Assembly: GCF_018130825.1 (NCBI RefSeq)
Contig: NZ_JAFCJS010000008.1
Span: 124,001-188,000, forward strand
Direction: 5' to 3'
Origin: Bradyrhizobium liaoningense
GTDB lineage: Bacteria > Pseudomonadota > Alphaproteobacteria > Rhizobiales > Xanthobacteraceae
DNA length: 64,000 bases
Each line of letters begins with the position of its first letter. The stretch's first letter is position 1. The notes under the pieces are model-generated. The model was not told where the DNA came from. It did no database searches and worked only from the letters and a program-made list of their open reading frames with translations. The position numbers and the translations under genes were made by a program. Below, in pieces: positions 1 to 64,000 of this stretch.

Positions 1-283
1 GCCCGAACAGGCGCACCAGCGCCTCGCGGTCCTGCTTCGCCATCGCCTCCTGCGTCGCCGGCATCGCCGCCACGACGGCGCTCATGGCGGCGGCGCGACG
101 GGACTCTTCAGTGATGCGCGATTGCAGGGCGTCGTAATGGCTGCGCAGCTCGCGCTGGTCGGCGCGGTCGATGATCCCCGCGATGATCCACATCGCGCCG
201 AGCACTGCGATCAGCGCGGTTGCCGCCGCCGTCACCGCCAGCGCAACCGTGATCCGCATCCTGAGGCCGAGGCTCGCCCGCAT
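1..283 (-). CDS. Membrane sensor protein, N-terminal part only (probable chemotaxis transducer or other cache-type sensor)
   Basis: Reading the minus strand from the ATG at 283 gives 94 open codons that run off the window edge. A short basic start is followed by one strong hydrophobic segment at about residues 11-35, then a helical, charged region with the pattern AAMPATQEAMAKQDREALV. That is typical of the first helix of a periplasmic cache sensor in methyl-accepting chemotaxis proteins, kinases or cyclases. The effector domain lies outside the window, so the output type cannot be decided. A second in-frame ATG at 259 is a possible alternative start. The upstream gap (284-594) holds only a dyad repeat. 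Confidence 0.6.
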   Translation of the reverse strand, partial: MRASLGLRMRITVALAVTAAATALIAVLGAMWIIAGIIDRADQRELRSHYDALQSRITEESRRAAAMSAVVAAMPATQEAMAKQDREALVRLFG

Positions 284-416
284 GTCCGACTCGTTCTTTG
301 AGCGTTGGTTAAGAACGCCTATCAACTTCTCGCTAAGAGAGGGTGAACGGGATACCGGCGGTGCGCGGTGGTTGTGGGGGCGGCGCGAGTGAAACGGTGG
401 GCGCGTGCCAAAAACT

Positions 417-574
417 CCGGTGTCGTCCTGGCGAAAGCCAGGACCCATAGCCACCGAATCTGGTTTGGCGAAGACTCGGAATTGCCGCCGTCGCGCCGCA
501 ACTCCTCCCTGGGGTAATCGCGACGAGCGCAAGCGCTCGCGCGGAGGTCCTGGCTTTCGCCAGGACGACACCGG
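417..574. repeat. Long inverted repeat, 29-bp perfect arms
   Basis: Positions 417-445 and 546-574 are exact reverse complements (core GTCCTGGCGAAAGCCAGGAC, itself an imperfect dyad), separated by about 100 bp. The element fills most of the 311-bp gap between the divergently read edge gene and the reductase. Such extragenic dyads recur in Bradyrhizobium genomes. No transposase or coding capacity is visible. Confidence 0.8.
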
Positions 575-594
575 GTGTGTTGAGCTAGCGGGGC

Positions 595-1560
595 CTAATA
601 CCCCCTGACTCGGTCCACCACATTCTCCAGCGCACCGCCGGCCTCGAACTTCGCGATCTGCTCGGCGACATAGGCCGAGATCGCCTCCGCGTCGGTGTCG
701 GCGGCGTTGTGCGGGGTCAGCAGCACCTTGGGATGGGTCCAGAACCGGCTGTCCTTCGGCTGCGGCTCCTGCACGAAGACGTCGAGCGAGGCGGCGCCGA
801 GCGTGCCGTCGTCGAGGCATGCGAGAATGTCGGCTTCGTTCTGCAGGCCGCCGCGGCCGGCATTGATGACCACGGGCGCTCCGAACGGTCCCGAGCGGTT
901 GAGCTTTGTGAAGACGTCGCGGTTGAGGATGCCGTGGGTGTCGGGCGTCAGCGGCAACAAGGACACCAGAATGTCGGTCTTGCGCAGGAACGCGTCCATC
1001 CCGGCGGCGCCATGGAAGCATTCGACGCCCTCGATCGTGCGCGGGCTGCGGCTCCAGCCGACGACACGGAAGCCGAACCGTCGCAGCACGTCGGCCGCAT
1101 CGGCGCCGAGTGTACCCAGGCCCATCATGCCGACCGTGACGGCGCTTGCCGGCCACTGATATTTCGGCTCCCAGCGCTTTTCGCGCTGCGAGTCCCGCAG
1201 ATACAGCTCCTGGCGGTGGTGCATCAGCACGTGCAGCACGACATATTCGGTCATGCGGTTGGTGAGGTCGGGGACGGCGACGCGGACCAGCGGCACGTCG
1301 GGCAGGCTCTTGTCGGCCATCAGCGCATCGACGCCCGCGCCGAGATTGAAGATGGCCCGGAGGTTCGGGAAGGAGCCGAGATCGCCCGGCACCGGCTTCC
1401 ACACCGCGGCATAGTGCACCTCGGCCGGATCGAGGGAGGCATTGGGCAGCAGCACCACGCGGCGGCCGCCGCAGACCGAGTCGAACCGGGCCTTCCAGCG
1501 CTCCGGCAGCCAGTTCTGCTGCGTGCTGTTGATCAGGACGGCCAGTGTACCTTTGGTCAT
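595..1560 (-). CDS. D-2-hydroxyacid dehydrogenase, glyoxylate/hydroxypyruvate reductase A type
   Basis: A 321-residue cytoplasmic NAD(P)H-dependent oxidoreductase, close in length to GhrA (about 312). Visible features are the Rossmann motif GLGTLG at residues 147-152, the segment LLPLTPDTHGIL at 201-212, and the catalytic set Arg236 (NAGRGG), Glu265 (QEP) and His284 (TPHNA). It should reduce glyoxylate or hydroxypyruvate, or related 2-keto acids; the exact substrate cannot be read from sequence. I chose the start MTKGTLAVL at 1560, because the frame extends to 1629 only through an unlikely Gly/Ser/Pro stretch. It is divergent from the YCII gene. Confidence 0.85.
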   Translation of the reverse strand: MTKGTLAVLINSTQQNWLPERWKARFDSVCGGRRVVLLPNASLDPAEVHYAAVWKPVPGDLGSFPNLRAIFNLGAGVDALMADKSLPDVPLVRVAVPDLTNRMTEYVVLHVLMHHRQELYLRDSQREKRWEPKYQWPASAVTVGMMGLGTLGADAADVLRRFGFRVVGWSRSPRTIEGVECFHGAAGMDAFLRKTDILVSLLPLTPDTHGILNRDVFTKLNRSGPFGAPVVINAGRGGLQNEADILACLDDGTLGAASLDVFVQEPQPKDSRFWTHPKVLLTPHNAADTDAEAISAYVAEQIAKFEAGGALENVVDRVRGY

Positions 1561-1704
1561 TCGAAGTGCCTCGTCGGGTTCCGCTTTTGAAGGCCCTCCT
1601 TGGCACGATCTGCCGGATTTTTCTTGCAAAATTTTTCCGCAGCCCTGTCGGGGCGGGGCATATTGGACCGTCTTCAGAACAAGAGGTCAGGGAAGGTGCT
1701 GCCC

Positions 1705-2073
1705 ATGCTTTATGCGATTCTTTGCTATCACGATGAGGATTTCGTCGGCTCCTGGAGCAAGGAGCAGGACGAGACCGTGATGAAGAAGCTCGCCGTGGTG
1801 CAGGAGAAGCTCACCAAGCAGGGTCGGCTCGGGCCGGTGGCGCGGCTGCTGCCGACCACGGCGGCGGCGACCCTGCGCAAGGAGGACCCGCCGCTGGTGC
1901 TCGACGGTCCCTATGCCGAGACCAAGGAGCAATTGCTCGGCTTCTACATCGTCGATTGCAAGAATCTCGACGACGCGCTCGACGTTGCGCGCGAACTGGG
2001 CGCGGCCAATCCCGGCGGCGCCTATGAGGTGCGTCCCGTCGGCGTGTTCCGGCCCGGAGGAAACCTGACGTGA
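1705..2073 (+). CDS. YCII/DGPF-family protein coupled to ECF sigma factor
   Basis: A 122-residue YCII-related protein carrying the DGPF-type motif DGPYAETKEQLLGFY at about residues 72-86. Its ATG at 1705 follows GGAAGG. The frame stays open to 1600, but the upstream residues do not resemble the family. The TGA (2071-2073) overlaps the GTG start (2070-2072) of the following sigma factor, so the two are translationally coupled. DGPF proteins are the known genomic partners of the ECF42 sigma group. Their biochemical role is unsettled; they are ferredoxin-like-fold proteins and possible small-molecule binders or enzymes. Confidence 0.85.
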   Translation: MLYAILCYHDEDFVGSWSKEQDETVMKKLAVVQEKLTKQGRLGPVARLLPTTAAATLRKEDPPLVLDGPYAETKEQLLGFYIVDCKNLDDALDVARELGAANPGGAYEVRPVGVFRPGGNLT

Positions 2074-3356
2074 GCGAGACCGAAACCGCCTGGATCGAGA
2101 CTGCGCTGACCTCGGCGCGACCCCAGGCGGTGGGCGCGCTGCTGCGCTATTTCCGCGATCTCGATACCGCCGAAGAAGCTTTCCAGAATGCGTCCTTGCG
2201 CGCGCTGAAGACCTGGCCGCAGAACGGGCCGCCGCGCGATCCCGCGGCCTGGCTGATCATGGTCGGCCGCAACGTTGCGATCGACGAGGTGCGCCGGACC
2301 CGCAAGCAGCAGCCGCTGCCCGAGGACGACCAGGCGATCTCCGACCTCGACGACGCCGAGGGCGCGCTCGCCGAACGGCTCGACGGTTCGCATTACCGCG
2401 ACGACATCCTGCGGCTGATGTTCATCTGCTGCCATCCGCAGCTGCCGGCGACGCAGCAGATCGCGCTGGCCTTGCGCATCGTCTCGGGCCTCACCGTGAA
2501 GCAGATCGCCCGCGCGTTCCTGGTCTCGGACGCGGCGATGGAGCAGCGCATCACGCGCGCCAAGGCGAAGGTGGCGGAGGCGGGGACGCCGTTCGAGACG
2601 CCGGGCGCAATCGAGCGCTCCGAGCGGCTCGCCGGCGTCGCGGCGATGATCTACCTGATCTTCAACGAGGGTTATTCCGCGAGCGGTGACACCGCGGCGA
2701 TCCGCACACCGCTGTGCGAGGAAGCGATCCGTCTGGCGCGGCTGCTGCTGCGGCTGTTCCCCAGCGAGCCTGAAATCATGGGGCTCACCGCGCTCATCCT
2801 GTTGCAGCACGCACGCAGCGCCGCGCGCTTTGCCGCGGACGGCTCGCTGATCCTGCTGGACGACCAGGACCGCTCGCTATGGAACGGCACCATGATCGCG
2901 GAGGGGCTCGCGCTGATCGACAAGGCGATGCGCCATCGCCGCAGCGGGCCGTACCAGATCCAGGCCGCGATCGCCGCGCTGCATGCGCGCGCGTCGATGC
3001 CGGAGGAGACCGACTGGGCCCAGATCGACCTGCTCTATGGCGCGCTCGAGGTGATGCAGCCTTCGCCCGTGGTGACGCTCAACCGCGCCGTCGCGGTCTC
3101 CAAGGTGCGTGGGCCGCAGGCCGCGCTCGACCTGATCGAGCCGCTGGCGTCGAAACTCGCCAACTACTTCCATTTCTACGGCGTGCGCGGCGCCTTCCTG
3201 ATGCAGCTCGGTCGCAATGACGAAGCCCGCGTCGCCTTCGACCGCGCCATCGCGCTGGCCAACACCTCCGCAGAAGCCGCCCATATCCGCATGCATCTCG
3301 ACCGGCTGATCCGGGATAGCCAGCCGAAGGCAAAGGAAAGCGCGAAGGTGAAGTGA
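2070..3356 (+). CDS. ECF RNA polymerase sigma factor, DGPF-linked (ECF42-like), with C-terminal TPR-like domain
   Basis: The product is 428 residues, twice the length of a classical ECF sigma factor. Region 2 lies in about residues 10-75 (FRDLDTAEEAFQNASLRALK, then NVAIDEVRR). Region 4 is at about 115-170 (ALRIVSGLTVKQIARAFLVS). The rest is a helical repeat domain including YLIFNEGYSAS and TVVTLNRAVA-like segments, as in sigma factors with a C-terminal DUF6596/TPR region. No anti-sigma gene is adjacent; in this group the C-terminal domain is thought to control activity. It starts with GTG inside the stop of the YCII gene, with GGAGG at 2056-2060. Confidence 0.9.
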   Translation: MSETETAWIETALTSARPQAVGALLRYFRDLDTAEEAFQNASLRALKTWPQNGPPRDPAAWLIMVGRNVAIDEVRRTRKQQPLPEDDQAISDLDDAEGALAERLDGSHYRDDILRLMFICCHPQLPATQQIALALRIVSGLTVKQIARAFLVSDAAMEQRITRAKAKVAEAGTPFETPGAIERSERLAGVAAMIYLIFNEGYSASGDTAAIRTPLCEEAIRLARLLLRLFPSEPEIMGLTALILLQHARSAARFAADGSLILLDDQDRSLWNGTMIAEGLALIDKAMRHRRSGPYQIQAAIAALHARASMPEETDWAQIDLLYGALEVMQPSPVVTLNRAVAVSKVRGPQAALDLIEPLASKLANYFHFYGVRGAFLMQLGRNDEARVAFDRAIALANTSAEAAHIRMHLDRLIRDSQPKAKESAKVK

Positions 3357-3366
3357 CGGCGCTTCT

Positions 3367-3469
3367 CGTCATTCCGGGGCGGTCCGCAGGACCGAACTAT
3401 GGTGCGCAATTGCGCACCTGAGAATCTCGAGATTCCGGGTCTGGTCCTTCGGACCATCCCGGAATGACG
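3367..3469. repeat. Composite dyad intergenic repeat
   Basis: The ends CGTCATTCCGGGG (from 3367) and CCCGGAATGACG (to 3469) form an outer stem. Inside are smaller palindromes: GGTCCGCAGGACC and GTGCGCAATTGCGCAC. This is a Bradyrhizobium-type extragenic palindromic element directly after the sigma factor gene. It may also act as a transcription barrier. Confidence 0.75.
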
Positions 3470-3543
3470 ATCAAAAAACATTCCATCAATTGTCGGCCCC
3501 GACCATCCCCCTTCGTCTTAATCCCATATCCAGGGAGCCATTC

Positions 3544-4083
3544 ATGCTGAAAGCCCTTTCCATCATCGCGATCGTTCTCGCCGTCGGCATCGCCGGAGTC
3601 CTCGTCTTTGCTCTCACAAAACCCGACACGTTCCGCGTCGAGCGCAGCCTCGCCATGAAGGCGCCGGCCGCCGCGATCTATCCGCAGGTTGCCGATTTCC
3701 GCTTCTGGACGACCTGGTCTCCCTATGAGAACCGCGATCCCGCGATGAAGCGGACCTTCGGCGGAACTGCGACAGGCAAGGGCGCGACCTATGCCTGGGA
3801 CGGCAACAACAATGTCGGCGCCGGCCACATGGAGATCCTCGAGGCGAGCTCGCCGTCGAAGCTCCGCATCAAGCTCGATTTCGAGCGCCCCTTCGAGGGC
3901 CACAACACCGCCGAGTTCACCTTTGTGCCGCAAGGCGAGACTACTCTGGTCACATGGGCGATGTACGGTCCGGCCCCGTTCCTGTCCAAGCTGATGCAAG
4001 TCTTCATCAACATGGACAGCATGATCGGCAAGGATTTCGAGGCCGGCCTTGCGAGCCTGAAGAAGCTCACCGAAAAACAATGA
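3544..4083 (+). CDS. SRPBCC (START/Bet v1-like) family protein with N-terminal membrane anchor
   Basis: The product is 179 residues. Residues 2-24 form one hydrophobic segment (signal anchor). The rest is a polyketide-cyclase/dehydrase-like SRPBCC domain with VERSLAMKAPAAAIYPQVAD, FRFWTTWSPYE and a C-terminal helix ending GLASLKKLTE. Such domains bind hydrophobic ligands; no substrate can be inferred. The start at 3544 follows AGGGAG at the right distance; the longer frame from 3490 has no family-like N-terminus. A VOC gene follows 34 bp downstream, a frequent companion in DGPF-sigma neighbourhoods, so a shared regulon is plausible. Confidence 0.8.
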   Translation: MLKALSIIAIVLAVGIAGVLVFALTKPDTFRVERSLAMKAPAAAIYPQVADFRFWTTWSPYENRDPAMKRTFGGTATGKGATYAWDGNNNVGAGHMEILEASSPSKLRIKLDFERPFEGHNTAEFTFVPQGETTLVTWAMYGPAPFLSKLMQVFINMDSMIGKDFEAGLASLKKLTEKQ

Positions 4084-4117
4084 GCCCCACTGCCAAGGAA
4101 GAAAGAGGAGAGAAACG

Positions 4118-4531
4118 ATGCTCAATCCCTATCTGTTCTATCAGGACACCTGCGAAGCGGCATTCACCTATTACGCCAAGGTGCTCGGCGGCAAGATCGA
4201 CGCGATGCTGCGTTCCTCGGATGCGCCGCCGGACATGCCCGCCGCGCCCGGTCGCGAGAAGATGATCATGCACGCGCGGATGACGCTGCCCGGTGGCGCC
4301 GTACTGATGGCCTCCGACGCGCCGCCCGAGCACTTTCACAAACCGCAAGGCTTTTCGATCTCGCTGACGATCGCCGATGTCGCGGACGCCGAGCGCAAGT
4401 TCAACGCGCTCGCCGATGGCGGCACTGTCACGATGCCTTTCAGCAAGACTTTCTGGGCCAAAGGCTTCGGCATGTGCATCGACAAGTTCGGCATCCCCTG
4501 GATGGTGAACTGCCCCGCAGAGGGAATGTGA
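4118..4531 (+). CDS. VOC family protein (PhnB/glyoxalase-like)
   Basis: A 137-residue single-domain vicinal oxygen chelate protein of the PhnB-like (3-demethylubiquinone methyltransferase-like) type. It opens MLNPYLFYQDTCEAAFTYYA and contains MIMHARMTLPGGAVLMASD and the C-terminal DKFGIPWMVN. Members bind metals or small ligands but often lack a proven activity. A good ribosome site (GAGGAGAG) precedes the ATG. It probably forms an operon with the SRPBCC gene. Confidence 0.85.
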   Translation: MLNPYLFYQDTCEAAFTYYAKVLGGKIDAMLRSSDAPPDMPAAPGREKMIMHARMTLPGGAVLMASDAPPEHFHKPQGFSISLTIADVADAERKFNALADGGTVTMPFSKTFWAKGFGMCIDKFGIPWMVNCPAEGM

Positions 4532-4635
4532 CAGGCACGATCAGCTGAAATGCCGGCGGGCGCACCTCTCTCGATGATTGCCGGTGAGGGGCGCGCCCAG
4601 GCCGGTCACGTCATGCGCCGATCGGCGTATGCCTC

Positions 4636-4986
4636 TCACCGGATTGATCCGGTCACGTCTTCGCCGGAGGACGGAGCCTGGACGCAGCGAGGGCAGATCA
4701 CGAGCTTGGTGCCGAGCTGCTTGTCGTTCTCCGCTTCGATCTCGTCGTGGACCGCCCACCACGCTTCGGAATACGGACGCAAGGTGGCGAGCACCCTTTC
4801 GCGCTCCTGATTGGGATTGTCCTGCGCGGGTGCAGGACTGGCGGCGCGCCGCTTTGTGACGTGAGAGCGATTCGGGTTCTGGCCGAGGCCGTCCCATGCG
4901 ATCGGACGACGCTCCTGCGCCGGCGCAACCGCGCACCCCATGAGCGCTGCGCAAAAAGTGAGCAAGAATAAGCCGTGTCGCATCAT
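4636..4986 (-). CDS. Small putative lipoprotein of unknown function
   Basis: The product is 116 residues. A short MMRHG start is followed by a hydrophobic segment ending in LMGC (Cys18), an acceptable lipobox, so it is probably an envelope lipoprotein. The mature part is polar, with VLATLRPYSEAWWAVHDEIE near the middle and a CPRC pair towards the C-terminus. I do not recognise the family. A perfect TTAA-N7-TTAA site lies 64 bp upstream, suggesting cell-cycle control. Confidence 0.6.
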   Translation of the reverse strand: MMRHGLFLLTFCAALMGCAVAPAQERRPIAWDGLGQNPNRSHVTKRRAASPAPAQDNPNQERERVLATLRPYSEAWWAVHDEIEAENDKQLGTKLVICPRCVQAPSSGEDVTGSIR

Positions 4987-5049
4987 GCCGGGCCTTTGGA
5001 GCGGTACGCGACACGCAAATTCCGCTTGGGAAGTATCGCATCGCGCCAG

Positions 5050-5064
5050 TTAAATGGAACTTAA
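5050..5064. promoter_or_regulatory. Candidate CtrA binding site (TTAA-N7-TTAA)
   Basis: TTAA ATGGAAC TTAA matches the full alphaproteobacterial CtrA consensus. It lies 64 bp upstream of the lipoprotein gene read leftwards and 210 bp before the 30-codon gene read rightwards. The lipoprotein is the more likely target. This is a sequence match only. Confidence 0.5.
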
Positions 5065-5273
5065 GGGAAACGACGTGGCCGGCATGGCTGAATTAGGAAT
5101 CATGATCTCGCATCACTTTGCGAAAGCAGTGAGGCCGCTTCGTGGAGAGGTGCGGCCCGCATCGCACAATAACTGGCGCAATAATAGGCTGTGAACTCAG
5201 CGTCAAAATCGCTAATCATTTCTTCATAAATTCTACAAACTGGGATGGGCGTGACTTGGAAGGGGAGCGACCG

Positions 5274-5366
5274 ATGGCAGCGGCGCTACAGATCAACTTT
5301 GCACTGTGGGGTATGCTCATCTGCGCGAGCATGGAACTGGCGCAGATGATCCCGAGGTTCTTCTAG
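5274..5366 (+). CDS. 30-residue hydrophobic small protein
   Basis: The ATG at 5274 is preceded by a strong Shine-Dalgarno (GGAAGGGGAG, 5258-5267). The encoded peptide is almost wholly apolar (MAAALQINFALWGMLICASM, then ELAQMIPRFF), compatible with a single membrane helix. The same frame extends upstream to 5142, but that part is polar and has no ribosome site. Function unknown; the call rests on start-site quality and peptide character only. Confidence 0.45.
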   Translation: MAAALQINFALWGMLICASMELAQMIPRFF

Positions 5367-5414
5367 AACCGACGAAGCGTGTGACCGGCGCAATGTCGCC
5401 GGCGCGCTTGCCCG

Positions 5415-5765
5415 TCAGCTCACGAGCAACGCGATGAGCGTGAAGCTGACACTTGCGATGACAAGCATCGAGACGATGTAGTTGCGCGGCCGCGCCGTCG
5501 TGGAGGGTGTCCGTCTCCCCGGTCGCGGCGGCTCGACGCCGTGCCGGTCGGGTTGCGACGGCGCGAGCGCGGCGTCTGTGCCCGAGCCCGAGCCTACATA
5601 TTTCAAATAGAGCTCGAGCAGCCGCAGCTCGGACGCGAGGTCCATCAGGCCCTCGCGGTCGCGTCGCGACAGCAATTCGAACTCGACGGTTTCCGCGGAG
5701 CTCAGTTGACCGAGGACGATCCGTCCCTGGTCCGACAGGCGGTAGTGGAAATCGATGGGTTGCAT
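5415..5765 (-). CDS. Hypothetical tail-anchored membrane protein
   Basis: A 116-residue product from the ATG at 5765 (MQPIDFHYRLSDQGRIVLG); a start at 5813 is possible but less natural. The N-terminal half is a soluble, acidic and helical domain (DREGLMDLASELRLLELYLK). A Pro/Arg-rich linker follows, then one C-terminal hydrophobic segment of about 20 residues ending at the stop (NYIVSMLVIASVSFTLIALL). That is the topology of a C-tail-anchored protein facing the cytoplasm. Family not recognised. Confidence 0.6.
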   Translation of the reverse strand: MQPIDFHYRLSDQGRIVLGQLSSAETVEFELLSRRDREGLMDLASELRLLELYLKYVGSGSGTDAALAPSQPDRHGVEPPRPGRRTPSTTARPRNYIVSMLVIASVSFTLIALLVS

Positions 5766-6031
5766 AGCGTGCGACCCGCTTGAAAATGAGCAATCCTGAA
5801 AAGGCAAAACCATACTACTCTGTGACCACTGCTGAGATGTGACGCCGCCGCGGCCTCAGTCTGGCCAAATTCAATCATAAACCGCAGGGAAACGCTGCAA
5901 ACCGCGTAAATTGTGCAGCCATTGCAAAGCGCTTGAGCGGATTCAGGGGCCGCGGAGGGGAAATTTGGCTGAACTGCCTAATCGCCGCACAGTGGCGGGC
6001 TGATCGCAGTCACGGCGCCCGCGCCCAGGCG

Positions 6032-6469
6032 TCACCGGCAGCGCGGGTAGATTGCGGCGAGGTCGCGCCCTTTCAGCAGCAGTAGCCGCGAGCTGAGACC
6101 GCCGCGGCGGCTGATCCAGTCGCGCACCGGGCCGGGATAGGCGGCCAGCACCGCTTCGGAAGCTTCCGGCTCGGCATAGATGCGTCCGCGCTGGTCGATC
6201 GAACGTGCGGCGTGGAAGCCGAGCACGGCGCGCCTCGTGACGCAGATGCGCTCGCCCGGCACGATGCTCAGCACCAGCGTGCAGGCGGACAGGCAGGGCC
6301 CGTCGATCACCACGCGCTCGCCGCTTGCGCGCACCTTCTCGAACAGATCGAGGAACGGCCCGACTTGTCCGCCCGGCGACTGGATGATGCGGATTTCGGC
6401 GCCAGCGGGCGTGGCGGCGACGAGCGCGGATGCGAGGATTACGGCCCGGATAAAAGGAACGCTTTGCAT
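6032..6469 (-). CDS. Periplasmic ClpP-like (COG3904-type) protein
   Basis: The product is 145 residues with a Sec signal peptide (MQSVPFIRAVILASALVAAT, cleavage after AGA). The mature part contains IIQSPGGQVG, RVVIDGPCLSACTLVL and a LGFHAA segment. That is the arrangement of the periplasmic ClpP/crotonase-fold family, where the Ser of SAC and the downstream His occupy the catalytic positions. It is short and may be a minimal version. The start MQSVPF was chosen for the signal peptide; the longer frame runs into the adjacent repeat. Confidence 0.65.
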   Translation of the reverse strand: MQSVPFIRAVILASALVAATPAGAEIRIIQSPGGQVGPFLDLFEKVRASGERVVIDGPCLSACTLVLSIVPGERICVTRRAVLGFHAARSIDQRGRIYAEPEASEAVLAAYPGPVRDWISRRGGLSSRLLLLKGRDLAAIYPRCR

Positions 6470-6493
6470 CGTACTCTCCGCACATTCGACGTC

Positions 6494-6587
6494 GTAGGGT
6501 GGGCAAAGCGTAGCGTGCCCACCATCGGCACCGCAAATCCGGAAGAAGGTGGTGGGCACGGCGCAAGAGCGCCTTTGCCCACCCTAC
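6494..6587. repeat. GTAGGGTGGGCAAAG dyad repeat, copy 1
   Basis: GTAGGGTGGGCAAAG at 6494-6508 is mirrored exactly by CTTTGCCCACCCTAC at 6573-6587, with a variable middle containing GTGCCCACC and GGTGGGCAC. Three further copies lie at 32685, 33648 and 37975. It is non-coding and flanks the ClpP-like and SDR genes. Confidence 0.85.
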
Positions 6588-6598
6588 AGATACTGTGC

Positions 6599-7387
6599 CT
6601 ACCCGCTCCGCCTTTGCCCGCGCAGCGTCGGCAGACCGATGCCGGCCGCATCGAAGCCGCCATCAACGGCCAAAATTTGGCCGGTGATGTAGCTCGATCG
6701 TTCCGAGCACAGGAAGTAGATCGCTTCCGCGAGTTCCTCTTCGAGACCGTAACGGTTGAGCGGAATGGCGTCGTGATAATCGGCGCGGATCTCCTTTGTA
6801 TGCACCTGCTTGGCCATCGCCGTGTCGACCGGCCCGGGCGCGACCGCGTTGACGCGGATGTTGAGCGAGGCGAGCTCGACCGCGAGCTGCTTCGTCAAAT
6901 GGGCAAGACCGGCCTTGCTGGTGCCGTAGGCCGAGCGCAGCGTCGAGGCGCGCACCGCCGAGATCGAGGTGATATTGACGATGGCGCCGCCATCGCTGTC
7001 GCGCATCAGGGGCACGGCGGCTTTGGTGCACAGGAACGGACCGGTGAGGTTGACCTCGAGCACGCGGCGCCAGTCGGCGTCCGACGTCTCCATCAGCGGC
7101 GCGAACACGGCGATGCCGGCATTGTTGACGAGCGCGTCCAGCCGGCCGAACCGCCGCTCGATCGCCGTCATCGCGGCGCCGACCGCGGCCGCGTCGGAGA
7201 CGTCGCAGGTCAGCGCCAGCGTCGCCTCGTCCTGGCCGATCCCGGCGACCGCACGGCCGAGCAGCTCGCCCTCGATGTCGAGCAGCGCCACGCGCCAGCC
7301 CTCGCCAAGGAACTTCTTCGCGGTCGCAAGCCCGATGCCGCGCGCGGCTCCGGTGACGAGGGCGACTTTTTGCGGGTCTTGCGGCAT
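6599..7387 (-). CDS. SDR family NAD(P)-dependent oxidoreductase
   Basis: A 262-residue classical short-chain dehydrogenase. It has the cofactor motif VTGAARGIG at about residues 11-19, NNAG near 88-91, the catalytic Ser in NITSISA, and the YGTSK pair (YxxxK). The tail ITGQILAVDGGFDA is the usual SDR end. AAGGA lies upstream of the ATG. The substrate cannot be inferred. The gene stands alone between two dyad repeats. Confidence 0.88.
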   Translation of the reverse strand: MPQDPQKVALVTGAARGIGLATAKKFLGEGWRVALLDIEGELLGRAVAGIGQDEATLALTCDVSDAAAVGAAMTAIERRFGRLDALVNNAGIAVFAPLMETSDADWRRVLEVNLTGPFLCTKAAVPLMRDSDGGAIVNITSISAVRASTLRSAYGTSKAGLAHLTKQLAVELASLNIRVNAVAPGPVDTAMAKQVHTKEIRADYHDAIPLNRYGLEEELAEAIYFLCSERSSYITGQILAVDGGFDAAGIGLPTLRGQRRSG

Positions 7388-7474
7388 GGGCTGGTCTGTC
7401 CTTCTGGCGGAAACGGAAGCCGCACGGGCGGCCAGCGCCTTTTACTTCGCTTTCGTTCCGGCAAGAATAGATTT

Positions 7475-7592
7475 CCGTCACCCTGAGGTGGCCGCTTCTT
7501 CAGCGGCCCTCGAAGGGCGACGGCCACAGGCCGGGCCGATTCATCCTTCGAGGCTCGCCGTGCTTTGCACGGCGAGCACCTCAGGATGACGG
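7475..7592. repeat. CACCTCAGGATGACGG dyad repeat, copy 1
   Basis: The outer arms CCGTCACCCTGAGGTG (7475-7490) and CACCTCAGGATGACGG (7577-7592) match with one mismatch. The interior has GGCCGC...GCGGCC, CCTTCGAGG and GCACGGCGAGC dyads. A second copy is at 37857-37963. It lies between the SDR and chemotaxis genes and is non-coding. Confidence 0.85.
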
Positions 7593-7613
7593 GGACAGAG
7601 TAAGGCTGACGAC

Positions 7614-9278
7614 CTACGCCAGCTCAGCCGAGGCGCGCTGCATGTTGGTCGACATGTCCTCCGTCACGATGCTCTGCTCCTCGACCGCGGCGGCGGTGGA
7701 GGCGATGAACTCGTTGACGCCGGCGATCGCGACCTTGATCGCGGTCAGGGAGTGCGCGACGTCGCCGGAGATGGTGTTCAGCGCGTCGATTTCGGTCGTG
7801 ATCGTGTCGGTTGCCTGCTTGGCCTGATTGGCGAGGCTCTTCACCTCGGAGGCGACCACGGCAAAGCCGCGGCCGGCTTCGCCTGCGCGGGCCGATTCGA
7901 TCGTGGCGTTGAGCGCGAGCAGATTGATCTGGCTGGTGATGCCTGAGATCATCTCGACGATGCCGCTCATGGCCTGTGCGGCCGCGGTCAGCTTCTGGGC
8001 CTGGAGGTCGGCGGATTCGACCTTGGTGGTCGCGACCTTGGAGGTCTCGCGCGACTTCGCCATGGTCTGGGAGATCTCGCGGATCGAGGCGCTCATCTCT
8101 TCGCTGCCGGCGGCAACCGCCTCGATCAGCCCGCGCGCATTGTCGGCCTTCTTGCGGCCGATCGCCTGCGCGGTGATGTCGGTGGCGTATTTCACCACCT
8201 TGTACGGCTTGCCGTTGAGGTCGAAGATCGGATTGTAGGAGGCCTGGATCCAGATCTCGCGGCCGCTCTTGGCGATACGCTTGTATTCGGCGGCCTGGTA
8301 CTGACCGCGGTTGAGCGTCTCCCAGAACTGGCGGTAGGCGGCCGAGTTCTTCTCGTCCGGCTCGACGAACATCGAGTGGTGCTGGCCCTTGATCTCGGCC
8401 AGCGAATAGCCCATCGCCTTCAGGAAATTCTCGTTGGCGGTGCGGATGGTGCCGTCCATGTTGAACTCGATCACCGCCTGCGACTTCTGGATCGCGGCGA
8501 GCTGGCCATCATTGTCGGCCGCTTTCATCTTCTGCGCGGTGACGTCGGTCGCGAACTTCACCACCTTGAACGGCTTGCCGTTCTCGTCGAGGATCGGGTT
8601 GTAGGTCGCAAGAATCCAGATCTCCTTGGCGCCCTTGCCGAGCCGCTTGTATTCGGCGGCCTCGAACTCGCCGCGGTTCAGCTTGGCCCAGAACGCAGCA
8701 TAGGCCGGGCTGGCGCGGTCCTCGGGCGTCACGAACATGGAGTGGTGCTTGCCCTTGATCTCGTCGAGCGAATAACCCATCGCGCCCAGGAAATTCTCGT
8801 TGGCGGTGACGATGGTGCCGTCCATGTTGAACTCGATCACGGCCTGCGCGCGATTGATCGCGGCGATCTTGCCGGAATCCTCCATGGTCTTGATCTTGTA
8901 CGCCGTGATGTCCGTGGCGAACTTGATGAAGCTGACCACCTTGCCGTTCTCGTCGCGCAGCGGCGCGTAGGAGGCGTGGACCCAGACTTCCTTGCCGCCC
9001 TTGCCGAAACGCTTGTACTGCGTGGTCTGGAACTCGCCGCGGTTCAGGCTGGCCCAGAAGTCGCGATAGCGGGCGCTGTCGCGCTCCGCCGGACTGACGA
9101 AGATGCTGTGGTGCTTGCCCTTGATCTCGGCGAGCGTGTAGCCGCTCATCTTGAGCAGGTTCTCATTGGCATCGAGGATGGTGCCGTCGAGACCGAATTC
9201 GATGACCGCCTGCGACCGGTCGAGCGCCTCGACCTCTGCGACCGCATGTCTGACTTTCTTGCTTTGAAAATTGAACAC
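7614..9278 (-). CDS. Soluble methyl-accepting chemotaxis protein with three tandem PAS domains
   Basis: The product is 554 residues with no membrane segment, so it is a cytoplasmic transducer. Three PAS domains of about 120 residues each (roughly 10-130, 132-252, 254-375) share the pattern [13 protein letters not shown]...ANENFL...[10 protein letters not shown] methyl-accepting signalling domain follows, with the hairpin-tip sequence [20 protein letters not shown]. It ends soon after the tip domain, so the cytoplasmic helical bundle is short. PAS domains of this type in transducers often sense redox state or oxygen; the ligand here is unknown. The start is GTG at 9278 with GGAG upstream. No che genes are adjacent. 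Confidence 0.9.
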
Positions 9279-9592
9279 GTGAGCTCCGCAATGTTCCCGA
9301 TGGCAATTGGTAGGATCGTCGTATCGTTTCCCCTCTGGGAAAAAGTTGCATGGTCTTCTTGAGCATCTGTAAACCGTCGCAGAAGCCGTCTCGGTCCTGC
9401 GATTTCACGTGCGGAAGCCATGTCTTTCAACCGGCAGGCGTTCCAGATTCATATGCACGACGAGGTTCATAGAGCGTCCCGTATTTGTACGGGATGCATG
9501 GCCGCGTCGTGTTGCCGCAGTCCGCGTGCGTTGTCGGTGCGGCCGCTCGGGAATCGTCTTGCATTAGGGGATGCTTGCCGCGGAGACGATCG
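9279..9592. other. 314-bp divergent intergenic region
   Basis: This lies between the GTG of the chemotaxis gene and the ATG of the SnoaL-like gene. It should contain both promoters, but I found no convincing -35/-10 pair, palindrome or repeat. Open frames crossing it have no coding character. Confidence 0.5.
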
Positions 9593-9958
9593 ATGGTTGA
9601 TGACCATGAGCGCGTGATCCGGAACCTGTTTGCCGCCTATCTTGCCAATGACCGGCAACGGGTGAGCGATGCGCTTGCCGACGACTTCCGCTTCACCAGT
9701 CCGTTCGACGACGACCTCGACAAGGCGGCCTATTTCGAACGCTGCTGGAGGGACACCGGCTGGATCGCGCGGCATGACATCGAGCGGATCTTCGTCCGGG
9801 GCGATGAGGCCTTTGTCACCTATTGCTGCGTGGCAACCGACGGCAAGAGCTTTCGCAACATCGAGTTCTTCACCTTCGCCGGCGGCAAGGTCCGGCGCAT
9901 CGAGGTCTATTTCGGCGCCAGCCGGAAGGACGGCCGTTTCCTGCCGCAGTCGCGCTAG
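9593..9958 (+). CDS. Nuclear transport factor 2-like (SnoaL-type) protein
   Basis: A 121-residue small alpha+beta barrel protein. It opens MVDDHERVIRNLFAAYLAND, then ALADDFRFTSPFDD, and ends KVRRIEVYFGA, all typical of SnoaL-like proteins. These act as isomerases, hydrolases or ligand binders; no specific role can be read here. The start at 9593 has GGAG eight bases upstream; the frame extends to 9485 without family resemblance. Two YCII genes follow on the same strand. Confidence 0.8.
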   Translation: MVDDHERVIRNLFAAYLANDRQRVSDALADDFRFTSPFDDDLDKAAYFERCWRDTGWIARHDIERIFVRGDEAFVTYCCVATDGKSFRNIEFFTFAGGKVRRIEVYFGASRKDGRFLPQSR

Positions 9959-10078
9959 CGCGGCGCCTCCCCCGAATAATTTTCGTCACCATGTCGGTTC
10001 CCCGGGAGTTCATTCGTCTTGGAGGTGAAGGCGGGCGGCTCTGCCGCCGCTCTCCCCGACAGTGAAAGTGGGGAACAC

Positions 10079-10483
10079 ATGCGATTTATGATGCTGATGA
10101 TCCCGCTCGGCTACGAGAACGCGCCGGCGGACGTCCAACTCGATCCCGAGCGCGTCGCCGCGATGATGCGCTACAACGAGGCCTTGAAGGATGCCGGCGT
10201 GCTGATCACGCTGGACGGCCTGCATCCGCCGTCGATGGGCGCGCGCGTGTCGTTCGCGACCGGCGAGCCCATCGTGACCGACGGTCCCTTCGCGGAAGCC
10301 AAGGAAGTTCTGGGCGGCTACTGGATGATCGAGGTCGCCTCGCGCGCCGAGGCGATCGCTTGGGCCAAGAAGTGCCCGGCCTCGCCGAACGAAATCATCG
10401 AGATCCGCCAGGTGCAGGAGATGAGCGACTTTCCGCCGGAAGTGCAGGCGGCCGCCGCCGGCTTCGACGACCTGAAGACGTAG
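10079..10483 (+). CDS. YCII/DGPF-family protein
   Basis: The product is 134 residues. It opens MRFMMLMIPLGYENAPADVQ and carries the motif DGPFAEAKEVLGGYWMIE at about residues 82-99, with the conserved EAIAWAKKCP helix after it. This is the classic DGPF protein usually encoded next to ECF42-type sigma factors. Here the only such sigma gene is 7 kb away, at 2070. A YCII relative follows 55 bp downstream, probably in one operon. Confidence 0.85.
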   Translation: MRFMMLMIPLGYENAPADVQLDPERVAAMMRYNEALKDAGVLITLDGLHPPSMGARVSFATGEPIVTDGPFAEAKEVLGGYWMIEVASRAEAIAWAKKCPASPNEIIEIRQVQEMSDFPPEVQAAAAGFDDLKT

Positions 10484-10538
10484 ACGGGACTGCCGCTACC
10501 CGATTTTCCAGCCAGCCAATCAACCAGAGGAGACATCC

Positions 10539-10904
10539 ATGAGCGCCGAACACAAATTCCTTGCCGTCTATCTCGGCAGCATGAGCGGGGCGAAAATGAA
10601 GGCCTGGCACGCGATGCCCGAGGCCGAGCGCAAGGCAAAAGAGCGCGAGGGCATGGCCGCCTGGCACGGCTGGGTCGAGAAGCACAAGGACGTCATCCTC
10701 GAGATCGGTGGCCCGCTCGGCAAGACCCGCAGGATCGACGGAAGCGGTATCACCGAGATCAGCAACGCGCTGACCGGCTTCACGGTGGTGCGGGCCGCCT
10801 CGCAGGAGGAAGCCGCAAAGCTGTTCGAGAACCATCCGCATTTTGCGATGTTCCCGGGCGAGGCGATCGAGGTCATGCCGGTGCTGCCGATTCCGCAGAT
10901 GTAG
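10539..10904 (+). CDS. YCII-related protein
   Basis: A 121-residue distant YCII relative with FLAVYLGSM at the start and SNALTGFTVVRAASQEEAAK and ENHPHFAMFPG later. It lacks a DGPF motif. AGGAG lies ahead of the ATG. It is co-directional with and close to the DGPF gene, so probably a shared transcript. Function unknown. Confidence 0.8.
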   Translation: MSAEHKFLAVYLGSMSGAKMKAWHAMPEAERKAKEREGMAAWHGWVEKHKDVILEIGGPLGKTRRIDGSGITEISNALTGFTVVRAASQEEAAKLFENHPHFAMFPGEAIEVMPVLPIPQM

Positions 10905-11030
10905 CCCTGGCAACGTCGTTTCCGGGCGCGATGCAAGCGCATCGGCCCGGCAGGACCGTGGAAGTACGGGTTAATCACGCGCGATTCCCGCTAGTGACCT
11001 TCACGCCCGGCTCATGTAAAAGCCGTTCAC

Positions 11031-11783
11031 ATGAGCTGGCGCAAGGAGCAGCGCCGCGCCGAGCGCGGCTATCACCACGGAAATCTGAAGGAAGCCCTGT
11101 TGCAGGCCGCCCTCGGGCTGATCGCCGAGAAGGGTGCGGCCGGCTTCACCTTTGCCGATGCCGCGCGTATGGCCGGCGTCAGTGCGGCGGCGCCCTACCG
11201 GCATTTCCGCGATCGCGACGAGCTCTTGTCCTCGATCGCCCAGCGCGGCTTCGAGCAGTTCGAGGCGCGTCTCACCGCGGCCTGGGACGACGGCCGTCCC
11301 GATACGGTCACCGCGTTCGAGCGCGTCGGCAAGGCCTATCTCGCCTTCGCCCGCGAGGAGCCGGCCTTCTACAACGCGATGTTCGAATCCGGCCTGCCGG
11401 TCGATGCCAATCCGGCGCTGCAGGCCGCCAGCGAACGCGCCTTCAACATCATCCGCGCCGCGGCCGAGCGGCTTGCCGCACTTGCACCTCCGGGCACGCC
11501 GCGGCCGCCGGCGATGATGATGGCGCTGCATATCTGGTCGATGGCGCATGGCGTGGCCTCGCTATTCTCGCGTGGCGATGCCGCGCGGCGCAAGCTGCCG
11601 ATGTCGCCGGACGAACTGCTGGAGGCCGAGGTGCTGATCTATCTGCGCGGGCTCGGCTTCCCGACCGACCGCCGCCCGCCCGCCAAGGGCGCCGAGCCGC
11701 CGCCGGTGCCGCCGGAGGCCTCCTCCGGTTCAGGCGTCCCGCCGGGCGGCACCCCAGGTGGTCCTTGGGGCAAGCCGAAATAA
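11031..11783 (+). CDS. TetR/AcrR-family transcriptional regulator with Pro-rich tail
   Basis: The product is 250 residues. The N-terminal TetR helix-turn-helix spans about residues 12-60 (GYHHGNLKEALLQAALGLIA, then ADAARMAGVSAAAPYRHFRD). A C-terminal ligand domain contains the ALHIWSMAHGVASL stretch typical of the TetR_C_33 (WHG) group. The last 40 residues are Pro/Gly-rich (PPPVPPEASSGSGVPPGG), unusual for the family. The downstream promoter carries a perfect palindrome (11851-11869) that could be its operator. Confidence 0.88.
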   Translation: MSWRKEQRRAERGYHHGNLKEALLQAALGLIAEKGAAGFTFADAARMAGVSAAAPYRHFRDRDELLSSIAQRGFEQFEARLTAAWDDGRPDTVTAFERVGKAYLAFAREEPAFYNAMFESGLPVDANPALQAASERAFNIIRAAAERLAALAPPGTPRPPAMMMALHIWSMAHGVASLFSRGDAARRKLPMSPDELLEAEVLIYLRGLGFPTDRRPPAKGAEPPPVPPEASSGSGVPPGGTPGGPWGKPK

Positions 11784-11823
11784 AGTTGCGCAAATAATTC
11801 CGCACCTGTGTCAGGCGGCCAGC

Positions 11824-11869
11824 TTGACAAAATCGCGGGATGGTCTAGCTATGTAAATGTTATTTACAT
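11824..11869 (+). promoter_or_regulatory. Candidate promoter overlapped by an 8-bp-arm palindromic operator
   Basis: TTGACA at 11824-11829 and TAGCTA at 11846-11851 (16-bp spacer) look like a housekeeping promoter. ATGTAAAT gtt ATTTACAT (11851-11869) is a perfect inverted repeat overlapping the -10/start area, a classical repressor position. It drives the DUF2852 gene at 11905. The regulator is unknown; the TetR protein just upstream is the nearest candidate. Confidence 0.55.
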
Positions 11870-11904
11870 TCACAACGGCGCTGGTGCCGTGATGGAGATG
11901 GGAA

Positions 11905-12396
11905 ATGGCCTACACCGCTGATGTCAATCGATGGCGCGGCCCTTCGGACCAATACCAACAGTACGAGCGTCCCCGCATGCTCGACACGCCCTGGCATCCC
12001 GGCTGGATCGCCGTGACCATCCTCGGCTTCATCATCTGGTGGCCGATCGGACTTGCCCTTCTCTTTTTCACACTCGGGAGCAGAAGAATGTCGTGCTGGA
12101 GCAACCAGGATCGCTGGCAGAACAAGATGGAGCGGATGCAGTACAAGATGGACCGCATGCGCGACCGCATGGAGCGCCGCGGCTTCGGCTTTGGCTTCGG
12201 CCCGCCGTCCTCCGGCAACCGCGCCTTCGACGAATACCGCAGCGAGACGCTGCAGCGGCTCGAGGAAGAGCAGCGCGAGTTCAAGGATTTCCTGACCCGT
12301 CTGCGCCACGCCAAGGACAAGGAAGAGTTCGACCAGTTCATGGCGCAGCACAAGACGCGTCCGACCCCGCCGCCGACCGACCAGCAGCAGGGCTGA
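11905..12396 (+). CDS. DUF2852 family membrane protein
   Basis: The product is 163 residues. After a polar N-terminus, a single transmembrane segment lies at about residues 31-52 (WIAVTILGFIIWWPIGLALL). A basic, Met/Arg-rich stretch (MERMQYKMDRMRDRMERRG) follows, then Gly/Phe repeats and a long charged C-terminal helix with coiled-coil character (LQRLEEEQREFKDFLTRLR). The layout matches DUF2852 proteins of alphaproteobacteria, whose role is unknown. A palindromic promoter precedes it and a terminator follows. Confidence 0.85.
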   Translation: MAYTADVNRWRGPSDQYQQYERPRMLDTPWHPGWIAVTILGFIIWWPIGLALLFFTLGSRRMSCWSNQDRWQNKMERMQYKMDRMRDRMERRGFGFGFGPPSSGNRAFDEYRSETLQRLEEEQREFKDFLTRLRHAKDKEEFDQFMAQHKTRPTPPPTDQQQG

Positions 12397-12456
12397 TCTG
12401 GCCGGCACCTCTCAAAGCCTTCAGGCACATGCCCCCAAAGTCCTGATGGCCCCGAG

Positions 12457-12496
12457 CCGCCCGTCTGCGCAACCCGCAGGCGGGCGGTTTGGTTTT
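12457..12496 (+). terminator. Rho-independent terminator after DUF2852 gene
   Basis: CCGCCCG tCTGCG caac CCGCAG gCGGGCGG forms a strong stem and is followed by TTTGGTTTT. Confidence 0.8.
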
Positions 12497-12574
12497 CACC
12501 TCTCCCCGTAAGAACGGGGAGAGGGAGCAGATCGAGCCCCCGAACCGTAACAGGGTTCACCGACACCAAAGCGC

Positions 12575-12742
12575 ATGGACCTCACCACCCGCCTGCTGAT
12601 CGGCATCACCGCCTTCGCGGTGCTCGGCTATATCAGCTTGGTCTACGGCAGCTGCGCGCTCGATTCCGACTGCCATTTCCGGCTCTGTGCCGGCGGGCGT
12701 TCGCTGTGCGGCGTCGATCACGCACATGTGCGGGACCGGTAG
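12575..12742 (+). CDS. 55-residue membrane protein with four cysteines
   Basis: The ATG at 12575 opens a 55-codon frame. A hydrophobic segment spans residues 7-25, followed by a short exported or cytoplasmic tail with Cys27, Cys33, Cys38 and Cys45. The evenly spaced cysteines suggest disulfides in the periplasm or metal binding. No clear Shine-Dalgarno is visible, which lowers confidence. It begins a run of three tiny genes. Family not recognised. Confidence 0.5.
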   Translation: MDLTTRLLIGITAFAVLGYISLVYGSCALDSDCHFRLCAGGRSLCGVDHAHVRDR

Positions 12743-12795
12743 AACCCAATTCACGCCGGATCCGACCAAGCCCTGACGGCGCCGTAGCGGCGTCA

Positions 12796-13065
12796 ATGGG
12801 TACGACGATGACCGAGGCCGAGAGCAAACAGATCAGCCGCCGCATCGCGCTGCTCGAGCGCGCGTCGGCGCTGTTCGACAGACATGGTGCCTCGGTGCCG
12901 TTCGCGATCGCGTTCCTCAACGGATGGCCGACGGAGATCAAATTCTATCCGGACCTCGTGGTCGGCAACGCCTGGAAGGTGCTTCTCAGCCTCGCCCTTT
13001 ATCAGCTTGCCGCATTCGCGCTCAGGCGCGCGGTCTCGTTTGCGACGGCGGACTTTGAGCCATGA
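12796..13065 (+). CDS. Hypothetical small membrane protein (89 residues)
   Basis: It starts MGTTMTEAESKQ at 12796 (or MTEAES at 12808). An amphipathic charged N-terminal helix (ISRRIALLERASALFDRHG) precedes a hydrophobic stretch at about residues 60-78 (AWKVLLSLALYQLAAFALRR). Its stop overlaps the ATG of the next gene by four bases (ATGA, 13062-13065), so they are coupled. Function unknown. Confidence 0.6.
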   Translation: MGTTMTEAESKQISRRIALLERASALFDRHGASVPFAIAFLNGWPTEIKFYPDLVVGNAWKVLLSLALYQLAAFALRRAVSFATADFEP

Positions 13066-13226
13066 TCCTGCTCCGCGATTTCGCGCTGTTCGTCCTTCCC
13101 GCTCTCGTCGCGGCCGGCGGCTGGCTTTATGCGCTCCGCCTGCGCAGACGTGCGCGGCCGGGCCGGGCGCGCGAGGGTACGCGTCCCGGCGGCATCAGCG
13201 GCGCCGAAAAGTTCAGCGCACCGTGA
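13062..13226 (+). CDS. 54-residue single-span membrane protein
   Basis: The start overlaps the previous stop (ATGA). Residues 6-27 are hydrophobic (DFALFVLPALVAAGGWLYAL), followed by a strongly basic Arg-rich cytoplasmic tail (LRLRRRARPGRARE). The last 14 bases run into the convergent desaturase gene, so the two stop codons cross over. Unknown function. The coupling supports that it is real. Confidence 0.55.
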   Translation: MILLRDFALFVLPALVAAGGWLYALRLRRRARPGRAREGTRPGGISGAEKFSAP

Positions 13227-14376
13227 CGAGCTGCGCGCGGACCGACGTCAAGAAGTGCTCGTAGGCGTGGTCCACGATCTCGTTGAGCGATCGCGTTCGC
13301 GCGAACATCGCCCTGGCCTCGGTGAGAAACTCGTCGCGCGTCGGAATCTTCGGCAGATGCAGATGCGTCAGCGCATCGACGCCTTCGTGGGCGCGATTGA
13401 AGATCTCGTGCAGCGCCGGCAGTTGCAGCTGCGCCAGATCGGCCCTGTGCAGCGCCGACGAGATCGCGTGCGCCAGAGCGTGAGCGTCGAACCGTCCGGC
13501 GAGCTGGCGGGCCGCCCGATTGATGACCCGTGCGCCGAGCGGCTGCTCGTTGCGCAGCACCAGTTCGGGCGGCGCCTTCATGTTCCAGACGATTCCGAAC
13601 CAGGACAGGACCTTCAGGATGTAATAGGTCACGTCGACTTCCCACCAGCGAAAGCCTTGTCGCACGCTGCTCTGGTAGGCGTGGTGATTGTTATGCCAGC
13701 CCTCTCCCAGGGTGAGTAACGCCAGCAGCCAGTTGTTGCGGGAATCGTCGCCCGTCACGTAGCGCTTGCGTCCGTGCACATGGGCGAGGGAGTTGATGCA
13801 GAAGGTCGCGTGATAGACCAGCACCGTGCTCCACAGGAAGCCGACGATCAGACCCGACCACCCCGCAGCTGCGAAGCAGAGCGCTGCAAGCACAACGGCC
13901 GGCAGGAGCTCCAGCCGATGCAGCCACATCAGCTCCGGATAGACCGTGAGATCTCCGACCTTCACGAGATCGGTCTCGTCGTGCTCCCGGTAAAAGATCC
14001 AGCCGACATGGCTGTACAGGAAGCCGCGTTGGCGCGGTGAGTGCACGTCCAATTCGGTATCGGAATGCAGATGATGGTGCCGATGCTTGGCCGCCCACCA
14101 CAGAACGCTCTTCTGTGCGCTGCTTTGCGCGAGGCAAGCCAGGATGAACTGAAACACCCGGCCGGTCGCAAAAGCCTTGTGCGAGAAATAGCGGTGGTAG
14201 CCTGCTCCGATTGCGAACATGCGCACGACATAGAGCGCACCGCAGATCGCGACGGCCTCCCAGGTGACGCCCGACCAGATGGCGGCGAAGCAGCCGAGAT
14301 GGACCAGCACGAACGGTATGGCGGAGGGGTACATGACGTCGTCATGGTGGTCGTCGGCAGGCGCGTTGGGCGACAT
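13213..14376 (-). CDS. Acyl-CoA (delta-9 type) fatty acid desaturase
   Basis: A 387-residue membrane di-iron desaturase. The three histidine boxes are present: HRYFSH, HRHHH and the C-terminal HNNHH (GEGWHNNHHAYQSSVRQGF). Hydrophobic pairs lie between them. The enzyme inserts a double bond into saturated acyl chains, adjusting membrane fluidity. A C-terminal extension of roughly 100 residues, rich in His/Leu/Arg, follows the catalytic domain. I start at MSPNAPADDHH (14376); the open frame up to 15168 is antisense to cysE. It converges with the small-protein operon. Confidence 0.9.
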   Translation of the reverse strand: MSPNAPADDHHDDVMYPSAIPFVLVHLGCFAAIWSGVTWEAVAICGALYVVRMFAIGAGYHRYFSHKAFATGRVFQFILACLAQSSAQKSVLWWAAKHRHHHLHSDTELDVHSPRQRGFLYSHVGWIFYREHDETDLVKVGDLTVYPELMWLHRLELLPAVVLAALCFAAAGWSGLIVGFLWSTVLVYHATFCINSLAHVHGRKRYVTGDDSRNNWLLALLTLGEGWHNNHHAYQSSVRQGFRWWEVDVTYYILKVLSWFGIVWNMKAPPELVLRNEQPLGARVINRAARQLAGRFDAHALAHAISSALHRADLAQLQLPALHEIFNRAHEGVDALTHLHLPKIPTRDEFLTEARAMFARTRSLNEIVDHAYEHFLTSVRAQLVTVR

Positions 14377-14685
14377 GTCTTGGAGTGACCTTGGGTGAGG
14401 GGGATCGGGTATTCGCATCGGCCGCGCAGGACGCCGGGTATGAAAAACCCGCGGATGGCGGACCACCGCGGGGGCTTGAGAAGGATGCCTTGCGCGTACA
14501 TCCCCGGCCGAAGCAGCGTCGGCCGAAACGCGATCGACTATATGGTTGCGGGTGCCTGGCACGCAAGCTCGTAGCCTCACGGGGAACTGCGGCATGTTGC
14601 GAGGGGTGTCACGCCTGCCCGCCGACGCGGCGTGGCGCGCGGGCGGCCCACGGCCTATATTCGAGGTGAGAAGAAAGAGGCGGCG
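14377..14685. other. 309-bp divergent intergenic region
   Basis: Promoter space between the desaturase and serine acetyltransferase genes. It contains a short dyad, AAACCCGCGGATGG...CCACCGCGGGGG, around 14445-14475. No recognisable regulator site or small gene was found. Confidence 0.4.
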
Positions 14686-15453
14686 ATGATGGCAGCTGCG
14701 ACCTCGACGAGCGACAATCTCTGGCAGAACATACGCGATGAAGCGCAGCGTGCGATGGCGGCCGATCCGGTCTTCGGCAAGTCCCTTGCCGATACGGTCC
14801 TGATCCATGGCGATTTTGCGGCCGCCCTGGCCGGTCTGATCGGACGCAGGCTTGGCGGCTCGGCAGCGGAGCAGGCGCGTTTCACCAGCTTTTCCCTCGA
14901 GGCCTTTCGCGGGTCGCCGGACCTGATCGAAGCCGCAAGCCGCGACTTGCAGGGCATCGCCCTTCGCGATCCCGCCATCGCCGAGCTGTTGCCGCCCTTG
15001 CTGCATTACAAGGGCTACGTCGCGCTGCAGGCCTGGCGCGTCTCGCACTGGCTCTGGCATCGCGGCCGCATCGATGCGGCGCTGCTGTTCCAGAACGAGG
15101 CCTCGAACGTCTTGCAGGTCAGCATTCATCCGGCCGCCAGCATCGGATCGGCGGTCTATCTCGACCACGCCACGGGTATCGTGATCGGCGCCAACGTCGT
15201 CATCGGCGACGAGGTCACCATCCTGCAGAACGTCAGCATCGGCCGTCGCAGCGAGTTGCCGGCGCGTTCGCCGCGCATCGGTCGCGGCGTCTACATCGGC
15301 GGCGGTGCGACCATCCTCGGCGACATCAGCATCGGCGATTTTGCCAAGATCGGCGCCGGCACGGTCGTGACGTCGGACATTCCCGCCGGCTGCACCGCGG
15401 TCGGCAATCCCGCGCGATTGACCAACTGCCCCGAGCCCGCATCAGTGGCCTGA
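14686..15453 (+). CDS. cysE: Serine O-acetyltransferase
   Basis: The product is 255 residues. It has an N-terminal helical SATase domain (LWQNIRDEAQRAMAADPVFG) and the LLHYKGYVALQAWRVSHWLW segment. A left-handed beta-helix of hexapeptide repeats carries the active-site DHATGIVIG and the terminal IPAGCTAVGNPAR. It acetylates L-serine with acetyl-CoA, the first step of cysteine synthesis; the terminal residues normally contact cysteine synthase. AAGAAAGAGG precedes the start. An SDR gene follows 24 bp later. A relic of this gene's 3' end occurs at 18805. Confidence 0.92.
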   Translation: MMAAATSTSDNLWQNIRDEAQRAMAADPVFGKSLADTVLIHGDFAAALAGLIGRRLGGSAAEQARFTSFSLEAFRGSPDLIEAASRDLQGIALRDPAIAELLPPLLHYKGYVALQAWRVSHWLWHRGRIDAALLFQNEASNVLQVSIHPAASIGSAVYLDHATGIVIGANVVIGDEVTILQNVSIGRRSELPARSPRIGRGVYIGGGATILGDISIGDFAKIGAGTVVTSDIPAGCTAVGNPARLTNCPEPASVA

Positions 15454-15477
15454 TCCCATCATTGTTCGGAGACTCCC

Positions 15478-16188
15478 ATGAAGACGGCAATCGTGATCGG
15501 CGTCGGCCCGGACCGCGGGCTCGGGGCCCGGCTCTGCAAGCGCTTTGCGGCCGACGGGCTCAAGGTGATCGTCGCGGGCCGGACGCTTTCCGCGCTGCAG
15601 GCCGTTGCAGACGGCATCACCAAGGCGGGCGGTGCGGCGGTGCCCATCGTCGCGGACGCGACCAGCGAGCGCGACATCGTCGCCCTGTTCGATGCCGCCG
15701 GCGAAGACCTCGACCTCGCCATCTACAATGCCGGCAACAACACGCCCGGCAGGATCATCGACATGGACGCCGACTATTTCGAAAACGCCTGGCGCGTCGT
15801 GTGCTTCGGCGGATTCCTGTTCGGCCGCGAGGCGGTCCGCCGCATGGTGCCGAAGAAGATGGGCACGCTGCTCTTCACCGGCGCCAGCGCCTCGCTGCGC
15901 GGCCGCTCCGGCTACGGTGCCTTCAACTCGTCAAAGGCCGGCTTGCGCACGCTGGCGCAGGCGATGGCCAAGGAATATGCGGGTGACGGCATCCATGTCG
16001 GCCATGTCGTGGTCGATGGCGCCATCGCCGGCGACAAGATCTTCTCGCGTTTTCCGGACGCGTCCGGCCGCGAGGACAGCCTGATCGACATCGAAGGCAT
16101 CGTCGATGCCTTCGCCTTTCTTTACCGCCAGCCCGAACGCGCCTGGTCGTTCGAGCTCGACGTGCGGACCTCGAAGGAGAAGTGGTGA
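15478..16188 (+). CDS. Atypical SDR family protein lacking the catalytic Tyr
   Basis: A 236-residue Rossmann-fold protein. The cofactor loop is GVGPDRGLG rather than TGxxxGIG, followed by YNAGNN and LFTGASASLRG. At the active site the sequence is GAFNSSKAGLRTLAQAM: the position of the YxxxK tyrosine holds Phe, with the Lys kept. The family signature GIHVGHVVVDGAI follows. Such SDRs are widespread in proteobacteria but poorly characterised; a different chemistry or a binding role is possible. It is probably transcribed with cysE. Confidence 0.82.
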   Translation: MKTAIVIGVGPDRGLGARLCKRFAADGLKVIVAGRTLSALQAVADGITKAGGAAVPIVADATSERDIVALFDAAGEDLDLAIYNAGNNTPGRIIDMDADYFENAWRVVCFGGFLFGREAVRRMVPKKMGTLLFTGASASLRGRSGYGAFNSSKAGLRTLAQAMAKEYAGDGIHVGHVVVDGAIAGDKIFSRFPDASGREDSLIDIEGIVDAFAFLYRQPERAWSFELDVRTSKEKW

Positions 16189-16211
16189 GGCCTTGTCCCT
16201 TGCCTCACCGA

Positions 16212-16499
16212 TCAGGCGGCAGCCTTGTTCTTGATGGCTCCGACGATCGCAGTGAGGATCGCCCCGCCGGCGCCGCCGGCGACGACTTGTGACACGATGC
16301 CGCCAACGCTCAAGTTTCCAGATTGGGCTGCGGCCATGATGGACGGAAGCAGCAACGTAATGACCTGGCCGAGCAATCCGCCACCGACCAGGCCTGAAAT
16401 GACGTTTCCGGCCATTCCGAGATCAAATGTCGGCGAAGACTTGCCCGCACCAATTCCACCAAGCGCGCCTGAGACGAGGTTGATCAGAATCTGTTCCAT
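16212..16499 (-). CDS. Gly-rich hydrophobic small protein of unknown function
   Basis: A 95-residue product from MEQILINLVSGALGGIGAGK. It is dominated by Gly, Ala, Ile and Val, with repeated GG steps (VISGLVGGGLLGQVITLLLP and VVAGGAGGAILTAIVGAIKN). No signal peptide is obvious; the two apolar blocks could be glycine-zipper membrane helices. Similar small proteins occur in Bradyrhizobiaceae, without known function. It is convergent with the SDR gene. Confidence 0.6.
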   Translation of the reverse strand: MEQILINLVSGALGGIGAGKSSPTFDLGMAGNVISGLVGGGLLGQVITLLLPSIMAAAQSGNLSVGGIVSQVVAGGAGGAILTAIVGAIKNKAAA

Positions 16500-16719
16500 G
16501 CGAATCTCCCGAACAAGGTCGTCGGGCAACTCGCCGGCAACTATTTTCAGTTGTCTGACCAGCGGCCCATTCCCGCATCGTCCGCCGACTTACAGGCAAA
16601 GACAATAGAGTGTGTTGCCGATCGGCCGGTGAAACAAACCCTCGCGGGTGGCACAGGCTGCATAGGGATTTATTCAGCTTGGCAGGAACCCTGACATTGT
16701 GTGCCGCCCTCGTCAGCAG

Positions 16720-16750
16720 CGAAGGCATCGTCGATGCCTTCGCCTTCCTT
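16720..16750 (+). repeat. 31-bp relic matching the 3' part of the SDR gene, containing a 9-bp-arm hairpin
   Basis: Positions 16720-16750 match 16092-16122, inside the SDR gene, at 30 of 31 bases. The match contains the perfect inverted repeat GAAGGCATC gtc GATGCCTTC. The translated frame is also kept (EGIVDAFAFL). It lies just beyond the stop of ggt. Confidence 0.6.
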
Positions 16751-16773
16751 GTGCCGACAACCCACGCGTTCTC

Positions 16774-18510
16774 TCAATACCCGTCGGCTAGCCCCGTGTT
16801 GCGGCGGGGATCGTTGGCGCCATAGTAGCGGTTGTTGCCGACCTGCTTGCCGCCAAGCGACGGCGCGCCCACGATGATGACTGCCAGATGGTTGGCCGGC
16901 TGCGGCGGGCCGAATTTGTGGCCCATGCTCTCCAGAATCTTCTGCGTGTCCGGCGACAGCGCGTAGTTCTCGACATTGGTCAGGTCGGGCAGCCACTGCT
17001 GGTGGATGCGCGGCATGTCGACGGCTTCCTGCGCGTTCATGCCGTAGTCGATCGCGTTGATCATGGTTTGCAGCACGGCCGTGATGATGCGGCTGCCGCC
17101 GGGCGTGCCCACCACCATCACCGGCTTGCCGTCCTTGCTGACGATGGTCGGGCTCATCGAAGAGAGCGGCCGCTTGCCGGGCGCGATGGCGTTGGCTTCG
17201 CCCTGCACCAGTCCATACAGGTTCGGAACGCCAACCTTGGCAGTGAAGTCATCCATTTCATCATTGAGCAGCACGCCGGTCTTTGCCGCCGTGACCTTGG
17301 CGCCGAACCAGTCGTTCAGCGTGTAGGTGACGGACACGGCGTTGCCGTCCTTATCCGCGATTGAATAGTGCGTGGTGTTGCTGCCCTCGTGCGGCGCGAC
17401 GCCCGGCTTGATGTCCTTGGAGACGCCGGCCTTGTTCGGGTCGATCACGGCGCGAATCTTGGCCGCGTAAGCCTTGTCGAGCAGGCGGTCGAGCGGATTC
17501 TTCACGAAGTCGGGATCGCCGAGGTAGCTGTTGCGGTCCACGTAAGCGTGCCGCATCGCTTCGATCTGCACGTGCATGGCAGCTGCGGAGTGATAGCCCA
17601 GCTCCTTGAGCGGATAGCCTTCCAGGATATTCAGGATTTCGCAGATGATGACGCCGCCCGAGCTCGGCGGCGGCGCGGAAACCACGTGATAGCCGCGATA
17701 GTCGCATTCGACAGGTGCGAGCTCGCGCGTCTTGTAGCCGTCGAGGTCGTCCTGCGTCAGCAGGCCTTTGCCGGCCTGGCTGGATGCCACGATGGCGCCG
17801 CCGACCCAGCCCTTATAGAAGCCGTCGGTGCCCTTGCTGCTGATCTCGCGCAGGGTTTTCGCCAGCTCGGATTGCACCAGCCTGTCGCCCACGCCGAATG
17901 GCTGGCCGTTGCTCAGGAAGATGGCGCTGGATGCCGGATCGTCCTTGAAATCGTCGGTCGCCGTGCGCAGCAGGTCGATGTCGCCCTGGTCGAGCACAAA
18001 TCCCTGTTCGGCGAGCTGGATCGCGGGAGCGAGCAGGTCGGCGCGCTTCATGGTGCCGTATTTTTCGCGCGCATATTCCATACCCGAGACGGACCCCGGA
18101 ACGCCCACGGCCAGATGCCCCTTGGTCGAGATGCCCTTGATGACGTTGCCGTCCTTGTCGAGATACATATTGGCCGTCGCCCCCTTGGGGGCCGTCTCGC
18201 GGAAATCGAGGAAGGTCTTGCGGCCGTCGGCGAGCTGAATCGTCATGAAGCCGCCACCTCCGAGATTGCCGGCCGCCGGATAGACGACGGCAAGGGCATA
18301 ACCGACGGCCACAGCAGCATCGACGGCGTTGCCGCCGCGCTTGAGCACCTCAACGCCCACCTGTGTCGCCAGATGCTGCGCGGACACCACCATGCCGTTT
18401 TCCGCGGCGACCGGCGCAACCGATGCCGCGCGTGCGGCGCCGAATATGACGAGGCAGATCGATACGACCGCGGCGGTCATCCACCGCACATTTGTTTGGG
18501 GTTTCGGCAT
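16774..18510 (-). CDS. ggt: Gamma-glutamyltransferase
   Basis: The product is 578 residues with a signal peptide (WMTAAVVSICLVIFGAARAA), so it acts in the periplasm. It is an Ntn-hydrolase precursor cleaved before the nucleophile Thr379 (NTTHYS). NLGGGGFM near the start of the large subunit, and PLSSMSPTIV and GTPGGSRIIT in the small subunit, are family hallmarks. It transfers or hydrolyses the gamma-glutamyl group of glutathione, feeding sulfur and amino-acid recovery; nearby cysE fits that theme. A run of nine C separates the GAGGA ribosome site from the ATG. Confidence 0.93.
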   Translation of the reverse strand: MPKPQTNVRWMTAAVVSICLVIFGAARAASVAPVAAENGMVVSAQHLATQVGVEVLKRGGNAVDAAVAVGYALAVVYPAAGNLGGGGFMTIQLADGRKTFLDFRETAPKGATANMYLDKDGNVIKGISTKGHLAVGVPGSVSGMEYAREKYGTMKRADLLAPAIQLAEQGFVLDQGDIDLLRTATDDFKDDPASSAIFLSNGQPFGVGDRLVQSELAKTLREISSKGTDGFYKGWVGGAIVASSQAGKGLLTQDDLDGYKTRELAPVECDYRGYHVVSAPPPSSGGVIICEILNILEGYPLKELGYHSAAAMHVQIEAMRHAYVDRNSYLGDPDFVKNPLDRLLDKAYAAKIRAVIDPNKAGVSKDIKPGVAPHEGSNTTHYSIADKDGNAVSVTYTLNDWFGAKVTAAKTGVLLNDEMDDFTAKVGVPNLYGLVQGEANAIAPGKRPLSSMSPTIVSKDGKPVMVVGTPGGSRIITAVLQTMINAIDYGMNAQEAVDMPRIHQQWLPDLTNVENYALSPDTQKILESMGHKFGPPQPANHLAVIIVGAPSLGGKQVGNNRYYGANDPRRNTGLADGY

Positions 18511-18519
18511 GGGGGGGGG
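18511..18519 (-). repeat. C9 homopolymer between ribosome site and ggt start
   Basis: On the coding strand the order is TGAGGA, nine C, then ATG. The tract alone sets the spacing between Shine-Dalgarno and start codon, so slippage would change translation efficiency. Confidence 0.6.
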
Positions 18520-18804
18520 TCCTCAGGCTGGCCGGTGATATCGGCACGTTGTTGTCCGCGAACGAACCCTATCAGCTCGCGCCCGCCGAGGGAGCATGAG
18601 GATGTGGCGACGCGCGATGCCAGCCCCGGGCCACACTGCGCTCCCGAGGAGGGCGGGGGAGAGGGGTGGCCCAGGGAATGGTGCGTCCGTCGTTGCGCTT
18701 TGAGGCGCCTATGGAGCGAACCCCCGTGTTGCATCGCTCTCGCCAACCCTCGCTCGCGAAGGGGGAGGGAACCGGCCTTGCTCGGAGCTGGCAGCTTCCA
18801 CCTC

Positions 18805-18849
18805 CGGCAACGCCCGCGCAATTGACCAGCTGCCCCGAGCCCGATCAGC
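18805..18849 (+). pseudogene. Relic of the cysE 3' end
   Basis: CGGCAA...CGCGCAATTGACCAGCTGCC...GAGCCCG, followed by ATCAG, aligns with the last codons of cysE (15402-15446) in the same orientation, with a few substitutions and single-base gaps. Only about 40 bp survive; there is no reading frame of consequence. The remaining part of the 355-bp gap 18511-18865 shows no gene. Confidence 0.5.
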
Positions 18850-18865
18850 GGGCGTCATCACGCCA

Positions 18866-19384
18866 TCAGGCGGCGCGGCGGTGGCTCTCGCCGCCATGTT
18901 GAGGCGTGACCGGCTCCGAGCTGGTCTGGCCCGGAGCGTCCAGCACGGCGACGTGATGGCGATAGACCATCGCCCAGCCCTTCCATCCCGTGAACAGCAG
19001 GATGCCGACGACGATCAGCGACAGCACCACGCCCCAGGGCTTGATCGCGGCCTCGCTGCCTTGCGCATAGCGCAGATACAAATTTACGAGCGCCAGCACG
19101 ACGGCCGCAAGATTGCCGACCATGTGGTACCAGGCATCATTGAGACGGCGGATCCGGGGCTCGCTCAGGAAATCAGTAAAGCCGGCCGTGGCGGCAACCA
19201 GCGCCATGACGATGCCGGCGCCGATCAGCCACATGGCGGCCCTGGCCCAGAAACCGTCGCCGGTTCCAATAAAGGCCAGATCGGCGATGGGTGCGCCGAC
19301 CAGAAACGCCACGGGGAACGGGATGATCATGGGGTGGAGCGGATGGTCGCCAATGGCGGCCGTCGTCTTGGGGTTGATGCTCAT
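18866..19384 (-). CDS. DUF2231 family membrane protein
   Basis: A 172-residue product from MSINPKTTAAIGDHPLHPMI, which includes the family-typical HPLHPMIIPFP. Four hydrophobic segments follow: about residues 20-40, 48-70, 88-108 and 118-138. The tail is polar and His-rich. DUF2231 proteins are integral membrane proteins of unknown function. GAGG lies eight bases before the ATG. The open frame continues to 19768, but that part is low-complexity antisense sequence. Confidence 0.85.
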   Translation of the reverse strand: MSINPKTTAAIGDHPLHPMIIPFPVAFLVGAPIADLAFIGTGDGFWARAAMWLIGAGIVMALVAATAGFTDFLSEPRIRRLNDAWYHMVGNLAAVVLALVNLYLRYAQGSEAAIKPWGVVLSLIVVGILLFTGWKGWAMVYRHHVAVLDAPGQTSSEPVTPQHGGESHRRAA

Positions 19385-19818
19385 GGCAATGCCTCGCTGA
19401 AAGTGATTTTCGGGACAATTTTGGGGGCGAGGGCTGGTTCCTCGGGGGGCATGGTTGGTGGAGCCCGGGCCCTGCGGCCGACTGCCCCGCACCTGCGCGC
19501 CCGGCCATCCCCCTGCGCCGCCTGCCTTTCCCGCAGCCAATTGCGCCGCCGGTAACCCCGCATTAACCATCGGCGGGCTCTGGTAAGGGTGGACAGGCGT
19601 GCCCGGAGCCCGAAGGTCAAGGCTGGGGTCAAGGCCCTTAGTTTTGACATCTTGGCAGGGAATGCAGGCGGCCGGCTTTGGACGAGCCCTGCACCCCAAG
19701 AAAGACAAGGCTTTGAGCGGGCTTGCCGGCTGCGCGGTTGGCGCGGCGGTTGGGGAACCGGCGGTCATTTGCTGGCCGGGACATGAGGTTTAGAGATCGC
19801 CTTGAGAGGATACTGCTT
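19385..19818. other. 434-bp region upstream of the tol operon
   Basis: This holds the promoters for the DUF2231 gene (leftwards) and tolQ (rightwards). A near-consensus CtrA motif GTAA-N7-TTAA lies at 19552-19566. No thioesterase gene (ybgC), which often precedes tolQ, is present here. Frames crossing the region look non-coding. Confidence 0.45.
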
Positions 19819-20535
<717 letters not shown>

Positions 20536-20577
20536 CGACGGCATGTATAGTGTGAAGGGCAATTTGGGCACGCGATC

Positions 20578-21030
20578 ATGGCCATGAACGTTGCGAGTTC
20601 GTCCGGAGGCGGCGGGCGCCGTGGCCGGCGCAAGCCCGTCGTGGCCGAGATCAACGTCACGCCGATGGTCGACGTGATGCTGGTGCTGCTCATCATCTTC
20701 ATGGTGTCGGCGCCGATGCTGACGGTCGGTGTGCCGCTCGACCTGCCGCAGACCCAGGCCAAGAGCCTCGAAAACAACGACCAGAAGCCGCTGCAGATGT
20801 CGGTCGACATCAAGGGCAAGGTCTTCATCAACGACGCCGAGGTCGCGATCAACGAGCTGGTGCCGAAGCTGAAGGCGATCACGGATGCCCGCGGCGGGCT
20901 CGAGGAACGCATCTATCTGCGCGCCGACAAGAAGGCGGATTACGGCACGGTGGCCAAGGTGATGGGCCTGTTGTCCGGTGCCGGATTCAAGAAGCTTGCC
21001 CTCGTCACGGAAGCGGATCAGGGGTCCTAG
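20578..21030 (+). CDS. tolR: Tol-Pal system protein TolR
   Basis: The product is 150 residues. It has a short cytoplasmic Gly/Arg-rich start, EINVTPMVDVMLVLLIIFMV (the one membrane helix, with the essential proton-carrying Asp) and a periplasmic domain ending in the LLSGAGFKKLALVTE region of the ExbD/TolR family. It couples the proton gradient to TolA together with TolQ. It is 42 bp after tolQ and 4 bp before tolA, in the same operon. Confidence 0.95.
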   Translation: MAMNVASSSGGGGRRGRRKPVVAEINVTPMVDVMLVLLIIFMVSAPMLTVGVPLDLPQTQAKSLENNDQKPLQMSVDIKGKVFINDAEVAINELVPKLKAITDARGGLEERIYLRADKKADYGTVAKVMGLLSGAGFKKLALVTEADQGS

Positions 21031-21034
21031 ACCG

Positions 21035-21994
21035 GTGAAGGTGAACGTCGACAAGACACTCGTTGCGTCGATTGCCCTCCATGTCCTCGTGCTTGGATGG
21101 GGCCTCGTCACCTTTAGCAGCAAGGCCTACATCGCGCCCGAGGAGTCGCTTCCGGTCGACATCATCTCCACCGATCAGCTCGCCAAGATGATGGCTGGGC
21201 AGAAGACCGGCAAGAAGGAAGAGCCGAAGCCCAAGGTCGAGAAGATCGCCGAGGCCAAGCCCGAAGAGGATGCCGTCGGCAAGGTCACCGAGAAGAAAGA
21301 GCTGATCAAGACCAACTCGCAGCCGGAGCCGCCGCCGAAGCCCGTGGAGAAGCCGGTCGAGAAGAAGCCCGAGCCGCCGAAGCCCGTTGCCGAGGCCAAG
21401 CCGAAGGAAGAGCCGAAGCCGCAGGAAAAGAAGCCTGATCCGGCCAAGGAAGATCCGATCGCCGAACTCCAGAAGAAGCTGGACACCAAGAAGCCGCCGC
21501 CGAAGCCGGTCGAGCAGAAGGTCGCGGCGGTGCAGCCGCAGCAGCAGCCGAAGCCGAAGGAGCGCACCTTCGATCCCGCGCAGATCCAGCGCGACCTCGA
21601 CAAGCGCGCCACGACCCGACACGAGCTCGCCGGCTCGACTTTGAATGCGTCGGCTTCGCTGGGATCGACGACCGGGACTGCCGCCAACAACGTCGCGACC
21701 TGGCAAGGTGCGTTCATGTCGGCGGTCAAACGCTGCTTCACGCCCACCTATAACGGACAGGATGCCGATCAATACGAAGCGGACATCGATATCTACATGA
21801 AGATCGATGGAACGCTAGCATCCGAGCCGGTTGTCGTTGCGGCGAAAGGACCGTCCCGGTCGATCGCTCAGGCAGTGGCGGAGAGTGGCAAGCGCGCCAT
21901 CGTGCAATGTCAGGCCTATTCGTTCCTGCCAAAGCAACAATATGACACTTGGAAAACCATTCCGATGCGCTTCGGCCTGAAAGATATGCTGTGA
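21035..21994 (+). CDS. tolA: Cell envelope protein TolA
   Basis: A 319-residue product from GTG at 21035, four bases after tolR. Residues 7-27 are the membrane anchor ([20 protein letters not shown]). A long Lys/Pro/Glu-rich domain (about 55-205) spans the periplasm, and a C-terminal globular domain (about 225-319, with CFTPTYNG and [16 protein letters not shown]) should contact TolB and Pal. The middle is Pro-rich rather than the Ala/Lys/Glu helix of enteric TolA, as is usual in alphaproteobacteria. An earlier ATG (20978) lies within tolR. Confidence 0.9.
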
Positions 21995-22017
21995 CATCCG
22001 AACCAAAGAATTTTGCG

Positions 22018-23382
22018 ATGAATGACATCCGATCGATGAACCGCCGCCGCTTCATGACCATTGGTGGATCGGCGCTGGCGATGCTTGGGGGCGGACCCGC
22101 CTTCGCCCAGGCCCAAAAGCGGCTTGAAATCAATCCCACCGAATTTCGGCCTATTCCGATCGCGATCACCAACTTCGTGCCGGGCTCGCCGTCCGACGGC
22201 GACGTCGGCAATGGCGTCACGCAGGTCATCACCAACAATCTGAAGCGCTCGGGCCTGTTTTCCCCGATCGACCAGGCCGCCTTCATCGAGCGCATCAGCA
22301 ACATCGACGCCGCGCCGCAATTCGAGAACTGGAAGACCATCAACGCGCAGGCGGTCGTCACCGGCCGCATGACGCGGCAACCGGACGGCAGGCTCAAGGC
22401 CGAATTCCGCCTGTGGGACGTCGTCACCGGCCAGCAGCTCGCGGGACAGCAATATTTCACCTCGCCGGAATATTGGCGCCGCATCGCCCACATCATCTCC
22501 GACCAGATCTACGAGCGCATGACCGGCGAAAAGGGCTATTTCGACAGCCGCGTCGTGTTCGTGGACGAGACCGGGCCGAAGGAGCGCCGCGTCAAGCGGC
22601 TCGCGATGATGGACCAGGACGGCGCCAATGTGCGCTATCTGACCCGCGGCTCCGACCTCGTGCTGACGCCGCGCTTCTCGCCGAACTCGCAAGAGATCAC
22701 CTACATGGAGTTCGGCCAGGGCGATCCGAAGGTCTATCTCTTCAACATCGAGACCGGCCAGCGCGAGATCGTCGGCAACTTCCCGGGCATGACCTTCGCG
22801 CCGCGCTTCTCGCCGGACGGCCAGCGCGTGATCATGAGCCTGCAGCAGGGCGGCAATTCCAACCTGTTCGTGATGGATCTGCGCTCGCGCTCGACCACGC
22901 GCCTCACCGACACGCCGGCGATCGACACGTCTCCGTCCTACTCGCCGGACGGCACCCGCATCTGCTTCGAGTCCGATCGCGGTGGCCGGTCGCAGATCTA
23001 TGTGATGGCGGCGGGCGGAGGACAGGCGCAGCGCATCTCCTTCTCCAAGGACGACACCAACGCCAGCTATTCGACACCGGTGTGGTCGCCGAAGGGCGAT
23101 TACATCGCCTTCACCAGGCAAGGCGGCGGACAGTTCTCGATCGGCGTGATGAAGCCTGATGGCAGCGGCGAGCGTCTGCTCACCTCCGGCTTCCACAACG
23201 AGGGCCCGACCTTCTCGCCCAACGGCCGCGTGCTGATGTTCTTCCGCGATCCCGGTGGCAATGGCGGACCGTCGCTGTACTCCGTCGACATCTCCGGCCG
23301 CAACGAGCTGAAGGTGCCGACGCCGGGCTTCGCCTCCGACCCGGCGTGGTCGCCGCTATTGTCCTCGACGGCCGGTCAATAG
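22018..23382 (+). CDS. tolB: Tol-Pal system beta-propeller protein TolB, with a Tat-like signal
   Basis: The product is 454 residues. The N-terminus [20 protein letters not shown], followed by a weakly hydrophobic stretch to AFAQA, is a twin-arginine-type signal peptide rather than a plain Sec one. An N-terminal alpha/beta domain ([13 protein letters not shown]) precedes six propeller blades seen as repeats: [39 protein letters not shown] and [13 protein letters not shown]. It is a periplasmic partner of Pal and TolA in outer-membrane constriction. It starts 23 bp after tolA. Confidence 0.93.
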
Positions 23383-23618
23383 ACCGCGTGTTCAGACGCG
23401 CGATGTTATCGAAAAAACGCGCCGATTTTTTCGCGTTCGGTGGGGAAAGCAAGCTTTCCTTCACCTTGTGCCCGGCAACGCTTGCCTAGTTGCTTGATAT
23501 TTCAGCAGAATCGGGTTCGCAATTGCCGAAAAACAACTCGACTTTAACGATGTTCCCTCAGAAAGGCTTCACCTGGGTTGGGTAAAAGTACGCTCTAAAC
23601 AGGATGCGTAATTAGCCA

Positions 23619-25952
23619 ATGCAGCTGGCCGACCAGAAGCAGAGCGATCGAGACGAGCTGGAGCCGATACTCTACGCCGCTCTCATCAACTCTATGGTGC
23701 AGAATTTCTGGGCGATTTTCCTCGGCTCGGCCTCCGCCGCCGTGGCCGCGGTCATGACTGCGCTGAAGACCGGCGACGTCTTGCTGTGGCCGCTCGCATT
23801 TCTGCTGATCGCCATCGGTACCGCGCGCGCGTTCCAGATGCGCGGATACGAGAACCGTGCGCACCCACTGTCGTTCGAGGAAGCCAAGCATCTGGAGCCG
23901 CGCTACTGGATCGGCGCGCTCAGCTATGCGGCGGTACTCGGCATCTGGGCCTTCGTCGTCATCTACAACAACGAGGATCCGGTGGCCGACATGCTCGCTG
24001 TCGCCATCGGCATCGGCTACACCGCCGGCGGCGCCGCCCGCAATTACGGCCAGCCCCGGGTGATCCAGTGGCACGTCGCGCTCGCCTGCGGTCCGATGTC
24101 GCTCGCGCTGCTGCTGCACGGCGGCCCCTACCACGTCGGCCTTGCGATCCTGCTGATGTTCTTCTTCATCGGCTTGAAGAACATCAACCTCAGCCTGCAT
24201 GCGATCTTCGTCAAGGCGCTGACCTCGAGCTTCCGCGAATCCGCGCTGGCGAGCCAGTTCGACACCGCGCTCAACAACATGCCGCACGGCCTGTGCATGT
24301 TTCGCGCCGACGGGCGCCTTGCGGTGATGAACCATCGCTTCGGCCAGCTGATGGATCTGCCAGAGGATCTGGTCAAGCGCGGGGCCACCGCGGCCGACAT
24401 CGTGTCGGCCTGCATCGCCGCGGGCTCCATCTCGGCGGAGAGCGGCAACCAGATCATGGCCGAGATCGCGCATGCGCGGATCTGCGAGATCGTCACCGCC
24501 GATCCGGATCCCTCGCGCGGCCGTACCCTGGCCTGGACCTTCCAGCCGATGACCGGCGGCGGCACCGTGCTGCTGCTCGAAGACATCACCGAACGCACCA
24601 ACGCCGAAGCCCGCATCAGCCATCTCGCCCGCTACGACGAGCTCACCGCGCTGCCCAACCGCGTCTCTTTCCGCGACGAGATCGAGCGCCTGCTGGCCAA
24701 CGCGCACCACGCCGAACGGCTCTCGGCGCTGCTGTTCGTCGACCTCGACCAGTTCAAGCAGGTCAACGACACGCTCGGCCATCCCTGCGGCGACCAGCTC
24801 CTGTGCGCGGTTGCCAACCGCCTGCGCGAGATGCTGCGCCCGGAAGATTTCGTCGCCCGCTTCGGCGGCGACGAGTTCGTCGTGTTCCAGCAGAACATCT
24901 CGTCGGCCGAGGACGCCGCGAGCCTCGCCCGCCGCATCGTCGAGCGGCTCAGCGAGCGCTACCGCATCGACAATCACCTGGTCGAGATCGGCGCCAGCGT
25001 CGGCATCGCGCTGACCTCGCCCGACGGCAAGGTCAGCGCCGACACCCTGCTCAAGAACGCCGACATGGCGCTGTACCGCGCCAAGGCCGACGGCCGCGGC
25101 ACTTTCTGCTTCTTCCGCGATGAGATGGCGGCGACCGTCGAGGCGCGCCGCATCCTCGAGCTCGACCTGCGCAAGGCGCTCGCCAACGAGGAGTTCGAGC
25201 TGTTCTACCAGCCGCTGGTCAATCTGAAGTCCGGCAAGATCACGACCTGCGAGGCGCTGCTGCGCTGGAATCATCCGGTGCGCGGCACGGTTTCGCCGGT
25301 CGACATCATTCCGGTCGCCGAGGACATGGGCCTGATCGTCGATCTCGGCCGCTGGATCCTGCGCCGCGCCTGCATGGAATGCATGAAGTGGCCGGAGGGC
25401 GTCAGCGTCGCCGTCAACTTCTCGCCGCAGCAATTCCACCAGCGCGACGTCCTGAGCGAGATCCGCTACGCGCTGGAAGTCTCGGGGCTTCCGGCGCATC
25501 GCCTCGAGATCGAGATCACCGAGTCCTCGCTGCTGCGCAACACCCAGCTGACCCACGATATCCTGTCGCAGCTGCATGCGCTCGGCGTGCGCATCTCGCT
25601 CGACGATTTCGGCACCGGCTATTCGAGCCTCAGCTACCTGCACAATTTCCCGATGCAGAAGGTGAAGATCGACCGCTCCTTCCTGGAAGGCATCGACACC
25701 GACCGGCCGCTGACGCTGCTCCGCGGCGTGGCACGCCTGTCGGCCGACCTCGGCATGGCGGTCGTGGTCGAGGGCATCGAGACCAACGAGCAGCTCGAGC
25801 TGATCAGCGCCGACGGCACCGTGTCCGAGGCGCAAGGCTATCTGTTCAGCCGTCCGGTGCCCGCCGTGCGGATGCGCCAGCTCCTCAACGCCTCGCATGG
25901 GCGGCGCGGCGAGAGCCTACTCCAGGTCGTGGGCTCGCGCTCCTTCGCCTGA
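23619..25952 (+). CDS. Membrane diguanylate cyclase/phosphodiesterase (PAS-GGDEF-EAL)
   Basis: The product is 777 residues. Several hydrophobic segments in residues 22-195 form a membrane sensor. A PAS-like domain follows (about 205-320, NMPHGLCMFRADGRLAVMNH). The GGDEF motif is intact at 416-420, with an RPED inhibition site five residues before it. The EAL domain has EALLRWNHP at 545 onwards, and DDFGTGYSSLSYL and EGIET later. Both synthesis and breakdown of cyclic di-GMP are therefore possible. It lies between tolB and pal, which are usually neighbours, after a 236-bp gap that suggests its own promoter. Confidence 0.92.
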   Translation: MQLADQKQSDRDELEPILYAALINSMVQNFWAIFLGSASAAVAAVMTALKTGDVLLWPLAFLLIAIGTARAFQMRGYENRAHPLSFEEAKHLEPRYWIGALSYAAVLGIWAFVVIYNNEDPVADMLAVAIGIGYTAGGAARNYGQPRVIQWHVALACGPMSLALLLHGGPYHVGLAILLMFFFIGLKNINLSLHAIFVKALTSSFRESALASQFDTALNNMPHGLCMFRADGRLAVMNHRFGQLMDLPEDLVKRGATAADIVSACIAAGSISAESGNQIMAEIAHARICEIVTADPDPSRGRTLAWTFQPMTGGGTVLLLEDITERTNAEARISHLARYDELTALPNRVSFRDEIERLLANAHHAERLSALLFVDLDQFKQVNDTLGHPCGDQLLCAVANRLREMLRPEDFVARFGGDEFVVFQQNISSAEDAASLARRIVERLSERYRIDNHLVEIGASVGIALTSPDGKVSADTLLKNADMALYRAKADGRGTFCFFRDEMAATVEARRILELDLRKALANEEFELFYQPLVNLKSGKITTCEALLRWNHPVRGTVSPVDIIPVAEDMGLIVDLGRWILRRACMECMKWPEGVSVAVNFSPQQFHQRDVLSEIRYALEVSGLPAHRLEIEITESSLLRNTQLTHDILSQLHALGVRISLDDFGTGYSSLSYLHNFPMQKVKIDRSFLEGIDTDRPLTLLRGVARLSADLGMAVVVEGIETNEQLELISADGTVSEAQGYLFSRPVPAVRMRQLLNASHGRRGESLLQVVGSRSFA

Positions 25953-26050
25953 TTCCCGCTTCCCGAAATCTCCCGTCGTTTCAGACTGTTGCCAGGTACC
26001 GTAGTGCTACGGGGGGTTAACCCTAACACTTCGATTGCTTTGCTTCGTTG

Positions 26051-26065
26051 TTAAGAAGCTGTTAA
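26051..26065. promoter_or_regulatory. Candidate CtrA binding site (TTAA-N7-TTAA)
   Basis: TTAA GAAGCTG TTAA is a perfect match, 69 bp upstream of the acyltransferase start and within an AT-rich promoter region. A GTTAACC half-site lies about 30 bp further up. CtrA control is inferred from sequence only. Confidence 0.6.
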
Positions 26066-26133
26066 TAAATCATCACGCGCGTGGAAGTTGTCCCGCGCGA
26101 ATTGCGATGAGCGGTGGTGGGTAAGGAGTTCGA

Positions 26134-26859
26134 ATGCAGTCCTCAGCCAGATCGATCATTTCGGCTGTTGGACGGGGTGCCGAGCTCCTGACCGACGTCG
26201 ACTATCATCTTGCGGAAACGGCCGCGGAGAAGGAGGAGATCTACAATCTCCGCTATCGCGCCTACTTACGCGAAGGCGCCGTCAAGGAATCTCCGGACGC
26301 GCGCGTCACCGACCAGTATGACGAATTGCCGAACGCGTGGACCTTCGGCGTCTATCTCCGGGGCAAGCTCTGCAGCTCGGTGCGCATCAGCGTGCTGAAC
26401 TCGGAATGGCGCCAGTCGACGTCGGCCGATGTCTTTCCCGATATCCTGCTGCCGCGGCTCGATCGCGGCGAGATCATGATCGACCCGACCCGCTTCGTCG
26501 CCGATCCTGATCAGGTCAAGCGCGTCCCGGAATTGCCCTATCTGACGACCCGGCTCGCCTACATGGCCTGCGAGCATTTCCATGCCGATCTCGGCCTTGC
26601 GATCGTGCGCCCGGAGCACCAGGCCTTCTACCGGCGGGTGTTCCTGCACGAGACCATCGCCGAGCCGAGGCTGGTCCCCGGCCTCACCAAGCCGTTCGGA
26701 CTGATGGCGGCGGACTTCCCGACCTTCCGCAAGAAGGTGTTCGAGCGCTATCCGATCATGCGCTCCACCGCCTTCGAGCGGCGGATGCTGTTCGGGCGCG
26801 GCGGCCAGCGTCAGGTCCCGCAGCGGCGGGTGCTGGTGGCGGACGCCGTTCACGCCTGA
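26134..26859 (+). CDS. FeeM/LuxI-fold N-acyltransferase (acyl amino acid or acyl-homoserine-lactone synthase-like)
   Basis: The product is 241 residues. It has the autoinducer-synthase-like layout: EEIYNLRYRAYLREGAV, then DQYDELPNAWTFGVYLRGKL, CSSVRISVL, and MIDPTRFVADPDQ with a Pro-rich LPYLTTRLAYMACEHFHADL helix. The conserved Arg (YNLRYR), Asp pair and Arg (SSVRIS) of the LuxI/GNAT acyltransferase fold can be placed. It is closer to N-acyl amino acid synthase FeeM-like proteins than to true LuxI, and no LuxR gene is near. It would join an acyl-ACP chain to an amino-acid-like acceptor. Set in the tol-pal cluster behind a CtrA site. Confidence 0.7.
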   Translation: MQSSARSIISAVGRGAELLTDVDYHLAETAAEKEEIYNLRYRAYLREGAVKESPDARVTDQYDELPNAWTFGVYLRGKLCSSVRISVLNSEWRQSTSADVFPDILLPRLDRGEIMIDPTRFVADPDQVKRVPELPYLTTRLAYMACEHFHADLGLAIVRPEHQAFYRRVFLHETIAEPRLVPGLTKPFGLMAADFPTFRKKVFERYPIMRSTAFERRMLFGRGGQRQVPQRRVLVADAVHA

Positions 26860-27127
26860 CACCGCCAGCACGCCTGACTGAAGACTGTCGGCAACTCCGG
26901 GCCTCAGGCCCAAAATTCAAGCAAAGCCCGTGATTTTGCCGGTTAACGCGGCTTGCCTTCACCCTCGCGCCACATTTACAACCCATTAACCATGACGGTT
27001 GCTTTTCGCTGGTTGGGGGCATTTGACCGGCTGACGCAAGGTTCCGTCAAGGTTGACGGAACGTTCGCTTAACCAACCCCCTGTAGACCGGACAGCAGTG
27101 GACTAACGTGAGCGTGGAGGCTCCGGA

Positions 27128-27616
27128 ATGAAACATCCTATGCGTATCCTCCAGGGATTGAAGCTGGCCGCGGTGCTTGCCGTCGCGCTGTCGATGGGCG
27201 CCTGCGCCAACAAGAATGCTGCGACGGATGCGATGGCCAATGCGGCAACGCCCGGCAGCCAGCAGGACTTCGTCGTGAACGTGGGCGACCGCGTGTTCTT
27301 CGAAAGCGACCAGACCGATCTGACCCCGCAGGCGATCGTCACCCTCGAGAAGCAGGCGCAGTGGCTGCAGAGCTATCCGCGCTACTCCTTCACCATCGAA
27401 GGTCATGCCGACGAGCGCGGCACCCGCGAATACAACATCGCGCTCGGCGCGCGCCGCGCCCAGTCGGTGCGTTCGTTCCTCGCCTCGCGCGGCATCGATC
27501 CGAACCGCATGCGCACGATCTCCTACGGCAAGGAGCGGCCGGTGGCCGTCTGTAACGACATCTCCTGCTGGTCGCAGAACCGCCGCGCCGTCACCGTGCT
27601 GAACGCGAGCTCCTGA
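27128..27616 (+). CDS. pal: Peptidoglycan-associated lipoprotein Pal
   Basis: The product is 162 residues. The lipoprotein signal ends in the lipobox SMGAC (mature Cys). The OmpA_C domain carries VFFESDQTDLTPQAIVTLEK and FTIEGHADERGTREYNIALG, the peptidoglycan-binding signature, and GKERPVAVC near the end. It anchors the outer membrane to the wall and is recycled by TolQRAB. GGAGG precedes the ATG; MRILQG at 27140 is an alternative start. A terminator follows. Confidence 0.95.
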   Translation: MKHPMRILQGLKLAAVLAVALSMGACANKNAATDAMANAATPGSQQDFVVNVGDRVFFESDQTDLTPQAIVTLEKQAQWLQSYPRYSFTIEGHADERGTREYNIALGARRAQSVRSFLASRGIDPNRMRTISYGKERPVAVCNDISCWSQNRRAVTVLNASS

Positions 27617-27658
27617 CGCTTTCAGTCAGGCGCCGTTCATCTTCAGAAAACGATCATG

Positions 27659-27690
27659 CCGGCGCCCCTCACGGGCGCCGGTTTCGTTTC
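27659..27690 (+). terminator. Rho-independent terminator after pal
   Basis: CCGGCGCCC ctcac GGGCGCCGG, a perfect 9-bp stem, is followed by TTTCGTTTC. ybgF therefore probably has its own promoter in 27691-27806. Confidence 0.85.
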
Positions 27691-27806
27691 AGCGATCTGT
27701 GACAGAAACCGGTTTGTAGCAGTCACATTTTTGGCGTACTCCACTTCAATGTGTGGCGCGTCGCATGTTCCGTCGCAGGCCATTTCGCTTTCGTCGTCAG
27801 GGCAAG

Positions 27807-28859
27807 ATGTCATCTAGATTTAAGGTTCTTACCGGCACCGTGGCGACCGCCGCGCTGCTCTCCCTGTGCGCGCCCGTCCTGGCTCAATCGATCTTGGCCC
27901 AGACGGATGATGATCCCGAGATGCGGATCGAGCGGCTGGAGAACCAGCTGCGCCAGCTGACCGGCCAGAACGAGGAACTGCAATACCGCAACCGGCAGCT
28001 CGAGGAGCGCCTGCGGGCGCTGGAGGGCGGCGCGCAAGCCGCGCCCGGGCAGGTGCCGGTGCAGCCGAATGTCACTGCCATGCCGCCCGCGCAAGCCGCG
28101 CCGGCCTATCGCCAGCAGCAGCAGGCCGTGCAGCCGAATTACGAGCAGCCGCAGATCGCTGCTCCCCCGCCGATCGTTCAGGAGCAGCCGGCGCCCGGCG
28201 CCCCCGGGACGCGCCGCCGCGGCGATGCGTTTGACCCGAACCAGAATCCCAATGCCCCCGGCGCACCGCGTGCCCTTGGCGGCGGACAGCAGCCGATGCC
28301 GGCGGGAGCCGGCGCGCCCGGCGGCCGCAACGCCGGCGAGCCGCTCGATCTCGCCAACACCAGCCCGCGCTATCAGCAAGGCGTGCCGCCCGCGGCCCAG
28401 CCCGGCTATCCGCCGGCCCAGCAGGGCAATCCGGCGCAGGGTGGCGGAACGGGCCTTGCGACGCTGCCGCCCTCGGCGACGCCGCGCGACGAGTTCGACC
28501 TCGGCATCGGCTACATGCAGCGCAAGGACTATGCGCTGGCCGAGCAGACCATGAAGAACTTCGCGCAGAAATATCCGAACGACCCGCTGCTCGGCGACGC
28601 GCAATACTGGCTCGGCGAGAGCTATTTCCAGCGCCAGCAATATCGCGATTCCGCCGAAGCCTTCCTCGCCGTCACCACCAAATACGACAAGTCGGCCAAG
28701 GCGCCGGATGCGCTGCTGCGGCTCGGCCAGTCGCTCGCCGCGCTGAAGGAGAAGGAAGCCGCCTGCGCCGCCTTCGGCGAGATCGGCCGCAAATATCCGC
28801 GCGCTTCCGCCGGCGTCAAAGCCGCTGTCGACCGCGAGCAGAAGCGGGTGAAGTGCTAG
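27807..28859 (+). CDS. ybgF: Tol-Pal system protein YbgF/CpoB
   Basis: The product is 350 residues with a Sec signal peptide (VLTGTVATAALLSLCAPVLA). A short coiled-coil (MRIERLENQLRQLTGQNEEL) gives the trimerisation helix. A long Pro/Gln/Gly-rich linker (about 90-225) follows, and then a TPR domain (DEFDLGIGYMQRKDYALAEQ; NDPLLGDAQYWLGESYFQRQ). CpoB coordinates peptidoglycan synthesis with Tol-driven constriction. The start at 27807 gives a proper signal peptide; the open frame begins at 27753. The stop codon overlaps a dyad repeat. Confidence 0.92.
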   Translation: MSSRFKVLTGTVATAALLSLCAPVLAQSILAQTDDDPEMRIERLENQLRQLTGQNEELQYRNRQLEERLRALEGGAQAAPGQVPVQPNVTAMPPAQAAPAYRQQQQAVQPNYEQPQIAAPPPIVQEQPAPGAPGTRRRGDAFDPNQNPNAPGAPRALGGGQQPMPAGAGAPGGRNAGEPLDLANTSPRYQQGVPPAAQPGYPPAQQGNPAQGGGTGLATLPPSATPRDEFDLGIGYMQRKDYALAEQTMKNFAQKYPNDPLLGDAQYWLGESYFQRQQYRDSAEAFLAVTTKYDKSAKAPDALLRLGQSLAALKEKEAACAAFGEIGRKYPRASAGVKAAVDREQKRVKC

Positions 28860-28928
28860 AGCATGATCCGGACCCGAAGGGCCGCGTTAGCGCAAAGTGT
28901 GCAGCGGTTTTCCGAAAAGATCATGCTC
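28859..28928. repeat. GAGCATGATC dyad repeat
   Basis: GAGCATGATC at 28859-28868 and GATCATGCTC at 28919-28928 are exact reverse complements, with GTGTGCAGCGGTTTTCCGAA between. It is the form of a common rhizobial extragenic element. Its first base is the last base of the ybgF stop. Confidence 0.75.
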
Positions 28929-29003
28929 AAACAAGAGCGATCGCTGACAAAGCGGATGGCATTGCGCTAAACAGTCGATCCATCCGCGGACGATTGCAGC
29001 GTC

Positions 29004-30065
29004 ATGTCAGACGACGACAATTCACCGATCTCGGCGCGCGCGGCGAAGCAGCTCTTCGCTGACCTGAAGCACGCGCCGGCCCTGGTGCTCGCGGTCTCCG
29101 GCGGGCCCGATTCCGTCGCGCTGATGTGGCTCGCGGCCCGCTGGCAGCGCAGCCTTTCGCGCGGCCCGCGTCTCACCGTCGTCACCGTCGATCATGGCTT
29201 GCGGCCGGAGGCGGCGCGCGAGGCGCGCGCGGTCAAGCGGCTCGCGGCCGAGCTCGGCCTGCCGCACCGGACCCTGCGCTGGCGCGGCGCCAAGCCGAAG
29301 ACAGGACTGCCTGCGGCCGCGCGCGAGGCGCGTTACCGTCTGCTCGCGCAGGCCGCGCGCAAGGCGGGGGCAAGCCATGTCCTGACCGCCCATACCCGCG
29401 ACGACCAGGCCGAGACGCTGTTGATGCGCATGCTTCGCGGCAGCGGGCTTGCGGGACTGTCGGCGATGGCACAGCTGACGGAACGCGACGGCATCGTACT
29501 GGCGCGTCCGCTGCTCGACATTCCCAAGTCGCAGCTCGTGGCGACCTTGAAACGGGCGAAGATCGATTTCGCCGACGATCCCACCAACCGCGACACCGCC
29601 TTCACCCGGCCGCGGCTGCGCGCGCTGCTGCCGCAGCTCGCGGCCGAGGGCGGTGACGCCAGAAACCTGGCGCGGCTCGCAGGCCGGCTGGCGCGCGCCA
29701 ATGCGGCAGTAGAGGTGCTGGTTGATGGCGCCGAGCGCTTCCTCCAGTTGCGGGCGCGCGGCGATGCGCCGCAGGCAGGCGGTCGCAGCTTCGAGGCCGA
29801 AGCATTTGCCCTCCTGCCGGAGGAGGTCCGGCTGCGGCTCCTGCTGCGGGCCATCAATGCGCTCGGGCATGAAGGGCCGGCGGAACTCGGCAAGGTCGAA
29901 ACTTTGTTGTCCGTGCTCGATCAGGCCCTGGCTATGGGCCCCCCCGCAGCCGCAAATGGCCGGCCGGTCCTGAAGCAGACCCTTGCGGGAGCCTTGATCA
30001 GCCTTGCCGGCGGGCGTATCCACATCGCGCCTGCGCCGGCGCGGCGGTCCCAAAAGGGGACTTGA
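29004..30065 (+). CDS. tilS: tRNA(Ile)-lysidine synthase TilS
   Basis: The product is 353 residues. The PP-loop ATPase signature SGGPDS lies at residues 32-37 in LVLAVSGGPDSVAL. HTRDDQAETLLMRMLRGSGL and DPTNRDTAFTRPRLR follow, both diagnostic. It changes cytidine 34 of the AUA-reading tRNA-Ile to lysidine and is essential. The C-terminal part is degenerate, as is usual in alphaproteobacteria. It sits between ybgF and ftsH, a conserved order. Confidence 0.93.
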   Translation: MSDDDNSPISARAAKQLFADLKHAPALVLAVSGGPDSVALMWLAARWQRSLSRGPRLTVVTVDHGLRPEAAREARAVKRLAAELGLPHRTLRWRGAKPKTGLPAAAREARYRLLAQAARKAGASHVLTAHTRDDQAETLLMRMLRGSGLAGLSAMAQLTERDGIVLARPLLDIPKSQLVATLKRAKIDFADDPTNRDTAFTRPRLRALLPQLAAEGGDARNLARLAGRLARANAAVEVLVDGAERFLQLRARGDAPQAGGRSFEAEAFALLPEEVRLRLLLRAINALGHEGPAELGKVETLLSVLDQALAMGPPAAANGRPVLKQTLAGALISLAGGRIHIAPAPARRSQKGT

Positions 30066-30210
30066 AGGGCGGAGAGGGCGGATCATGACACCGGCCGCTT
30101 CCGCTGCACGCCGTCAGGACACCTTAACCAGGCAGGAAAAACCCCGCTTCGGGCGCCATTATTTCAGCGGGAATCGCTCTAAGATGGGCTAAATAGTCCC
30201 ATCTCGTTCC

Positions 30211-30240
30211 CTTGGCAGCGACCGGGTCGGCACCTAAATT
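30211..30240 (+). promoter_or_regulatory. Possible heat-shock (RpoH-type) promoter of ftsH
   Basis: CTTGGC at 30211-30216 and CCTAAATT at 30233-30240, spaced 16 bp, loosely fit the alphaproteobacterial RpoH pattern. ftsH is commonly under heat-shock control. The -10 is imperfect, so this is tentative. Confidence 0.3.
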
Positions 30241-30264
30241 GTATGCGTCTAACGATGAGGATTC

Positions 30265-30292
30265 CTTGGGGATTTCCTCGAATTGCCCCAAG
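30265..30292 (+). promoter_or_regulatory. Hairpin in the ftsH leader
   Basis: CTTGGGG (30265-30271) pairs perfectly with CCCCAAG (30286-30292) across a 14-base loop, 64 bp before the ftsH start and downstream of the candidate promoter. Role unknown; it could influence mRNA stability or temperature response. Confidence 0.35.
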
Positions 30293-30356
30293 TAACTGGG
30301 TCGAGTAACTCCTGAAGGATCAGGGCCGCGATCCGCGCGACCACGAAGGAAGATCG

Positions 30357-32279
<1,923 letters not shown>

Positions 32280-32302
32280 TCGCGCAGCGGCAGATGAAAT
32301 CG

Positions 32303-32332
32303 AAAAACGCGGCGGCAACGCCGCGTTTTTTT
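32303..32332 (+). terminator. Rho-independent terminator after ftsH
   Basis: ACGCGGCG gcaa CGCCGCGT is flanked by AAAA upstream and a T7 run downstream, 23 bp after the ftsH stop. Confidence 0.9.
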
Positions 32333-32354
32333 GTTGGCTTGAACCTCAGTTCGC

Positions 32355-32500
32355 GTGCCCCGGACGCAGCGCAGCGCGTCGCCCTTGCGACGTGGTGCGC
32401 TGCAGAGCCGGGGCCCACGTCTCGGCGTCTCCCGTGTCGCCTCCTGGGTCCCGGCTCTGCGCAGCAACGCTAACGCGTTGCAGCGCGTCCGGGACACGAG
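32355..32500. repeat. Dyad intergenic repeat (CCCCGGACGC / GCGTCCGGGAC ends)
   Basis: The outer arms GTGCCCCGGACGC and GCGTCCGGGACAC enclose AGAGCCGGGGCC and GGGTCCCGGCTCT, giving nested stems. It is one of three different repeat elements stacked in the 502-bp gap after ftsH. Non-coding. Confidence 0.75.
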
Positions 32501-32527
32501 AGTGGGGCGCGCCATCGCCGCAAACTC

Positions 32528-32643
32528 CGTCATTGCGAGCGCAGCGAAGCAATCCAGACTGCCTCCGCGGAAAGGCTCTGGATTGCTTCGCGGAGCCTGT
32601 CATCGGGCCGCGCGTCGCGCGGACCCGGTGGCTCGCAATGACG
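32528..32643. repeat. Dyad intergenic repeat (CGTCATTGCGAGC ends)
   Basis: CGTCATTGCGAGC at 32528-32540 pairs with GCTCGCAATGACG at 32631-32643. Internal GAAGCAATCCAGA and TCTGGATTGCTTC pair too. Typical Bradyrhizobium extragenic element; a fragment of it recurs near 38077. Confidence 0.8.
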
Positions 32644-32684
32644 ATGTGGGTACAGCTCCGCTCTAACGATCCGGCACAGGCCTC

Positions 32685-32775
32685 GTAGGGTGGGCAAAGG
32701 CGCCCTTGCGCCGTGCCCACGCTCTCTCGCAATCACGACGGACGTGGTGGGCACGCTTCGCTTTGCCCACCCTAC
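32685..32775. repeat. GTAGGGTGGGCAAAG dyad repeat, copy 2
   Basis: Exact 15-bp ends at 32685-32699 and 32761-32775, same family as at 6494. It lies just past the stop of the hydrolase gene. Confidence 0.85.
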
Positions 32776-32781
32776 GATATC

Positions 32782-33621
32782 TCACTTCGCCGCAGCTCTC
32801 GGCGTATCCCGCCGCCTCAAGAACCGCAGCACATCCTCGTTGAACTGCTCGGGATCCTGCAGGAACGAGAAGTGGCTGACTTCCGGCTGGATCAGCAAAC
32901 CGGCGCCCGGAATGTTCGCCGCCATGAACTCGGTGTTCTCGCGCTTGATCGCCTCGTCGTGGTCGCCGTCCACGATCCAGGTCGGGACCTTGATCGCCGC
33001 GAGGTCCGAGGCCGTCCATTTCGGCTGGCTCTCCCACATCTTGGTGATCTCGTCGACGAAGCTCTTGTACTGCGTCGGGGTCGGCGAGAGGCGCTTGTAC
33101 TCCTCGCCCGCCCGCGCGATGTAGGCGTTGAAGACCTCGCTCGAGGCGATGTCGGCAACGCCCGACGGATCCGAATTTGCCGCGAAGGCGAACAGCCTGC
33201 TCACCCGCTCCGGATGCTTCATGGCGATGTCGAGGCCGATGATCGCGCCGTCGCTCCAGCCGACGATCGCCGCCTTCCTGATCTTGAGATGGTCGAGCAG
33301 TCCGACCACGTCCGACGCCATCAGATCGTAGCCATAGGGTTCCTGGTTGCGGCTGCTGCGCCCGTGTCCGCGGCTCTCCATGACGATGACCTGATGGTGC
33401 CGTTGCAGCGCGCGGACCTGGTGGCCCCAATAGTTGGCGTTGGCGAGGCCGCCATGCAGCAACAGCACGGGCTCACCGCGGCCGTTGACCGGCGCAAGGC
33501 CGCTCTCTGCCGCCCTGGGCAAGATCGGCGTCGGCGGCAGGTTCAGCCATCGCGGCGCTGCGTGCGCGGCCGTGATCGAGACCGCGACGAGGAGCGCGGC
33601 GAAGAGATTGCGAAACATCAT
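32782..33621 (-). CDS. Exported alpha/beta hydrolase
   Basis: A 279-residue product with a Sec signal peptide (MMFRNLFAALLVAVSITAAH). The fold signatures are LLLHGGLANANYW (oxyanion loop), ESRGHGRS, the nucleophile elbow VGWSDGAIIG (Ser), DGDHDE (Asp) and VSHFSF (His): a complete triad in the periplasm. Substrate unknown. It is flanked on both sides by copies of the same dyad repeat, and seems to be a single-gene unit. Confidence 0.85.
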   Translation of the reverse strand: MMFRNLFAALLVAVSITAAHAAPRWLNLPPTPILPRAAESGLAPVNGRGEPVLLLHGGLANANYWGHQVRALQRHHQVIVMESRGHGRSSRNQEPYGYDLMASDVVGLLDHLKIRKAAIVGWSDGAIIGLDIAMKHPERVSRLFAFAANSDPSGVADIASSEVFNAYIARAGEEYKRLSPTPTQYKSFVDEITKMWESQPKWTASDLAAIKVPTWIVDGDHDEAIKRENTEFMAANIPGAGLLIQPEVSHFSFLQDPEQFNEDVLRFLRRRDTPRAAAK

Positions 33622-33647
33622 GTGCGCCTTCCTGTTGGATCATCGGC

Positions 33648-33740
33648 GTAGGGTGGGCAACAGCGCCCTTGCGCCGTGCCCGCCATCTCTCGGCGGTCGC
33701 GACCGACATGGTGGCCACGCTCGCGCTTTGCCCGCCCTGC
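33648..33740. repeat. GTAGGGTGGGCAA dyad repeat, copy 3 (degenerate)
   Basis: GTAGGGTGGGCAAC at the left and CTTTGCCCGCCCTGC at the right diverge from the other copies at several bases. It sits in the 368-bp gap upstream of the hydrolase; the rest of that gap (33741-33989) shows no gene. Confidence 0.75.
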
Positions 33741-33989
33741 GATCGCTGCCCGATCATGATCGGAGTTTGCTGCGATCTCATGGCATGGTTCCTTAGCCCG
33801 GCGTTTACCATCGGCCAGTGAGCCATTCCTGGAACGCCGATTCATCCGCCATTAGCGTTTGTGGGTTAGCTCTGCTGCTGTCCGTCTTCATCGCTCCGCG
33901 CGGGCGAGCGGACGGGCGCTTCAGGACGGATAGCCGGCACGGCGCTCAACCGAGGCTGATCCGCAGCGGTCGCTTTCACCGGCACTCGA

Positions 33990-35765
33990 ATGGCAGACGT
34001 CAACGTCACCTCTGACATGATCGGCCGCGATCGCGCGGTCGGAACCTCGAATTTCTGGGTCGAGATATTTTCGGTCGCCGTGTTCGCGTCGGCGGTGTCG
34101 GTGTTGCGGACGGGATTCGTCTTCGGCCTCACCAACAACCTCTACCATCTGCCGATCGTTGCCGGTCTCTACAATGAGCCGCAATATGCGGATGACCGGT
34201 TCATCCAGTCGCTGCGCTATTTTGCGTCCGGTGTCTGGCTGATCCTGAGCGGCGCCGAACGATACTTCGACAACGTTCCGTTGCTGTTCCTCATTCTGTT
34301 CTTCCTGTCCCGCCTGCTCAGCTTCGTCGGATTTCTGTGCTGTGCTTCGTTGCTGGGGATAACGGAACAACGCGACAGGATCGTCTTCAGCCTGATCCTC
34401 TGCTTCGTCGCCTTTCTCGACGGCTACAGCTACGCCGGCTCCGGTGGCCTCTTCATCAACACCTTCACCCATTCCGAGATGGCGAATGGCGTGGCCCTGC
34501 TGGCGATCTACTTTGCCGCCCGGGGCCGCTTCACTGCGGCGGCGATTGCGCTTGGGATCACGTTCTTCATCAATGCCTTCTTTGCGGTGTGGCTGGTGCT
34601 GCCGCTGGCGCTGATCGGGATACACTTTCTGTCGCAGCGCAAGGCGACATTCGGCGAGATCTCCTCGCGTGCGCTGATCGGTCTCGTCCTGTGCCTGCCG
34701 CTTGCGTTTGCGGTGCTTCACGGCTTTCTGGCAAATCCGGAGTTCGGTCGTCCGTTCGGTTTCGATTATGCCGAGTTCCTCCGTCAGTACTTCCCCGGTC
34801 ACGTGCTGATCGACTCGACCTCGCCAGGCGATCTTGCGGGGCTCCTCGGCGTCGCCGTCATCGGAGCGCTCGCGTTTTTCCTGCTGAGGCAGGCTGCCGC
34901 GGAATTGCGGGCGGCCTATGCCGGCGCAATCCTGGTCTATCTGATCGGCATCGTCGTTCCCTTCGCCACGGGATCGCCGTTCATCCTCAACCTTCATTTC
35001 CTGCGCTCGAGCACGGTCATTCATCTCCTGGCCGCCCTCGCGATCGCGGCATTGGCGACGAAGTGGCTGCGGCGGGACAAGGAGGCGACCTTCCTTCCCG
35101 CGTGTCTCATCGTGCTGTTCCTGAGCTTCGACGGCTGGGCCGGCCTCGCCTTCGTCATCGCCGCCTTGATGTATGTTCTTCGAGCGACAGGATCGGGACC
35201 GCTCCCATCCTATCAGCGCACCATGGGCCATCTGGTGCTCGCCACGACCGTGTTTCTCGCTTACCCGCTCGCGATCCGCTCCAGTCTCAACTTCAACCGG
35301 ATCTGCAACGAGGCCATCGAGGAGTGGGGCGCCGTCGGCGCATGGGCGCGCAACAACACGCCGTTGAACGCCATGTTTCTCACCCCAAGCCGGCCGGGGC
35401 TTGATGGTCGCTCGGAGGTGAGCACCGCCGACATGGCGCTCGATCGCGCCAGCGTATTTGAATACGTCTCGCACCGTCGCGTCTGGATCGATCACAAGCG
35501 CGGCGGAACCGCGATGTGGATGCCGTCCTATTACCAGACGTGGCGAAGCAGGTTGACGGATGTCGACGGCCTGAAGTCGCTGGATGAGCGCCTCGCCTAT
35601 GCGTCGCGCAATGGCGTCGGCTATGTCATCGATATCTGCCAGAGCCCGGAAGCGCAGAGCGGCGCGCTCTATCGAACGAAACGGCTCTGCGTATTTTCCG
35701 CTGGCGCAAGCGAGCCGGCTGCGCAGAAGAACGCTTCGTCGGCGATAGGTGAATCGTCCGGTTGA
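33990..35765 (+). CDS. Large polytopic membrane protein of unknown function (GT-C-like architecture)
   Basis: The product is 591 residues with roughly ten or more hydrophobic segments across residues 20-430. A soluble C-terminal domain of about 150 residues carries NNTPLNAMFLTPSRPGLDG and HRRVWIDHKRGG. The layout resembles GT-C glycosyltransferases and the DUF6798 type of protein, in which the soluble tail has a TP...R pattern. I cannot confirm a catalytic Asp motif. No good ribosome site is seen before the chosen ATG; an internal Met at 34017 is possible. It converges with another such protein. Confidence 0.7.
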   Translation: MADVNVTSDMIGRDRAVGTSNFWVEIFSVAVFASAVSVLRTGFVFGLTNNLYHLPIVAGLYNEPQYADDRFIQSLRYFASGVWLILSGAERYFDNVPLLFLILFFLSRLLSFVGFLCCASLLGITEQRDRIVFSLILCFVAFLDGYSYAGSGGLFINTFTHSEMANGVALLAIYFAARGRFTAAAIALGITFFINAFFAVWLVLPLALIGIHFLSQRKATFGEISSRALIGLVLCLPLAFAVLHGFLANPEFGRPFGFDYAEFLRQYFPGHVLIDSTSPGDLAGLLGVAVIGALAFFLLRQAAAELRAAYAGAILVYLIGIVVPFATGSPFILNLHFLRSSTVIHLLAALAIAALATKWLRRDKEATFLPACLIVLFLSFDGWAGLAFVIAALMYVLRATGSGPLPSYQRTMGHLVLATTVFLAYPLAIRSSLNFNRICNEAIEEWGAVGAWARNNTPLNAMFLTPSRPGLDGRSEVSTADMALDRASVFEYVSHRRVWIDHKRGGTAMWMPSYYQTWRSRLTDVDGLKSLDERLAYASRNGVGYVIDICQSPEAQSGALYRTKRLCVFSAGASEPAAQKNASSAIGESSG

Positions 35766-35835
35766 TCAGCCGAGCGTCGCGCGATCCGGTGCGGCGCTCA
35801 ACGATCGCCGGACGCGCGGTCCGTGCATGGGATCG

Positions 35836-37308
35836 TCACGGAGCCGTGGCGCCCTCGCGCACATGGATCACCGCGATATCGTCCGCATAGATACGCTTCC
35901 AGCCCTTGAGGTGGTCGAGGATCTGGGGCCCCGGCGCATCGGCGGCCAGCAGCGTCGCGTCGATCTTGTACTCGTCGAGCAGCCGGGGCAGCAGCTCGGG
36001 CTTCTTCCCCTCGGTCGCCTTGAAGAAGTCCATCACGAATTTCTCGCCATAGAGCTCGGCGCGGCCGTCGACGAAGACGGGGATATCGCGCGCGATCAGA
36101 TAGCCGCCGAACCTGTAGGCGTTGAAGATGCGCTGCGCCCCGCGCTTTTCGAGCAGGTCGGTCGCCGCAACAGGCGTCTGGTCCATCGTGAATTTGAAGC
36201 GGTGATGCGACATGAAGATCGAGGTCGAGGTCCAGCTTGCGGCCACGATCATCAATGCGCCCGCTGCAGTCACGTACCGGGCAGGCCAGCTCTCGCTTGT
36301 TTGCGCATCGGCTTGCTGCAGGGACGATTTCTCGCCGAGCGGCTTGGCCAGCACCAGCGGCACCAGGAAGGCAAAGACCTCGATGCTCCTGACATGGCTG
36401 AGCGCCATCCAGGTCAGCAGCAGGATCAGCAGAATGCGCGGCGGCGACAGCGTCAGGCCGCGATAGAGCCCGAGCGCGATCAGGCCGAGCAGAGCGCCTT
36501 CGAACGCGGTGAAGGATGCGAAGTTCGCCGGCGACCATTCGGAAATGACCGTCAGCAGTTCGCCGAGATTGAGGATGTTGGTCGCACCCAGCAGCGTGCG
36601 CCAGCCATAGGGCGTGACGCAGCTCGCGGCCAGGGCGGCAACGCCGAACAGGAACCAGCGCAGCAGCAGCCGGATCTGCTTATTGGACTCAAGGCCCCAG
36701 AGCGCCACGAACGCCATCGGGCCGATCAGCGCGAGGCCCAGCACGAAGCCGCCATGCAGGTTCGCCCACAGCGACATCAGCGGCAGCCAGCGCCATGACG
36801 ACGTGCCCTTGCGATCGGCTGCCGCCATCAGCATGCCGACCCATGCGATCATCACGGGCAGCGCCAGCATGTGCGGCCGCGCCAGGATGTGATGCAGCGA
36901 CAGCACGACTGCCAGCATCGCGAACAGCACCGAGCGCGGCATCTCCAGATGCGCCTCGAGCAGATAGACGAGGATCGCCGCCGACAATGCGACCGCGACC
37001 GCGGTGAGGATCACCGGGCCGCCCCAGCCCCATTGCGTATAGGAGAGCGCGAACGCGACCTGCGACAACCATGACGTCGAAACCCAGGGCGCTCCGGGCC
37101 GCGTGAAGGAATAGAAGTCGGTGTAGGGCAGGGCGTGGTGATCGAGAATCCATTGCCCGATCTTGATCTGCCAGAACGAGTCGGAGTCCTGCAGCAGCGT
37201 ATCGCCGACACAGAGAAAGAAGAGATAGGCGCCCGCTCCGACGCAGAGCGGCACCAGCGCTCGCGCGCGGCTCTGTACTGCGATGCTGCTGGCAAAGGAA
37301 AGCGACAT
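35836..37308 (-). CDS. Polytopic membrane protein of unknown function (GT-C-like)
   Basis: A 490-residue product from MSLSFASSIAVQ at 37308. The first loop has QDSDSFWQIKIGQWILDHHA and TDFYSFTRPGAPWVSTSWLS, a pattern seen in GT-C-like membrane proteins where acidic residues of loop 1 act. About ten hydrophobic spans follow. The soluble C-terminal domain contains FNAYRFGGYLIARD and VFVDGRAELYG. Probably an envelope glycan or lipid-sugar enzyme, but unproven. Convergent with the 591-residue gene and 70 bp apart. Confidence 0.7.
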   Translation of the reverse strand: MSLSFASSIAVQSRARALVPLCVGAGAYLFFLCVGDTLLQDSDSFWQIKIGQWILDHHALPYTDFYSFTRPGAPWVSTSWLSQVAFALSYTQWGWGGPVILTAVAVALSAAILVYLLEAHLEMPRSVLFAMLAVVLSLHHILARPHMLALPVMIAWVGMLMAAADRKGTSSWRWLPLMSLWANLHGGFVLGLALIGPMAFVALWGLESNKQIRLLLRWFLFGVAALAASCVTPYGWRTLLGATNILNLGELLTVISEWSPANFASFTAFEGALLGLIALGLYRGLTLSPPRILLILLLTWMALSHVRSIEVFAFLVPLVLAKPLGEKSSLQQADAQTSESWPARYVTAAGALMIVAASWTSTSIFMSHHRFKFTMDQTPVAATDLLEKRGAQRIFNAYRFGGYLIARDIPVFVDGRAELYGEKFVMDFFKATEGKKPELLPRLLDEYKIDATLLAADAPGPQILDHLKGWKRIYADDIAVIHVREGATAP

Positions 37309-37597
37309 GCCGCCTCGTCGTCCTGCTTGTTCTTGTCGGATTGGCTGATGGCATTGGACCACGGCGATCATAACTTCGGGTAAACCGCGACCATCGTGTG
37401 ATGTCGTTACAATTTAACGGATTGTTTTCAAATTCGATTTACCATCGGCGAATACTCGCAAACCGCTGTTTGTTTCCGCAGTCGAATTAACTGCGGCGCA
37501 ATTCTTTGTCTCTAGGTTCGGTTCCATGGTCGGGCGGCGCTGGGAAGCCGAAGAGACCAGACCAGTTGTAGCCTTGTGTACTTTTTGGGAGCACTCT

Positions 37598-37762
37598 ATG
37601 AAGAACCTCGTTTCGCGTTTCGTGAAGGATGAATCCGGCGCCACCGCGATTGAATACGGCCTGATCGCTGCCGGCATCGCGCTCGCGATCATCACCGTCG
37701 TCAACAACCTCGGCAGCACGCTGAACACCAAGTTCGGCTCGATCTCGTCCAGCCTCAAGTAA
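37598..37762 (+). CDS. Flp family type IVb pilin
   Basis: The product is 54 residues. A short basic leader (MKNLVSRFVKDESG) precedes the processed hydrophobic helix TAIEYGLIAAGIALAIITVV, with the Flp hallmark ATAIEYG and the conserved Glu five residues into the mature protein. It assembles into Tad/Flp adhesion pili after cleavage by a TadV-type peptidase. GGGAG lies seven bases before the ATG; the open frame upstream (37526) lacks pilin character. No tad or cpa genes are near, so it is an orphan copy. A strong terminator follows. Confidence 0.92.
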   Translation: MKNLVSRFVKDESGATAIEYGLIAAGIALAIITVVNNLGSTLNTKFGSISSSLK

Positions 37763-37785
37763 GGCCGAACGACCTGGGAATTCTG

Positions 37786-37819
37786 AGAGCCTCGTCTTCG
37801 ACGAGGCTCTTTTCTTTTG
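37786..37819 (+). terminator. Rho-independent terminator after the Flp pilin gene
   Basis: AGAGCCTCGTC ttc GACGAGGCTCT, a perfect 11-bp stem, is followed by TTTTCTTTT. Confidence 0.92.
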
Positions 37820-37856
37820 GGCGCACGCCATCATTTCCGAGCCCGCGCATTCATCA

Positions 37857-37963
37857 CCGTCACCCTGAGGTGGCCGCGAAGCGGCCCTCGAAGGGCGACG
37901 GCCCGGCTGCATCGGGGCCATCTATCCTTCGAGGCTCGCTACGCGAGCACCTCAGGATGACGG
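37857..37963. repeat. CACCTCAGGATGACGG dyad repeat, copy 2
   Basis: Arms at 37857-37872 and 37948-37963, same family as 7475-7592, with conserved interior CCCTCGAAGGGCGACGGCC and TATCCTTCGAGGCTCG. It lies within the 417-bp gap between the pilin and PAP2 genes. Confidence 0.85.
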
Positions 37964-37974
37964 GATTGACGCTT

Positions 37975-38149
37975 GTAGGGTGGGCAAAGCGACTTGTCCG
38001 CCGTAGCTCGAAGAGCGAAGGCGGAAGCGTACCCACCAACCGCAGATGATGGGGCACATCGCGCCCACAACATCATTGCGAGCGCTCCACTTCGATCTCA
38101 GTTGCGGAAAAATGGTGGGCACGGCGCTGTGCGCCTTTGCCCACCCTAC
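37975..38149. repeat. GTAGGGTGGGCAAAG dyad repeat, copy 4 (long form)
   Basis: Exact ends at 37975-37989 and 38135-38149. The interior is about twice as long as in other copies and includes a piece resembling CATTGCGAGCGC of the repeat at 32528, suggesting a nested or chimeric element. Confidence 0.8.
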
Positions 38150-38179
38150 GGCAGCGTGGTTGTGACGGCGAGTGCCCGG

Positions 38180-39163
38180 CTATTCTGCGAGGCTGGGCTG
38201 CCAGACCGGCGGTAGCGCGGGTGTGGCGGATGCAGGCGCCGTGCGGGCAAGCCGTTCAACCCAAAACTTCGTCACCCAGACCGAGGCTGCGGCGACGGCG
38301 ACGCCGCCGGCGACGTCGATGAGGTAATGCGCGCCGATCGCCGGCGTCGCCGCGATCATCAACAGGTTGAGCGCCGCTGCGATGCCGCCGATGCCGCGCA
38401 CCGGCCACAGCGCCCACATGTAGAGTACGGCGGACGCGGCGTGAAAGCTCGGGAACGAGACGATGCCGGAGAGGAAGAACAGCCGCAGCTCGTGCAGGCT
38501 GCCGTCGCGCAGCGCGAGGATGTCGCGCAGCTGACCGGCATAGACCGCGGTGTTGATCTCGGGGAAGTGCGCGGCCGGCAATTGCAGCCCGTAATAGGTG
38601 CCGATCGCCGGCACCATTGCGGAGATCGCGATGGTGACCGCGAGCGCGAGGCTCATCGCGAGCATGAACACCTGCAGCCGCACATAGCGTGCCGTCAGCG
38701 TCAGCACGACGGGAACGCCGAGCAGCGGCCATTTAATCAGTCCGTAGCCGCGCGCGAGGACGTCCGCAAGCCAGGGATGGTCGTTGATGTAACGCGCGAT
38801 CGGCTCGGGATCGAGGCCGAGCACGCGGTCGATCGCAAGGAGCGCCTCGTCCTGGAGCGGCCAATTCATCTTGCCCGCGACGTAGCTCAAAGGTCCGACG
38901 ATCGCGCAGGTGAAAATGACCTGTCCGATCGTGCCGAGCGAGAACACCAGTTTTGGATCGGCAAGCTCGCCCTTCGTCAGCCGGTGGCCACAGGCGACGC
39001 CGACCAGGATGGCCGCGATCGCCACGGTGATGCTGTAGGCGACGGGCTCGAGGCTCAGACCGGTCGCGGGCAACCCGAACGCCAGCAGGCTGCCCATGGC
39101 CACGATGGGAAGCCAGTTCAGGTTGAAGAGCCGCCAGGCGGTTCGGGCGTCCGAATCGAGCAT
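38180..39163 (-). CDS. PAP2-family membrane phosphatase
   Basis: A 327-residue integral membrane protein with six or more hydrophobic spans. The PAP2 active-site motifs are SFPSFHAASAVL (His in motif 2) and GAHYLIDVAGG (His and Asp in motif 3), towards the C-terminus. Members dephosphorylate undecaprenyl pyrophosphate, phosphatidate or sphingoid phosphates, or transfer phospho-groups, so a role in envelope lipid recycling or modification is likely. It is divergent from a TetR gene. Confidence 0.85.
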   Translation of the reverse strand: MLDSDARTAWRLFNLNWLPIVAMGSLLAFGLPATGLSLEPVAYSITVAIAAILVGVACGHRLTKGELADPKLVFSLGTIGQVIFTCAIVGPLSYVAGKMNWPLQDEALLAIDRVLGLDPEPIARYINDHPWLADVLARGYGLIKWPLLGVPVVLTLTARYVRLQVFMLAMSLALAVTIAISAMVPAIGTYYGLQLPAAHFPEINTAVYAGQLRDILALRDGSLHELRLFFLSGIVSFPSFHAASAVLYMWALWPVRGIGGIAAALNLLMIAATPAIGAHYLIDVAGGVAVAAASVWVTKFWVERLARTAPASATPALPPVWQPSLAE

Positions 39164-39290
39164 GCTGCACCGAGCTAGGATCGCAGTCGGCGGTAAGGTC
39201 GCGGACCTGCTTTAAGATGGCGGTAACAATCGTGGTTAGCCGTCTATCAACCGGCTCTCGCACTTTGCGCATTTGTCGCTTGCGTCTTTG

Positions 39291-39306
39291 GCGTGACGCG
39301 TCACGC
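39291..39306. promoter_or_regulatory. Perfect 16-bp palindrome, probable TetR operator
   Basis: GCGTGACGCGTCACGC lies 126 bp upstream of the TetR gene and 128 bp upstream of the divergent PAP2 gene. It is flanked by GCATTTG to the left and CAAATGC to the right, giving a larger dyad. The position suits autoregulation and control of the PAP2 gene. Confidence 0.5.
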
Positions 39307-39431
39307 AAATGCATCTTGTCATCCCCCCTGAATAGTTGTTCAGTCCTTGCGGGGCGATTTGCAGCGAATTGCGTGACGAAGCGTTCGGCCGCGGGGCGTG
39401 CGGACGGCGTGTGTGGGACAGGAAGCGCGCC

Positions 39432-40112
39432 ATGGTTTATCGGCGGACGCATCAAGTGGTTAAGCGCCTTGCGGCCCGGCGCAGTGCGATACTGGCGGCA
39501 GCGCGGGAGGCGGCGGCGGAAGGCGGCATGGCGGCGGTGCAGATTGCGCCGGTCGCGGTCCGGGCCAATGTCGCGGCCGGAACGGTCTACCGCTACTTCC
39601 CCTCCAAGGCCGAGCTGATCTCCGAATTGATCGCCGAGGTCTCGCGTGACGAGCTCGCGGCGATCCGCCGGGCGGCCGATGCCGCGCCGGGCCCGTCCTC
39701 GGCGCTGGCAGCCGCGGTCACCACGGTGGCGGTCCATACCCTGTCGCAGCGGCGGCTGGCCTGGGGCATCCTGGCCGAGCCGGTCGATGTCGACGTCAGC
39801 GCCTCCCGGCTTGCCAGCCGGCGCGAGATCGCCGGCGAGATCGCTGCCCGGATCGATGCGGCCGTGCGTGCCGGCCATCTGCCGGCGCAGGATACCGCGC
39901 TTGCCGCCACCGCGCTGCTGGGCGCGCTGCACGAGGCGCTCGTCGGGCCGCTCGCGCCCGACAATCTCGAAGATCCCGTCAAGATGCGCGATGCGGTGCA
40001 GACCGTGACGCTGCTGGCGCTGCGCGCCGTCGGCGTCATGGACGCCCGCGCCCGCGGCCTCGTGGTCCAGCAGACGCTGCTCCCGACGACGAAGGCGCTG
40101 GTCGGGGCGTAA
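39432..40112 (+). CDS. TetR/AcrR-family transcriptional regulator
   Basis: The product is 226 residues. The DNA-binding domain is near the N-terminus (RRSAILAAAREAAAEGGMAA; VAVRANVAAGTVYRYFPSKA). The rest is an all-helical ligand domain with LAWGILAEPVDVDVSASRLA. The start MVYRRTHQ at 39432 was chosen for domain fit; the frame is open to 39336. The palindrome upstream suggests autorepression. A terminator follows. Confidence 0.87.
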   Translation: MVYRRTHQVVKRLAARRSAILAAAREAAAEGGMAAVQIAPVAVRANVAAGTVYRYFPSKAELISELIAEVSRDELAAIRRAADAAPGPSSALAAAVTTVAVHTLSQRRLAWGILAEPVDVDVSASRLASRREIAGEIAARIDAAVRAGHLPAQDTALAATALLGALHEALVGPLAPDNLEDPVKMRDAVQTVTLLALRAVGVMDARARGLVVQQTLLPTTKALVGA

Positions 40113-40142
40113 AATCGCGCCGCGACCGAGGTGGCGCCCTGA

Positions 40143-40175
40143 GCGCGCTCAGGTTATTGCCTGAGCGCGCCTTTT
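40143..40175. terminator. Terminator between convergent TetR and pyk genes
   Basis: GCGCGCTCAGG ttattg CCTGAGCGCGC, a perfect 11-bp stem, is followed on the plus strand by CTTTT. It lacks a clear T-run on the minus strand, so it mainly serves the TetR gene. Confidence 0.85.
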
Positions 40176-40263
40176 CGCGAAACCCCGGCATGTCAGCCTG
40201 ACCGGCCGGCTACTGTGCATGGGGTTGTTTTCCGACTTTTTTGTTTGGCCGCCCCGGCGGGGG

Positions 40264-41700
40264 CTACATGTTCGCGTCGCCCTCGGGGCCGACCGAGGCG
40301 ATACGCACCATGTTGGTGGTGCCGGGGATGCCGAGCGGCACGCCGGCGACGATGATCACGCGCTGGCCGGCGCGGACGAAGCCATCCCGGAACGCGATCT
40401 GGCCGGCGCGGCTCACCATGTCATCTTGATCGCGCGCGTCTTCCGCCACCACGCAATGCACGCCCCAGACGACGGCGAGCCGGCGGCCGGCGGTGATGTT
40501 GGGTGTGATCGCCACGACCGGCGGCTTCGGCCGCTCGCGCGCCACGCGCACGGCGGTCGAGCCCGAGCTGGTCCAGCAGATCAGGGCCGGCAGGTCCAGC
40601 GTCTCGGCGATCTGCCGCGCGGCGTCGGCGATGGCGTCGCCCGCGGTGGATTCCGGCGCCGGGCGCTGGGCCGCGACCACGGTGCGATAGGTCGGGTCGC
40701 GCTCGACCTCCTCGCCGATGCGGTTCATGGTCGAGACCGCCTCGACCGGGAATTTGCCGGCCGCCGATTCCGCCGACAGCATGATGGCATCGGCGCCTTC
40801 ATAAACGGCGGTGGCGACGTCGGAGACTTCGGCGCGGGTCGGCACCGGCGACTGGATCATCGATTCCAGCATCTGGGTCGCGATCACCACCGGCTTGCCG
40901 GCGCGGCGCGCCATCCGCGTCATCTGCTTCTGCAGGCTCGGCACGCGCTCGAGCGGCAGCTCGACGCCGAGGTCGCCGCGCGCCACCATCAGCGCATCGG
41001 AAGCCTCGATGATGTCGGCGAGGCGGTCGATCGCCTGCGGCTTCTCGATCTTGGCCATGACAGCGGCGCGGCCGCGGATCATCTTCTTGGCCTCGATCAC
41101 GTCGTCGGCGCGCTGCACGAAGGATAGTGCGATCCAGTCGACGCCGGTGACGAGGGCCGCCTCGAGGTCGGCGCGGTCCTTCGGCGTCATGGCCGAGACC
41201 GGCAGGTCGGTGTCGGGCAGGCTGACGCCCTTGCGGTCGCTCATCTTGCCGCCGACCACGACACGCGTCACCGCGTGCTCCTTGGAGGTCTCCTCCGCGA
41301 TCAGCCGCACCTTGCCGTCGTCGAGCAGCAGCGCATGGCCGGGCCTGAGCGCAGCCAGGATCTCCGGATGCGGGAGTTGGACGCGGGTGGCATCGCCGGG
41401 CGTCTTGTCGGAATCGAGGGTGAAGGTCTGCCCGTTCTGGAGCTGCACCGCGCCCTCGGCGAAGGCGCCGAGCCGGAGCTTGGGGCCCTGAAGATCGACC
41501 AGGATGCCGATCGGGCGGCCGTAGCTCGACTCGACATTGCGGATCGTCGCCACCAGCTCCCGCATCTTGTCATGCGGGGTGTGGCTCATGTTGATGCGGA
41601 ACAGATCGGCGCCGGCCTCGAACAGGCGGCGGATCATCGCGAGGTCTGAAGAGGCGGGTCCCAGGGTCGCGAGAATCTTGATACGGCGAAGACGCCTCAT
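40264..41700 (-). CDS. pyk: Pyruvate kinase
   Basis: The product is 478 residues. It starts with RRIKILATLGPAS and has RINMSHTPHDKM, IGILVDLQGPKLRLG, the signature IMAKIEKPQAIDRL (as VMAKIEKPQ, with the catalytic Lys), MVARGDLGVELPLERV and a C-terminal allosteric domain. It makes pyruvate and ATP from phosphoenolpyruvate and ADP in the last step of glycolysis. Its ATG overlaps the stop of the upstream DUF1036 gene by four bases (41697-41700), so it is translationally coupled. Confidence 0.96.
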   Translation of the reverse strand: MRRLRRIKILATLGPASSDLAMIRRLFEAGADLFRINMSHTPHDKMRELVATIRNVESSYGRPIGILVDLQGPKLRLGAFAEGAVQLQNGQTFTLDSDKTPGDATRVQLPHPEILAALRPGHALLLDDGKVRLIAEETSKEHAVTRVVVGGKMSDRKGVSLPDTDLPVSAMTPKDRADLEAALVTGVDWIALSFVQRADDVIEAKKMIRGRAAVMAKIEKPQAIDRLADIIEASDALMVARGDLGVELPLERVPSLQKQMTRMARRAGKPVVIATQMLESMIQSPVPTRAEVSDVATAVYEGADAIMLSAESAAGKFPVEAVSTMNRIGEEVERDPTYRTVVAAQRPAPESTAGDAIADAARQIAETLDLPALICWTSSGSTAVRVARERPKPPVVAITPNITAGRRLAVVWGVHCVVAEDARDQDDMVSRAGQIAFRDGFVRAGQRVIIVAGVPLGIPGTTNMVRIASVGPEGDANM

Positions 41701-42278
41701 GGCTTATTTCCAGGCGGGGGTGGCAGGCCGGGCGAGCCCGGGGGCGTAGCACCGGGCGGGCTATTGGGCAAACCCGGAACGCCGCCCGGGCCAACCGGTC
41801 CGGGCAGGCCAGGCACGCGCTGCTGCGCCGGCTGTTCGTTGGCATCGGTGAGCTGCACCGTCCAGGCGCGTTGCTCGCCGGTATCGACCTCGAAATAGCC
41901 GGTGCGGTCGTAGCCGCGTGCCAGGCAATCCTCGGTGCCGCGGATGGTGAATTCCTTGTCGCGCGAGCACATGAAGGCCTGGCCCGACCATTCGCCGCCG
42001 CGGTCATAGTCGATGGCGTAGATGTAGTAGTAGCGGGCGACCAGCGTGCCCCGCAGCAGCGTCTCGCAGGAGCGGGACGAGATGTTCCACCAGCCCTCCG
42101 TGGTCCAGCCCTCGGCGTCCTTGTAGCCGAGCGCGATGCCGACCCGGCTCGAGGTGTTGTTGCAGAGGCGGAAGTCGGCGGAAGCCGGGCTGGTCCAGAG
42201 GCACAGCAGGGCGACCGCCAGCACCGGGACCAACCGGGCGAGCAGGCGAAGCGGGGAGCGGGGAGATTCGGCAATCAT
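41697..42278 (-). CDS. DUF1036 protein with collagen-like Pro/Gly tail
   Basis: The product is 193 residues with a signal peptide (LVPVLAVALLCLWTSPASAD). The DUF1036 domain is recognised by FRLCNNTSSRVGIALGYKD, WTTEGWWNISSRSCETLL and YYYIYAIDYDRGGEW, with paired cysteines. The last 45 residues are GLPGPVGPGGVPGLP-like repeats. Exported, function unknown. It is coupled to pyruvate kinase, a pairing common in rhizobia. Confidence 0.88.
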   Translation of the reverse strand: MIAESPRSPLRLLARLVPVLAVALLCLWTSPASADFRLCNNTSSRVGIALGYKDAEGWTTEGWWNISSRSCETLLRGTLVARYYYIYAIDYDRGGEWSGQAFMCSRDKEFTIRGTEDCLARGYDRTGYFEVDTGEQRAWTVQLTDANEQPAQQRVPGLPGPVGPGGVPGLPNSPPGATPPGSPGLPPPPGNKP

Positions 42279-42415
42279 TGTTGCGGAAGCTATACCAGAT
42301 CATTGACGATTTGGCGTAGGGCCGGGGAACCGCCCCAAAGCCGGGCCATGGCCCGTTTGCCCCGCGATATGGCAAAATCTGTGACAGGACCCCACCTGAT
42401 CCCGTAAGGGTGACG

Positions 42416-42751
42416 ATGTCCAAGGGCCAGCCGAGGGATCCAGCTATGGCAATCGACGACAAAACCAGAACGGAGCTCGAGGCGGCCGCTTTCCGGCGCC
42501 TGGTCGATCATTTGCGGAGCCGGACCGACGTCCAGAACATCGATCTGATGAATCTGGCCGGCTTCTGCCGCAACTGCCTGTCCAACTGGCTCAAGGACGC
42601 TGCGGACGCCCAGGGCGTCGCCTTGAGCAAGGACGAGAGCCGGGAGGCCGTCTACGGCATGCCCTACGAGACCTGGAAGGCGAAGTACCAGGGCACGGCC
42701 ACGCCCGAGCAGCTCGAGGCGATGAAGAAGGTCCATCCCCACGGGCACTGA
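42416..42751 (+). CDS. DUF1244 family protein
   Basis: A 111-residue cytoplasmic protein with the family core AAAFRRLVDHLRSRTDVQNI, LMNLAGFCRNCLSNWLKDAA and the YGMPYETWKAKYQ tail. The FCRNCL cysteines and C-terminal HPHGH could bind metal. The start at 42416 has AAGGGTG five bases upstream. Family function is unknown. Confidence 0.88.
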   Translation: MSKGQPRDPAMAIDDKTRTELEAAAFRRLVDHLRSRTDVQNIDLMNLAGFCRNCLSNWLKDAADAQGVALSKDESREAVYGMPYETWKAKYQGTATPEQLEAMKKVHPHGH

Positions 42752-42948
42752 ACGGCCCCGCCACGCATCGCCTGAGTCGCATCACACAACAGCTTTCTTT
42801 TCACCCCCGCAGGAAGGTGTGGGCGCGCTGTGGACGAGCGCGATGCTTGCTTGAACGCTGGGGGCGCTAACGCTTAAGGGTCTACCCAGCACGCGCGGTG
42901 AGGATGCCGGCGTCACCTCGTTTTGCCAGTTCCATTGGGAGTACCAAG

Positions 42949-43221
42949 ATGGCCACCTCCGCCGCCGTCCGCGACGACGAGCCCGCGACGAAATTTGCCA
43001 AGGACCAGCTCAAGTCCATCATCGAACGCATCGAGCGGCTGGAGGAAGAGAAGAAGGCGATCTCCGACGACATCCGCGACGTCTATGCCGAGAGCAAGGG
43101 CAACGGCTACGACGTCAAGGCGCTGCGCACCATTGTGCGCCTGCGCAAGCAGGACCCCAACGAGCGCGCCGAGGCCGAGACCATCCTCGAGACCTACATG
43201 CAGGCGCTCGGGATGCTCTGA
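42949..43221 (+). CDS. gapR: GapR-type chromosome-structuring protein (DUF2312/UPF0335)
   Basis: A 90-residue coiled-coil protein. [40 protein letters not shown] and [20 protein letters not shown] match the GapR family. In Caulobacter it forms tetramers clamped around overtwisted DNA and helps topoisomerases ahead of replication forks. GGGAG precedes the chosen ATG; the frame upstream (42898) is not family-like. Single-gene unit. Confidence 0.93.
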
Positions 43222-43337
43222 AGGCGGCAGGACCGCGCCTCACCCGTAAGATACCTCGCCGGGCCGCAATTTGCGGACGGCCCGCGCTTGGGCAAAATCC
43301 GCTCGTCTGCTAGAATGCTCGGTGAAGGGACCGAGCA

Positions 43338-45104
43338 ATGGATGTGCCTGGACCAGAGCGCAGGCTCGCCGCGGTCCTCGCGGCTGACATGGTCGGCTTT
43401 AGTCGGCTGATGGAGGTCGACGAGGGTGGCACCCTCGCGCGCCTCAAGACCCACCGGATCGAGCTCATCGATCCGGCGATTGCCAAAAATCACGGCCGCA
43501 TCATCAAGACGACGGGCGACGGCCTGCTCGTCGAATTCCATAGCGTCGTCGACGCAGTGTTGTGCGCTGCTGAAATTCAGAGCCGGATGGGGCGCCGCAA
43601 CGCCGATGTCCCGCCGCCGCGATGGATACAATTCCGCATCGGTATCAATCTGGGCGACGTGATCGTCGATCAGAACGACATTTTCGGCGACGGCGTCAAC
43701 GTCGCGGCACGGTTGGAGGCCCTGGCCGAGCCTGGAGGCATCTGCATCTCCAGCGCGGTGCGCGACCAACTGGGCGAGCGCCTCGATGGTGTCGCATTCG
43801 AGGACATCGGCGAGCAGAACGTCAAGAACATCGTGCGCGCCATCCGCGTCTACCGGATTCGATTGGAGGACGGGCCGGCAAGTGCGCCGGTCGGCACGAC
43901 GGCCGCTGCAAAGGCGACTGGCAAGTCGAAGAAGCCGTCAATCGCGGTGCTGCCCTTCGCCAACATGAGCGGCGATCCGGAACAGGAGTTCTTCGCGGAC
44001 GGTTTGACCGAGGACATCATTACGGAGCTTTCACGCTTCCACGACCTGCTGGTGATCTCGCGCAACTCGACCTTCGTGTACAAGGGAAAGTCGGTCAAGG
44101 TGCAGGATGTCGGCCGCGAATTCGGTGTCGACTACGTCATCGAGGGAAGCGTGCGAAAGGCCGGGGGGCGCGTCCGCGTCACCGTGCAGCTGATCGATGC
44201 GGAGACGGATCGACATATTTGGGCCGAGCGCTATGACGGCGAGCTCAAGGACATCTTCGCGATCCAGGACGAGATGACCCGGGCGATTGTCGCCACGTTG
44301 CCCGGCCGTGTCGAGGCGGCGACGCACGATCGGGCGAACCGCAAGCCGACGGACAACATGGCCGCCTATGAATGCGTGCTGGCCGCGAAGACCTTGCACC
44401 ATCGCTCCAATCGCGAAGACAATGCGCGGGCGCAGCTTCTGCTCGACCGGGCGCTCGAACTCGACGGCAACTATGCTCACGCACACGCGTGGAAGGCGTG
44501 CGTCCTGGGCCAGACCTGGGTCTATAACTGGTGTGCGGATCGCGACGCCACCTTCCAGCAGGTGGCTTCAGAGCTGGAAACCGCGCTGGGCCTCGACGAC
44601 AATGACAGCGACGTGCACCGCATCCTCGCGGCACTCAATCTGAATCGCGACGACCATGATAAAGCCACTTACCACCAGGAGCGTGCGCTCGCGCTCAACC
44701 CGAACTATGACCTCGTGGTAGTGCAGCAGGGCGAGCTTCTGACCTGGCTGGGAAGGCCGGAGGAGGGCATCGACTGGATCAAGAAGGCGATGCGGCTCAA
44801 CCCGTATCATCCGGAACGCTTCTGGAGCCATCTCGGGCGCGCCTATTACTGTGCCGAGAAATACGCCGAAGCCGCCGAAGCCTTCTCGAGGATCTCACGC
44901 CCCGATCACACCCATCATGCATTCCTTGCCGGGATCTTCGCGCAGATGGGCAATGCAGTGGCTGCGGGCGCGCACGCGGCTGAAGTGCTCAAGCGTGAGC
45001 CGGCATTTTCCGTGGCCAATCATCTTTCCACCCAGCATTACAAGCGGCAGGTCGATCGTCAGCGCTATGAGGCAGGCCTTCTCCGGGCAGGCCTGCCGGC
45101 CTGA
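43338..45104 (+). CDS. Class III adenylate/guanylate cyclase with FlgO/TolB-N-like and TPR domains
   Basis: The product is 588 residues. The cyclase domain (about 10-175) has LAADMVGFSRLMEVDEGG with the first metal-binding Asp, IIKTTGDGLLVEF with Lys and the second Asp, and GDGVNVAARLE with the transition-state Asn and Arg, so it should be active. From about 205 comes a domain of the FlgO/TolB-N type (SIAVLPFANMSGDPEQEFFA; LTEDIITELSRFHDLLVISR). TPR repeats fill the C-terminus. There is no membrane span. This architecture is abundant in Bradyrhizobium. A DUF1801 gene follows 8 bp later. Confidence 0.92.
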   Translation: MDVPGPERRLAAVLAADMVGFSRLMEVDEGGTLARLKTHRIELIDPAIAKNHGRIIKTTGDGLLVEFHSVVDAVLCAAEIQSRMGRRNADVPPPRWIQFRIGINLGDVIVDQNDIFGDGVNVAARLEALAEPGGICISSAVRDQLGERLDGVAFEDIGEQNVKNIVRAIRVYRIRLEDGPASAPVGTTAAAKATGKSKKPSIAVLPFANMSGDPEQEFFADGLTEDIITELSRFHDLLVISRNSTFVYKGKSVKVQDVGREFGVDYVIEGSVRKAGGRVRVTVQLIDAETDRHIWAERYDGELKDIFAIQDEMTRAIVATLPGRVEAATHDRANRKPTDNMAAYECVLAAKTLHHRSNREDNARAQLLLDRALELDGNYAHAHAWKACVLGQTWVYNWCADRDATFQQVASELETALGLDDNDSDVHRILAALNLNRDDHDKATYHQERALALNPNYDLVVVQQGELLTWLGRPEEGIDWIKKAMRLNPYHPERFWSHLGRAYYCAEKYAEAAEAFSRISRPDHTHHAFLAGIFAQMGNAVAAGAHAAEVLKREPAFSVANHLSTQHYKRQVDRQRYEAGLLRAGLPA

Positions 45105-45112
45105 TCTGGCAC

Positions 45113-45577
45113 ATGGCGGAGACCGATCGCCGATCCATCGAGAGTGAGACTGTGACCGGGCCGATAGTGCCGCGTGAGGTGAGCCGGGCCTTCGACGCCT
45201 TTCCGGCGTCGATGCGCAAGCGGCTCCTTCAGGTGCGCGATCTGATCTTTGCGACCGCCGCGAAGCATGAGGAGGTCGGCCGGCTCAGCGAAACCCTGAA
45301 ATGGGGCGAGCCGGCCTATCTGACCGAAGAGACGGGCAGTGGCTCAACGATCAGGCTCGGGCGCCTGAAGGATTCCGATCACGCCGCCATTCTGTTCAAC
45401 TGCAAGACGACGCTGGTCGACACCTTTCGCGAGCGCTTTCCAGATCAGTTCGAGTATCGGCAGACCAGGGCATTGCTGCTGCCGGTGGCGGGCAAACTGC
45501 CGAAGCGGGAGCTCGCCGTCTGCCTGTCGCTGGCGCTGACCTATCATCTGGATCGGCGGGGCAGGAAAGCGAGATAG
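45113..45577 (+). CDS. DUF1801 family protein
   Basis: A 154-residue product with VSRAFDAFPASMRKRLLQVR, LSETLKWGEPAYLTEETGSG and AILFNCKTTLVDTFRERFP, which match the YdhG-like DUF1801 fold. Function unknown; possibly a small-molecule or iron-related binding protein. It is in the cyclase operon and ends before a dyad repeat. Confidence 0.82.
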   Translation: MAETDRRSIESETVTGPIVPREVSRAFDAFPASMRKRLLQVRDLIFATAAKHEEVGRLSETLKWGEPAYLTEETGSGSTIRLGRLKDSDHAAILFNCKTTLVDTFRERFPDQFEYRQTRALLLPVAGKLPKRELAVCLSLALTYHLDRRGRKAR

Positions 45578-45586
45578 GCTGCACTT

Positions 45587-45672
45587 GTAGCCCGGATGGA
45601 GCGCAGCGAAATCCGGGGTCTCGCGCAGCACGCGCCGCTTTCCCGGATTACGCTTCGCTCCATCCGGGCTAC
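45587..45672. repeat. GTAGCCCGGATGGAGCG dyad repeat
   Basis: GTAGCCCGGATGGAGCG at the left and CGCTCCATCCGGGCTAC at the right are perfect reverse complements (17 bp). The interior has AATCCGGG and CCCGGATT. A well-known type of proteobacterial extragenic element; it fills the gap between convergent genes. Confidence 0.85.
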
Positions 45673-45704
45673 GAGACTGATTTCTTGGAAATAGTAAGGG
45701 CTTA

Positions 45705-47321
45705 TTAGCGTAGCGCTGCCGTCCGCATCACGAACGACGTCGTCTCGAGCTTCGCGGTCGCGCTGCCCGAGAAGCTGTCGCAAGACAGGCCCGGCATCGG
45801 ATCGTCGGTGAAGCCCATCGCGATCACCGTCTGCGGCTTGACGAAATAGCCGCGCAGCGCCGCCGTATCGAGCTCGCCCATCAGCGTGACCGACATCGCA
45901 CGGCTGGCGCTCGGCGACAGCATCACGATCTTGAGCCAGATGCTCTCGTTCCTGGCCGCGGACAGGCGGGTCGCGGTCGCGACCATGCCGTCGACGCTCT
46001 TGCCGACCACACTGTTGATCTCGGTGGCGGGTGCCGCGCCGCGCGCGCCGGGACGGGCAGAGCGCGGGATCGGCGCGGAGGCGGCGACCACGTTGCTGCG
46101 GTCGACCGGAGAGGCGGCAGGTGCGTAGGCCAGCGCCTGAAGCGTTGCGCTGGATACGCTCGCGGTTGGCTGCGGATCGCTCGCTGAGGCAAGCGCCTGG
46201 CGAGCCTTCAGCGCCGCGACCTGCGCCGGCGTCGCCTGCTGCGGCGTGGCGGGGGTATCCCAGAAGCCGCGGGCATTGATGATGTCGGCCGGGGTCTCCG
46301 GCTTGGCCTCGGCAGATTTGGCGGCGGGCTTGTCAGGTGCGGGCTTCGGCTTGGGCGACGCGACGAGCTGCGCATCGGCCGAGGCGAGCTGGAGGGTGGC
46401 GGCGACCTGCGGCTTGGCGCGCGGCGTCGGCACCGGATCGGCCGGCTTGGCTGCGGCGGCGACCACCGTCGCGGCGGAGGGCTTGGCGGCCGGGGCCGGC
46501 GCGCCCTCGTCATCCTCGTCGTTGCTGGCGGCGGCCGGCGCCGACTTGCTCTTGAACAGGGCGGCGAAGAAGTTCGGCTTGCTGCCGGAATCGTCACCGT
46601 TGCCGCGGCGCTCGATCTCGGCCTTGGCGAGCTCATAGCCCTTCAGCGGCGTGCCGTCGGTCGGCAGATGCACCGTCTTTCCGTCCGGGAAGACGCGGGC
46701 GAGCTGGTCATGCGTCATGCGCGGCCAGTGCCGGATGCTGCCGGTGTCCAGATGCACGAAGGGCGAGCCGGAGGTCGGGTAGAAGCCGACGCCGCCGCGC
46801 TGCAGGCGCAGGCCGGCGAAGCGGATCTGCTCCAGCGCCACGCCCGGAATGTAGAAGTCCATCGCATGCCCCAGCATGTGCTGGCTGAAGCGCGCCACGC
46901 CGGAGGAGCGGCGGCGGAGCATGGCGTTGGTGGCGGGGGAGCGGTAGGAGGAGATGATCTGGATCGGCTGCTTGCCGTCGACGTCGCGATAGACTTCCCA
47001 GAGGATGTCGAAGAGGCGACGGTCCATGACCGTCTCGTCCTGGGTGCGCCAGTCGCGCAGGAAGTGGTTGAGCTGCTTCAGCGCGGCTTCGTCGTAGCGC
47101 CCGTCGCGCTTGAAGGTGACGGTGAGGTCCTCGCCGGAATGGGTGTGGTGGAAGGAGAGGGTCTTGGTCTCGTTCAGCGCGGCCGCGTTATGCACCGAAC
47201 CTGCGGCGGCAAGCAGCAGCGCGGCAGCGAGGCCGATCCGGGATCCGGCCTTCACTCCCGCATGGGACAACGACAGCACAGCGTATTGGCGTGCAAGACC
47301 AGTCAGCACGTATGAGCCCAC
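45705..47321 (-). CDS. DUF882 (MepK-like, M15-type) peptidoglycan endopeptidase with Pro/Ala-rich tail
   Basis: The product is 538 residues. A membrane/signal segment at about 28-48 is followed by the catalytic domain (about 50-220) with QIISSYRSPATNAMLRRRSS, the zinc motif SQHMLGHAMDFYIPG (SxHxxGxAxD) and FVHLDTGSIRHWP. Family members such as E. coli MepK cut the 3-3 cross-links made by L,D-transpeptidases. The long tail is Ala/Pro/Lys-rich with a small folded part at the C-terminus. It lies directly downstream of an L,D-transpeptidase gene on the same strand, as in E. coli ldtD-mepK. Confidence 0.85.
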   Translation of the reverse strand: MGSYVLTGLARQYAVLSLSHAGVKAGSRIGLAAALLLAAAGSVHNAAALNETKTLSFHHTHSGEDLTVTFKRDGRYDEAALKQLNHFLRDWRTQDETVMDRRLFDILWEVYRDVDGKQPIQIISSYRSPATNAMLRRRSSGVARFSQHMLGHAMDFYIPGVALEQIRFAGLRLQRGGVGFYPTSGSPFVHLDTGSIRHWPRMTHDQLARVFPDGKTVHLPTDGTPLKGYELAKAEIERRGNGDDSGSKPNFFAALFKSKSAPAAASNDEDDEGAPAPAAKPSAATVVAAAAKPADPVPTPRAKPQVAATLQLASADAQLVASPKPKPAPDKPAAKSAEAKPETPADIINARGFWDTPATPQQATPAQVAALKARQALASASDPQPTASVSSATLQALAYAPAASPVDRSNVVAASAPIPRSARPGARGAAPATEINSVVGKSVDGMVATATRLSAARNESIWLKIVMLSPSASRAMSVTLMGELDTAALRGYFVKPQTVIAMGFTDDPMPGLSCDSFSGSATAKLETTSFVMRTAALR

Positions 47322-47593
47322 CCAGTCGACGAGCGTTCAAATGGACTCTCCCGCCAACCCCGTTAGCGCGCGAAAGAGGGTGAACGCTTTCTTAAAGCAA
47401 GAAGGTTAATTCGAGGTTGACCTTCCCGCCCCCAAACCAAGTCAGTGTACGGACCTAAACGGTTGACTGTGGCAAAAAAACGCCCGCTGCCTGAGGGCAG
47501 GTCGGAGGATGGTTAACGTTAAGCGCCCCCATCCTGGGGATGCGGGCGCTGATTTCATTGAAGAATTTCAGGAAATGAGGCGCCGGGCAGGCC

Positions 47594-49828
47594 TCAGCGG
47601 GTAAACACCCGCTGCGGCCGGCGGCCGACTGGAGCCGGCGGCGGGGTCGGGGCCCCGAACAGCCGCTCGAAGAAGTTCGGACCCGAAGAGCCGAAGCCGC
47701 CGCCATTGTTGGCCACCGCCACGCCCGAGGGCAGGGTGGTCGCCGGGCGCGAATAGCTCGGCTGCGAGTGCGCGACGATATTCTCGAGGTCCTTGCCGCG
47801 GCCGTTCTTCAGGATGTTGAGCATGGTCGCATCGCGGCCATAGACGTCCTTGCGGAATTGCAGCTTGCCGGCGTCGTCCACGAACGCGGTCTGATAGGTG
47901 ATGTTGACCGGGATCGGGGTGGGGAATTTCAGGTCGATCTCGCTCTTGCCGTACATGCTGCGCACGCGCTCGGGCGTGTACTTCTCGTTCGGCATGGCGA
48001 TGTTGAGCAGCACGGAGGCGTACTGATCCGGATACTGCACGCGCATGCAGCCATGGCTGAAGGCGCGATCATCCCTGGCGAACAGATTCTTGTCCGGCGT
48101 ATCGTGCTGATAGACCAGAAACTTGTTCGGGAAGTTGAAGCGGATGCGGCCGAGCGCGTTAGCTTCACCCGGCGGCTGCGAGATGTGCACCGAGCCGTCG
48201 CGGTTCTGCTCGAGCTTGAGGCCCATGCGCTGGAGCACGGTCGGGTCCTGCTGAAGCGCCGGCAGATATTCGTTGTAGACGATCGACGGCGGCACGTTCC
48301 AGGTCGGGTTGACCGTGATGTACTTCATCGTCTCGGTCAGCAGCGGGGTGGCGTGCTGGCCGGGCTTGCCGGTGACGACGCGGGTGGTCCAGACCTGCTG
48401 GCCGCGCTGCATCACCTTCAGCGTGTAGTCGGGAATGTTCAGGATGACATAGGCATCGCCCAGCGCGGGGACGCCGAGGTCGCGCGGCAGCCAGCGCCAG
48501 CGCTCCATGTTCACCAGCACGGTGTCGATCTGCTTGTCGCGCTTGGGCGTGTTGAGCGCCTTGACCGTCTTGTCGTCGAGGATGCCGGTCGGCTTCATCT
48601 CGACGCCGCTCTGGAATTTGCGCACGGCTTCGGCGACCGCAGCGTCATAGCGGGTGTCGCTGGCGTTCTCGGTGATGCCGAGCTTGGCGCGGAGCTGCGG
48701 CACGCGCGGATCGTCCACGACGATCTCAGCCTGCTTCTTGCCGGCCGGGGTGTATTTCAGCGCCGGACCGTCGGCGATCTCGATCACCGGGCCGCTGCCC
48801 TGGCCGCGCAGCTCCGCGAGCTTGGCCTTCAGCTCCTTGTAGAGCTTGTGCGGCGGGTTGTAGCTGTCGAGCGCCGCGGAGGCGTCCGTCGCGGTCGTGA
48901 CCTTGGCGAGCACCTCGCCCGGATCGACCGGATGCTCGGGATAGAGGATATCGCCGCTGACCTGCGACCAGTGCATGCGGCCGCTCTGCGCCTGGCGCGC
49001 ATAGTCGAACATGCTGGCGGTCAGCTTCAACTCGGCGTCGGCGAGTGCGTCGGGCGTCGTGGCGGCGGCGAAATCCGGCACCGGATAGTCGGCGGCATTG
49101 AGACCGTCGGAGGCGGCATCCTTGAGCCGCGCGATCACGCCCTTGGCCGCAGCGGTCAGGCTGCCGCCTTGCGTCCACACCGGCGCGAAGTCGCGCGCGC
49201 CGTAGAACTTCTCGATCGCCGCACGCTCGTTCTTGCGGTCGAAATGGCGCGAGGTCTTGGCGCCGATGATGTCCTTGAGCTTGTCCGCGACCGGCTGGTC
49301 GGCGGCGGGAACGGTGCTGGCGGCCTTGACCGGCTCGGCGGCCGGAGCCGCCGCAGCGGCAGGCGCCGCGGGCGCGGCCGGCGGGGCGGTCGCGGTGTCA
49401 GACTTCGCAGTGTCAGCCTTGGCAGGCTCTGTCGTCGCGGGCTCGGTCTTCGCAGGTTCGGTCTTCGCGGTCTCGCTCTTCGGCGCCTCGGGCGCGGGCG
49501 TGGTGGCGACGTCGGACGGCTTGGTCTCGACCTTGTCCGGCGCGGGCGCGGCGTCGGCCTTGACGGGCTCCTTGACAGTTTCCTTGGCGGTTTCCTTCGC
49601 CGGATCCTGCACCGTGGCGGTGGTGTCGAGCTTGATGTCGGAAGCGGTCGGGGGCGGGACGTTGGCGGGCTCAGGGCGCGGGATGGCGGCTTCGATCGCG
49701 AGCTCGGCAGCGCTGCTGCGCGTCTGATCCTGCGCCAGCGCCGAGCCGGCCGACACCGTGAGGAAGGTTGCCGCGACCGTCATCAAGACACGGTCAAAGC
49801 CTGCACGGTGGTTCAAACAGTCACGCAT
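47594..49828 (-). CDS. L,D-transpeptidase of the YcbB/LdtD type
   Basis: The product is 744 residues. A signal peptide (VLMTVAATFLTVSAGSALAQ) is followed by about 150 residues of Glu/Pro/Thr/Ala repeats (KTEPAKTEPATTEPAKAD). A scaffold domain (FYGARDFAPVWTQGGSLTAA), a peptidoglycan-binding helix set (AVRKFQSGVEMKPTGILDDK) and the YkuD catalytic domain with SHGCMRV (His592, Cys594) follow. It forms 3-3 cross-links in peptidoglycan. The spacer lets the enzyme reach into the wall. It is encoded upstream of the DUF882 endopeptidase, 272 bp away. Confidence 0.92.
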   Translation of the reverse strand: MRDCLNHRAGFDRVLMTVAATFLTVSAGSALAQDQTRSSAAELAIEAAIPRPEPANVPPPTASDIKLDTTATVQDPAKETAKETVKEPVKADAAPAPDKVETKPSDVATTPAPEAPKSETAKTEPAKTEPATTEPAKADTAKSDTATAPPAAPAAPAAAAAPAAEPVKAASTVPAADQPVADKLKDIIGAKTSRHFDRKNERAAIEKFYGARDFAPVWTQGGSLTAAAKGVIARLKDAASDGLNAADYPVPDFAAATTPDALADAELKLTASMFDYARQAQSGRMHWSQVSGDILYPEHPVDPGEVLAKVTTATDASAALDSYNPPHKLYKELKAKLAELRGQGSGPVIEIADGPALKYTPAGKKQAEIVVDDPRVPQLRAKLGITENASDTRYDAAVAEAVRKFQSGVEMKPTGILDDKTVKALNTPKRDKQIDTVLVNMERWRWLPRDLGVPALGDAYVILNIPDYTLKVMQRGQQVWTTRVVTGKPGQHATPLLTETMKYITVNPTWNVPPSIVYNEYLPALQQDPTVLQRMGLKLEQNRDGSVHISQPPGEANALGRIRFNFPNKFLVYQHDTPDKNLFARDDRAFSHGCMRVQYPDQYASVLLNIAMPNEKYTPERVRSMYGKSEIDLKFPTPIPVNITYQTAFVDDAGKLQFRKDVYGRDATMLNILKNGRGKDLENIVAHSQPSYSRPATTLPSGVAVANNGGGFGSSGPNFFERLFGAPTPPPAPVGRRPQRVFTR

Positions 49829-50176
49829 TGTGTCACACCCCTCGGGTGAACTGCCCCTGATGGAACAGCTTCGTTATCGCCTAATTGAGCTTCGGCTAAT
49901 CGCGCCGGCCTCTCGAAAGTCGCACGCCTGCACGCAACGATTCCCTACGCCAGACGATATACAGGCCCCGATTTTGCAGCCAGCGCTACCCGGGACAACT
50001 CACGACAAACTGACTTCATGGGAGCCTCTTGGCAACGGATTGTGCGCTTGCCGCACGCGCTTTTCCCTCTGTCTGTCACTTCCAAGTCACGGTTCAAGTC
50101 GCAGCCGAATTTTGTCGTCATGCGAACGGCTTACGGCCGCTTCCCAGCCTCGCGCGAACCTGCGTTCGCATCAGGC
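49829..50176. other. 348-bp region upstream of the L,D-transpeptidase gene
   Basis: Promoter and leader of the transpeptidase gene and 3' end of the regulator gene. A weak hairpin GCGAAC ctgc GTTCGC is near 50152-50167. Open frames on the plus strand are Ser/Arg/Pro-rich shadows. No other feature seen. Confidence 0.45.
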
Positions 50177-51673
50177 TCAGTGCGTCTCCTCGCCGCTTTT
50201 CCCGCCATGGCCGGGAACCCCGGCTTCGTCGAGTTTCCGGTAGAGCGTGGACCGGCCGATTTTGAGGCGGCGGGCGACTTCCGACATCTGTCCGCGATAG
50301 TGCGAGATCGCGAAACGGATGATCTCGTTCTCCATGTCCTCTAGCGGGCGGACGTCGCCGGTCGGCGTCAGCATCGACAGGTTTCCCGCCAGGGGAAGCG
50401 GTGCGATTGGTATTTCGCTACCCGACACCAACGAAGGCGCCGCGATCGGCTCCAGCATCAACGGTGCGGTCGGAATGTCGGTCGCCGGATGCGGCTGGGC
50501 GGCGAGCAGGGCGAAGTCAGCGAGGCCAAGCTGGTCGCCGTCGCTCATCACCACGGCGCGGTAGACCGCGTTCTCGAGCTGGCGGATGTTGCCGGGCCAG
50601 TCGAGCTGGGCGAGGTGCGCCATGGCCTCGCCGCTGATGCCGGCGATGGGGCGGTTCTCCTCGGCGGCAAAGCGCGCGAGGAAGTGCCGCAGCAGATGCG
50701 GGATGTCCTCGCGCCGGGCGCGGAGCGAGGGGATCGTCAGCGGCAGCACATGGAGGCGATAGAACAGGTCTTCGCGGAAGTGGCCCTGCTTCACCCGCTC
50801 CAGCAGCTTGCGGTTGGTCGCCGAGACAATGCGGACGTCGACCTTGACGGGCTTGCGGCCGCCGACCGCCTCGACCGCGCCTTCCTGCAGCGCGCGCAGC
50901 AGCTTGACCTGCGCGGTCAGCGGCAGCTCGCTGACCTCGTCCAGGAACAGCGTGCCGCCATGGGCCTCGACGAACTTGCCGGTGTGGCGTTCGGTGGCGC
51001 CGGTGAAGGCACCCTTCTCGTGGCCGAACAGGATCGACTCGACGAGATTGTCGGGGATCGCGCCGCAATTGACCGCGACGAAGGGCTTTGCCTTGCGCTC
51101 GCCGCTGCCATGGATGGCGCGCGCGAACATCTCCTTGCCGACGCCGGACTCGCCCTCGATCAGCACGGGGATCGAGGAATTCGCCGCCTTCTGCGCGGCG
51201 CGCATGACGGGTGCCATCGCCTCGGCGCGGGTGATGATGTCGGAGAAGGTCAGCCGTCCTTCGCGGCTGTGGCGGATGCGCTGCAATTCGCCTTTGAGCG
51301 CGGAGGTGTTGAGCGCGTTGCGCAAGCTGACCTGGAGCCGCTCCATGCCGACCGGCTTGACCACGAAATCGGCGGCGCCTGCGCGCATCGCCGAGATCAC
51401 GTTGTCGATGCCGCCATGGGCGGTCTGCACGATGACCGGTACGGAGAGGCCCGCTTCGCGGATTTTCGCCAGCACTCCCATGCCGTCGAGGCCGGGCATC
51501 ACGAGATCGAGGATGACGCCGTCGATGGCAGGTGCGTCGGGGGCGGTGAGCGCGGCGATCGCGGCGTCGCCGGACTCCACGACGACCGTTTCATAGCCGC
51601 ATTTCTGCACCATGTTCTCGACCAGCCGGCGGGCTACAGCGTCGTCGTCGGCGATCAAAATACTGGCAGCCAT
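50177..51673 (-). CDS. Sigma-54-dependent response regulator (NtrC family)
   Basis: The product is 498 residues. The receiver domain (1-120) has phospho-acceptor Asp56 (GVILDLVMPGLDG) and the conserved Lys in FVVKPVG. The AAA+ domain has Walker A GESGVGKE, the sigma-54 contact loop GAFTGATERH and GTLFLDEVSELP. A Fis-type helix-turn-helix ends the protein (MSEVARRLKIGRSTLYRKLD). No histidine kinase is adjacent, so the partner is unknown. A CtrA-type site lies 60 bp upstream. The transpeptidase downstream on the same strand is a possible target. Confidence 0.93.
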   Translation of the reverse strand: MAASILIADDDAVARRLVENMVQKCGYETVVVESGDAAIAALTAPDAPAIDGVILDLVMPGLDGMGVLAKIREAGLSVPVIVQTAHGGIDNVISAMRAGAADFVVKPVGMERLQVSLRNALNTSALKGELQRIRHSREGRLTFSDIITRAEAMAPVMRAAQKAANSSIPVLIEGESGVGKEMFARAIHGSGERKAKPFVAVNCGAIPDNLVESILFGHEKGAFTGATERHTGKFVEAHGGTLFLDEVSELPLTAQVKLLRALQEGAVEAVGGRKPVKVDVRIVSATNRKLLERVKQGHFREDLFYRLHVLPLTIPSLRARREDIPHLLRHFLARFAAEENRPIAGISGEAMAHLAQLDWPGNIRQLENAVYRAVVMSDGDQLGLADFALLAAQPHPATDIPTAPLMLEPIAAPSLVSGSEIPIAPLPLAGNLSMLTPTGDVRPLEDMENEIIRFAISHYRGQMSEVARRLKIGRSTLYRKLDEAGVPGHGGKSGEETH

Positions 51674-51732
51674 GGTGTTCCCCGCACGCTACAACTATCT
51701 GTCTCGAATCGGGGCACTCTGGCCGAAGCCGA

Positions 51733-51747
51733 TTAACGCACTCTTAA
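51733..51747. promoter_or_regulatory. Candidate CtrA binding site (TTAA-N7-TTAA)
   Basis: TTAA CGCACTC TTAA, a perfect match, stands in the 127-bp gap between the divergent regulator and oligopeptidase genes, 60 bp and 54 bp from their start codons. It could serve either or both. Confidence 0.55.
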
Positions 51748-51800
51748 ACCTTGATGCCCCCGCCCGCCGTCGCGATTGTTGAACACAGGTTTCCCACACA

Positions 51801-53693
51801 ATGAATTCGCGTTCCAAGCCCGCTCTCAAAAAGCCCGCTCTCCGCAAGCCTGCCACCAAGACATCCGTCGTCAAGAAATCGGCCGCCAAGGCGAAGTCCT
51901 CCAAAGCTGCGAGCAAGACCAGCAAGCTTCCGGAGTGGAACCTCGCCGATCTCTATTCCGGGATCGATGCGCCGGAAGTGGCGCGCGATCTCGAAAAGAT
52001 GGATGCCGATTGCGTCGCGTTCGAGACCGACTACAAGGGCAAGCTCGCGACAGGGACAGCAAAGGAAGATGGCGGAAAATGGCTCGCCGAGGCCGTGCGG
52101 CGCTATGAGGCGATCGACGATCTCGCCGGCCGTCTCGGCTCCTATGCCGGTCTCGTCCATGCCGGCGACAGCGTTGATCCCAAGATTTCAAAGTTTTACG
52201 GCGATGTGTCCGAACGCCTGACCGCGGCGTCCACGCATCTTCTGTTCTTCGCGCTGGAGCTCAACCGGATCGATGACGATATTTTGACCCGCGCGATGCA
52301 GGCTCCGGAGCTGGAGTACTACCGCCCGTGGATCGAGGACCTGCGCAAGGAGAAGCCGTACCAGCTCGACGACAAGCTCGAGCAGCTCTTCCTGGAGAAG
52401 GCGCAGACCGGTTATTCCGCCTTCAACCGCCTGTTCGACCAGACCATCTCCGGCCTGCGCTTCAAGGTCGGAGCCAAGGAGCTTGCGATCGAGCCGACGC
52501 TCAACCTGTTGCAGGACCGTGATGGCGCCAAGCGCAAGAGCGCGGCCGAAGCCCTGGCGAAGACCTTCAAGGCCAATGAGCGCACCTTTGCGCTGATCAC
52601 CAACACGCTCGCCAAGGACAAGGACATCTCCGACCGCTGGCGCGGCTTCAAGGATGTCGCGGATTCGCGCCACCTCAACAACCGCGTCGAGCGCGAGGTG
52701 GTGGACGCGCTGGTCGCGTCCGTGCGCGCCGCCTATCCAAGGCTGTCGCATCGCTACTACGCATTGAAGGCGAAGTGGTTCGGCAAGAAGCGACTGGCCT
52801 ATTGGGATCGCAACGCGCCGCTGCCGTTTGCTGCGACCGACGTCATCGGCTGGCCCGATGCCCGCAACATGGTGCTGACGGCCTATCGCGGCTTCTCGCC
52901 CAAAATGGCCGACATCGCCGAGCGCTTCTTCACCGATCGCTGGATCGATGCGCCGGTGCGGCCGGGCAAGGTGCCGGGCGCGTTCTCGCATCCGACCACG
53001 CCGTCGGCGCACCCCTACGTGCTGATGAATTACCAGGGCAAGCCGCGCGACGTGATGACGCTCGCCCATGAGCTCGGCCATGGCGTGCACCAGGTGCTGG
53101 CGGCGAAGAACGGCGCACTGATGGCGCCGACGCCGCTGACGCTGGCGGAGACCGCGAGCGTGTTCGGCGAGATGCTGACCTTCCGGCGGCTACTCGCGCA
53201 GACCAAGAGCCCGAAGCAGCGCCAGGCGCTGCTCGCCGGCAAGGTCGAGGACATGATCAACACCGTGGTGCGGCAGATCGCGTTCTATTCCTTCGAGCGC
53301 GCGGTCCACACCGAGCGCAAGAACGGCGAGCTCACCGCGACGCGGCTCGGCGAGATCTGGCTGTCGGTGCAGGGCGAGAGCCTGGGGCCCGCGATCGAGA
53401 TCAAGGCGGGCTACGAGAACTACTGGATGTACATCCCGCATTTCATCCATTCGCCGTTCTACGTCTATGCCTACGCCTTCGGCGATTGTCTCGTGAACTC
53501 GCTCTACGCCGTCTATGAGAACGCGGCCGAAGGCTTTGCCGAGCGCTATCTCGACATGCTCGCCGCCGGTGGAACCAAGCACTATTCCGAGCTGTTGCGG
53601 CCGTTCGGGCTGGACGCCAAGGATCCCAAATTCTGGGACGGCGGCCTCTCGGTCATCGCCGGCATGATCGACGAGCTGGAGGCCATGGGCTGA
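51801..53693 (+). CDS. pepF: M3-family oligoendopeptidase F
   Basis: The product is 630 residues. The zinc motif HELGH is at 423-427 in TLAHELGHGVHQVLA, followed by LAETASVFGEMLTF with the third ligand Glu. It is a cytoplasmic metallopeptidase that trims peptides up to about 20 residues. The first 45 residues are an unusual Lys/Ala/Ser/Pro-rich basic tail (KKPALRKPATKTSVVKKSAA) before the family-type SKLPEWNLADLYSGIDAPE. No strong ribosome site precedes the ATG. Confidence 0.92.
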   Translation: MNSRSKPALKKPALRKPATKTSVVKKSAAKAKSSKAASKTSKLPEWNLADLYSGIDAPEVARDLEKMDADCVAFETDYKGKLATGTAKEDGGKWLAEAVRRYEAIDDLAGRLGSYAGLVHAGDSVDPKISKFYGDVSERLTAASTHLLFFALELNRIDDDILTRAMQAPELEYYRPWIEDLRKEKPYQLDDKLEQLFLEKAQTGYSAFNRLFDQTISGLRFKVGAKELAIEPTLNLLQDRDGAKRKSAAEALAKTFKANERTFALITNTLAKDKDISDRWRGFKDVADSRHLNNRVEREVVDALVASVRAAYPRLSHRYYALKAKWFGKKRLAYWDRNAPLPFAATDVIGWPDARNMVLTAYRGFSPKMADIAERFFTDRWIDAPVRPGKVPGAFSHPTTPSAHPYVLMNYQGKPRDVMTLAHELGHGVHQVLAAKNGALMAPTPLTLAETASVFGEMLTFRRLLAQTKSPKQRQALLAGKVEDMINTVVRQIAFYSFERAVHTERKNGELTATRLGEIWLSVQGESLGPAIEIKAGYENYWMYIPHFIHSPFYVYAYAFGDCLVNSLYAVYENAAEGFAERYLDMLAAGGTKHYSELLRPFGLDAKDPKFWDGGLSVIAGMIDELEAMG

Positions 53694-53717
53694 GCCCGAT
53701 CGACGAGGGCACGCAAG

Positions 53718-53754
53718 GCGCTCCGTCATGCCGAATCCCCCGGCGACGGAGCGC
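53718..53754. repeat. Hairpin downstream of pepF
   Basis: GCGCTCCGTC and GACGGAGCGC pair perfectly across 17 bases. There is no T-run, so it is not a clear intrinsic terminator. Confidence 0.5.
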
Positions 53755-53930
53755 GCTGTCACCGCCGCGATGACCCCATCAGGGCCGAGCGGCGCTCGCG
53801 CCGAGCTTTCCCGGCAATCGGAATTCCAAATGAGCCGATTTGCGGGAAAACCGCGCCTGCCTGCCGTTGCCCTGCCCGAAAGATTAAGGTATCCCAGCCC
53901 GAGAATTCGACTTTCGACTGGGGACAATCC

Positions 53931-54083
53931 ATGGCTGACCATAGCGAAGTGGCGTACACCACTGCCGACGGCAACGACTACGTTGCCCACGAGCAGACCT
54001 ATGAGGGCTTCATCAAGCTGGTGAAATACGGCACGGCCTCGGTCGCGCTCATCGTCATCCTGATGGCGATCTTCCTCACCTGA
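53931..54083 (+). CDS. aa3-type cytochrome c oxidase subunit IV (small bacterial form)
   Basis: A 50-residue protein below the usual ORF cutoff. A soluble acidic N-terminus (ADHSEVAYTTADGNDYVAHE) is followed by QTYEGFIKLVKYGTASVALI and one membrane helix, matching the bacterial CoxIV family. It is the accessory single-span subunit of the aa3 oxidase. GGGGA lies seven bases before the ATG. No other oxidase genes are near; it precedes the pnt operon, a placement also seen in other rhizobia. Confidence 0.85.
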   Translation: MADHSEVAYTTADGNDYVAHEQTYEGFIKLVKYGTASVALIVILMAIFLT

Positions 54084-54220
54084 TCCATCGCCTGGTGCAC
54101 CGCCAGCGTCGTCGGTGCTCATAAAATTTGCATTCAAGCCGGTGCCAAAACCGGTATCCAACGTTGCGGGAGTGACGCTAAGTTTGCGTGCGCGCTTTTT
54201 CCCGCGCCGCCGGAGGGCCT

Positions 54221-55348
54221 ATGAAGATTGCCGTTGCCAAGGAAATCGATCCGTCGGAGCCGCGTGTCGCCGCTTCGCCTGATACGGTGAAGAAGTTCAA
54301 GGCGCTGGGCGCCGAAATCGCCGTCGAGCCGGGTGCCGGCCTCAAGTCGGGCCTGCCGGATTCTGAATTCACCGCCGTGGGCGCGACCGTCAGCGCCGAT
54401 GCGCTCAAGGACGCCGACATCATCATCAAGGTGAAGCGCCCCGAGGCCTCGGAGCTTGCGCAATACAAGCGCGGCGCGCTCGTCATCGCCATCATGGACC
54501 CCTATGGCAACGAGGCCGCGCTGAAGACGATCGCCGATGCCGGCGTCGCCGCTTTCGCGATGGAACTGATGCCGCGCATCACCCGCGCGCAGGTGATGGA
54601 CGTGCTGTCCTCGCAGGCCAACCTCGCCGGCTACCGTGCCGTGATCGAGGGCGCCGAGGCCTTCGGCCGCGCCTTCCCGATGATGATGACCGCCGCCGGC
54701 ACGGTGCCCGCGGCCAAGGTGTTCGTGATGGGCGTCGGCGTCGCCGGCCTGCAGGCGATCGCGACCGCGCGCCGCCTCGGCGCCGTCGTCACCGCGACCG
54801 ACGTCCGCCCCGCGACGAAGGAGCAGGTGGAATCGCTCGGTGCGAAATTCCTCGCCGTCGAGGACGAGGAGTTCAAGAACGCGCAGACCGCCGGCGGCTA
54901 CGCCAAGGAGATGTCCAAGGAGTATCAGGCCAAGCAGGCTGCGCTCACCGCCGAGCACATCAAGAAGCAGGACATCGTCATCACCACCGCCCTGATTCCA
55001 GGCCGGCCGGCGCCGAAACTCGTTTCGGGCGAGATGGTCAAGTCGATGAAGCCCGGTTCGGTGCTGGTCGATCTCGCCGTCGAGCGCGGCGGCAATGTCG
55101 AGGGCGCGAAGGCCGGCGAGGTCGTCGACCTCGATGGTATCAAGATCGTCGGCTACACCAACGTCGCCGGCCGCGTCGCGGCTTCGGCCTCCAGCCTCTA
55201 TGCGCGCAATTTGTTCTCCTTCATCGAGACCATGGTCGACAAGAAAGAGAAGAAGCTCGCCGTGAACTGGGACGACGAACTGGTCAAGGCCACCGCGCTG
55301 ACCAAAGACGGTGCCGTCATCCACCCGAATTTCCAGCCGAAGGTTTAA
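54221..55348 (+). CDS. pntAA: NAD(P) transhydrogenase subunit alpha, part 1 (NAD-binding)
   Basis: The product is 375 residues. It opens [20 protein letters not shown], contains [20 protein letters not shown], the NAD-binding [20 protein letters not shown] and [11 protein letters not shown]. It is soluble domain I of the proton-pumping transhydrogenase, which uses the membrane gradient to drive hydride transfer from NADH to NADP+. GGAGG precedes the ATG. It starts a three-gene operon in which the alpha subunit is split. Confidence 0.95.
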
Positions 55349-55359
55349 GGAGAGCCGCC

Positions 55360-55677
55360 ATGGAGCATGCTGCACAGGTCGTCGACCCCTTCATCTTCCG
55401 GCTGTCGATCTTCGTTCTCGCCGTCTTCGTCGGCTATTTCGTGGTGTGGTCGGTGACGCCCGCGCTGCACACGCCGCTGATGAGCGTGACCAACGCGATC
55501 TCCTCGGTGATCGTGGTCGGCGCTCTGCTTGCCGGCGGCGTCGCCAATGTTTCGAGCGGCTCGGGCTGGGCGCGCGCCTTCGGCTTCATTGCGCTGATCT
55601 TCGCCTGCATCAACATCTTTGGCGGCTTCCTTGTCACCCAGCGCATGCTGGCGATGTACAAGAAGAAGTCGAAGTAA
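55360..55677 (+). CDS. pntAB: NAD(P) transhydrogenase subunit alpha, part 2 (membrane)
   Basis: A 105-residue protein with three or four hydrophobic segments, including [20 protein letters not shown] and [20 protein letters not shown], the latter typical of the PntA membrane part. It starts 11 bp after pntAA with AAGGAGAG as ribosome site. Confidence 0.94.
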
Positions 55678-55716
55678 GCGGCCACCTCGGGCTGATGGGA
55701 TCAATGGGGACCTGAG

Positions 55717-57114
55717 ATGAGCGCCAACCTCTCTGCATTTCTGTATCTCGTGGCGGGAGTGCTGTTCATCCTGTCGCTGCGCGGGTTGTCGAGCCCGGCT
55801 TCGTCGCGCCAGGGCAATCTGTTCGGCATGATCGGCATGGCGATCGCGGTCGCCACGACGCTTGCCAACCACCCGCCGGCAGACGGCCTCGCCTGGGTGC
55901 TGGTGATCGTCGGCATCGCGATCGGCGCTGCGATCGGCGCGGTGATCGCCCGCCGCGTGCCGATGACCTCGATGCCGGAGCTCGTCGCGGCCTTCCACTC
56001 GCTGGTCGGCATGGCCGCGGTGCTGGTCGCCGCCGGCGCGTTCTACGCGCCCGAGGCCTTCGACATCGGAACACCTGGCAATATTCATCCGCAGAGCCTG
56101 GTCGAGATGTCGCTCGGCGTCGCCATCGGCGCGCTGACCTTCACCGGCTCGGTCATTGCGTTCCTGAAGCTGTCCGCGCGCATGAGCGGCGCGCCGATCA
56201 TCCTGCCGTTCCGTCACGTCATCAACATCGTGCTCGCCGTTCTGCTCGTCGTCTTCATCGTCGGGCTGGTGATGACCGGCAGTGCGCTCGACTTCTGGCT
56301 GATCGTCATCCTGGCGCTGGCTCTCGGCGTGCTCATGATCATCCCGATCGGCGGCGCCGACATGCCGGTCGTGATCTCGATGCTGAACTCCTATTCGGGG
56401 TGGGCCGCTGCCGGCATCGGCTTCACGCTGGGCAATTCGGCGTTGATCATCACCGGTGCGCTGGTCGGCTCATCAGGCGCGATCCTGTCCTACATCATGT
56501 GCCACGCGATGAACCGATCCTTCATCTCGGTCATCCTCGGCGGCTTCGGCGGTGAGACCGCTGCGGCCGGCGGCGGTACCGGCGAGCAGAAGCCCGCCAA
56601 GCTCGGCTCGGCGGACGATGCCGCCTTCATCATGAAGAACGCCTCCAAGGTCATCATCGTGCCCGGCTACGGCATGGCGGTGGCGCAGGCCCAGCACGCG
56701 CTGCGTGAGATGGCCGACATGCTGAAGAAGGAAGGCGTCGAGGTGAAATACGCCATTCACCCGGTCGCGGGCCGCATGCCCGGCCACATGAACGTGCTGC
56801 TGGCCGAAGCCAACGTGCCCTATGACGAGGTGTTCGAGCTCGAGGACATCAACTCCGAATTCGCGCAGGCCGACATCGCCTTCGTGATCGGCGCCAACGA
56901 CGTCACCAACCCGGCGGCCGAAGAGGATAAGTCCTCGCCGATCTACGGCATGCCGGTGCTCCAGGTCTGGAAGGCCGGAACGGTGATGTTCATCAAGCGC
57001 TCGCTGGCGTCGGGTTACGCGGGCATCGACAACCCGCTGTTCTACCGCGACAACACCATGATGCTGCTCGGCGACGCCAAGAAGGTCACCGAGAACATCG
57101 TCAAGGCGATGTAA
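55717..57114 (+). CDS. pntB: NAD(P) transhydrogenase subunit beta
   Basis: The product is 465 residues. Eight or more membrane helices cover residues 1-260, with RRVPMTSMPELVAAFHSLVG in the proton path. The soluble NADP-binding domain III has VIIVPGYGMAVAQAQHALRE, HPVAGRMPGHMNVLLAEANV and VIGANDVTNPAAEEDKSSPI. It completes the transhydrogenase with pntAA and pntAB. Confidence 0.96.
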   Translation: MSANLSAFLYLVAGVLFILSLRGLSSPASSRQGNLFGMIGMAIAVATTLANHPPADGLAWVLVIVGIAIGAAIGAVIARRVPMTSMPELVAAFHSLVGMAAVLVAAGAFYAPEAFDIGTPGNIHPQSLVEMSLGVAIGALTFTGSVIAFLKLSARMSGAPIILPFRHVINIVLAVLLVVFIVGLVMTGSALDFWLIVILALALGVLMIIPIGGADMPVVISMLNSYSGWAAAGIGFTLGNSALIITGALVGSSGAILSYIMCHAMNRSFISVILGGFGGETAAAGGGTGEQKPAKLGSADDAAFIMKNASKVIIVPGYGMAVAQAQHALREMADMLKKEGVEVKYAIHPVAGRMPGHMNVLLAEANVPYDEVFELEDINSEFAQADIAFVIGANDVTNPAAEEDKSSPIYGMPVLQVWKAGTVMFIKRSLASGYAGIDNPLFYRDNTMMLLGDAKKVTENIVKAM

Positions 57115-57127
57115 CGCGGGAGGGACC

Positions 57128-57298
57128 GTGGCCATCAACAAGGATTGGCACCGGTCCCATCGCATGCCGCCCAAGGCGACGCGCGAGCAGCGCATCGCCT
57201 GGCACGCCGTCCACAAGGCGGCGTGCGGTTGCCGCGACGTTCCCGCCAGCATCCGGCCCGACGTCATGAAATTGCTTCGGAGCCGTCGCAAGCCCTGA
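57128..57298 (+). CDS. 56-residue basic His/Cys protein, GTG start
   Basis: GTG at 57128, 13 bp after the pntB stop and preceded by GGGAGGGA, opens a 56-codon frame: MAINKDWHRSHRMPPKATRE, then QRIAWHAVHKAACGCRDVPA. The spaced His residues (HxxH, WHAVH) and CGC look like a small metal site. Related short proteins occur in rhizobia, without known role. It is probably the last gene of the pnt transcript. It is too short for routine ORF calling. Confidence 0.7.
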   Translation: MAINKDWHRSHRMPPKATREQRIAWHAVHKAACGCRDVPASIRPDVMKLLRSRRKP

Positions 57299-57320
57299 GG
57301 TGGAGACCGGCCGCCTCATC

Positions 57321-58118
57321 ATGACCATCGTCAAGTGGATCGCCATCCTGCTCGTGACCGTCTATTGCGTCGGTCTCGTCGTGCTGTATGTCCGCCAGCG
57401 CGAGATGCTGTTTCCGATCCCACCTGTCGGCCGCACCGCGCCCGATGCCGCGGGCCTGCCCGAGGCGGAAGAGCATATCCTGACCACGTCCGATGGCGAG
57501 AAGGTCATCGTCTGGCACGTGCCGGCGAGGCCCGGCCGTCCCGTGATCCTGTTCTTTCCGGGTAATGGCGATTACCTCGCCGGCCGCATCGATCGCTTCA
57601 AGGCGATGACGGCCGACGGCACCGGCCTCGTCGCGCTGTCCTATCGCGGCTATGCCGGCTCGAGCGGAGCGCCGAGCGAAGAGGGGCTGCTGCGCGATGC
57701 CGCGGCCGCCTACGCCTTCACCACCGCCCGCTATGCCGCGGAACGGATCGTCGTCTGGGGCTTTTCGCTGGGGACGGGCGTCGCGGTTGCCATCGCGTCC
57801 GAGCATCCCGTCGGAAAATTGATCCTGGAGGCGCCGTACACGTCGACCGTCGACGTCGCCGCCGCGGCGTTCCGCTTCGTCCCGGTCCGCCTGCTGATGC
57901 GCGATCAGTTTCGTTCCGACGGGCGCATCGCGCGCGTCACGGTGCCGCTCTTGGTGATGCACGGCACCAATGACCTTGCCATTTCGATCGTGTTCGGAGA
58001 GCGTCTGTTCGCGCTCGCGCATGAACCGAAGCAGTTCGTTCGCTTTGCGGGCGGCGGACACGACAATCTCGATGCGTTCGGCGCGATCGAGACAGCGAGG
58101 CGCTTCATTGCTCCCTAG
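57321..58118 (+). CDS. Membrane-anchored alpha/beta hydrolase (ABHD13/BEM46-like)
   Basis: The product is 265 residues. An N-terminal hydrophobic anchor (MTIVKWIAILLVTVYCVGLV) is followed by a hydrolase domain with ILFFPGNGDYLAGR, LVALSYRGYAGSSGAPSEEG, the nucleophile elbow GFSLGTG (Ser), MHGTNDLA (Asp) and GGGHDNL (His). This is the layout of the ABHD13/BEM46 group. Substrate unknown. Its stop codon (58116-58118) is overlapped by the start of the antiporter gene. Confidence 0.85.
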   Translation: MTIVKWIAILLVTVYCVGLVVLYVRQREMLFPIPPVGRTAPDAAGLPEAEEHILTTSDGEKVIVWHVPARPGRPVILFFPGNGDYLAGRIDRFKAMTADGTGLVALSYRGYAGSSGAPSEEGLLRDAAAAYAFTTARYAAERIVVWGFSLGTGVAVAIASEHPVGKLILEAPYTSTVDVAAAAFRFVPVRLLMRDQFRSDGRIARVTVPLLVMHGTNDLAISIVFGERLFALAHEPKQFVRFAGGGHDNLDAFGAIETARRFIAP

Positions 58119-59550
58119 ACGGCTTGCGACCTGGCGGGGCTGCGTGGTCATCGCCGCGCCGCTCGCGCTGTTGCCGCAGCCCGCATGGGCGGCCGCGGGG
58201 ATCGACGGTGCGGCGATGCGCTGGCCCTATGCGCTGCCCTTTGCCGGCCTGTTGCTGTCGATCGCGCTCGGACCGCTGCTGGTCGCAAAATTCTGGCACC
58301 ATCACTACGGCAAGATCGCCGCGATCTGGTCGCTGCTGGCGCTCGGCTCGCTCGCGCTGTTCGCAGGGGGGATGGCCACGCTGGCGGCGCTGGTCCACGC
58401 CATGCTCGCCGAATATCTCGGCTTCATCGTGCTGCTGTTCTCGCTCTATGTCGTGGCCGGCGGCATTCTCGTCACGGGCGACATCAAGGGCACGCCGGCG
58501 GCCAATACCGGCATCCTCGCGCTCGGCACGCTGATGGCGAGCGTCGTCGGCACCACCGGGGCGGCGATGATCCTGATCCGCCCCTTGATCCGCGCCAACC
58601 GGCCGCGGCGCCACAATGCCCATGTCGTGATCTTCTTCATCATCCTGGTCGCCAATGTCGGCGGCGCGCTGAGCCCGCTCGGCGATCCCCCGCTGTTCGT
58701 CGGCTTCCTGCACGGCGTCGATTTCTTCTGGACCACGCGGAACATCTGGCTGCAGACGACGATCGTTGCCGGGCTGCTGCTCGTCATCTTCGTCGTCGTC
58801 GACGTCTGGCGTTTCAGGAGCGAGCCGCCGCTCGGCGATGCGGGGCCTGGGAAGCCGGTGCGGATCCGCGGCCTCGTCAACCTCGTGCTGATTGCGGCCA
58901 TCGTCGCCAGCCTGCTGGCCTCGGCGATGTGGAAGCCGGGCATCGCCTTCGACGTTCTCGGAACGAAGCTGGAGCTGGAAGACCTCGCCCGCAACGCGGT
59001 GCTGCTGGCGATTGCGGTGTTGTCGGTGTGGCTGACGCCGGACGAGCACAGGCAGGCCAACGGCTTCACCTGGGAGCCGATCCGGGAGGTCGCAAAACTG
59101 TTCGCGGGCATCTTCGTCGCCATCATTCCGGTCATCGCCATGCTCAATGCCGGCCATCACGGCGCCTTCGCCTGGCTGTTGTCGGCGGTGACGGCGCCGG
59201 ACGGCGCGCCGCGCGAGGCCGCCTATTTCTGGTGCACCGGCCTGATGTCGGCGTTCCTCGACAATGCGCCGACCTATCTGCTGTTCTTCGAGCTGGCCGG
59301 CGGGGATCCGCAAGTGCTGATGCATTCCCTGTCGGGCACGCTCGCCTCCATCTCCATGGGCGCGGTCTACATGGGCGCGCTCACCTATATCGGCAATGCG
59401 CCGAACTTCATGGTCAGCAGCATCGCCAGCGAGAACGGCATCGAGATGCCGAGCTTCTTCGGCTATCTGCTGCGCGCCGGCGCCGTGCTGATCCCGCTGT
59501 TCCTGCTGCTGACCTGGCTGCCGATCGCGCCGATCCTGCACTGGCATTGA
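58108..59550 (+). CDS. NhaD-like sodium:proton antiporter
   Basis: A 480-residue product if it starts with TTG at 58108, which overlaps the hydrolase stop and has GAGG seven bases upstream; GTG at 58144 is the alternative. A signal-like start ending QPAWAAAG is followed by about eleven membrane segments. Family features are ILALGTLMASVVGTTGAAMI, NVGGALSPLGDPPLFVGFLH and LSAFLDNAPTYLLFFEL-like SAFLDNAPTYLLFF. It exchanges Na+ (or Li+) for H+ across the inner membrane. It is coupled to the hydrolase. Confidence 0.87.
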   Translation: MLPRRLATWRGCVVIAAPLALLPQPAWAAAGIDGAAMRWPYALPFAGLLLSIALGPLLVAKFWHHHYGKIAAIWSLLALGSLALFAGGMATLAALVHAMLAEYLGFIVLLFSLYVVAGGILVTGDIKGTPAANTGILALGTLMASVVGTTGAAMILIRPLIRANRPRRHNAHVVIFFIILVANVGGALSPLGDPPLFVGFLHGVDFFWTTRNIWLQTTIVAGLLLVIFVVVDVWRFRSEPPLGDAGPGKPVRIRGLVNLVLIAAIVASLLASAMWKPGIAFDVLGTKLELEDLARNAVLLAIAVLSVWLTPDEHRQANGFTWEPIREVAKLFAGIFVAIIPVIAMLNAGHHGAFAWLLSAVTAPDGAPREAAYFWCTGLMSAFLDNAPTYLLFFELAGGDPQVLMHSLSGTLASISMGAVYMGALTYIGNAPNFMVSSIASENGIEMPSFFGYLLRAGAVLIPLFLLLTWLPIAPILHWH

Positions 59551-59599
59551 ATCTGACGGCCGATTTGCTACTGCTCGGTTTCACAACTGGAGCCAGTGG

Positions 59600-60697
59600 A
59601 TGAGCGCGCATAGTCCGATGCCCCGGTCGGCCTGGATCTTCCCGGCGCTGGCCGTGCTGTTGTTCGTGGCCGTCAGCGTGACGGACTACGTCTTCACGCT
59701 GTCGCTGGCCGGGCTCGGCTTCGCCATCGTGCTTCTGGTCATCCTGTTCGGCACGGTGTTCGCCGCCGTCCATCATGCCGAGGTGATCGCCGAACGGGTC
59801 GGTGAACCCTATGGCACCCTGGTGCTGACGCTCTCGGTCACCATTATCGAGGTGGCGCTGATCACCACCATCATGCTGGGCGAAAAGCCTGCCCCGGAAC
59901 TGGCGCGTGACACCGTGTTCGCCGTGGTCATGATCGTCTGCAACGGCCTCGTCGGGCTCTGCATCTTCATCGGCGGCCTGCGCTATCGCGAGCAGGGCTT
60001 TCAGCTCTCCGGCGCCAACGTCTATCTCAGCGTCCTGTTCGCGCTCGCGACCATCACGCTGATCATGCCGAACTACACGACCACCACGCCGGGACCGGTC
60101 TATTCGGCGGTTCAGCTCGGCTTCGTCGACGTGGTCACGCTCGCGCTCTATGCGGTGTTCCTCTACACCCAGACCGTCCTGCACAAGGATTACTTCGTTC
60201 ATGAACGGGGGAAGGGCGAGGGCGGGGAGGTGCACCTTTCGGTCGGAGCGCTCGCGCTCACCGTGGCGCTGCTCCTGGTCTCGCTCCTGGCGGTCGTGCT
60301 GCTGGCCAAGAAATTCTCACTGGTGGTCGATGCCGTGGGCGCCAGGATCGGCGCGCCACCGGCTTTTGCCGGCCTTCTGGTCGCGCTGCTGATCCTGATG
60401 CCGGAGGGCGTCGCGGCCATCGCGGCGGCGCGCAAGAACGACCTCCAGAAGAGCATCAATCTCGCTCTCGGATCCTCGCTGGCGACCATCGGGCTGACCA
60501 TTCCCGCCGTCGGCGTCGCCACCTACGCGCTCGACAAGGAGCTCGAGCTCGGCCTCAGTGCCCAGGGCAGCGTCCTTTTGCTGCTGACCTTCTTCCTGAG
60601 CATGCTGACCTTCGGCACGGGCAGGACCAATGTCCTGTTCGGCCTGGTCCATATGGTGGTATTTGCCGTCTACGTGTTCATGGTTTTCGTGCCCTGA
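59600..60697 (+). CDS. Calcium/cation:proton antiporter of the CaCA superfamily (ChaA-type)
   Basis: A 365-residue protein with about eleven membrane helices. The two alpha repeats are visible: GEPYGTLVLTLSVTIIEVAL and ALGSSLATIGLTIPAVGVAT, each with its acidic/polar ion-site residues (PEGVAAIAAARKNDLQKSIN precedes the second). ChaA-type exchangers extrude Ca2+, Na+ or K+ in return for protons, mainly at alkaline pH. It follows the Na+/H+ antiporter by 49 bp. Confidence 0.9.
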   Translation: MSAHSPMPRSAWIFPALAVLLFVAVSVTDYVFTLSLAGLGFAIVLLVILFGTVFAAVHHAEVIAERVGEPYGTLVLTLSVTIIEVALITTIMLGEKPAPELARDTVFAVVMIVCNGLVGLCIFIGGLRYREQGFQLSGANVYLSVLFALATITLIMPNYTTTTPGPVYSAVQLGFVDVVTLALYAVFLYTQTVLHKDYFVHERGKGEGGEVHLSVGALALTVALLLVSLLAVVLLAKKFSLVVDAVGARIGAPPAFAGLLVALLILMPEGVAAIAAARKNDLQKSINLALGSSLATIGLTIPAVGVATYALDKELELGLSAQGSVLLLLTFFLSMLTFGTGRTNVLFGLVHMVVFAVYVFMVFVP

Positions 60698-60703
60698 AGC
60701 GCT

Positions 60704-61009
60704 ATGTCCCAGGAGAGGTTCCCAATGCTTGCCGCCAAGTCCGAAGTTCAGATCGATAACGAGCAGGTCCGGGTGACCGAATGGCGGCTCGCCCCGGGCA
60801 GCGCGACCGGGCACCACACCCATGGGATGGACTACGTGATTGTTCCCGTCGTCGCCGGCGAAATGACCATCGTGGCGCCCAATGGCGAGCGGTCCAAGGC
60901 GCAGCTTGCCGCCGGCAAATCCTACTTCCGCAAGGCCGGCGTCCAACACGACGTACTTAACGAAACCTCAACTGAGATCGTGTTCCTTGAGATCGAGCTG
61001 AAGCCGTAA
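60704..61009 (+). CDS. Small cupin-domain protein
   Basis: A 101-residue single cupin. VTEWRLAPGSATGHHTHGMD carries the first metal motif (HHTHxxxxY-like), and YFRKAGVQHDVLNETSTEIV the second His. It starts 6 bp after the antiporter; an internal ATG at 60725 (MLAAKSEVQ), after AGGAGAGG, may be the true start. Metal-binding regulatory or enzymatic role unknown. Confidence 0.82.
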   Translation: MSQERFPMLAAKSEVQIDNEQVRVTEWRLAPGSATGHHTHGMDYVIVPVVAGEMTIVAPNGERSKAQLAAGKSYFRKAGVQHDVLNETSTEIVFLEIELKP

Positions 61010-61107
61010 GGCGCAGGGTTATCCCTTTTGCCATCGATCCGTCGCAGTTGATCCCTTACAATTGCCCCAAAGTTCCCGCATCTGGTCGCGCGGGGAGTGG
61101 CCGAGAA

Positions 61108-61980
61108 ATGCTGAAATACCTCGCTAAAATCTCGATGGATATTTTCCCCTCGGTGCTCGCGACGATCATCGGGGCGTATATCGTTAACCACTACATCAAC
61201 GCCAAGCCGGCGGCCGACACCCCTGCGGCCGTGGTCGCGCCTGCCGACGCCGGCAAGTCCGCCAAGCCGACCGACACCGCCAATCTTCCCGCGCCCGGCG
61301 TCAAGGCCAAGGGCGTCTCCGAAAAGAGTGTGACGGACAAGGCTGCGGCCGAGAAGCCTGCCGACAAGCCTGAGACCAAGGCCGCCGACGTCGCTCCCGC
61401 CGACACCTCGCACGGCCGCCCTCCGGCGCGCGAGAAGGCAGCCGCGAAATCGACCCCGGCAGCCACCGCTCCGGTGGTGGAGGCTAATTCCGCGCCCGCC
61501 GCTGCGTCCCCGGCTGCGACGCCCGACGCCAACGATCTGGCGCGTGCCGCCATCGAGCGTCTTCGCAAGTCGCCTGAGGGCAAGGCTGCCGAAGCTAAAG
61601 CTGCCGAGACCAAGCCGGCCGAACGGACCCCCGAGCGCGAAGCCGCCCGCGCCCCCGAGGCCCCGCGTGTCGCCCCGACGGAGCCGTCCACGGTCCGTCC
61701 GCTGCCGCCGCCGATCACGGTGTCCACGCCGTCAACCGAGGCTCTTGGCAATGGCACCTCGTCGCCGCCCTACACGGCCTCGGTCGGCAATGACGACCCG
61801 AATCGAATCTCGCCGCCGGCTGACATTCCCGTTCCGGTGATCGCACCGCCGCTCGACCTGCGTGCCGACGTCGGCGCGTCCATGCCGGCGCAGAAAAAGA
61901 CCAATGTCGCCGACGAGATGTTGTCCGGCATGAAGTCGATGTTCCACGCCGTTCTGCCGAAGAGCGCTACGCCCGATTAA
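61108..61980 (+). CDS. Membrane-anchored Ala/Pro/Lys-rich periplasmic protein of unknown function
   Basis: A 290-residue product from MLKYLAKISMDIFPSVLATI at 61108. One hydrophobic segment at about 10-32 is followed by an extended low-complexity domain rich in Ala, Pro, Lys and Glu (residues 35-290). It includes NDLARAAIERLRKSPEGKAA and a more ordered segment near NVADEMLSGMKSMFHAVL at the end. No catalytic signature. It resembles TolA-like spacer proteins only in composition. Confidence 0.65.
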   Translation: MLKYLAKISMDIFPSVLATIIGAYIVNHYINAKPAADTPAAVVAPADAGKSAKPTDTANLPAPGVKAKGVSEKSVTDKAAAEKPADKPETKAADVAPADTSHGRPPAREKAAAKSTPAATAPVVEANSAPAAASPAATPDANDLARAAIERLRKSPEGKAAEAKAAETKPAERTPEREAARAPEAPRVAPTEPSTVRPLPPPITVSTPSTEALGNGTSSPPYTASVGNDDPNRISPPADIPVPVIAPPLDLRADVGASMPAQKKTNVADEMLSGMKSMFHAVLPKSATPD

Positions 61981-61989
61981 GACGGCGCC

Positions 61990-62058
61990 TTAAAGCGTTT
62001 TCGAGCGAAGGGGACACCGGTTCGCGTGAAGAATACGCGTCAAAACAAGAATCTAGAA
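61990..62058. repeat. Rhizobial-type extragenic repeat (TTCGAGCGAAG...ACGCGTCAAAACAAG)
   Basis: TTTTCGAGCGAAGGGGACAC, CGGTTCGCGTGAAGAATACG and CGTCAAAACAAGAATCTAGA follow each other as in a repeat unit I recognise from Bradyrhizobium and other Rhizobiales intergenic regions. The unit lies just before a hairpin between convergent genes. Identification rests on memory of the motif. Confidence 0.55.
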
Positions 62059-62087
62059 CTTCGGTTCTGATCTAATCAGAACCGAAG
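62059..62087. terminator. Perfect 13-bp hairpin between convergent genes
   Basis: CTTCGGTTCTGAT cta ATCAGAACCGAAG. On the minus strand it is followed by a T-rich stretch (TTCTAGATTCTTGTTTT), so it most likely terminates the TPR lipoprotein gene; it may act bidirectionally. Confidence 0.75.
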
Positions 62088-62101
62088 CTCAAGCAGCCCT
62101 G

Positions 62102-62752
62102 TCAGCCGCCGACGCGGGCGAGGCCGCTGCGGGCGGCATCGTCGCGTGGACGCAGGGCAACCGCCTTGTTGTAGGACGCCGCCGCCTTGGCCCTGTCGCC
62201 GAGCCGCTCATAGGCCTGTCCGCGCGCGGTCCAGATCTGGGCATTGTGCGGATCGGCCTCGGAGGCTTCATCCAGGTCGGCCGCGGCTTCCTTGATCTTG
62301 CCGAGCGCGAGATAGCTGGTGGCGCGGCCGAGCAGCGGCTCGGCCTTTTGCGGATTGAGCCCGCTCGCCGCGCTGAAATCGGCGACGGCGAAATCGTGCT
62401 GGTTATTGCCCTGGTAGATCAGCGCGCGGCCATAGAGCGCCTGCGCATTGTAGGGATCGAGCCCGACGGCGCGATTGAACTCGTCCAGCGCTGCCGCCGT
62501 CTCGCCCGACTTGGCGAGGGACTGGGCCTTTGCCGTGTGGGCCTGGGCTTCGGTGACGTTGCCGGCGCTGACCGCGCTCTCGGCCGTCGCCGCCGCCTTC
62601 GGTGCCTCCTGCGGCTTCTCCTTCTCCGGCATCAAGGATCCCAGGTCGAAGGAGCAGCCGCACAGCGCAATCCCCATCAAGGTCAGCGCGAGCGACTGGC
62701 GCGAGATCAGGCGTGGTCGCGCCAAGCCGCGCTCGGGGAGAGGGGAGGCCAT
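62102..62752 (-). CDS. TPR-repeat lipoprotein
   Basis: The product is 216 residues. A basic N-terminus (ARPRLISRQS) is followed by a hydrophobic segment ending in the lipobox ALCGC, so it is probably outer-membrane anchored. From about residue 70 to the end are four TPR units (AAALDEFNRAVGLDPYNAQA; FAVADFSAASGLNPQKAEPL; AAADLDEASEADPHNAQIWT; AKAAASYNKAVALRPRDDAA). Such lipoproteins scaffold envelope complexes. It lies downstream of rpsU, separated by a terminator. Confidence 0.85.
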   Translation of the reverse strand: MASPLPERGLARPRLISRQSLALTLMGIALCGCSFDLGSLMPEKEKPQEAPKAAATAESAVSAGNVTEAQAHTAKAQSLAKSGETAAALDEFNRAVGLDPYNAQALYGRALIYQGNNQHDFAVADFSAASGLNPQKAEPLLGRATSYLALGKIKEAAADLDEASEADPHNAQIWTARGQAYERLGDRAKAAASYNKAVALRPRDDAARSGLARVGG

Positions 62753-62809
62753 CTACGGTTCGCTCGCGCTGGTTCCGCACCGGTAGTGCCCCATCCCAGA
62801 AAGGCACCG

Positions 62810-62843
62810 CTCACAAACAATAACGCGGGCCAGGGGCCCGCGT
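62810..62843 (-). terminator. Rho-independent terminator of rpsU
   Basis: On the minus strand, ACGCGGGCC cct GGCCCGCGT is followed by TTATTGTTTGT, 34 bp after the rpsU stop. Confidence 0.85.
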
Positions 62844-62876
62844 CATCGAAAACTGAGGTCTTAAAGCTTTAGCAAA

Positions 62877-63173
62877 TCAGCGCGGACCGCGCGGACCGGC
62901 ACCCGGGCCGCCACGACCACCACGCTCGCCACCGGCGCCGGCGCCGAACACCGGCTTCGGCTTCATCGGCAGCAGGCCTTCACGCTGCAGCTTCTTGCGG
63001 GCCAGCTTGCGCGCGCGGCGCACGGCCTCGGCCTTTTCGCGAGCCTTCTTCTCGGAGGGCTTTTCGTAGTGTCCGCGGAGCTTCATCTCGCGGAAAATCC
63101 CCTCGCGCTGCATCTTCTTCTTCAGCGCCTTGAGGGCTTGATCGACATTGTTATCGCGAACGAGAACCTGCAC
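62877..63173 (-). CDS. rpsU: 30S ribosomal protein S21 with Gly/Arg-rich extension
   Basis: A 98-residue product: [40 protein letters not shown] and [16 protein letters not shown]-like [20 protein letters not shown] are the S21 core (about 71 residues in E. coli). The last 25 residues ([20 protein letters not shown]) are a low-complexity tail typical of rhizobial S21. S21 helps base pairing between the Shine-Dalgarno and anti-Shine-Dalgarno. Confidence 0.96.
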
Positions 63174-63433
63174 GCGGCATCCTCTTCAGTGGATCGGATT
63201 TGAATTCTGGTAAGTCAAAGGGGATGGCAAAAAGCCGGGCGCCCTTAACCTTGAGCGCGCGGATGTATCAGACAAAACCTGGAATGTCCACCGGCCAAGC
63301 GGATTTTCGGGCCAAGTTCGGCCATTAAATGCGGCGAAAATACCTTTGTGCGGCCCCGATTTGGGCGGTTTGACGCCTTGGGCGGGGCGCGACCGGAGCT
63401 TTGTTCCGGAATCTTTGAAATGAGGGGACGACA

Positions 63434-64000
63434 ATGGATATGAAAAAATATGCTGCCGAGGCTATCGGCACCTTCTGGCTCACATTCGCAGGTTGTGGCA
63501 GCGCGGTGATCGCGGCCGGCTTCCCGCAGGTCGGAATCGGTCTGGTCGGAGTGTCCCTGGCTTTCGGCCTGAGCGTCGTCACGATGGCCTACGCGATCGG
63601 CCACATCTCGGGCTGTCATCTCAATCCGGCTGTCACGGTCGGCCTCGCCGCCGGCGGGCGCTTTCCGGCCGGTCAGATCCTGCCCTACGTGATCGCGCAG
63701 GTGGCCGGCGCGATCGTGGCCGCCTGCCTCCTTTATATCATCGCCAGCGGCGCCCCCGGCTTCGACGTCACCAAGGGCTTCGCGTCCAACGGCTATGACG
63801 CGCATTCGCCCGGTCAGTACAGCATGATGGCGTGCTTCCTCACCGAGGTGGTGATGACCATGATGTTCCTGTTCATCATCATGGGCGCTACCCACGGCCG
63901 CGCCCCCGCGGGCTTCGCACCGCTCGCGATCGGGCTCGCGCTGGTGATGATCCATCTCGTCAGCATTCCCGTCACCAACACGTCGGTGAATCCGGCGCGC
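63434..64000 (+). CDS. aqpZ: Aquaporin Z (3' end beyond the window)
   Basis: The 189 codons visible run to the window end. Hydrophobic spans alternate with [12 protein letters not shown] (first NPA) and NTSVNPAR (second NPA, with the selectivity-filter Arg as the last residue seen). [14 protein letters not shown]-like [15 protein letters not shown] at the start is typical of AqpZ. It is a water channel of the inner membrane. AGGGGA precedes the ATG. About 45 residues are missing from the C-terminus. Confidence 0.92.

Follow-up and report, generated by a model that had tools for sequence, protein, structure and literature searches.

A FeeM-type synthase gene and its membrane PAS-GGDEF-EAL neighbour in Bradyrhizobium: a putative signal-receptor pair with matched alleles

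Described systems and the tolB-pal interval

The signal of the six-TM receptor CqsS is made by CqsA, a PLP enzyme, and the output of CqsS is a kinase. RpfF, the synthase of the RpfF/RpfR system (BDSF; Burkholderia, Cronobacter), is a crotonase-fold enzyme and yields free cis-2 fatty acids. In the available part of one source, RpfR is described as a PAS-GGDEF-EAL receptor that links an acyl-derived signal to c-di-GMP and binds this signal in its PAS domain (PMC6361424), and the wording 'signal/sensor gene pair' is used for RpfF/RpfR in the available text of another (PMC4698668). For the ComQXPA system of Bacillus subtilis, which combines a peptide signal with a histidine kinase, the accessible parts of two papers describe an N-terminal membrane domain of ComP that is markedly variable beside a conserved cytoplasmic domain (PMC4008528) and a comQXP polymorphism tied to pherotypes (PMC4408185). 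When the 6TM domain of CqsS is grafted on an adenylate cyclase, the cyclase responds to CAI-1 (PMC4821796, available part), so that a six-helix domain can serve as the receptor for a signal of this kind. FeeM-type synthases were found in environmental DNA and are surfactant makers for which a messenger role is only proposed, and Nas343 and Nas354 carry a fused PilZ domain; the available part of the same source gives a catalytic role to FeeM Glu95, and no mention of a GGDEF-EAL partner of FeeM/Nas synthases was found in that part (PMC4897644).

The window, i.e. the whole 64,000-nucleotide stretch of Bradyrhizobium liaoningense DNA analysed here, contains two genes between tolB (21949..23382, + strand; TIGR02800, 2.7e-140) and pal (27128..27616, +; TIGR02802, 7.3e-41), the two flanks being used as controls below. 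The first is a gene for a 6TM-PAS_7-GGDEF-EAL protein of 777 aa (23619..25952, +; Pfam), a putative cognate receptor and c-di-GMP enzyme, and the second, on the same strand and 181 bases away, is a feeM-like gene (26134..26859, +; 241 aa), a putative signal synthase whose product is predicted to be an N-acyl amino acid synthase with a GNAT/LuxI-type fold. A sequence-only reading of the window had placed a 241-residue synthase between tolB and pal with no LuxR partner. The flanks were right, and the lack of LuxR is true as far as seen, but feeM is not the sole gene of the interval: the overlooked 6TM-PAS-GGDEF-EAL gene is the functionally telling neighbour of feeM, and the partner is a membrane c-di-GMP enzyme.

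The feeM ORF starts with ATG, with 'aaggag' located 6-11 nt 5' of the start codon, and its product belongs to Pfam FeeM (PF21926; E 1.1e-46, 158.9 bits against a cut-off of 27), while the LuxI family PF00765 (Autoind_synth) scores 16.3 bits, below its cut-off of 24. It is the only FeeM match above cut-off in the 8.08-Mb genome. The ORF and its synthase motifs, which are far above chance, were read correctly from the letters, and the Arg/Asp/Arg positions are indeed conserved among orthologues, as R40, Y44, D60, R84, D117, R120, R159, H162, F165, and Y166 are invariant in all 91 aligned genus sequences including that of the window. The proposed FeeM/LuxI-type acyltransferase fold also agrees with structure prediction, in which the AlphaFold2 model (AF2; mean pLDDT 84.1, pTM 0.81) has FeeM 2g0b as its top match in the PDB (Foldseek 2e-11; Z 19.6 (VIA), rmsd 2.7, 176 aligned, 14% identity). 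The next matches are the acyl-homoserine lactone synthases RpaI (Z 16.7) and TofI (Z 16.1), and LasI (Z 15.5) and BjaI (Z 15.4) score like ordinary GNAT enzymes (1xeb 15.6, 5jph 15.5). At the level of profiles, 2g0b was absent from the phmmer results of P0001 and L341 and from profile A1 and is listed with A5 only. In a weak profile alignment with 2g0b (E 0.0073), a FeeM glutamate falls in the column of D117, a position that is Asp in 91/91 genus sequences and, in another alignment, lies opposite the TofI glutamate. Collectively, the feeM ORF is real, and its product is modelled with the fold of the N-acyl amino acid synthase FeeM. A scan limited to promoters of the sigma-70 type gave no promoter-like site, and one terminator-like site was found against 3.0 expected. 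An AT-rich stretch amid a GC-rich region lies 5' of feeM (window:26041-26075; ttgcttcgttgttaagaagctgttaataaatcatc) and is possibly a promoter for feeM alone.

In the partner protein, no Pfam family matches the first 212 residues. Residues 1-210 (23619..24248, +) make up a hypervariable membrane sensor domain with six long model helices (30-51, 56-78, 86-117, 121-141, 146-167, and 170-219; sensor/PAS model with mean pLDDT 82.4 and pTM 0.58), which we interpret as membrane spans; a rough hydropathy count gives five. Fold comparison of the membrane part of the TM-PAS model gave weak matches only, with Z values of 11.9 for AC9 and 11.7 for ImcA, most of the other hits being PAS domains. The PAS_7 domain (residues 218-330; 24270..24608, +) is intermediate in variability, and the GGDEF and EAL output domains (residues 337-746; 24627..25856, +) are conserved. 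All 87 genus sequences carry the motifs GGDEF, EAL, and DDFGTGYSS as well as the I-site (RPED at residue 407), and the two c-di-GMP activities, synthesis by GGDEF and breakdown by EAL, may therefore both be intact.

Compared with the described systems, the locus resembles RpfF/RpfR in that a putative synthase of an acyl-derived signal has, as the product of an adjacent gene, a putative receptor of PAS-GGDEF-EAL type whose motifs are intact. However, the synthase here is of the FeeM/GNAT type, in contrast to the crotonase-fold RpfF, and the part that co-varies most with it is the six-helix membrane domain, the signal of RpfR being bound in the PAS domain. The polymorphic, putatively signal-making gene and the variable receptor membrane domain beside a conserved cytoplasmic one are similar to those of ComQXPA, whereas acyl-transfer and c-di-GMP enzymes take the place of peptide and kinase and the pattern is genus-wide. 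The predicted six-TM design of the putative receptor, for an acyl-derived signal, recalls that of CqsS and other receptors of lipophilic autoinducers, but the output is GGDEF-EAL. With the long-chain N-acyl amino acid synthases FeeM, NasY, and Nas354 the product of feeM shares the Pfam family, the fold, and, by the weak alignment, an acidic residue facing a FeeM glutamate, although this residue is Asp (D117) instead of Glu.

Co-variation and history of the alleles

Ninety loci of the genus were compared, 80 hand-picked to span identity classes and ten from the family set, so that class frequencies are not estimates. Together with the window they give 91 sequences, 73 of which, with all parts present, were used for distances; L129 was also left out, and L152 and L153 are second copies. 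Among the 73 loci, the median pairwise identity is 0.47 for the sensor domain, 0.68 for PAS, 0.88 for GGDEF, 0.94 for EAL, and 0.67 for FeeM, and in the flanks it is 0.81 (TolB), 0.76 (CpoB), 0.74 (TilS), 0.91 (Pal), 0.92 (TolQ), and 0.97 (FtsH). FeeM is less conserved than every flank, TilS and CpoB being only somewhat higher, and the distinctive feature is the pattern of the variability rather than its level. The distances of FeeM and sensor correlate with an r of 0.91 over the 73 loci, and the partial r given the six flanks, GGDEF, and EAL is 0.90, a value reached by none of 2000 permutations (the largest gave 0.14). With the flank distances, FeeM shows r of 0.24-0.33; the partial r with CpoB, TilS, and TolB is 0.01-0.08 for FeeM and 0.00-0.06 for the sensor, and over all pairs that of EAL and GGDEF with FeeM is 0.17 and 0.26, respectively.

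A greedy matching into 36 disjoint closest pairs, by which shared ancestry is reduced though not fully removed, gave r values with FeeM of 0.97 for the sensor (p 2e-22), 0.88 for PAS, 0.65 for GGDEF, and 0.57 for EAL, and of 0.23, 0.25, and 0.24 for TolB, CpoB, and TilS. Correlation with the flank mean in these pairs is 0.56 for GGDEF, 0.62 for EAL, 0.28 for the sensor, and 0.27 for FeeM; the output domains track FeeM and the flank mean to a similar degree, and therefore some linkage is present. In 30-residue segments of the partner, the first 210 residues show a partial r with FeeM of 0.78-0.87; the values are 0.56, 0.52, 0.47, and 0.42 across PAS and -0.04 to 0.24 in GGDEF-EAL, i.e. the association drops at the membrane boundary. 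On the side of FeeM, co-variation extends across nearly the whole enzyme (0.51-0.78 per segment).

The same pattern is seen in DNA alignments of five genome pairs taken from the most discordant, where identity is 83-99% in TolB, 51-75% in the sensor, mostly above 90% in GGDEF-EAL, 57-72% in FeeM, and 89-98% in Pal, giving two separate valleys. It is clearest in the pair L116/L108, with 93-99% in TolB, 59-70% in the sensor, 82-99% in PAS, 91-98% in GGDEF-EAL, 70-72% in FeeM, and 97-98% in Pal. Sorted into same and different classes by limits of our own choice, the 137 pairs with a mean flank identity of at least 95% comprise 57 in which FeeM and sensor are both the same, 71 in which both are different, one mismatch, and eight intermediates; all 2628 genus pairs comprise 279 both alike, 1879 both different, 11 mismatched, and 459 intermediate. 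L127, which supplies mismatches, has the same nearest genomes (L123 and L124) for both FeeM and sensor, and others for EAL. Sensor and FeeM are swapped together in near-identical backgrounds, and synthase and sensor are inherited as matched alleles despite the conserved GGDEF-EAL stretch of ~1.2 kb between them.

A general habit of GGDEF/EAL sensor domains was considered and rejected on a control in which the genome of the window (G000) was compared with G024. Use of 20 of 23 and 20 of 26 other EAL matches gave 15 reciprocal-best pairs, the first parts of which were cut by fixed offsets, six of the 15 having no hydrophobic span. Their GGDEF-EAL identity is 0.80-0.98 and their first-part identity 0.74-0.97 (14 measurable of 15; 0.82-0.97 in the nine with at least two hydrophobic spans), versus 0.98 and 0.39, respectively, in the FeeM-linked pair.

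For dN/dS, ten of the 36 disjoint pairs were taken as within a class (FeeM distance 0.01-0.16) and 16 as between classes (FeeM distance >0.25, flank distance <0.08). The median dS between classes is 1.26 for FeeM, 1.14 for the sensor, and 0.91 for PAS, and in the same 16 pairs it is 0.29 for TolB, 0.15 for Pal, 0.35 for GGDEF, and 0.30 for EAL. Judged by the within-class dN/dS of 0.048 (FeeM) and 0.088 (sensor), selection within classes is purifying; the between-class values of 0.22 and 0.49, respectively, lie below 1 and therefore do not point directly to positive selection. Most simply, the alleles would be old and functional and have been moved among genomes by recombination. The PAS alleles look old too, and the specificity region may reach beyond the membrane domain. 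Of the 70 splits in the trees, 28 are common to FeeM and sensor, compared to 10 for sensor and flanks, 11 for FeeM and flanks, and 13 for sensor and output domains. Among the well-supported splits, 23 of the 32 for FeeM and 24 of the 30 for the sensor conflict with the flanks; FeeM contradicts 8 of these 30 sensor splits, the match being imperfect.

Other sources of the variability were also considered. Relaxed selection or a pseudogene was rejected on the within-class dN/dS of FeeM and the invariant motifs, and fast evolution in place on the between-class dS above 1, which is near saturation and rough. Phage or bacteriocin pressure at tol was rejected because TolB and Pal are less diverged, and an enzyme with no predicted export would not be expected to follow such pressure.

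Distribution of the gene pair

In a family survey of regions from 40 of the 84 FeeM-matching genomes, the GGDEF-EAL gene adjoins feeM in 37 of the 40 loci: 24 loci are in the tol-pal cluster, 13 have the pair elsewhere, and three have no partner nearby. The last three are from G029 (L061), where the sensor is on another contig, G017 (L071), where the locus is at a contig edge, and G018 (L072); no sensor match was found genome-wide in G017 and G018. The sensor domain of G029 is part of a PAS-GGDEF-EAL protein of 1152 aa with an N-terminal extension (L287:4458-7913, +), encoded on a contig different from that of FeeM. Across 198 family genomes, 82 have both FeeM and sensor, two FeeM only, 16 sensor only, and 98 neither, the sensor-only genomes comprising two that are cut by contig ends (L285, L286), 11 with weaker relatives (E 1e-42 to 4e-34), and three with relatives weaker still. 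Of the 265 genus genomes, 260 have FeeM and 263 the sensor; among the 251 good genomes the counts are 249 and 250, respectively. Four genomes (G421, G235, G211, and G279) have a distance of 7-15 kb instead of ~1.9 kb from the end of the sensor domain to feeM, with both kept.

The survey of tolB-X-pal synteny suggested by the sequence-only reading found the full gene order in 81 of the 90 genus loci. Among named genomes, the best 80 of 263 loci were scanned, 76 of those 80 being from Bradyrhizobium, and the whole order TolQ-R-A-B, GGDEF-EAL, FeeM, Pal, CpoB, TilS, FtsH is present in 60 of these best 80. The other 20 are 15 short loci without the end genes, L210 and L228 without an upstream partner nearby, L236 with the pair elsewhere, and L246 and L252 with FeeM alone. 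At the level of the order, FeeM occurs in 79 of 397 genomes. The best 30 order-level loci all have an adjacent GGDEF-EAL gene (30/30), and 13 of them belong to other families and show no tol or pal match within flanks of only 1.5 kb, which are too short to show the membrane domain except in L321. Another 20 loci from 19 genomes were chosen by hand among the weaker matches in other families; 15 of them have an adjacent partner matching the sensor HMM, and no tol or pal match was found in these 20; L324, L334, L341, and L343 have no adjacent sensor match, and L342 has a GGDEF-EAL gene nearby without the sensor. In L321 and L326 the pair is arranged head to head. The pair was found in eight families of the order (f1, f6, f16, f20, f24, f29, f30, and f35; in f29 and f30 by output domains only), and, within the set of loci studied, its placement in tol-pal is confined to the family of the window. 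The conserved unit is the pair of feeM and the 6TM-PAS-GGDEF-EAL gene, and not its Tol-Pal placement.

A second FeeM copy with a C-terminal extension of ~150 residues is present in G201 and G292 (L153:7138-8277, -; L152 about 7440-8613, +) and is followed by an ORF of 207-210 aa (L153:6518-7141, -; L152:8610-9242, +) in which a DIVIKG...EAK stretch looks, by eye, like that of a PD-(D/E)xK nuclease. Pfam gave no match for this ORF, and padloc gave 0 hits for the fused FeeM of L153 and both following ORFs.

Proposed signalling and rival explanations

Matched parts across a conserved stretch, in recombining surroundings, are as in co-diversifying signal/receptor systems, and FeeM is therefore read as the synthase and residues 1-210 of its partner as the receptor. 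We give a probability of about two in three to the reading that feeM and the upstream gene are a cognate signal-synthase/receptor pair with c-di-GMP output and many specificity types, which would operate in the manner of RpfF/RpfR or ComQXP with components unrelated to theirs. According to its family and fold, FeeM would take an acyl chain from acyl-ACP or acyl-CoA and join it to an amino acid or another amine of that kind. The resulting lipophilic N-acyl product could be detected by the partner through its six-helix membrane domain, perhaps together with PAS. Given the intact motifs, sensing would shift the balance between synthesis and breakdown of c-di-GMP in GGDEF-EAL, and could thereby affect biofilm, motility, or surface behaviour. 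Synthase and sensor alleles would stay matched under selection for a common specificity (pherotypes), while recombination would homogenise the flanks and output domains, but not the synthase, the sensor, and, in part, PAS. In this scheme we infer the catalysis, the product, its binding, the direction of the c-di-GMP effect, and any cell-to-cell role.

The main rival, which we consider unlikely, is a synthase-receptor contact, in which the 6TM protein binds and regulates FeeM at the membrane, as the FI domain of RpfR binds RpfF, and FeeM makes a membrane aminolipid or a surfactant with no signalling role. Precedents could be found in the available parts of two sources, as RpfR binds and inhibits its synthase (PMC6361424), and PilZ-fused FeeM-type synthases suggest a control of synthesis by c-di-GMP (PMC4897644); the spread of co-variation over nearly the whole of FeeM is also what a surface or whole-allele effect would give. 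However, interfaces seldom drive old and repeatedly exchanged allele classes such as these, with dS above 1 in backgrounds of 0.15-0.35, a housekeeping lipid would need no specificity types, and co-variation runs along the whole membrane domain and not in some segments only. Contact and signal could also hold together. Exchange of the module as one unit, by which FeeM and sensor would agree through physical linkage alone, is in line with the adjacency of the genes, with the movement of alleles by recombination that dS points to, and with the output domains tracking FeeM (EAL 0.57, GGDEF 0.65) about as they track the flanks (0.62 and 0.56) in the 36 disjoint pairs. But under linkage alone the agreement of the middle with FeeM should be no poorer than that of the far sensor, whereas the intervening GGDEF-EAL shows identity plateaus, a dS of 0.30-0.35 that is nearly at flank level (TolB 0.29), and little partial correlation with FeeM (EAL 0.17, GGDEF 0.26; -0.04 to 0.24 per segment); both genes are also kept in the four genomes where they are 7-15 kb apart. 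Simple linkage is disfavoured, and we regard it as improbable.

An equally poor prospect, in our judgement, is a LuxI-type acyl-homoserine lactone synthase with an unusual receptor. The conserved residues do occur in LuxI-like order, and TofI, RpaI, LasI, and BjaI come up among the structural hits after FeeM, but FeeM leads by ~3 Z units, the Autoind_synth score stays below cut-off beside 158.9 bits for FeeM, and the residue facing the TofI glutamate is Asp in all 91 sequences. Least credible, with hardly any weight left to it, is an acyl signal tied to the constriction of the envelope by Tol-Pal, as the sequence-only reading had imagined from the position of the gene. The full tol-pal order in 81/90 genus loci and the tol-pal cluster in 24/40 family loci are in its favour; against it, 13 of the 40 family loci and the 13 loci outside the family (the latter judged on 1.5-kb flanks) have the pair without tol/pal, and FeeM distances hardly follow those of TolB or Pal.

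Returning to the signal-receptor reading, its extended form is a widespread cell-cell system of the order Hyphomicrobiales, in which a FeeM-made lipid of the N-acyl amino acid type would act through a six-helix receptor on c-di-GMP, nearly universal in Bradyrhizobium, with at least a dozen pherotypes that balancing selection would maintain and recombination would spread; we see the chances for and against this form as even. Each component is already known singly: FeeM enzymes, acyl-signal receptors with GGDEF-EAL, pherotypes, and, via PilZ fusion, a connection between FeeM-type enzymes and c-di-GMP. What would be new is the combination of FeeM, a membrane GGDEF-EAL receptor, and pherotypes, across an order and near-universal in a genus, of which no description was found in the open-access literature. 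A search of this literature found no paper joining FeeM with GGDEF and none on PF21926; N-acyl amino acids and c-di-GMP are mentioned together in PMC4897644 and PMC5539150, papers on tolB and diguanylate cyclases in Bradyrhizobium are unrelated by their titles, and a paper on a Bradyrhizobium autoinducer synthase and GGDEF is, in its available part, an ordinary luxI genome note (PMC2765452). If the reading is true, the co-inherited membrane receptor would give a messenger role to FeeM-type products, and a lipid signal would be led straight into c-di-GMP by a receptor type unlike RpfR in nearly all Bradyrhizobium, which are legume symbionts and soil bacteria. The matched alleles would then show pheromone-type diversification at the scale of a genus in Gram-negative bacteria.

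Two side observations concern relatives of the single components. The most divergent FeeM of the family (L289:5432-6790, -; G018) lies beside a class I/II PLP aminotransferase in a genome with no sensor match, and may have another product or partner. Conversely, 11 genomes of g10 and g34 (L274-L284) have a weaker 6TM-PAS-GGDEF-EAL relative and no FeeM; the neighbours of three of these relatives were looked up and are DUF1499 (two, in g34) and DUF2336 (one, in g10), and the FeeM-less relatives might be solo receptors.
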